Virus record (IMG/VR): IMGVR_UViG_3300023179_000623
Coordinates: 1 to 20,249 of that record
Reading direction: 5' to 3' (one strand)
From: a virus
Length of the DNA: 20,249 nt
Shown here: positions 1-20,249 of the stretch, piece by piece
Layout: each line of letters begins with the position of its first letter
Numbering within the stretch: the stretch's first letter is position 1
Notes under the pieces: generated by a model
Databases searched by the model: none
What the model was told of the DNA's origin: nothing
The model's input: the letters and a program-made list of their open reading frames with translations, nothing else
Program-made: the position numbers and the translations under genes

Positions 1-276
1 TCTATTTGATAAGAAAGAACTAATATTAAATTCAAATGAATATGAATGATTTGTAATTTTTACAAAATTGTCTTGTAGTATTATTGTATATTTCTTATCT
101 TCTGTTTGTAAATAATAACGCCCAGATGGAGTCATCAAATAATGAGTAGATGGGTCTGAAAGTAAGCGAGCTATTACTTTTTGGGTGAGATGCTCTCTTT
201 CAGTTAAATCTAATGGTTTCTTAGTTCTTTTAACAAACCAAACTTTAAATTTTTTAAATTTGTATTTTATGTTCAT
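1..276 (-). CDS. Unknown phage protein, N-terminal 92 residues (cut by window edge)
   Basis: An open frame runs leftward from an ATG at 276 through the left edge without a stop, so only the first 92 codons are present. The N-terminus is strongly basic (MNIKYKFKKFKVWFVKRTKK) and is followed by a segment that reads like a small beta-rich domain with SGRYYLQTEDKKYTII and ITNHSYSFEF. I do not recognise a family and propose no function. The gene has its own promoter-like site (291-322) overlapping the 3' end of the upstream gene, and the spacing from that site to the ATG is about 14 nt. The C-terminus lies outside the window. Confidence 0.75.
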   Translation of the reverse strand, partial: MNIKYKFKKFKVWFVKRTKKPLDLTEREHLTQKVIARLLSDPSTHYLMTPSGRYYLQTEDKKYTIILQDNFVKITNHSYSFEFNISSFLSNR

Positions 277-290
277 AACTTTTATTTGTT

Positions 291-322
291 TAAATATACG
301 AATAATTTTTTAAATATCCAAC
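291..322 (-). promoter_or_regulatory. Motif P promoter-like site (copy 1, weaker -33 box)
   Basis: On the minus strand this reads GTTGG (322-318), then 19 nt, then TATATTTA (298-291). The box order and spacing are the same as in the five other copies in the window and match the Bacteroidota promoter type TTTG/TAnnTTTG. The -33 box starts with G instead of T. It overlaps the last codons of the AT-hook gene and lies 14 nt before the ATG at 276. Function is inferred. Confidence 0.5.
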
Positions 323-924
323 CCAAATAAAGTATTCTTTTTGGGACGTCCTCTTTTACGTTTTATTTGGGGTTCGTTAGGTTTAGGCTTAACTTTTTGG
401 GATTTAGATTTTCGAGCTCGTGTTATTTTGCGACTTTCATAAGGAGATAAACCTCGAGATTTATACAAATATTCATAAAAATCAAGTATATCTTTATCCC
501 AATTAGATAATAATTCACGTATTTCGCATTTAGTAGTGTTAAAAGCAAGTATAAACGCTTCAACAAGTTCTTCTAAACGTTTGGATTCTTCTTTATCAAA
601 ATCATCCATAAGTTTTTTATATCTAATAAAATCTAAATTAGTTTTATCGTATTGTTCTTTATATGTGTCTTTTTTTAAATTAAGTTTTTCTTTAGCATTT
701 ATAACTACTAATTGTGCTTGCCAAAAAAATGATGGATAATCAAAATCTCCATTTTTGATACGATCAATAAGGGGTGCTCGTTTACCTAATGGTGTAGTTT
801 TTTCGGTATGGGTTCTCCACCACATAAACTTATTATAATTTATCTTTTGATATTTAGATAAATGTTGTTCAACAACAGATTTAGGATGAATAATAAATGA
901 ATCCAAATAACACAAATAATTCAT
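310..924 (-). CDS. Unknown protein with C-terminal AT-hook-like motif
   Basis: This encodes 204 residues from an ATG at 924. A TTG seven codons upstream (945) is in frame but overlaps the -7 box of a promoter-like site, so the ATG is preferred; AAGG lies just before it. The N-terminal half is rich in aromatic residues (KFMWWRTHTEKTTPLGKRAP, FDYPSFFWQAQ). The middle is a charged, probably helical or coiled-coil stretch (roughly residues 80-140). The C-terminal tail is very basic and contains KRKRGRPKKN, which fits the AT-hook core (GRP flanked by Lys/Arg) that binds the minor groove of AT-rich DNA. I do not recognise the main domain. A nucleoid- or genome-associated role is a guess from the tail alone. 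Confidence 0.75.
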   Translation of the reverse strand: MNYLCYLDSFIIHPKSVVEQHLSKYQKINYNKFMWWRTHTEKTTPLGKRAPLIDRIKNGDFDYPSFFWQAQLVVINAKEKLNLKKDTYKEQYDKTNLDFIRYKKLMDDFDKEESKRLEELVEAFILAFNTTKCEIRELLSNWDKDILDFYEYLYKSRGLSPYESRKITRARKSKSQKVKPKPNEPQIKRKRGRPKKNTLFGLDI

Positions 925-941
925 ATAACCTTGATTTACAA

Positions 942-973
942 TCAATATATGAACAAATATTTAAAAAGCCAAA
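942..973 (-). promoter_or_regulatory. Motif P promoter-like site (copy 2)
   Basis: Minus strand: TTTGGCTTT starts at 973, and TATATTGA occupies 949-942, with TTTG and TA separated by 20 nt exactly as in the other copies. It begins one base after the stop codon of the secreted nuclease gene and ends 17 nt before the ATG at 924, so it would drive the AT-hook gene and perhaps the partial gene beyond. Confidence 0.6.
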
Positions 974-974
974 T

Positions 975-1562
975 TTAATTACAATTAACTCTAAATATTT
1001 TTAAATCTCCATTAGGTGCTATATTCTTAAAATAATAACATTCACTAATATTTAATTTTTTTGATTTAATTGTCTTATAAAAACCGCTTGGTATAGTAGC
1101 GCCACCAGCTACTTTTTTGAGTGGTGGGTTAAAATCTATTCTAATATAAACTTCTATGTCATCTGCTTTTTTTCTTAAATTTCTTTCGTATTCTTCAAGT
1201 TCTTTCCATACTCCTCTGTTCAAAGATTGGTGTTGAAGAGCTGAGTTTAGGTAAGTAAATGTTTGTTTAAGTAGAACAGCATCGCACCCAAAAGCGGCAG
1301 CAGGAGCCATATGTCCTTTATCCCATTCATTTGCTATATAATCTTCATTGTCTGAAGTATGTACTGTTTTCTCTTTGTAGAATTCTAATCCTTTACGGGG
1401 TATGTTATTTTCGGCACAAGTAACTCTATATTTAACCCATTTTGGTTGTTCTAATACTTCAGAATATACTAATGTGAAAACTTTATTTTCAATGTAAACG
1501 CTATCTCGTTTTTGAGCAAATAAAGATAATGGTAAAAATAATAATAGTATTAGTTTTCTCAA
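975..1562 (-). CDS. Secreted DNA/RNA non-specific endonuclease (NUC1 / Serratia nuclease family)
   Basis: This 195-residue protein starts with a clear signal peptide (MRKLILLLFLPLSLFAQ) whose end is typical of Bacteroidota exported proteins. The mature part carries the beta-beta-alpha-metal nuclease signature: DKGHMAPAAAF at residues 81-91, a Lys variant of the usual DRGH with H84 as general base, then NSALQHQSLNRGVWKELE at 106-123, where N115 aligns with the Mg-binding Asn of the family. The family cleaves both DNA and RNA without sequence specificity. The start codon is TTG at 1562; no ATG occurs before residue 85, and the signal peptide decides this start. The gene follows the endolysin gene by 5 nt, so it is probably expressed with the lysis genes. 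Export suggests periplasmic or extracellular action, for example clearing released host nucleic acid; that role is inferred. Confidence 0.9.
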   Translation of the reverse strand: MRKLILLLFLPLSLFAQKRDSVYIENKVFTLVYSEVLEQPKWVKYRVTCAENNIPRKGLEFYKEKTVHTSDNEDYIANEWDKGHMAPAAAFGCDAVLLKQTFTYLNSALQHQSLNRGVWKELEEYERNLRKKADDIEVYIRIDFNPPLKKVAGGATIPSGFYKTIKSKKLNISECYYFKNIAPNGDLKIFRVNCN

Positions 1563-1567
1563 TGTTA

Positions 1568-2155
1568 TTATTTAAGCAATGCGTAGTATTCTTTAAAGTG
1601 CTTTAATCTATCTGGGAGGCCAATTGTTCCACCATTAACACATTTTGTTACTGCTGTTACTGAAGCATCACTTGCATCTTTACAATGTGGCAAACATCTT
1701 TGGAAAAACCAAGCAGCTGATAATAGTGGATATTTGGTTGCTACTAAATCAGGATTACCAACAATATCTTCATTGATTGCTTTACCAAACTCAGTATAAT
1801 TGTTTTTTCCGGTCAATTGAATATACCCTCTACCTCTAAATTTGTATCCATCTCCACTCGCCTCATCACCATTACCCATTCTACTTCCATAAACTAAATT
1901 AGCGATTTTTTCAGGCTTTCTTTCATATTGAAGTGCTTTTGCTTCTGTTGGGAAATACTTTTTAAATATACCCAATAAACCCTTTGCACCATAGTTTAAG
2001 TTTTCTTGTACTAATTTGAACCCACCACTTTCATGACCACACTGTGATAAAAAGTGTGCTACTTCAATTGGAGTATCAATTTTAAATCTTGCAATAGTTG
2101 GTAGTTCAGCAAGAACTTTATCCGGAACATGTCCTTTTAGTTTGTTAAAATCCAT
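1568..2155 (-). CDS. GH19 chitinase-like endolysin
   Basis: This 195-residue protein matches the glycoside hydrolase 19 (chitinase class I-like) fold used by many phage endolysins. It has FLSQCGHESGGF at 35-46 with E42 as the likely catalytic acid, GDEASGDG near 96-103 with E98 as a candidate second Glu, and FRGRGYIQLTG at 106-116, the family's most conserved segment. It would cut glycan strands of peptidoglycan at the end of infection. No signal peptide or membrane segment is visible, so release would depend on a holin, and a holin candidate lies 1.2 kb upstream in the same cassette. The whole length is occupied by the catalytic domain, with no cell-wall-binding domain. It is spaced 2 nt from the upstream small gene and 5 nt from the downstream nuclease. 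Confidence 0.9.
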   Translation of the reverse strand: MDFNKLKGHVPDKVLAELPTIARFKIDTPIEVAHFLSQCGHESGGFKLVQENLNYGAKGLLGIFKKYFPTEAKALQYERKPEKIANLVYGSRMGNGDEASGDGYKFRGRGYIQLTGKNNYTEFGKAINEDIVGNPDLVATKYPLLSAAWFFQRCLPHCKDASDASVTAVTKCVNGGTIGLPDRLKHFKEYYALLK

Positions 2156-2157
2156 AA

Positions 2158-2391
2158 TTATTTCTTTTTAGAGGTTTTTTTAGGTTTTTCTTCAATTGGA
2201 GTTTCTTCTGTTACTTTAGTATCTGTTTCAGCAGGTGTTTCTTCTTTTTCAACTTCTTCTTTTAAATCATCAAATTGTTTATCTAATTTGGAAACTTCAC
2301 CCTTTGCTGTTTCTAATACATCTGCTACTTTTTCATCTAATTTTGTATTCGCAAACAAATATTTAAGTATTGCTTTAAAAATTTCTTTCAT
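2158..2391 (-). CDS. Small acidic Lys/Glu-rich protein of the lysis cassette, function unknown
   Basis: This encodes 77 residues. The first 20 form a possible amphipathic helix (MKEIFKAILKYLFANTKLDE). A heptad-like charged stretch follows (KVADVLETAKGEVSKLDKQF), and then a low-complexity tail rich in Glu, Thr and Pro ends in a poly-Lys cluster (KPKKTSKKK). I do not recognise a family. It lies between a membrane protein gene and the endolysin gene, 2 nt from the latter, which suggests co-expression at lysis. A motif M copy stands 8 nt before its ATG, so this gene may begin its own transcript for the endolysin and nuclease. Confidence 0.75.
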   Translation of the reverse strand: MKEIFKAILKYLFANTKLDEKVADVLETAKGEVSKLDKQFDDLKEEVEKEETPAETDTKVTEETPIEEKPKKTSKKK

Positions 2392-2399
2392 GGTTTTTT

Positions 2400-2422
2400 A
2401 TTTTATTATAAATATGTAAAAA
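2400..2422 (-). promoter_or_regulatory. Motif M, copy A (putative second-class promoter)
   Basis: Minus strand: TTTTTACATAT followed directly by TTATAATAAAAT. Two other copies in the window (4242-4264, 8625-8647) agree at nearly all 23 positions. It lies 8 nt before the ATG at 2391 and just after the stop of the preceding gene. The TATAATAAA core resembles a -10-type element; a late promoter is a reasonable but unproven reading. Confidence 0.45.
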
Positions 2423-2424
2423 TA

Positions 2425-2835
2425 TTAAAACATAAACAAAATAAACAAAATACCCCAAGTAGTTAAAGCAATTTTATTTATTTTTTGATTTGAAACGGTT
2501 TCCTTTGTAATTTCTCTTCTATATTGAGCAGATTCCGATGTAAGAATACTATCCAACATAATATTCATATTTATAGATTCTTTTAATAATGAATCTTGTT
2601 TTAGGATATGGTTAGTATATAATAAGTTTTTATTCAATAAGAATCCGGTTTTATTACCCAATGAATCTATTGTAAGTTTATTAATTCTAAAAATATTATT
2701 AATATCCTCTCCCTGCTTTTTTGTCATTACAACAACCGTATCACTACTCTCAATTCTCTGATAAGGGTACGATTGGCTCCAACTTAAAAGGGGAAGCAGG
2801 AATATCATCACGCTTAATAATAGCTTGTGTTTCAT
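2425..2835 (-). CDS. Exported protein with C-terminal membrane segment (spanin candidate)
   Basis: This 136-residue protein has an N-terminal signal peptide (MKHKLLLSVMIFLLPLLSWS, cleavage likely near residue 20-21) and ends in a hydrophobic segment at about 121-136 (KIALTTWGILFILFMF). The region between has repeating Leu/Asn/Ser helices. Its start lies inside the 3' end of the upstream coiled-coil gene, with an 86-nt overlap in another frame, as in Rz/Rz1-type spanin pairs. The combination of N-terminal export signal and C-terminal membrane helix resembles a unimolecular spanin. However, there is no cysteine in the protein, hence no lipobox and no lipid anchor to the outer membrane. Spanin function is inferred from position and topology only. 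Confidence 0.7.
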   Translation of the reverse strand: MKHKLLLSVMIFLLPLLSWSQSYPYQRIESSDTVVVMTKKQGEDINNIFRINKLTIDSLGNKTGFLLNKNLLYTNHILKQDSLLKESINMNIMLDSILTSESAQYRREITKETVSNQKINKIALTTWGILFILFMF

Positions 2836-3115
2836 GTAATACTGTTGTTAATTGTTCTTTTTCTTCAATTAATTGTACTTTCTCTTCTTCTAAAGTTTTT
2901 ATGCTATCTTTCATACTTGTTACTTCGGTAGCAGCAACTTCATCTATTTTTTTAACTAAATAATTTACTTTTTTCATTCTCTCCTGAGATTTTTTAAGTA
3001 ATTCATCTAATTCTTTCTCTTTCGGGTCTATAGGTGTGGGGTTATCGGCTAATACAGCAGTTAACCCAATAATAGCGATTAATGCGCTAATGTAATATAA
3101 ATTATTTATTTTCAT
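2750..3115 (-). CDS. Membrane-anchored coiled-coil protein, i-spanin candidate
   Basis: This encodes 121 residues. A hydrophobic segment lies at about 7-24 (YYISALIAIIGLTAVLA) with few charges before it, followed by a long charged helical region from about 33 to 100 that contains EKELDELLKKSQERMKKV and DSIKTLEEEKVQLIEEKEQL with clear heptad character. N-terminal anchor plus periplasmic coiled coil is the usual layout of an inner-membrane spanin (Rz-like). VLA before DNP could instead be a signal-peptidase site, which would make the protein soluble in the periplasm. It overlaps its upstream neighbour by 14 nt and its downstream neighbour by 86 nt. Confidence 0.75.
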   Translation of the reverse strand: MKINNLYYISALIAIIGLTAVLADNPTPIDPKEKELDELLKKSQERMKKVNYLVKKIDEVAATEVTSMKDSIKTLEEEKVQLIEEKEQLTTVLHETQAIIKRDDIPASPFKLEPIVPLSEN

Positions 3116-3365
3116 TTCTTAAAATTTCTAACATTTCAACTTTTGATACCATATAACCCAAAGTGGAATCACTTTTACGAACATGTTCTGTAAGAACATC
3201 TACTTTTTGATTTAACCTAACTACTTCTTCATCGCATTTACCTACTTGTTCAGAGTAGTTCATTTTAATATCAATATAAAGATACCCTATTGCTACTATT
3301 ACTATGAATAATAAGCCTTTTACTGGGTCTTTACTGAATTGTTCAAATGTGATTGGGGTTTTCAT
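3102..3365 (-). CDS. Small membrane protein with coiled coil, lysis cassette
   Basis: This encodes 87 residues. One transmembrane helix lies at about 17-33 (GLLFIVIVAIGYLYIDI), and a coiled-coil region follows to the end (CDEEVVRLNQKVDVLTEHV, VSKVEMLEILRNEN). The N-terminal 15 residues would stay in the cytoplasm. The layout is like an i-spanin, so the cassette contains two such proteins in a row. Its start codon overlaps the stop of the holin candidate (TAATG), which suggests translational coupling. Which of the two coiled-coil proteins would partner an outer-membrane component cannot be decided from sequence. Confidence 0.75.
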   Translation of the reverse strand: MKTPITFEQFSKDPVKGLLFIVIVAIGYLYIDIKMNYSEQVGKCDEEVVRLNQKVDVLTEHVRKSDSTLGYMVSKVEMLEILRNENK

Positions 3366-3604
3366 TACTCAGCGCCTCCTTCTTTTTTACCGAAAATTTT
3401 ATCAGCAGAAGCCAAACCTAAAGAACCAAATGAAAGTGCAGCAACCGCATTAATTAAAGCATCTGCGGGAGCAACACTAACATCTGTGAATTGATTGTGG
3501 TACATTGTAAAACACAACATTAAACCAGATACAATACCAACAAATTGTTTTGATGAGAATTTTCCTTTATCGTCTTGGAAAATTTGAGTAAAAAATTTTT
3601 TCAT
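3365..3604 (-). CDS. Putative two-helix holin
   Basis: This encodes 79 residues from an ATG at 3604 (MKKFFTQIFQDDKGKFSSKQ). Two hydrophobic segments lie at about 20-35 (FVGIVSGLMLCFTMYH) and 48-66 (ALINAVAALSFGSLGLASAD), joined by a short polar loop. The tail is charged (KIFGKKEGGAE). Size and topology fit a class II-type holin, which makes the inner-membrane lesion that lets the endolysin out. It is the first gene after the 3.7-kb terminator and is followed by spanin candidates and a GH19 endolysin. An in-frame GTG at 3661 would add 19 residues; the ATG is preferred because of the typical MKKFF start. Holins are too variable for certainty. Confidence 0.65.
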   Translation of the reverse strand: MKKFFTQIFQDDKGKFSSKQFVGIVSGLMLCFTMYHNQFTDVSVAPADALINAVAALSFGSLGLASADKIFGKKEGGAE

Positions 3605-3688
3605 AATTTTAGTTTTTAAGTGAAACAATAAGTAACCATTAAAAACCATTCCTAGCAACACAATTCATCAATACATATCATAAAAGAT

Positions 3689-3715
3689 AAAAAAAAGCTT
3701 GGTTTCCCAAGCTTT
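3689..3715 (-). terminator. Intrinsic terminator with GAAA tetraloop
   Basis: On the minus strand, the 9-bp stem AAAGCTTGG / CCAAGCTTT closes a GAAA (GNRA) tetraloop and runs straight into a T tract. It lies about 25 nt past the stop codon of the 161-residue gene, so it would end the nrd/161-aa transcript before the lysis cassette. The plus strand reads the same stem followed by CTTTTTT, so it could work in both directions, although no plus-strand gene is seen. Confidence 0.85.
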
Positions 3716-3739
3716 CTTTTTTATAAATCTAAATTATGA

Positions 3740-4225
3740 TTAATATCTCCTTTTAAATTTAGACCACCCGGGTTTTTGTGAAATAGGAAAATCTCCGGCC
3801 CCAGCACGTTTAAACTCTCCAGGTCTTCTTCCTCCACCTCCTAAACCAAAGTATGGATTTGAATCATATGGTGGCCTATTTGTAATAGAAGGGCGATTAT
3901 TTGGGTTTTGATATCCTTTTACTACACTTAAAAATTTATTATATGGGATAAGCTTGTATAGTTCCCTCTCAATTTCCCTATACTTAATATATGGATCATT
4001 GTCTTCTGGAATATTCTCTAACCATGACTCTGGATTACTAGTAAGGTATGATATAAGTTCTCTTGCGGGAGTGCCTGTGTATTCTTTTGCTAATTTTTCT
4101 GGGTTGGATTCAAAAAAGGCATCTATTGCATTATTAAGAGCATCAGATACACTGGGCCATTTATTTTCGTTTAGTACTCCTCTAATCTCTTCCTTAATTA
4201 ATTGTCTTAATTGTGATAATTTCAT
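3740..4225 (-). CDS. Unknown protein with charged N-terminal peptide and Gly/Arg/Pro-rich C-terminus
   Basis: This encodes 161 residues. The N-terminus MKLSQLRQLIKEEIRGVLNE is a short amphipathic helix of a kind that recurs at the start of unrelated proteins in T4-like phages. It contains two L/I-x-E sites (LIKE, VLNE), the type cut by T4-like prohead proteases. Residues about 25-105 are helical and acidic. The C-terminal third is low complexity with Asn, Pro, Gly and Arg (NPYFGLGGGGRRPG) and a basic end (GWSKFKRRY). I do not recognise a domain. An internal head protein packaged by its N-terminal peptide is a possibility, not a conclusion. A motif M copy lies 16 nt upstream and a strong terminator downstream, so it may be a single-gene transcript. 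Confidence 0.7.
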   Translation of the reverse strand: MKLSQLRQLIKEEIRGVLNENKWPSVSDALNNAIDAFFESNPEKLAKEYTGTPARELISYLTSNPESWLENIPEDNDPYIKYREIERELYKLIPYNKFLSVVKGYQNPNNRPSITNRPPYDSNPYFGLGGGGRRPGEFKRAGAGDFPISQKPGWSKFKRRY

Positions 4226-4241
4226 AGGTTTAAGTGTTTAT

Positions 4242-4264
4242 ATTTTATTATACATATGCAAAAA
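4242..4264 (-). promoter_or_regulatory. Motif M, copy B (putative second-class promoter)
   Basis: Minus strand: TTTTTGCATAT followed directly by GTATAATAAAAT. It differs from copy A at two positions. It stands between the nrdA stop and the ATG at 4225, 16 nt from that ATG, and is preceded by a run of T residues. Confidence 0.45.
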
Positions 4265-4278
4265 AAAATCAAAATTGC

Positions 4279-6003
4279 TTAGCTCTCGCACGAGACACAA
4301 TCTGAGAATCTTTGAAGATTATCACCTCGTAATACACTTTCTGTGCGTAGATAATACAAGGTTTTAATACCAAGTTTCCAAGCTTCTTTATGAACCATGC
4401 TAATGTCTTTGGGTGAATCGTTAGGGTCAAAACATAAATTTAACGATATAGCTTGGTCAACATATTCTTGTCTAATAGCATTTTGTTTTACTATTTCAAG
4501 TTGATTAACTTCTTTAAATGTTAAAAATATTTCTTTTTCTTCAGGCGACAATATATAATCTGGGAGTCCTAAAATTGAGCCTTGATCTTTGAGTATTTGT
4601 TCCCATACACTATCTATATTGTAACCTTTTTTCTCTAATAGGTTTTCAAGAATTTTATTGCGTTTGATAAATACTCCTTTTGCTGTTTTAAGATTATATA
4701 CGTTAGCGGGAATAGGTTCAATTGAGGGAGACACACCACCCGAAATATGAGCATTTGAAATTGTAGGGGCTATTGCTAAGTGGTGTGTATGTCTTAAACC
4801 TGTTCCTTTACACCATTCAGGTTCACCATAAGCTTTAGCTTGGTCACGAGATGCTTTTAAAGCTTCGTCTTGTATAAATTTAAATATAATCCTAGTTAAA
4901 GAGCTGGCTTGGATACCCACAAATGGCAATTCTTTTGATTGAAGCAAAGTATGCCATCCCAAAACACCAATTCCAATTGCTCTACCTTTGGCGGCAGAAC
5001 GGATTGTGTTTTCCATAAATCTCATATTTTTGCCTCTATCGATAAATTCTTGTAGTACACCTTCTAAAAACCAACAAGTTAATTCGGGCAATGTCATTCC
5101 GTTTTCAAACTTATAGTCTTTCCATTCATCCCATCTTGCTAAATTAAGAGATGATAAACAACAAATAAATGAGTGGAGTTCGTCGCTATAGAGCGCGATT
5201 TCTGAACAAATATTTGTAAATTCTACTTTTAAATTATTATTTTTGTATGCTTGTGGGTTAGCATTATTAATATTATCCTCAAACATAATATATGGCTCAC
5301 CGGTTTCTAATCGCGATTTTAAAATTTCACCCCACAATCGCAATGCCTTTGCTTCTCGGTTTTCAACGCGTTTCATAAAGCTATCATCAATAACAACACA
5401 TTGGTGTAGATTTAAGCATTGTCTATTTACATCACCTTTTGGACGACGAATACTTAAAAATTCTTCAATATCTGGGTGGTTAATAGATAGGTTAACCGAA
5501 GCAGCACCTCTGCGAACTGAACCTTGATTGGTTGCTAAAATTGTTGAATCGTATATTTTAGCCCAAGGCACAACACCTTCGCTTACACCGTTGTCTTTAA
5601 TAGGTTTACCTCTTCCTCTGATACGAGACATTCCTATACCTACTCCACCACCTTGTGAAGTTAAGCGCATTAGTTCTGAATTAGCATCGGCTATGCCTTC
5701 AATAGAATCTCCTACATTAATACCAAAGCACGAGATTGGCATTCCACGTTCTGTTCCCAGATTAGATAATACAGGTGATGCTAAACATAACCAGTTTTTA
5801 ACTATTGCTTCGTAGAAGTATGGTTGTAAGTCTTTACGTTTTAGTCTGCGGGCGGCTGCTTTGCTAACTCGTCTGAAAGCATCAAATACATTTTCATCAG
5901 GTAGTAAATAGCCTTTTGAAATCATACTGATTGCTATATCATCCATGTAGTTAGGATAATCTTTGTTTTTAACCCAATTTGTTGTGTCTACTTGTATACT
6001 CAT
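4279..6003 (-). CDS. nrdA: Ribonucleoside-diphosphate reductase, class I alpha subunit
   Basis: This 574-residue catalytic subunit reduces ribonucleotides to deoxyribonucleotides. Visible landmarks are SCFGIN at 91-96 (C92, first redox Cys), the Asn-Cys-Glu active-site triad in FTNICSEIAL (N264, C266, E268), the second redox Cys at C281/C282, a YY pair near the end (KTLYYLRTES) for radical transfer, and a C-terminal thiol pair in SDCVSCES (C569, C572). The protein is short for the family because there is no N-terminal ATP-cone domain, so allosteric overall-activity control is probably absent, as often seen in phages. Its ATG overlaps the TGA of the upstream ADP-ribosyltransferase-like gene, indicating coupled translation. 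The NrdB gene lies upstream in the same unit but is separated by two accessory genes. Confidence 0.97.
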   Translation of the reverse strand: MSIQVDTTNWVKNKDYPNYMDDIAISMISKGYLLPDENVFDAFRRVSKAAARRLKRKDLQPYFYEAIVKNWLCLASPVLSNLGTERGMPISCFGINVGDSIEGIADANSELMRLTSQGGGVGIGMSRIRGRGKPIKDNGVSEGVVPWAKIYDSTILATNQGSVRRGAASVNLSINHPDIEEFLSIRRPKGDVNRQCLNLHQCVVIDDSFMKRVENREAKALRLWGEILKSRLETGEPYIMFEDNINNANPQAYKNNNLKVEFTNICSEIALYSDELHSFICCLSSLNLARWDEWKDYKFENGMTLPELTCWFLEGVLQEFIDRGKNMRFMENTIRSAAKGRAIGIGVLGWHTLLQSKELPFVGIQASSLTRIIFKFIQDEALKASRDQAKAYGEPEWCKGTGLRHTHHLAIAPTISNAHISGGVSPSIEPIPANVYNLKTAKGVFIKRNKILENLLEKKGYNIDSVWEQILKDQGSILGLPDYILSPEEKEIFLTFKEVNQLEIVKQNAIRQEYVDQAISLNLCFDPNDSPKDISMVHKEAWKLGIKTLYYLRTESVLRGDNLQRFSDCVSCES

Positions 6004-6007
6004 AAAT
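5993..6007. repeat. 15-bp direct repeat at the nrdA start (copy 1)
   Basis: TGTATACTCATAAAT (plus strand) covers the start codon of nrdA and is repeated exactly at 6742-6756 over the start codon of the gene before it. Both proteins therefore begin MSIQ. The copies also overlap the translation start context. Confidence 0.8.
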
Positions 6008-6752
6008 AAAGTTGGTTTATTTTATATAAAACTTTAATAGCTGAAGGGGGGATGTTTTGTTCTGTAAATGCTCCGTCTCCCATAAAAAAATTAGGATCGT
6101 CGTAAAATTTGTGATTGGGAATTTTGGATAAATCTATTTCTAATATATACATTGATTCTATACTATCTTTATTAGAACTTGCTTTCCACAAAGCTTGAGC
6201 TAATTCTTCTAATTCATCTAATTCTACATTAGAAACCAAATAAATCCTTTCAGGATGGTTTGATAATTTGCTTTTTGTTTTTGGAGTTAAACCATATTTT
6301 AATATTTTTGGTAAATTAATATTTGAGGTAATATGGAATGCTGTAGGGTTTTTTCTTATAAATTCATCTTCTTTACCATATTTAGCTTCATATTTTATGT
6401 CTACATTTTTTTTACCTATAAATTTTTCCAAATTGCTTGAATACTTGCCAGCATCTTTAGTATAACCTCCTATAAAAGACGGGTACCACCCATAAGTTTC
6501 CATAAATTTATTTACTCTATTTAAGATATCCTTATCTAAAATATCAAATTCTATGTCAATAGTAGAATTATTAGCTTCAGATACTTTTATTTTAGGCCCA
6601 ATTTGTTTTTGCAATTGAGTAATAGTTGTTGTTGAGTCAATTGTTTTTAAAAATTCATTTATTGGTTGAATTTTTTTATACAATTCCCAAGCGTGAGTAT
6701 CACTCCATTTTTGAAGAAATGGATATTGTTTTTTTATCTCCTGTATACTCAT
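6000..6752 (-). CDS. Putative ADP-ribosyltransferase (H-Y-E type)
   Basis: This encodes 250 residues. The C-terminal half (about 125-250) fits the ADP-ribosyltransferase fold: AFHITSNINLPKILKYGLTP at 138-157 with H140 as the NAD-binding His, RIYLVSN at 169-175 with Y171, and DGAFTEQNIPPSAI at 226-239 with E231 as the catalytic Glu candidate. This is the H-Y-E arrangement of PARP/diphtheria-toxin-like enzymes, different from the R-S-E type of T4 Alt and ModA/B. The N-terminal half (MSIQEIKKQYPFLQKWSDTH onward) is helical and unrecognised. Enzymes of this fold transfer ADP-ribose to proteins or nucleic acids; the target here is unknown. The gene overlaps the upstream ACP-like gene by 53 nt and the nrdA start by 4 nt. 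Triad assignment is by eye, so the family call is moderate. Confidence 0.6.
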   Translation of the reverse strand: MSIQEIKKQYPFLQKWSDTHAWELYKKIQPINEFLKTIDSTTTITQLQKQIGPKIKVSEANNSTIDIEFDILDKDILNRVNKFMETYGWYPSFIGGYTKDAGKYSSNLEKFIGKKNVDIKYEAKYGKEDEFIRKNPTAFHITSNINLPKILKYGLTPKTKSKLSNHPERIYLVSNVELDELEELAQALWKASSNKDSIESMYILEIDLSKIPNHKFYDDPNFFMGDGAFTEQNIPPSAIKVLYKINQLYL

Positions 6753-6891
6753 AAATTTTTTTTATTTTTATCAATTCAATTAAGTCTTCTAAAGTTAATA
6801 TGTTTTCAACTTCTTCGTCTTTTATTTCAATATTGTATTTAGATTCAATAAGTTGAAGGATTTCAATTTTATATATTATTTTTTCGTCCAT
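6700..6891 (-). CDS. Small acyl-carrier-protein-like protein without the attachment Ser
   Basis: This encodes 63 residues from an ATG at 6891 (MDEKIIYKIEIL). IEILQLIESKYNIEIKDEEV then ENILTLEDLIELI is very similar to helix II to helix IV of acyl carrier proteins, which read VELVMALEEEF..IEIPDEEAE then KITTV..DAIDYI. The first ACP helix and the DSL motif that carries phosphopantetheine are absent, so the canonical acyl-carrying role is unlikely. A longer in-frame start at 6957 only adds sequence that overlaps the nrdB end and does not restore the Ser. It begins 10 nt after the nrdB stop and overlaps the ADP-ribosyltransferase gene. The fold similarity is by eye, and a chance helical match is possible in so short a protein. 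Confidence 0.55.
   Translation of the reverse strand: MDEKIIYKIEILQLIESKYNIEIKDEEVENILTLEDLIELIKIKKIYEYTGDKKTISISSKME
6742..6756. repeat. 15-bp direct repeat at the ADP-ribosyltransferase start (copy 2)
   Basis: This is an exact copy of TGTATACTCATAAAT at 5993-6007. It spans the start codon of the ADP-ribosyltransferase-like gene and lies within the 3' part of the ACP-like gene's reading frame. Confidence 0.8.
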
Positions 6892-6901
6892 ACCTGTAAA
6901 T

Positions 6902-7867
6902 TTATAAATCACTCCAATCTGCTGTTGATTTAGCATAATTTGTTGGACGCTGAGCAAAAAAATCTTGGTGTGATTTTCCTGAGGTTAAATGCCCAAACCA
7001 TTCAATTTGTTTTAATAAATTAGGGTCAATATCGTTATAAATTGCTTTATATCCAAGTTCAACCATTTTTTCATTTGCTCTTGCTTTAATATAGTTTTTG
7101 AGTTGTTCCTTGGTTAAACCTTCAATATTACCCATCTCAAATGCTTTATCAATAAAATCAAATTCTAATTGAACTGATAAGTGACAAGCTTCAATAACTT
7201 TATCTCTCATACTGTTGGTATCTAAATGTGGTTGTTCTTGGAGCAAGGTCCTAAATAACCAACATCCGGCTTGTGAATGTAATGATTCGTCTCTTACACT
7301 CCACTCTACAATCTGTGCTGTGCCTTTCATTAGATTGCGAAGTTGAAACGACATTAATACAGCAAATGAACTAAATAAGTTTACACCTTCTGTAAAGGCT
7401 GAGAAGATGGCTAAGGATAATGCTTTTTCTTCTAATGATTCACCGGGTACTTCAATCAGTCTTTCGATTTTAGCTTTTGATGCTTCGTCTTCTAAGAATG
7501 CTTGAAAGTTATCTAAACCAAGTTCTTCATTCAATCGGGCATAAGCTTCAGCGTGTATGCACTCCATTGATGCAAAAGTAATTGCCATTTCTTGTATTTC
7601 GGGAAGATGAAAACCCCGGGCAACTCTTTCTACCCAATAGTCGTTTCCAACATGTACTTCAGTTTGGGCAAATGATTTTAAAATATTACCTATAAGGTTC
7701 TTTTCAGATTCGGTTAATTTAAGTTTCCAATCGTTTAAATCAGACGCTAAAGGTATCTCATCAGAAAGCCAATGAGCTCTTTGTTGTTTTTTTGTAAATT
7801 CTTGGGCGGTTTGATACCAATATGGTTTATAATAGGCTCTAGTTGATAATAAATTTTTATTTTCCAT
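6902..7867 (-). CDS. nrdB: Ribonucleoside-diphosphate reductase, class I beta subunit
   Basis: This 321-residue subunit houses the metal-radical cofactor that starts catalysis in NrdA. The carboxylate and His ligands are in place: E70 (SFAQTEVH), E102 and H105 (MECIHAEAY), E160 (FTEGVNLF), E194 and H197 (RDESLHSQ). Y109 stands four residues after H105, the position of the radical tyrosine in class Ia enzymes. The first ligand is Glu where E. coli has Asp. The C-terminus (KSTADWSDL) is the type of short tail that docks into NrdA. The gene lies just downstream of a GIY-YIG homing endonuclease gene (3-nt gap) and upstream of the ACP-like and ADP-ribosyltransferase genes. No separate promoter is visible, although an A-rich stretch precedes the ATG. 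Confidence 0.97.
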   Translation of the reverse strand: MENKNLLSTRAYYKPYWYQTAQEFTKKQQRAHWLSDEIPLASDLNDWKLKLTESEKNLIGNILKSFAQTEVHVGNDYWVERVARGFHLPEIQEMAITFASMECIHAEAYARLNEELGLDNFQAFLEDEASKAKIERLIEVPGESLEEKALSLAIFSAFTEGVNLFSSFAVLMSFQLRNLMKGTAQIVEWSVRDESLHSQAGCWLFRTLLQEQPHLDTNSMRDKVIEACHLSVQLEFDFIDKAFEMGNIEGLTKEQLKNYIKARANEKMVELGYKAIYNDIDPNLLKQIEWFGHLTSGKSHQDFFAQRPTNYAKSTADWSDL

Positions 7868-7870
7868 TTT

Positions 7871-8617
7871 TTATTTTTTATTTTTTAAATACTCATATAT
7901 ACTCCAAACGCTTTTCCATATTTTTTTATTATAAGCATATTTTATATCATACTTATTTACTCTTTTAATCCATTTAGATATATGTTCGACAGTATACCCT
8001 TTGTCTAAAAATTCAATTATCTTTATTTTTATTCTAAAAGAAACCCCATTCTCTTTTGATGGAAACCCAGGATAAGGATAATTAAAATATTGATGCCACA
8101 AATGGTTCCATGTTATTCCATATCTTAGATTAGTTATTGTTCCTGATTGGATAGGTAGGTCTAGTTTTTTGATTATTTCATTATTACTATAATATTTTTT
8201 TATTAAACTATAAATTTTTATTACTTGAGGTTCTGTTAAAATAGCACTTCTATGGTTTTCCCCTACAGGAAGATTTAAATTAGGATGATTTATTCTAGAT
8301 AATCTAATTTTTTGTTTGGTTTCTTCACTTAGAGCCCCCTTTCCAGTTCCTAATTTTAAATTTAATCCGTTTTCACCTAGTACCTCATTTTGCATACCCC
8401 AATATATTTCTTTTTCATTTAATTGTTCTAAGGTACATTCTTCAAGAATTTCAAATTTGTGATTTTCAGGGCCATATTTTTTAAGTGAATTATATATTTT
8501 GTGTTGCTTCCAACATTTAAGCTTTTTGTAGTCTTTTTCTCTTTTTTTAAGATCTACAGATTGACCAATATATATTTTTCCTATGGGTGATGTAATTTTA
8601 TAAATTCCTATATTCAT
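7871..8617 (-). CDS. Free-standing GIY-YIG homing endonuclease with NUMOD3
   Basis: This encodes 248 residues from an ATG at 8617. GIY (4-6) and YIG (16-18) are spaced as in the family; R26, E70 (LNEKEIYWG) and N86 (NGLNLK) fit the other conserved catalytic positions. A NUMOD3-type DNA-binding motif follows (GKGALSEETKQKIRLSRINH, about 92-112). Two later helical segments that read like helix-turn-helix modules complete it (VIKIYSLIKKYYSNNEII; IIEFLDKGYTVEHISKWI). Such genes spread into neighbouring essential genes by cutting alleles without them, here probably near nrdB. A longer TTG start at 8674 exists, but the ATG matches the family N-terminus and is preceded by a motif M copy at 7 nt. Confidence 0.93.
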   Translation of the reverse strand: MNIGIYKITSPIGKIYIGQSVDLKKREKDYKKLKCWKQHKIYNSLKKYGPENHKFEILEECTLEQLNEKEIYWGMQNEVLGENGLNLKLGTGKGALSEETKQKIRLSRINHPNLNLPVGENHRSAILTEPQVIKIYSLIKKYYSNNEIIKKLDLPIQSGTITNLRYGITWNHLWHQYFNYPYPGFPSKENGVSFRIKIKIIEFLDKGYTVEHISKWIKRVNKYDIKYAYNKKIWKSVWSIYEYLKNKK

Positions 8618-8624
8618 ATTATTA

Positions 8625-8647
8625 TTTTTATCATAAATATGTAAAAA
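8625..8647 (-). promoter_or_regulatory. Motif M, copy C (before the GIY-YIG gene)
   Basis: Minus strand: TTTTTACATAT followed directly by TTATGATAAAAA. It differs from copy A at two positions and lies 7 nt before the ATG at 8617. A dedicated promoter for a homing endonuclease would parallel T4, where several such genes are under late promoters. Confidence 0.45.
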
Positions 8648-8670
8648 TTTGAAAATATACATGTATTTGC

Positions 8671-9219
8671 TCAAATTTTTGGGGTTATAAAATATGTGCC
8701 TTCTGCTTCAAATTCACCTTTATCTAAATCATATTTATCTTTTCCTAATTTAGAATACATGTTATAAAAATAACTATATCTATCGTCTGCTAACCCATCC
8801 CCATCATATGGTTGAAATATAATACCCATAATTTCTCCAGAGTCAAATAAGGGTTTTATTTTTGATTCTAATACTTTTCTTAAAAATAAAGCTTTTTGCA
8901 ATTTATAAGGGTCTTTATCATCCCATTTATATCTTTCTTCATCAGTAGAAGCATTTAAATTTCCAAACTTTAATTCATGATATTCTTCTATTGCTTTACT
9001 TTTTAATAATCTAATTTCAAATGGTGGGCTGTTTTTATCCCCTTTAAATTCTTTAGGTCTAAAAAAATAATTATCTCCTTGCTCTAAAGTTTTTATACCC
9101 CATTGAGTAATTTCATTTAAAATATATTGTTTGGTGGCTTCTCTGCGTTCGGTTAAATTAGAATAATGTTTCTCTAACTTTTGGTAGGTTTCTATTGCTA
9201 TTATATTTAATGCTCTCAT
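8671..9219 (-). CDS. Unknown conserved-looking phage protein
   Basis: This encodes 182 residues, soluble, with no signal peptide or membrane segment. The N-terminal third is helical (IAIETYQKLEKHYSNLTERR). The C-terminal part has an aromatic and acidic segment (IIFQPYDGDGLADDRYSYFY followed by NMYSKLGKDKYDL) and ends in a beta-like strand (GTYFITPKI). I do not recognise it; the C-terminal pattern is faintly like acetyltransferase-related phage proteins, but no acyl-CoA loop can be identified. It follows the helicase gene with a 19-nt gap. The gap reads GTGTATAATAATAA on the minus strand, a partial match to motif M. The GIY-YIG gene is inserted between this gene and nrdB. Confidence 0.75.
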   Translation of the reverse strand: MRALNIIAIETYQKLEKHYSNLTERREATKQYILNEITQWGIKTLEQGDNYFFRPKEFKGDKNSPPFEIRLLKSKAIEEYHELKFGNLNASTDEERYKWDDKDPYKLQKALFLRKVLESKIKPLFDSGEIMGIIFQPYDGDGLADDRYSYFYNMYSKLGKDKYDLDKGEFEAEGTYFITPKI

Positions 9220-9238
9220 ATTCGTGGTTCAGTTATTA

Positions 9239-10606
9239 TTATACACTTAGATTAAAAAATTTACTTGCTAATTGCTTTCTATCTAATTCATCAAAATTTG
9301 TATTACGAACGGGAGCAGTAGATTGGGTTTCTGATTCTTCATCGTGTAAATCACCTGTGATGTCGAAATGTCCAGTTGATGTATCTATTTTAGCTCCAAA
9401 AGTCATTCCGTCTATTCCGTATCTATTTTTCATAATGTGAAATCTACCTGTTCCGTTAACTTTATCTTGACGTTTACGAGAAAGTGATATAGCTACATCA
9501 GTAATCATAATTTTATCATATGATCCTGCGGCTTTATCACCTTCAATTATATCGTCTTTCGCACCTGCACGATTAACTTGTGAGACTGACCATATAGGTA
9601 GGTTTAGTTCACGTGCTAATCCTTTAGTACTAACATAAATATCATCTATTTCATCTTTGCGTTCGCGGTTTGTTCTTTTAGAGCGAAGAAGATCTACATA
9701 ATCAATAATAATTAAATCTGGTTTAAATTCTTGGTCTATACATTTTTTAATATGCGATTCAATGGTAGAAATGGACGCTTTACCCGGTGAATACTCCCTT
9801 ATAATCAATTGTCCTTTCAAATTCGATACAGCCTGTTCAACTTGAGAACGATGCGGTGATTCCGCTATACGATCAACAGGAATTTGTGTAAAAAAAGCAT
9901 CATACCTTCTACCAACATAATCTTCACCTAATTCTAAAGTATAATGTATTACATTATATCCTACACTTACAGCATATCCCCCTAACGCAATTAGAGTCCA
10001 AGATTTACCACCACCCGGATTACCAAATATCAATCCAAAGTCTCCGTTGCCAATTCCTCCTTGTAAAATATCATTAAATACACCCCATGGAGTAGGTACT
10101 ATTACTCTGTGGTCGTCTCTGTAACGAGATTCAACATCTTTATTATATTCATGCCCTATATTTTTATCTTGGCCTGATTTTAAGGCATTATCAATTAATG
10201 AGCGTATAGCATCATAATCCCCTAGATTAAGAAAATCAACACTTGTAAGTAATGCTTTTTTAAGTTGCTGATTTTTACAGAAGTTTGAAAATTCCTCTTC
10301 AACATATGCTAAATCTTCATCAGAAGATTTGTATGCTTCACGAAGTTGTTCTTTAATTGAAATTTGTAATACTTCATTATCAATTTTTTTCAATTCTACT
10401 TTCAACACTTCCATTGAAGGAGTTGTATGGAATTTATCAAAATATTTTAATATTTCTTTAATAATCCATTTTAGAGATTGAGAATCAAAATAATCATCAC
10501 TTAATACATCGTGAATATTAAGTAAAAATTCTTTATGGGTAAGTAAAGCAGATATTACTTTTATTTGAAAACCCATACCATATTGAGATAAACTATTTAA
10601 TGTCAT
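9239..10606 (-). CDS. Replicative DNA helicase, DnaB / T4 gp41 type
   Basis: This encodes 455 residues. The N-terminal domain (about 1-150) is all-helical as in DnaB. The RecA-like motor has Walker A GNPGGGKS at 195-202 and Walker B LIIIDYVDLL at 298-307, then the SVSQVNRAG segment (sensor-like Gln) and an Arg-rich C-terminal part of the motor (SLSRKRQDK), followed by MKNRYGIDGMTF, typical of the family. It would unwind DNA 5' to 3' ahead of the phage replisome. The tail (about 425-455) is acidic and probably flexible. No gene for a DnaG-type primase lies in the window. An HNH endonuclease gene sits just upstream, and a weak motif P site overlaps the end of that gene and could serve the helicase. 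Confidence 0.95.
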   Translation of the reverse strand: MTLNSLSQYGMGFQIKVISALLTHKEFLLNIHDVLSDDYFDSQSLKWIIKEILKYFDKFHTTPSMEVLKVELKKIDNEVLQISIKEQLREAYKSSDEDLAYVEEEFSNFCKNQQLKKALLTSVDFLNLGDYDAIRSLIDNALKSGQDKNIGHEYNKDVESRYRDDHRVIVPTPWGVFNDILQGGIGNGDFGLIFGNPGGGKSWTLIALGGYAVSVGYNVIHYTLELGEDYVGRRYDAFFTQIPVDRIAESPHRSQVEQAVSNLKGQLIIREYSPGKASISTIESHIKKCIDQEFKPDLIIIDYVDLLRSKRTNRERKDEIDDIYVSTKGLARELNLPIWSVSQVNRAGAKDDIIEGDKAAGSYDKIMITDVAISLSRKRQDKVNGTGRFHIMKNRYGIDGMTFGAKIDTSTGHFDITGDLHDEESETQSTAPVRNTNFDELDRKQLASKFFNLSV

Positions 10607-10626
10607 AACTATTTATTTTTAATGTT

Positions 10627-10658
10627 CTAATTTAATTAGTTTTATTTATATTTCCAAA
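10627..10658 (-). promoter_or_regulatory. Motif P promoter-like site (copy 3, imperfect -7 box)
   Basis: Minus strand: TTTGGAAAT from 10658, and TAAATTAG at 10634-10627, with the same 20-nt gap between TTTG and TA as in the other copies. The -7 box has A instead of the third T. It overlaps the last codons of the HNH gene and ends 20 nt before the helicase ATG. Confidence 0.4.
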
Positions 10659-11253
10659 TATATCCACCTGATGATTTTGTTTTCCCTCTAAGACAAGAAC
10701 CAATACAATTACTACTAAGGTTATAATATCTTTCAGCTTCTCTAGCACTATTCCATTCTTTAATAAATTCTCCATTTTTATTATATTGAAGTATAAGTTT
10801 ATTATTTATTAATCTATTTTTTAAATTTGGATTATCTTTATTAAAACCTTTTGGTTTTGGTTTACCTTTTAAACTTTTACTTATTTTATCCCCCCAAGTA
10901 ATTTTTCTTCCTTTATTAGAGGGTTTAGAAATTCCTTTTACTTTATTTATAAATTCTAATTTAATTTTTTCATATATTCTACTTGACATGACGTACGGAG
11001 ATAAAGATTTTTGTCGATTTTTTCCAACAACCATTAACCATAAAGCATACCATAATTTATTGTTATTTGGGTATATTTCACAAAGCAATCTATGACATAA
11101 AAAATGTTCTCGAGCAGTTAATTCTACAAGATTATTTTTATTATTATCTCCTCCTAAACATTTAGGAATAATATGGTGTTTTTCTCTATAACCTTCTAAT
11201 ACTCGGTTTTTTGCTCTTTCAATAATTTGACTATAAATATTTTGATAATTCAT
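10642..11253 (-). CDS. Free-standing HNH homing endonuclease with NUMOD3 and NUMOD1
   Basis: This encodes 203 residues from an ATG at 11253 (MNYQNIYSQIIERAKNR), the usual N-terminus of this endonuclease group. The HNH nuclease core is YREKHHIIPKCLGG (HH at 26-27) with NNKNNLVELTAREHFLCHRL (N41, H50, H54). A NUMOD3 repeat (NKGRKITWGDKISKSLKGK) and a C-terminal NUMOD1-type module (ILQYNKNGEFIKEWNSAREA, then GGYIWKYK) would bind DNA. A start at 11295 would add 14 residues that do not fit the family. The gene stands between the exonuclease and helicase genes, in the leader of a motif P promoter about 82 nt upstream, so it probably invaded next to the helicase gene. Confidence 0.93.
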   Translation of the reverse strand: MNYQNIYSQIIERAKNRVLEGYREKHHIIPKCLGGDNNKNNLVELTAREHFLCHRLLCEIYPNNNKLWYALWLMVVGKNRQKSLSPYVMSSRIYEKIKLEFINKVKGISKPSNKGRKITWGDKISKSLKGKPKPKGFNKDNPNLKNRLINNKLILQYNKNGEFIKEWNSAREAERYYNLSSNCIGSCLRGKTKSSGGYIWKYK

Positions 11254-11335
11254 ACTATAATAAATATATGCTTGATTATCAAAAATACTAATCATTTTTG
11301 TAAGGTAAAATAATACTATTAACTTCTATTTTATT

Positions 11336-11367
11336 TAAATGTAATAATTAACTTTGTAAAAGCCAAA
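11336..11367 (-). promoter_or_regulatory. Motif P promoter-like site (copy 4)
   Basis: Minus strand: TTTGGCTTTTAC from 11367, and TTATTACATTTA ending at 11336. It is identical to copy 5 in both boxes and at most positions between. It follows the stop of the exonuclease gene by 12 nt. The leader to the HNH start is about 80 nt. Confidence 0.7.
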
Positions 11368-11379
11368 TATAATTACATA

Positions 11380-12414
11380 TTATTTATAACTTGCTAATTG
11401 TGTAAAACTATTTTTTAACCAAAAATCTACATTTCTAATCAAATGCCCGAGTCCATCTTCATTATATAATTCTAAAAATTCTTGGGGATGAAACTGAGGT
11501 ATGGGGCTCTCAATAGCATTTTGAATATTAATTTTGTCATTTTCATCTAATAAAGGATTAGATAGATCCATGAGTTTATAATTCTGTTCTAATCTATTTT
11601 TTTCTAAAACTACTCGAGCATATACATCGTGTGTTTTGTATTTTGATTCTGCTATACTAAATATGTCCTCTAATGTAAGTATGCGAGTTGCTAATTCAGG
11701 GAATTTTTTTAATAACCCCTTCTCACCTAATCCTTTTACTCCAATAATCCTATCAGAAGCATCACCTAATAATACTTTACGTAAAATAAAATTTTCAGGT
11801 AATAATCCATATTTTTCTTTTACTTGATTATATGAAAATACCTCTTTTTCTGTAGGGCGAAATATATTGACTTTTTGAGTAGCAAGCTGTAAAAAATCCT
11901 TATCTGAAGATACTATGGTAATAGACGTATTATATTTATTAGGCATATAACCTGCCATATATGCTATAACATCGTCGGCTTCTGCTTTGTGTATAGATAA
12001 TAATTTAACCGGCAAACATTGTAAATAATGTATTAATCTTGATATTTGCCCAATTTTGGCATTATTTTCATCATCAACATCATCAAACACCTCCCAATGT
12101 GTAATTCGTGTTAAATTTCTACCAGATTTGTATTCGGGGAGCAGGTTTCTTCTGTTTGTAGAAGCACCTGCTCCGTCGAATACAACATACACGGAAGATG
12201 GTCTAATTGTGTCAATTAAATATCCTAAAGAGCGTATAAAACCCCCCATCCCCCCTATATGCACACCATCTGGGTTGGTGAATCGCATGGTAGTAAAGTT
12301 TCTAAAGAATAAGTTTAAAGCATCAATTAATAAGACATGATTGTGTTTATCATAAGATACATCATCCTTATCCTCAATTACATTATTAAGGAGGTTTAAA
12401 AGCTCTTTATTCAT
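11380..12414 (-). CDS. rnh: 5'-3' exonuclease / RNase H of the FEN family (T4 Rnh-like)
   Basis: This encodes 344 residues. The acidic metal-binding residues of the 5' nuclease family are all visible: D31 (VLLIDALNLFFR), D80 (VYVVFDGAGAS followed by RR), E145/D147/D148 (HKAEADDVIAYMAG), D171 and D173 (IVSSDKDFLQLA) and D218/D221 (LLGDASDRIIGV). The helix-hairpin DNA-binding loop is GVKGLGEKG at 225-233. These enzymes remove RNA primers and flaps from lagging-strand fragments, which fits its place between UvsX and the helicase. The C-terminal 80 residues are less conserved, as in T4 Rnh. It is separated from uvsX by 2 nt and ends a transcript block before a motif P site. Confidence 0.94.
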   Translation of the reverse strand: MNKELLNLLNNVIEDKDDVSYDKHNHVLLIDALNLFFRNFTTMRFTNPDGVHIGGMGGFIRSLGYLIDTIRPSSVYVVFDGAGASTNRRNLLPEYKSGRNLTRITHWEVFDDVDDENNAKIGQISRLIHYLQCLPVKLLSIHKAEADDVIAYMAGYMPNKYNTSITIVSSDKDFLQLATQKVNIFRPTEKEVFSYNQVKEKYGLLPENFILRKVLLGDASDRIIGVKGLGEKGLLKKFPELATRILTLEDIFSIAESKYKTHDVYARVVLEKNRLEQNYKLMDLSNPLLDENDKINIQNAIESPIPQFHPQEFLELYNEDGLGHLIRNVDFWLKNSFTQLASYK

Positions 12415-12416
12415 AT

Positions 12417-13496
12417 TTAATCTGGTTCTTGGGAAAATATGTTGGTTGTTTCAAATGTATCTTCTTCTTCAAAGATATCAAAATCTATTCCACCAAGTAT
12501 TGCGCTCCATTCTTTAGCATGAGCATCCTTATAGGATTTAATTTCTTTATCAGAATCATTAATAAACCCATGAGGTGTTACTACAATTTTTCCCCTTGAC
12601 TGCACACCATTTATATGGTTTTTATCAATTTGAACATTAGTGCGCTTAGCAAACTCAACTTGTTTACCATCTTTAATGGCTTTAATTTTTGATGTGCCAG
12701 CATTTGCTACATTACCAAATGTAATAACAAATGTAGCATCAAACCACATTGCGAACCCACCTTTATTCATAAGTTTAGGCTGTCCCATAGGAACTTCAGC
12801 TTTAGCTGTCCAAACTTTATTAACACATACCAATGTATTAGTATAAGGTGAAGATTCTTTGCGAGATAATGTAATTTTTTGATTTACATTATTGCCAAAT
12901 TGAGTTGACATAGCACCTGCATTCCATTCATTATTGTTTTTATTGGATTTAACTGATAGTTCACATGGCACAGAACCTATTGAGTCCCATAAAAATAATA
13001 AGTCATATGGAAGATTTCCTTTCTTTTGTTCGTCAAGTAAATCTAATATAAATGCGGCTACATCTTCTATTGTATGAAGGTTTTCACGATCAACATATAA
13101 AAATTGACCCTCATAATCTAATAACTCGCCTGTTTCTTCATCAACAACACGTTTAACTTCCAACCCCATTTGAGTAGCATGCTCCCAATTCCATTTCATT
13201 TCAGTAACGATGAAAACAGGTAATACTCCCATTTTTTGAGCAGACACAGCTGCTTCAATCATCGCAGTAGTCTTACCAGTATCCGAGTGACCACGTAGTA
13301 AAACTATGTGGCCCATCGGAATACCGGGTACTGATGTTGTTTCTTGAAAAGCATGGCTCAAAGGAATCCATTTTTGATCTTTAAACTTAACACTTGAATT
13401 AAGTAATTTTTTAGATTTAAATTTATTTAAATCAAATCCTGCTCTAAGTTCAGCAGATACTGCTGCATTAAGCGATTCACTTTTTTTACGAGCCAT
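12417..13496 (-). CDS. uvsX: RecA-like recombinase, UvsX type
   Basis: This encodes 359 residues. Walker A is GHSDTGKT at 69-76 and Walker B is LLFLWDSIG at 166-174 with D171. After it, the NNEWNAGAMSTQFG and NNVNQKITLSR segments and TLVCVNKVW match the ordering of RecA/UvsX strand-exchange proteins, and the GGFAMWFDATFVITF strand follows. It would form filaments on ssDNA for recombination-dependent replication and repair, working with the gp32-like protein encoded immediately upstream (14-nt gap). The C-terminus is acidic (IFEEEDTFETTN), as in many recombinases where the tail tunes DNA binding. No separate promoter is seen; it probably shares the motif P site at 14352-14383. Confidence 0.93.
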   Translation of the reverse strand: MARKKSESLNAAVSAELRAGFDLNKFKSKKLLNSSVKFKDQKWIPLSHAFQETTSVPGIPMGHIVLLRGHSDTGKTTAMIEAAVSAQKMGVLPVFIVTEMKWNWEHATQMGLEVKRVVDEETGELLDYEGQFLYVDRENLHTIEDVAAFILDLLDEQKKGNLPYDLLFLWDSIGSVPCELSVKSNKNNNEWNAGAMSTQFGNNVNQKITLSRKESSPYTNTLVCVNKVWTAKAEVPMGQPKLMNKGGFAMWFDATFVITFGNVANAGTSKIKAIKDGKQVEFAKRTNVQIDKNHINGVQSRGKIVVTPHGFINDSDKEIKSYKDAHAKEWSAILGGIDFDIFEEEDTFETTNIFSQEPD

Positions 13497-13510
13497 AACT
13501 ATTTTTTAAT

Positions 13511-14323
13511 TTAAAATGGGAGATCGTTAGAATCGTGCTCTGTTTCTTCTTCAAACAAGCTATCAAATTTTTCTGCTTTGTTTACTTTAACAGGAGCACT
13601 TTTTGTAGCATAATTTGTAGCTGGCTTCTCAGGAGCAGGAACTGCTGCTTCTTCATCTTCCTCAGGGGTTAACCAAGATTGAAGTGCTTGTTTCATTTCA
13701 TCAAATGAATATTTTTTAAACGACTCGATCGGGTTAGGCTGATTTTCCAAAACATTTTTAACATATGATTTTTCTTCAGAAATCGGTGTTTCTTTAGTAC
13801 GAGGCATAATACTTGTTTTGTTGTATGGAGTACCTGTAACTTCAGGACCAACAGTTGTTAATATAATGTCTCTACCTGTTGCAACATCAGTAAAATCACC
13901 TACGTCTTCATTATCAGCCAAGTTCAAGAAATCCGTATATGTTTCTTTACCAAATTGCCACAAACGAACACCTTGATCTTCTTCACCACGGACAATTACC
14001 GGAGCAAAAATACGGACTTTTGGGTCCAATTTGCGGGCCAATCTCCAATTTTCCTTATCGCTTGTTTTACGAAGCTCTTTAGCAAACTCAGCGATTGGAT
14101 CTCTTTCTCCCCAATTTGTGGGCGACAACATTGTATTATTACCAATACCATAGTAAAAATACAATTCGGTAAACGGATTTTTCTTATTATACTTGTTAGG
14201 TACAATACGAATGGTCTGTTTACCAACAGAGGGTTTCCAAAAAACCTTCTTTTTCTCATCTGATTTCTCAGCAGATTTCGATTGCATTTCTTGCAATCGG
14301 CGTTTCATTTCGTTTAAATCCAT
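13511..14323 (-). CDS. Single-stranded DNA-binding protein, gp32-like
   Basis: This encodes 270 residues. The order is basic N-terminal arm (MDLNEMKRRLQEMQSKSAEK), an OB-fold-like core beginning FWKPSVGKQTIRIVPNKYN and containing FTELYFYYGIG, WGERDPIAEFAKEL and VRLWQFGKETYTDFLNLADN, and an acidic, Ala/Pro-rich C-terminal tail. The arrangement is that of T4 gp32, which coats ssDNA during replication and recombination. Unlike T4 gp32 there is no cysteine and no zinc-binding site in the core. The last residues (DSNDLPF) resemble the protein-docking tip of bacterial SSB (DDDIPF). A motif P promoter stands 28 nt before its start, and uvsX and rnh follow closely. The assignment relies on overall layout and neighbours. 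Confidence 0.88.
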   Translation of the reverse strand: MDLNEMKRRLQEMQSKSAEKSDEKKKVFWKPSVGKQTIRIVPNKYNKKNPFTELYFYYGIGNNTMLSPTNWGERDPIAEFAKELRKTSDKENWRLARKLDPKVRIFAPVIVRGEEDQGVRLWQFGKETYTDFLNLADNEDVGDFTDVATGRDIILTTVGPEVTGTPYNKTSIMPRTKETPISEEKSYVKNVLENQPNPIESFKKYSFDEMKQALQSWLTPEEDEEAAVPAPEKPATNYATKSAPVKVNKAEKFDSLFEEETEHDSNDLPF

Positions 14324-14351
14324 AACTTTAAAAATTTATTTGGTTTATAAT

Positions 14352-14383
14352 TAAATGTAATAACTAATTTTTGGAAAGCCAAA
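14352..14383 (-). promoter_or_regulatory. Motif P promoter-like site (copy 5)
   Basis: Minus strand: TTTGGCTTTCC from 14383, and TTATTACATTTA ending at 14352. It begins immediately after the stop of the 152-residue gene and precedes the SSB start by 28 nt. It matches copy 4 in 26 of 32 positions, including both boxes, and would drive SSB, uvsX and rnh. Confidence 0.75.
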
Positions 14384-14842
14384 TTAAAGCTCAATAATCC
14401 TAAAAATCTTTGTGTTCAATTGTTTGAACTGTCCTTCCTGAGTAAGTAGAATGCAATTTTTATAATGTTGCCATTCTACTCTGTAACTTGTATCTACAAT
14501 GCCCCCATTTAATGATTTTATAAGTTCATTTAATGCGTTTATAGTGTATAACGTATTAGTTGCTTTGTTTCGGTGAACAAGTATGGTGCCCGCCGGAATA
14601 TGCGATATATTAACTTGATCTATATTATAAGTTAAAGCATATTCTCCCGTACTTTTAACATGCAATACAAATATTTTATTATATTTGATTGAGTACGAGT
14701 TAGTTATATCTGATATAAGTGCATCTAGATTTTCTTGATCTACAAATGTGCACAATAGTTTATTATCCAAGTCTATGATATTTAATGAGGTTTCTCCTCC
14801 ATAAATATCATCATATTTGCGCAAAGTCGTAAGATTTTCCAT
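14384..14842 (-). CDS. Unknown protein encoded after the polymerase
   Basis: This encodes 152 residues. The sequence looks like a compact mixed alpha/beta protein with no membrane segment: LNIIDLDNKLLCTFVDQENL, YNKIFVLHVKSTGEYAL, then TLYTINALNELIKSLNGG, followed by YRVEWQHYKNCILLT and a closing strand (KIFRIIEL). I do not recognise it. It overlaps the 3' end of the polymerase gene by 32 nt and precedes the SSB gene, so it belongs to the replication module and is probably translationally coupled to the polymerase. In T4 the gene just after the polymerase is regA, a translational repressor, but no similarity to RegA is apparent here. Confidence 0.75.
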   Translation of the reverse strand: MENLTTLRKYDDIYGGETSLNIIDLDNKLLCTFVDQENLDALISDITNSYSIKYNKIFVLHVKSTGEYALTYNIDQVNISHIPAGTILVHRNKATNTLYTINALNELIKSLNGGIVDTSYRVEWQHYKNCILLTQEGQFKQLNTKIFRIIEL

Positions 14843-16067
14843 AACTGATTTTAATATTTAATTTATATTTTTTAAAAATGTTTATAATGTCATCTAAAAT
14901 GTTTTCATTCTCATCCCAATCTAATAAAAAAGCATCATAGGTATATAATACAACTTGGGTATTTTTTCCTCTTAATAACCTAATTATCTCTTCCAATATA
15001 CGAACATTATTTGCGGTCTCCAACCCTTGTAGTATATAGTTGAAAAGCTTTTGTGGGTTCATATTATCTAATTTATCCTTTTTAAGGCAATGACCCGAAA
15101 TTGGCACGATAACTTGACCTAAGTTATTGAATTCTTCCCATTTATCGTTTATAAACGATCCAATTTTTTTAAAAAACTCCAAATTTTTGTATGTTTCAAA
15201 TACGCCACCATACATTTGCTGAAATGTGATTGTTTTAGCTTCTTGATAGGATACGCCATACATTTTGGCAAATGAGTCGTGTACGTCATCGCTATCAAAA
15301 GTGAAATCAACCAAATAAGCAGCCAAAACAGGATGATATGCTGAAATGTCAATTTCTACAAATTTAGAGTTTTTAGGTATAAATGCTTTTCTTGCTCCAT
15401 TGTTTTTTGGTATAGCTAAAAAATTAATGCCATTAAAAGTGTTACTTGGTCTGCTGGTAGTGGTATCCAAGTTATATTGTGTATATATCGTTTTATAGTG
15501 TATATTACGCGCGGCCTCATAATTTTCATGGAAGGCGTCGAATATGGATTGATCGATGTGTATCCCTTGAGATTCAACATAGTAAAAACATTTTATAGCT
15601 AAGTCCTTGAATTTATTAACTGGTGTAAAGTCTTTAATTCCATTATAAATATGAGTATATTTTTCATAGTGTTTAGATATTGGAATTAGACAATTGGGAG
15701 ATGGATGTGATTTGTATAAGTTAAATACGGGAGAGTGTATATACGGAGGAGAGGGAGGGGTGTGGAGCTGCTGGGCATGCCTTAACACAAAATAGTGCAG
15801 CAATGTTTTTTTATCTGCTACATATATTTTATTTATAGAACTAAGGGCTCTAATGGCATCTTCTAAAGATAATGATAGTGATTCACTATGATTTATACAT
15901 AATATGTATCCCTTAGTATCCTTGAGTGGCCTTATGTATATTAAGGATATTTGGTTAATTGCTGGGTGGACCGAATCGTTATGGGGAATTATTTCAACAA
16001 ATGCCTCTTCATGCCTCTTGTAACAAAATTCGTTTAATTGGTCTTGTGTCTCAACTATATAAAACAT
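14811..16067 (-). CDS. Short family-A (PolA-like) DNA polymerase, diverged
   Basis: This encodes 418 residues. The C-terminal half carries the family-A polymerase motifs in order: TTTSRPSNTFNGINFLAIP at 202-220 (counterpart of the T-x-R-L-S-S and N-I-P segment), KFVEIDISAYHPVLAAYL at 235-252 (motif A, D240), EAKTITFQQMYGG at 276-288 (motif B/O-helix, K278, F282, Y286-G287), ILQGLETANN at 345-354, and VVLYTYDAFLLD at 372-383 (motif C, D378). The O-helix Arg is Tyr (Y274), and the motif C HDE is YDA. Residues 1-100 (EIIPHNDSVHPAINQISLIY) may be a remnant 3'-5' exonuclease domain, but no intact metal-binding set is obvious. It is far shorter than Pol I or T7 polymerase. It could be the replicase, a repair polymerase or an inactive derivative. 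Confidence 0.75.
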   Translation of the reverse strand: MFYIVETQDQLNEFCYKRHEEAFVEIIPHNDSVHPAINQISLIYIRPLKDTKGYILCINHSESLSLSLEDAIRALSSINKIYVADKKTLLHYFVLRHAQQLHTPPSPPYIHSPVFNLYKSHPSPNCLIPISKHYEKYTHIYNGIKDFTPVNKFKDLAIKCFYYVESQGIHIDQSIFDAFHENYEAARNIHYKTIYTQYNLDTTTSRPSNTFNGINFLAIPKNNGARKAFIPKNSKFVEIDISAYHPVLAAYLVDFTFDSDDVHDSFAKMYGVSYQEAKTITFQQMYGGVFETYKNLEFFKKIGSFINDKWEEFNNLGQVIVPISGHCLKKDKLDNMNPQKLFNYILQGLETANNVRILEEIIRLLRGKNTQVVLYTYDAFLLDWDENENILDDIINIFKKYKLNIKISYGKSYDFAQI

Positions 16068-16073
16068 ACAGTT

Positions 16074-16105
16074 GAAATGTATGATGAAATTTTTAGGTTT
16101 CCAAG
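16074..16105 (-). promoter_or_regulatory. Motif P promoter-like site (copy 6, near-leaderless)
   Basis: Minus strand: CTTGGAAACC from 16105, and TACATTTC at 16081-16074, same spacing as the other copies. The -33 box lies in the last codons of the 201-residue gene. Only 6 nt separate the -7 box from the polymerase ATG at 16067, so the transcript would start at or next to the start codon. Confidence 0.55.
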
Positions 16106-16698
16106 TAATATTTTAAGTAATCTTCTTTTAAATATAGATTAAGTTTGGGCAAATTAAACTGTTGTTGGGCTAATAATGTTATGTTGCGGTTAGTTTTAGC
16201 TACTTGTTGTTTATCTCCAGTTAAAGTCCACAATAAATCAAATGGAAAATATAATTGCCAAAGTATTTGGGGGTCTTTACTTATTAATTTATCAAATGTG
16301 TTTTTATTTATTTCAATGTATATAATTTCGTTTGTTTTTTTACAGAAGTATCTTCTAAATGTTCCTATTTGATAATCTTGTTGTGTGGGTAATGTTGGGA
16401 TATATACTGGAATTTGGATGGGAGATAAATTTGGATTAATTATATTTATATAATTTAAACTGTCTTGAGTATAATTTACATAAGATAAAGGAGTTTCAAC
16501 TCGAGGAGATGATTGGGCTAAAGTATCTAATATTAATTCTTGACTTGCGGGAGTGTTGGGTGTTTGTCCACTAAAATATTTGCCGTCTGATGTTTGATAG
16601 TAGTATCCTTTATATGGTTCTAAATTTAGAGCATAAACCAGTTCCCCTCCATTTGTGTATAGATTAGTTTTTATTTGGGATTTAGGATAGTAAGGCAT
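16093..16698 (-). CDS. Probable baseplate/virion-associated protein, unknown
   Basis: This encodes 201 residues. The N-terminus is rich in Tyr and Gly (MPYYPKSQIKTNLYTNGGEL, then YKGYYYQTSDGKYFSGQTP). The middle is Pro-rich (IQIPVYIPTLPTQQDYQIG), and the C-terminus is helical (NLPKLNLYLKEDYLKYYLET). It has no signal peptide, membrane segment or recognisable enzyme motif. Its ATG overlaps the stop of the 916-residue hub-lysozyme gene (TAATG), so the two are probably made together, which supports a structural role. I recall similar N-terminal patterns in other marine and freshwater T4-like phages, always without known function. It is the last gene of the tail block before the polymerase. Confidence 0.7.
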   Translation of the reverse strand: MPYYPKSQIKTNLYTNGGELVYALNLEPYKGYYYQTSDGKYFSGQTPNTPASQELILDTLAQSSPRVETPLSYVNYTQDSLNYINIINPNLSPIQIPVYIPTLPTQQDYQIGTFRRYFCKKTNEIIYIEINKNTFDKLISKDPQILWQLYFPFDLLWTLTGDKQQVAKTNRNITLLAQQQFNLPKLNLYLKEDYLKYYLET

Positions 16699-19448
16699 TA
16701 TTTAAATGTTCCGTTTTTTATCTTATTATATATATCCTTAGCGTATATCTTTCTTTGTTCTAAACTTTGGCCATTACTTATTTCATATTTTTCATCAAAA
16801 ATAGTAGTTGCTCCATCTACTGTTATTGCGGTATTTTTTAAAGCATTTAATACTGCAGAGAAATTGCTTTTAAGTTCATCCATTATCCAGTTTAATTGAG
16901 AATTTAATGAGGTATAATCCTTGGGATATCTTTTTTTTAATCCATCTTGTCTTTCGAATCTCCATTGGGCTATACCATATGCTGTTCCATTATCCCCTAA
17001 AGCATTAGTGCTCAACCCAGATTCTACTAATAAATTTCCTACAATACCAGCAACACTGGTATCAGGAAATCCTTGAGATTTAAAGAAGGTTATAGCTGTT
17101 TGAATAGAGGTTTGATTGAAATTAGATGCGTTAGAAATTAAGTTTTTTGGTGTGCTTTGAGCTCTTTGTTGTTGCACTATTTTTCCTAATTTTGTTCCAA
17201 AAGGATTTGCAGGTATTGCGAAGGATTCAATATTAGTGATCCATTCATTATTTTGAATAGTATGAGTTATGCCTTTAATTATAAAATCTAAAGAAGTTGG
17301 ATAATTTGAAGGTAAAAAATCAGTATCCATTTCAAATTTTTGATAAATTTTCATCCCAGACAATCCATCCATTGTTAGTGACATATTAAATGGTAAAAAT
17401 CCCATGTTTGGAGAGGAAGCATCAGTTGATGAACTACCCTTAGAGGCAGAAGCCTGTCTGTATTCTATAAGTTGAGTTTGTAATGAAGAAAAATTATCAA
17501 TAGATGTTGTGTCCCATTCTGGTTTATACACTTTTCCAAAATAGTAGCTGCTTAATTTTGTTATAAAGTTATTATACGCATCTAATGGTTCTTTATATTT
17601 TTGCTCAAGTGTAAGATTTTCTCTGTCTTTACTTCCGGGGGAATTAATATTTTCTTTTGTTCTATCTGTTAATCCAGCATTCATTCTTGATAGAGCAGTT
17701 GCGTCTGCACCTAGAACATATCCTTGTGCTGTTGATCCTATGGTAATTAAAGTAGAAAAATTATGAGGGATTTGGGTTGTGAAGTTTATATCTTTTAAAA
17801 ATGTGCTTCCGGTGTTTGGGTATGATTTGTATGTTAAAAACTTGGCAGTTTCAACAGGAATATTAAGATTATTTAATAATATAGTTTTATCTCCTTTAGG
17901 TATAGAAGATTCATCTATAATTTTACAGATATTAGTATCAGGATCTATTCTTATATCTAATCGATTTACATGGCCTGTAACTTGGTTCCATCTAGTACAT
18001 AAATTTCTTACTAGATCTAATATAGATACTTCTCCAGTATCAGCAGATATTAAATTGGCTATAGTGTTACTAATGTAATCCATATTAAAATATGCATTCA
18101 TTATCTTTCCATAAGAAAAAGTTGTTCCTTTTTTAATTTCAAATTCTTCTGCGTCTTCACTAAAATTTAAAATAAGAGGATCAAAGTCAATACTTTTTCT
18201 AAAAGTACATACTCTAGGATCAGCACTTATTTGATATGCATCTAGGTAAATCAGGTTAGTTTCAGGATTAGTATCAAATCTAATTAATCTATTGTTAGTG
18301 TCATCATCAATATATGGGATTAAATTTTCTTCTATCCAATCTAAAAAGTAACCTAATCTAATATAGTATTGGATATTTTCAGTTTTAGAATATGTTTGCC
18401 CAAAGCTATTTATTTTATCTTCATTAGGAGATGTAGTAGAAGTATCTATCTTCATCCCATTTTGAAATGCAGGTATTAAGTCTATTCCTTTTTTTAGGTT
18501 AAAAAATAATCTATCTATTTCATTAGAAATTTTAGTAGGCTCAATAGTTTCTAAAGGTTTTAAAGGAATTTGTGTTTGAGTTTGTCTTATTCCTGGTGTT
18601 ATTGATTGATTAATTTGTTCTGCATATGTTAATGTGTTCGCGGCTGATTGCAAAGGAACACCAGTGGTTTGTAATTTACCTTCACCGTCTCCTAACAAAA
18701 TATTAGCTTTTAATGATTCAATTACATCTCCTAAACTTCGTAAAATTAAAGTAATATCATATGTGCCGTCTCGATTATACTTCCAATTGAAATTTACCAC
18801 CTTCCCAGCAATGGCATCATAGTTCCCATTTGATTTTAATCTGCTATCTTGAATAGTATCAAGAATTTTATTATATTTATAAAATCCTTCCAAAAATCCA
18901 GTGTAAATACCAAAAGGATTATCATCAACAAAATTTCCACTATTATCAAAATATGAAGCATGCCCCCATTCTAACAACATAATAAATCCTAATCTTAAAT
19001 AAAGTATATCTATTATATCAAACTGAGTTCTGTTATTTGCGGTGATTTGGATTGTGGCTTCTTTAAGGGAGCCTATAGTTAATGTTTTTACCTGAGCAGA
19101 TTTGATACCGGGCATTGGTTTAATACCAAATTCTAATCCTCCTATACCGTATGCTTCTGTGTTAAAAGGATTTCTTAGATTATTAAAATTAGTTCCTTGT
19201 ACTCCTCCTATTCCCCCAAATAAAACATATTTTTTTGCTAAGTTATTGCTGCTTAATTCCGCTGGAAAGCCTCTAATTTCTGTGTTTGAATTTATATTAA
19301 CAGAAGAAGCTAATCTAACCCACCCCGTGTTTGCATTGAGGTATTGCAGTTGTTCATTGGTTCTATTTATAGTACCATAAATCTTCTGTCTTGTATCTAC
19401 TTGTTCTCTGATTTCTCTAGCAAAACCTTCTCCTACTATATTAGACAT
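16698..19448 (-). CDS. Large tail/baseplate hub protein with C-terminal tail lysozyme domain
   Basis: This encodes 916 residues. The first 250 or so hold beta-rich segments typical of baseplate hub or spike proteins (IGGLEFGIKPMPGIKSAQVK, LTIGSLKEATIQITANNRTQ). The middle part is long and unrecognised, with several Asn/Ser/Thr-rich loops. From about residue 773 a phage tail lysozyme-type domain begins: TSVAGIVGNLLVESGL with E809 as the candidate catalytic Glu, then NGTAYGIAQWRFERQDGL and LNSQLNWIMDEL. This is the local peptidoglycan-cutting module used when the tail tip penetrates the cell wall. Fusing it to a hub-size protein parallels T4 gp5, but the lysozyme family is different. It is flanked by a LysM-like wedge gene (3-nt gap) and a 1-nt overlap with the 201-residue gene. 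Confidence 0.85.
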   Translation of the reverse strand: MSNIVGEGFAREIREQVDTRQKIYGTINRTNEQLQYLNANTGWVRLASSVNINSNTEIRGFPAELSSNNLAKKYVLFGGIGGVQGTNFNNLRNPFNTEAYGIGGLEFGIKPMPGIKSAQVKTLTIGSLKEATIQITANNRTQFDIIDILYLRLGFIMLLEWGHASYFDNSGNFVDDNPFGIYTGFLEGFYKYNKILDTIQDSRLKSNGNYDAIAGKVVNFNWKYNRDGTYDITLILRSLGDVIESLKANILLGDGEGKLQTTGVPLQSAANTLTYAEQINQSITPGIRQTQTQIPLKPLETIEPTKISNEIDRLFFNLKKGIDLIPAFQNGMKIDTSTTSPNEDKINSFGQTYSKTENIQYYIRLGYFLDWIEENLIPYIDDDTNNRLIRFDTNPETNLIYLDAYQISADPRVCTFRKSIDFDPLILNFSEDAEEFEIKKGTTFSYGKIMNAYFNMDYISNTIANLISADTGEVSILDLVRNLCTRWNQVTGHVNRLDIRIDPDTNICKIIDESSIPKGDKTILLNNLNIPVETAKFLTYKSYPNTGSTFLKDINFTTQIPHNFSTLITIGSTAQGYVLGADATALSRMNAGLTDRTKENINSPGSKDRENLTLEQKYKEPLDAYNNFITKLSSYYFGKVYKPEWDTTSIDNFSSLQTQLIEYRQASASKGSSSTDASSPNMGFLPFNMSLTMDGLSGMKIYQKFEMDTDFLPSNYPTSLDFIIKGITHTIQNNEWITNIESFAIPANPFGTKLGKIVQQQRAQSTPKNLISNASNFNQTSIQTAITFFKSQGFPDTSVAGIVGNLLVESGLSTNALGDNGTAYGIAQWRFERQDGLKKRYPKDYTSLNSQLNWIMDELKSNFSAVLNALKNTAITVDGATTIFDEKYEISNGQSLEQRKIYAKDIYNKIKNGTFK

Positions 19449-19451
19449 AAT

Positions 19452-19751
19452 TTAAGAGTTTATTAATGCAAAATTTCTTATTACTTCACCATAGTTAGCT
19501 GGTATTCTGATTTGGAGACCCTCAGGTATTACTAAAGTGCTTTGATTAAATTTATCTGTATTAGCTATAGATATAACCCACCAAAGTGAACTATCTTGGT
19601 AATATTGTGTTGCTAGAGTATCAAAACGATCTCCTTGAGTTGTGTAAACATATATGTCATTATACGACAACGGCACTTCAGGATAACGAGAGGTGACATA
19701 CACTTGTTTGCCTTCTATTTTTGTTTTAGGTATATTTTGGTAGCGGTTCAT
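19452..19751 (-). CDS. LysM-like baseplate protein (gp53-like)
   Basis: This encodes 99 residues. After a short basic start (MNRYQNIPKTKIEGKQVYVT), the segment YTTQGDRFDTLATQYYQDSS, then LWWVISIANTDKF and IPEGLQIRIP, has the LysM pattern: a turn with G-D-x-x-x-x-L-A, a helix, a second helix with I-x-x-A-N, and a final strand with P-x-G-x-x-x-x-I-P. Short LysM-domain proteins are standard baseplate wedge or tail-tube end components in contractile-tailed phages (T4 gp53, P2 gpX group). Neighbours on both sides are tail genes, with 3-nt gaps. It is more likely a structural joint than a peptidoglycan binder. Confidence 0.8.
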   Translation of the reverse strand: MNRYQNIPKTKIEGKQVYVTSRYPEVPLSYNDIYVYTTQGDRFDTLATQYYQDSSLWWVISIANTDKFNQSTLVIPEGLQIRIPANYGEVIRNFALINS

Positions 19752-19754
19752 TTT

Positions 19755-20249
19755 TTATGCTGAATTTTGTATATTTTGTATTGTTGGGAAATCACCCAAA
19801 CCGCTAGGGCGAGGCCTGATGTCTAAATCTCCTATTCCTTTTGCGGAAGGTAAAGAAGAAAGAGTAGAAGAAAGAGTAGCAGAAGTTGCAGTAAAGCTGC
19901 TACGATTAGGAGAATCATCATATGATGATTTTCCACTAGAATTTTCTAATGCAATAAAAGGAGTACCAAATTGTGGTCTTTGTTTGTATATTGGTGTAAA
20001 GGAAAATCCACTAACTTTTATAATATGGGGCATTTCTCTTATTGAATTGTCTGTTTCTCCTTCATCATTGATTCCTATTTCCCAAGGTGATTCTTGTGGA
20101 ACATCGTATGTTAATTGGGTAATGATACCCGGTTGTTCATATAAATAACCTCCTACAGTTAATTGGGCTAATATCCCTCTCATATATCCGTTAGGACTAT
20201 AATCTCCGGCTAATGAAGAAGCTAAGAGATTTAGTTTTTTATACATTGG
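19755..20249 (-). CDS. Tail/baseplate protein, C-terminal part (cut by window edge)
   Basis: The frame is open through the right edge; the ATG at 20246 is preceded in frame by a Pro codon, so it is probably an internal Met. The visible 164 residues begin MYKKLNLLASSLAGDYSPNG, then GYMRGILAQLTVGGYLYEQP and GIITQLTYDVPQESPWEIG, a pattern I associate with a conserved tail-completion/baseplate protein of T4-like phages that follows a membrane-free beta-rich domain. The last 60 residues are a low-complexity Ser/Thr-rich linker (SSFTATSATLSSTLSSLPSA). It lies 3 nt from the LysM-like gene. The N-terminal part and true start are outside the window. Confidence 0.75.
   Translation of the reverse strand, partial: PMYKKLNLLASSLAGDYSPNGYMRGILAQLTVGGYLYEQPGIITQLTYDVPQESPWEIGINDEGETDNSIREMPHIIKVSGFSFTPIYKQRPQFGTPFIALENSSGKSSYDDSPNRSSFTATSATLSSTLSSLPSAKGIGDLDIRPRPSGLGDFPTIQNIQNSA

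Follow-up and report, generated by a model that had tools for sequence, protein, structure and literature searches.

What does a 418-residue family-A-type polymerase do at the head of a T4-like replication module? The window analysed here, 20,249 bases long, is an entire IMG/VR record and covers only part of a phage genome. A preliminary description had read one of its genes as a very short family-A polymerase with altered catalytic motifs, and had proposed either a distinct minimal replicase lineage or a polymerase with a changed job. The open reading frame is intact, the opposite (plus) strand is rich in stops over the same interval, and its start, MFYIVET, is common to relatives. Single-sequence searches with the 418-aa protein gave no real match in Pfam or NCBIfam, and a PDB match from such a search was rejected as a chance match. 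PHROG_17 (DNA polymerase) matched residues 194-394 at E=1e-8, and a profile built from 25 family members retrieved the E. coli Klenow fragment at E=8e-8. The AlphaFold2 model (pLDDT 89, pTM 0.87), when searched against the PDB with Foldseek, placed Klenow and other Pol I enzymes at the top (for the E. coli enzyme, E=8e-16 and TM 0.72-0.75 relative to query length), and the best matches in a collection of viral models were ordinary phage PolA proteins. Together these matches bear out the reading frame and the family-A identity first proposed, and we regard the product as a predicted family-A polymerase with a Klenow-like fold.

Table 1. Features of the polymerase locus; locus counts refer to loci with enough sequence, and residue counts to 111 family members.
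Feature	Coordinates	Strand	Remarks
201-aa protein, function unassigned	16093..16698	-	conserved upstream neighbour; borders tail-lysozyme/baseplate genes
divPolA1-type family-A DNA polymerase (predicted)	14811..16067	-	418 aa; exo-like ~1-123 degenerate; thumb truncated; palm + fingers ~191-412
D240 codon, motif A	15348..15350	-	= Pol I D705; invariant 111/111
H245 codon	15333..15335	-	at Pol I sugar-selecting 'steric gate' E710; His 111/111
D378 codon, motif C YDA	14934..14936	-	= Pol I D882; invariant 111/111
p152, 152 aa	14384..14842	-	overlaps polymerase gene end by 32 bases; downstream in 103/103
SSB (gp32-like)	13511..14323	-	PHROG_1192 E=2.4e-16; 83/83 loci
UvsX-like recombinase	12417..13496	-	PHROG_97 E=1.2e-16; 54/54 loci
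5'-3' exonuclease (FEN / T4 RNase H type)	11380..12414	-	PF02739 E=7.6e-32; 46/46 loci
DnaB-like replicative helicase	9239..10606	-	PHROG_19 E=2.9e-76; 37/37 loci

Residue equivalences were taken from a profile alignment to E. coli Pol I, and conservation was counted over 111 family members that range down to ~30% identity to the query polymerase. Seven residues are invariant in all of them, R206, D240, K278, F282, Y286, Q347 and D378, corresponding to Pol I R668, D705, K758, F762, Y766, Q849 and D882; the likeness to Klenow also covers the overall fold, motifs A, B and C, and an equivalent of N845. A catalytic set that stays invariant at such divergence points to a working active site. By secondary structure, the palm strand 235-241 has D240 at its end, and D378 lies in the hairpin turn between strands 371-376 and 379-384, as in Pol I. 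Because the model matches Klenow and both residues are placed in this way, we infer that the two aspartates converge in the palm. Aspartates that fail to come together, named in the preliminary description as part of what would count against its reading, are not what the model gives, the predicted fold being Klenow-like. Its residue calls were right as well: the profile alignment pairs D240 with D705 and D378 with D882, and gives YDA in place of HDE in motif C and Y274 in place of the O-helix Arg, R754.

Across the family, the R754 position is Tyr in 99/111 members, the H881 position is Tyr in 110/111, and the E883 position is Ser in 88 and Ala in 23, giving a motif C of YD(S/A). The third residue of this motif would by itself be no strong sign, because motif C reads HDQ in a canonical PolA encoded by these phages; YDA is less odd than it appears. 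This canonical PolA, encoded as gp199 (777 aa) in Flavobacterium phage immuto and also in related genome G003, is of family A like the 418-aa enzyme, but keeps the exonuclease DTE motif, the steric-gate Glu and the O-helix Arg. The altered motifs that were said to set the window polymerase apart thus held up, while two further departures had been overlooked, the loss of the thumb and the replacement of E710 by H245.

The alignment breaks off at Klenow residue ~558 and resumes at ~648 with next to nothing in the interval, so that ~89 thumb residues (about 559-647) are absent, and motifs A and C lie ~40 residues closer together in the sequence than they do in Pol I, with reduced fingers. The N-terminal exonuclease-like domain retains the Klenow fold order with all its catalytic acids replaced. 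Within the first 160 residues, the only acids conserved at ≥90% are E6, E62, D85 and E135, none of them in a DxE motif, in agreement with the short exonuclease region without metal ligands noted at the outset. The thumb and the active proofreading domain typical of a Pol I/T7-type replicative polymerase are therefore both missing from the 418-aa protein. Lost exonuclease ligands, a truncated thumb and the change of E883 to Ser or Ala might describe a catalytically dead relic retained as a structural factor. We consider this most improbable, as both catalytic aspartates and the O-helix Lys are kept in 111/111 members from very diverse phages, which would be unexpected for a dead enzyme.

The steric gate raises a different alternative. 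In Klenow, E710 excludes ribonucleotides and the E710A mutant admits rNTPs; in T7 RNA polymerase, motif C is HDS. The steric-gate Glu of canonical replicative family-A enzymes (Pol I/T7 type) is absent from motif A in 111/111 members of the present family, all of which carry His. Because of this His gate, ribonucleotide use is a real alternative: together with the YD(S/A) motif, it would suit a primer-making or RNA-synthesising family-A enzyme that uses or tolerates ribonucleotides. Such an enzyme is nevertheless unlikely, since both F282, the counterpart of F762, and the RPSN-FN-INF motif resemble a DNA polymerase, a promoter-binding domain is absent, and no RNA polymerase occurs among the best 50 Foldseek matches listed. 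Moreover, three related genomes (immuto, G001 and G002) already encode a DnaG-type primase, so that conservation of the polymerase in them does not call for a primase role, and the argument that it must be a PrimPol was discarded on this ground.

The polymerase gene belongs to a minus-strand run that encodes the 201-aa protein, the polymerase, p152, SSB, UvsX, the 5'-3' exonuclease, an HNH-like protein and DnaB, followed by others including a GIY-YIG-like protein, NrdB and NrdA. From the polymerase to DnaB, the order polymerase-p152-SSB-UvsX-FEN-DnaB was kept at every locus with enough sequence (counts in Table 1). The reciprocal check from p152 found the polymerase upstream in 61/61 loci, and p152 is present in exactly six phage records, identical to the six that carry the polymerase; p152 is an invariant gene partner of the polymerase. 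It is highly conserved in sequence and is predicted to fold compactly (pLDDT 83), and Pfam, NCBIfam, PHROG, and profile and fold searches including the PDB gave no significant match for it.

Several other features of the window deserve mention. The HNH-like (10642-11295) and GIY-YIG-like (7871-8674) genes, judged by reading of the sequence, resemble free-standing homing endonucleases and lie beside the helicase and NrdB, respectively. The starts at 14842, 14323, 13496 and 10606 are preceded by A/T-rich sequence ending in AGTT and lack a Shine-Dalgarno motif, a pattern expected of a Bacteroidota host. The product of the gene at 16698-19448 is 916 aa long and carries a phage tail lysozyme domain at its C-terminus (PF18013, residues 783-909), together with a divergent N-terminal part that is kept in relatives.

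A family with these properties has been named divPolA1 from immuto and its relatives, 14 genomes in all (Yutin et al. 2024, Virol J 21:200, PMC11348598). The text of that paper describes conserved palm residues, a truncated thumb, an inactivated exonuclease, a conserved replication neighbourhood occupied by divPolA1 and not by the regular polymerase, and, in addition, a regular family-A, -B or -C polymerase. The window polymerase has the catalytic palm, the truncated thumb and the replaced exonuclease aspartates, and it is encoded upstream of SSB, recombinase, exonuclease and helicase. By sequence and model it is a divPolA1 member from T4-like phages of the 'Far-T4'/Immutovirus type. The Far-T4 phages were described by Roux et al. 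2015 (PMC4360716), with queuosine genes in clade 1; immuto carries such genes too. Immuto gp001, the divPolA1 of vB_FspM_immuto, is 34.8% identical over 91% of the window polymerase and shares its gene order, palm residues, truncated thumb and replaced exonuclease aspartates, in a genome that also encodes a regular polymerase; the window member is 23 residues shorter, and nothing separates the two. The divPolA2 of barbaviruses, according to the same text (PMC11348598), is likewise a family-A enzyme that lacks a normal thumb and accompanies a PolB as an additional polymerase, but has an unrelated N-terminal globular domain and a variable neighbourhood, whereas the window polymerase has an exonuclease-like N-terminal fold, a full-length Klenow-like alignment and a fixed neighbourhood. 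A literature text search for divPolA1 returned only Yutin et al. and its preprint, and a word search of the paper's text returned no mention of the steric gate. The His at E710 in 111/111 members and the p152 partner (103/103; 61/61 reciprocal) are, relative to the text of PMC11348598, additions that we did not find there.

We then considered which other polymerases these phages encode. A canonical polymerase (PolB, or full-length PolA) is co-encoded in 11 of the 12 related records of ≥90 kb. The sole exception is G033 (120 kb, maybe incomplete), in which canonical PolA, PolB and PolC were all undetected. Full-length PolA occurs in immuto and G003, and PolB was found in G001, G002, G004, Microcystis phage Mel-JY01, the 484-kb LR756508 record, 14/23 further contigs and 3/8 others. 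The canonical gene sits elsewhere, among nucleotide-metabolism and chaperonin genes. No second polymerase was seen in the 20 kb of the window, a genome fragment; the second polymerase that the preliminary description had also named as counting against it is present in the relatives. Among these, G012 and G020, at ~50% identity and with a UvsX 85-87% identical to that of the window, encode a full-length PolB. The main polymerase type varies, from PolB in one piece or in two to full-length PolA, and divPolA1 and p152 are constant. Because the main polymerase changes type while divPolA1 stays, divPolA1 would be an auxiliary enzyme and not a subunit of one particular replicase.

A family-C polymerase occurs among the relatives only in the LR756508 record, where a family-C-type segment (LR756508.1:47415-48068) and PolB pieces (260623-266900; open frames of 1022 and 625 aa) accompany divPolA1. 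Three genomes encode PolB as two ORFs of ~570 and ~315 aa, the break falling exactly in the interval from motif B to motif C (L170:3361-6285 in G001, G002:17687-20617 and G019:57794-60456), with an 87-aa ORF between the halves in G001 and G002. Directly after PolB, five PolB genomes encode a 240-246-aa protein (for instance L190:3364-4101, L170:6288-7007 and L185:462-1184) that is absent from the two full-length-PolA genomes. As a candidate sliding clamp this protein was set aside: its top PDB match is a beta clamp at E=0.1, which is not significant.

The roles could also be reversed, with divPolA1 as the actual, minimal replicase and the canonical polymerase serving repair. divPolA1 always heads the SSB-UvsX-FEN-DnaB module with the canonical polymerase located elsewhere, and the neighbourhood observation in the text of Yutin et al. 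allows it to be the more central enzyme (PMC11348598); the G033 record, too, speaks against an auxiliary role. However, a replicase without thumb and proofreading and with reduced fingers would be surprising in phages whose full PolB or PolA still has its motifs and exonuclease intact, and the possible clamp, a weak pointer, follows PolB only in the PolB genomes examined. We therefore rate this arrangement as quite unlikely. Of what was first proposed, the distinct lineage and the changed job are supported and the minimal replicase is not, as relatives pair the same gene in the same module with a complete PolB or full-length PolA.

Taken together, divPolA1 is probably an auxiliary DNA polymerase that lacks proofreading and carries out short synthesis beside the main replicase, PolB or PolA. 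Because its catalytic set is invariant, it would add nucleotides to DNA; because thumb and exonuclease are missing, it would grip the duplex weakly, work in short distributive stretches that are not proofread, and require assistance to remain on DNA. SSB, UvsX, FEN and p152 are suggested as helpers by the gene order, and SSB, UvsX, p152 or another partner probably keeps it on its substrate in place of the thumb. Such short synthesis could serve gap filling, primer replacement or recombination, together with the SSB, UvsX, FEN and DnaB encoded downstream: divPolA1 might fill gaps after the neighbouring FEN removes primers, or might extend recombination intermediates made by UvsX; both fit. Missing proofreading and a duplex-binding side left open without a thumb might also be expected of a translesion or low-fidelity mutator polymerase, a very unlikely identity for a gene that every related phage carries in its core replication module, with no damage-response context. 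Beyond the auxiliary role, we see a small chance that divPolA1 and p152, whose fold has no PDB match, form a two-subunit polymerase in which p152 replaces the thumb and the His gate admits ribonucleotides. If true, RNA-DNA primers, for example, could be made or extended, or DNA patched when dNTPs are scarce.

Phage records with relatives of the polymerase are limited to Flavobacterium phage immuto (four), one 484-kb uncultured phage (LR756508) and Mel-JY01, and no close relatives were found in bacterial genomes. In IMG/VR we found 43 close loci, and the remaining contigs of the window's own clade, at 71-99% identity, are each ≤17 kb; a profile search extended the family to at least 584 stretches. 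divPolA1, described from 14 genomes, is thus a core gene of a widespread aquatic phage group. The His gate and the p152 partner offer two direct biochemical handles on its job, and one phage that carries it, immuto on Flavobacterium sp. LMO8, has been isolated.
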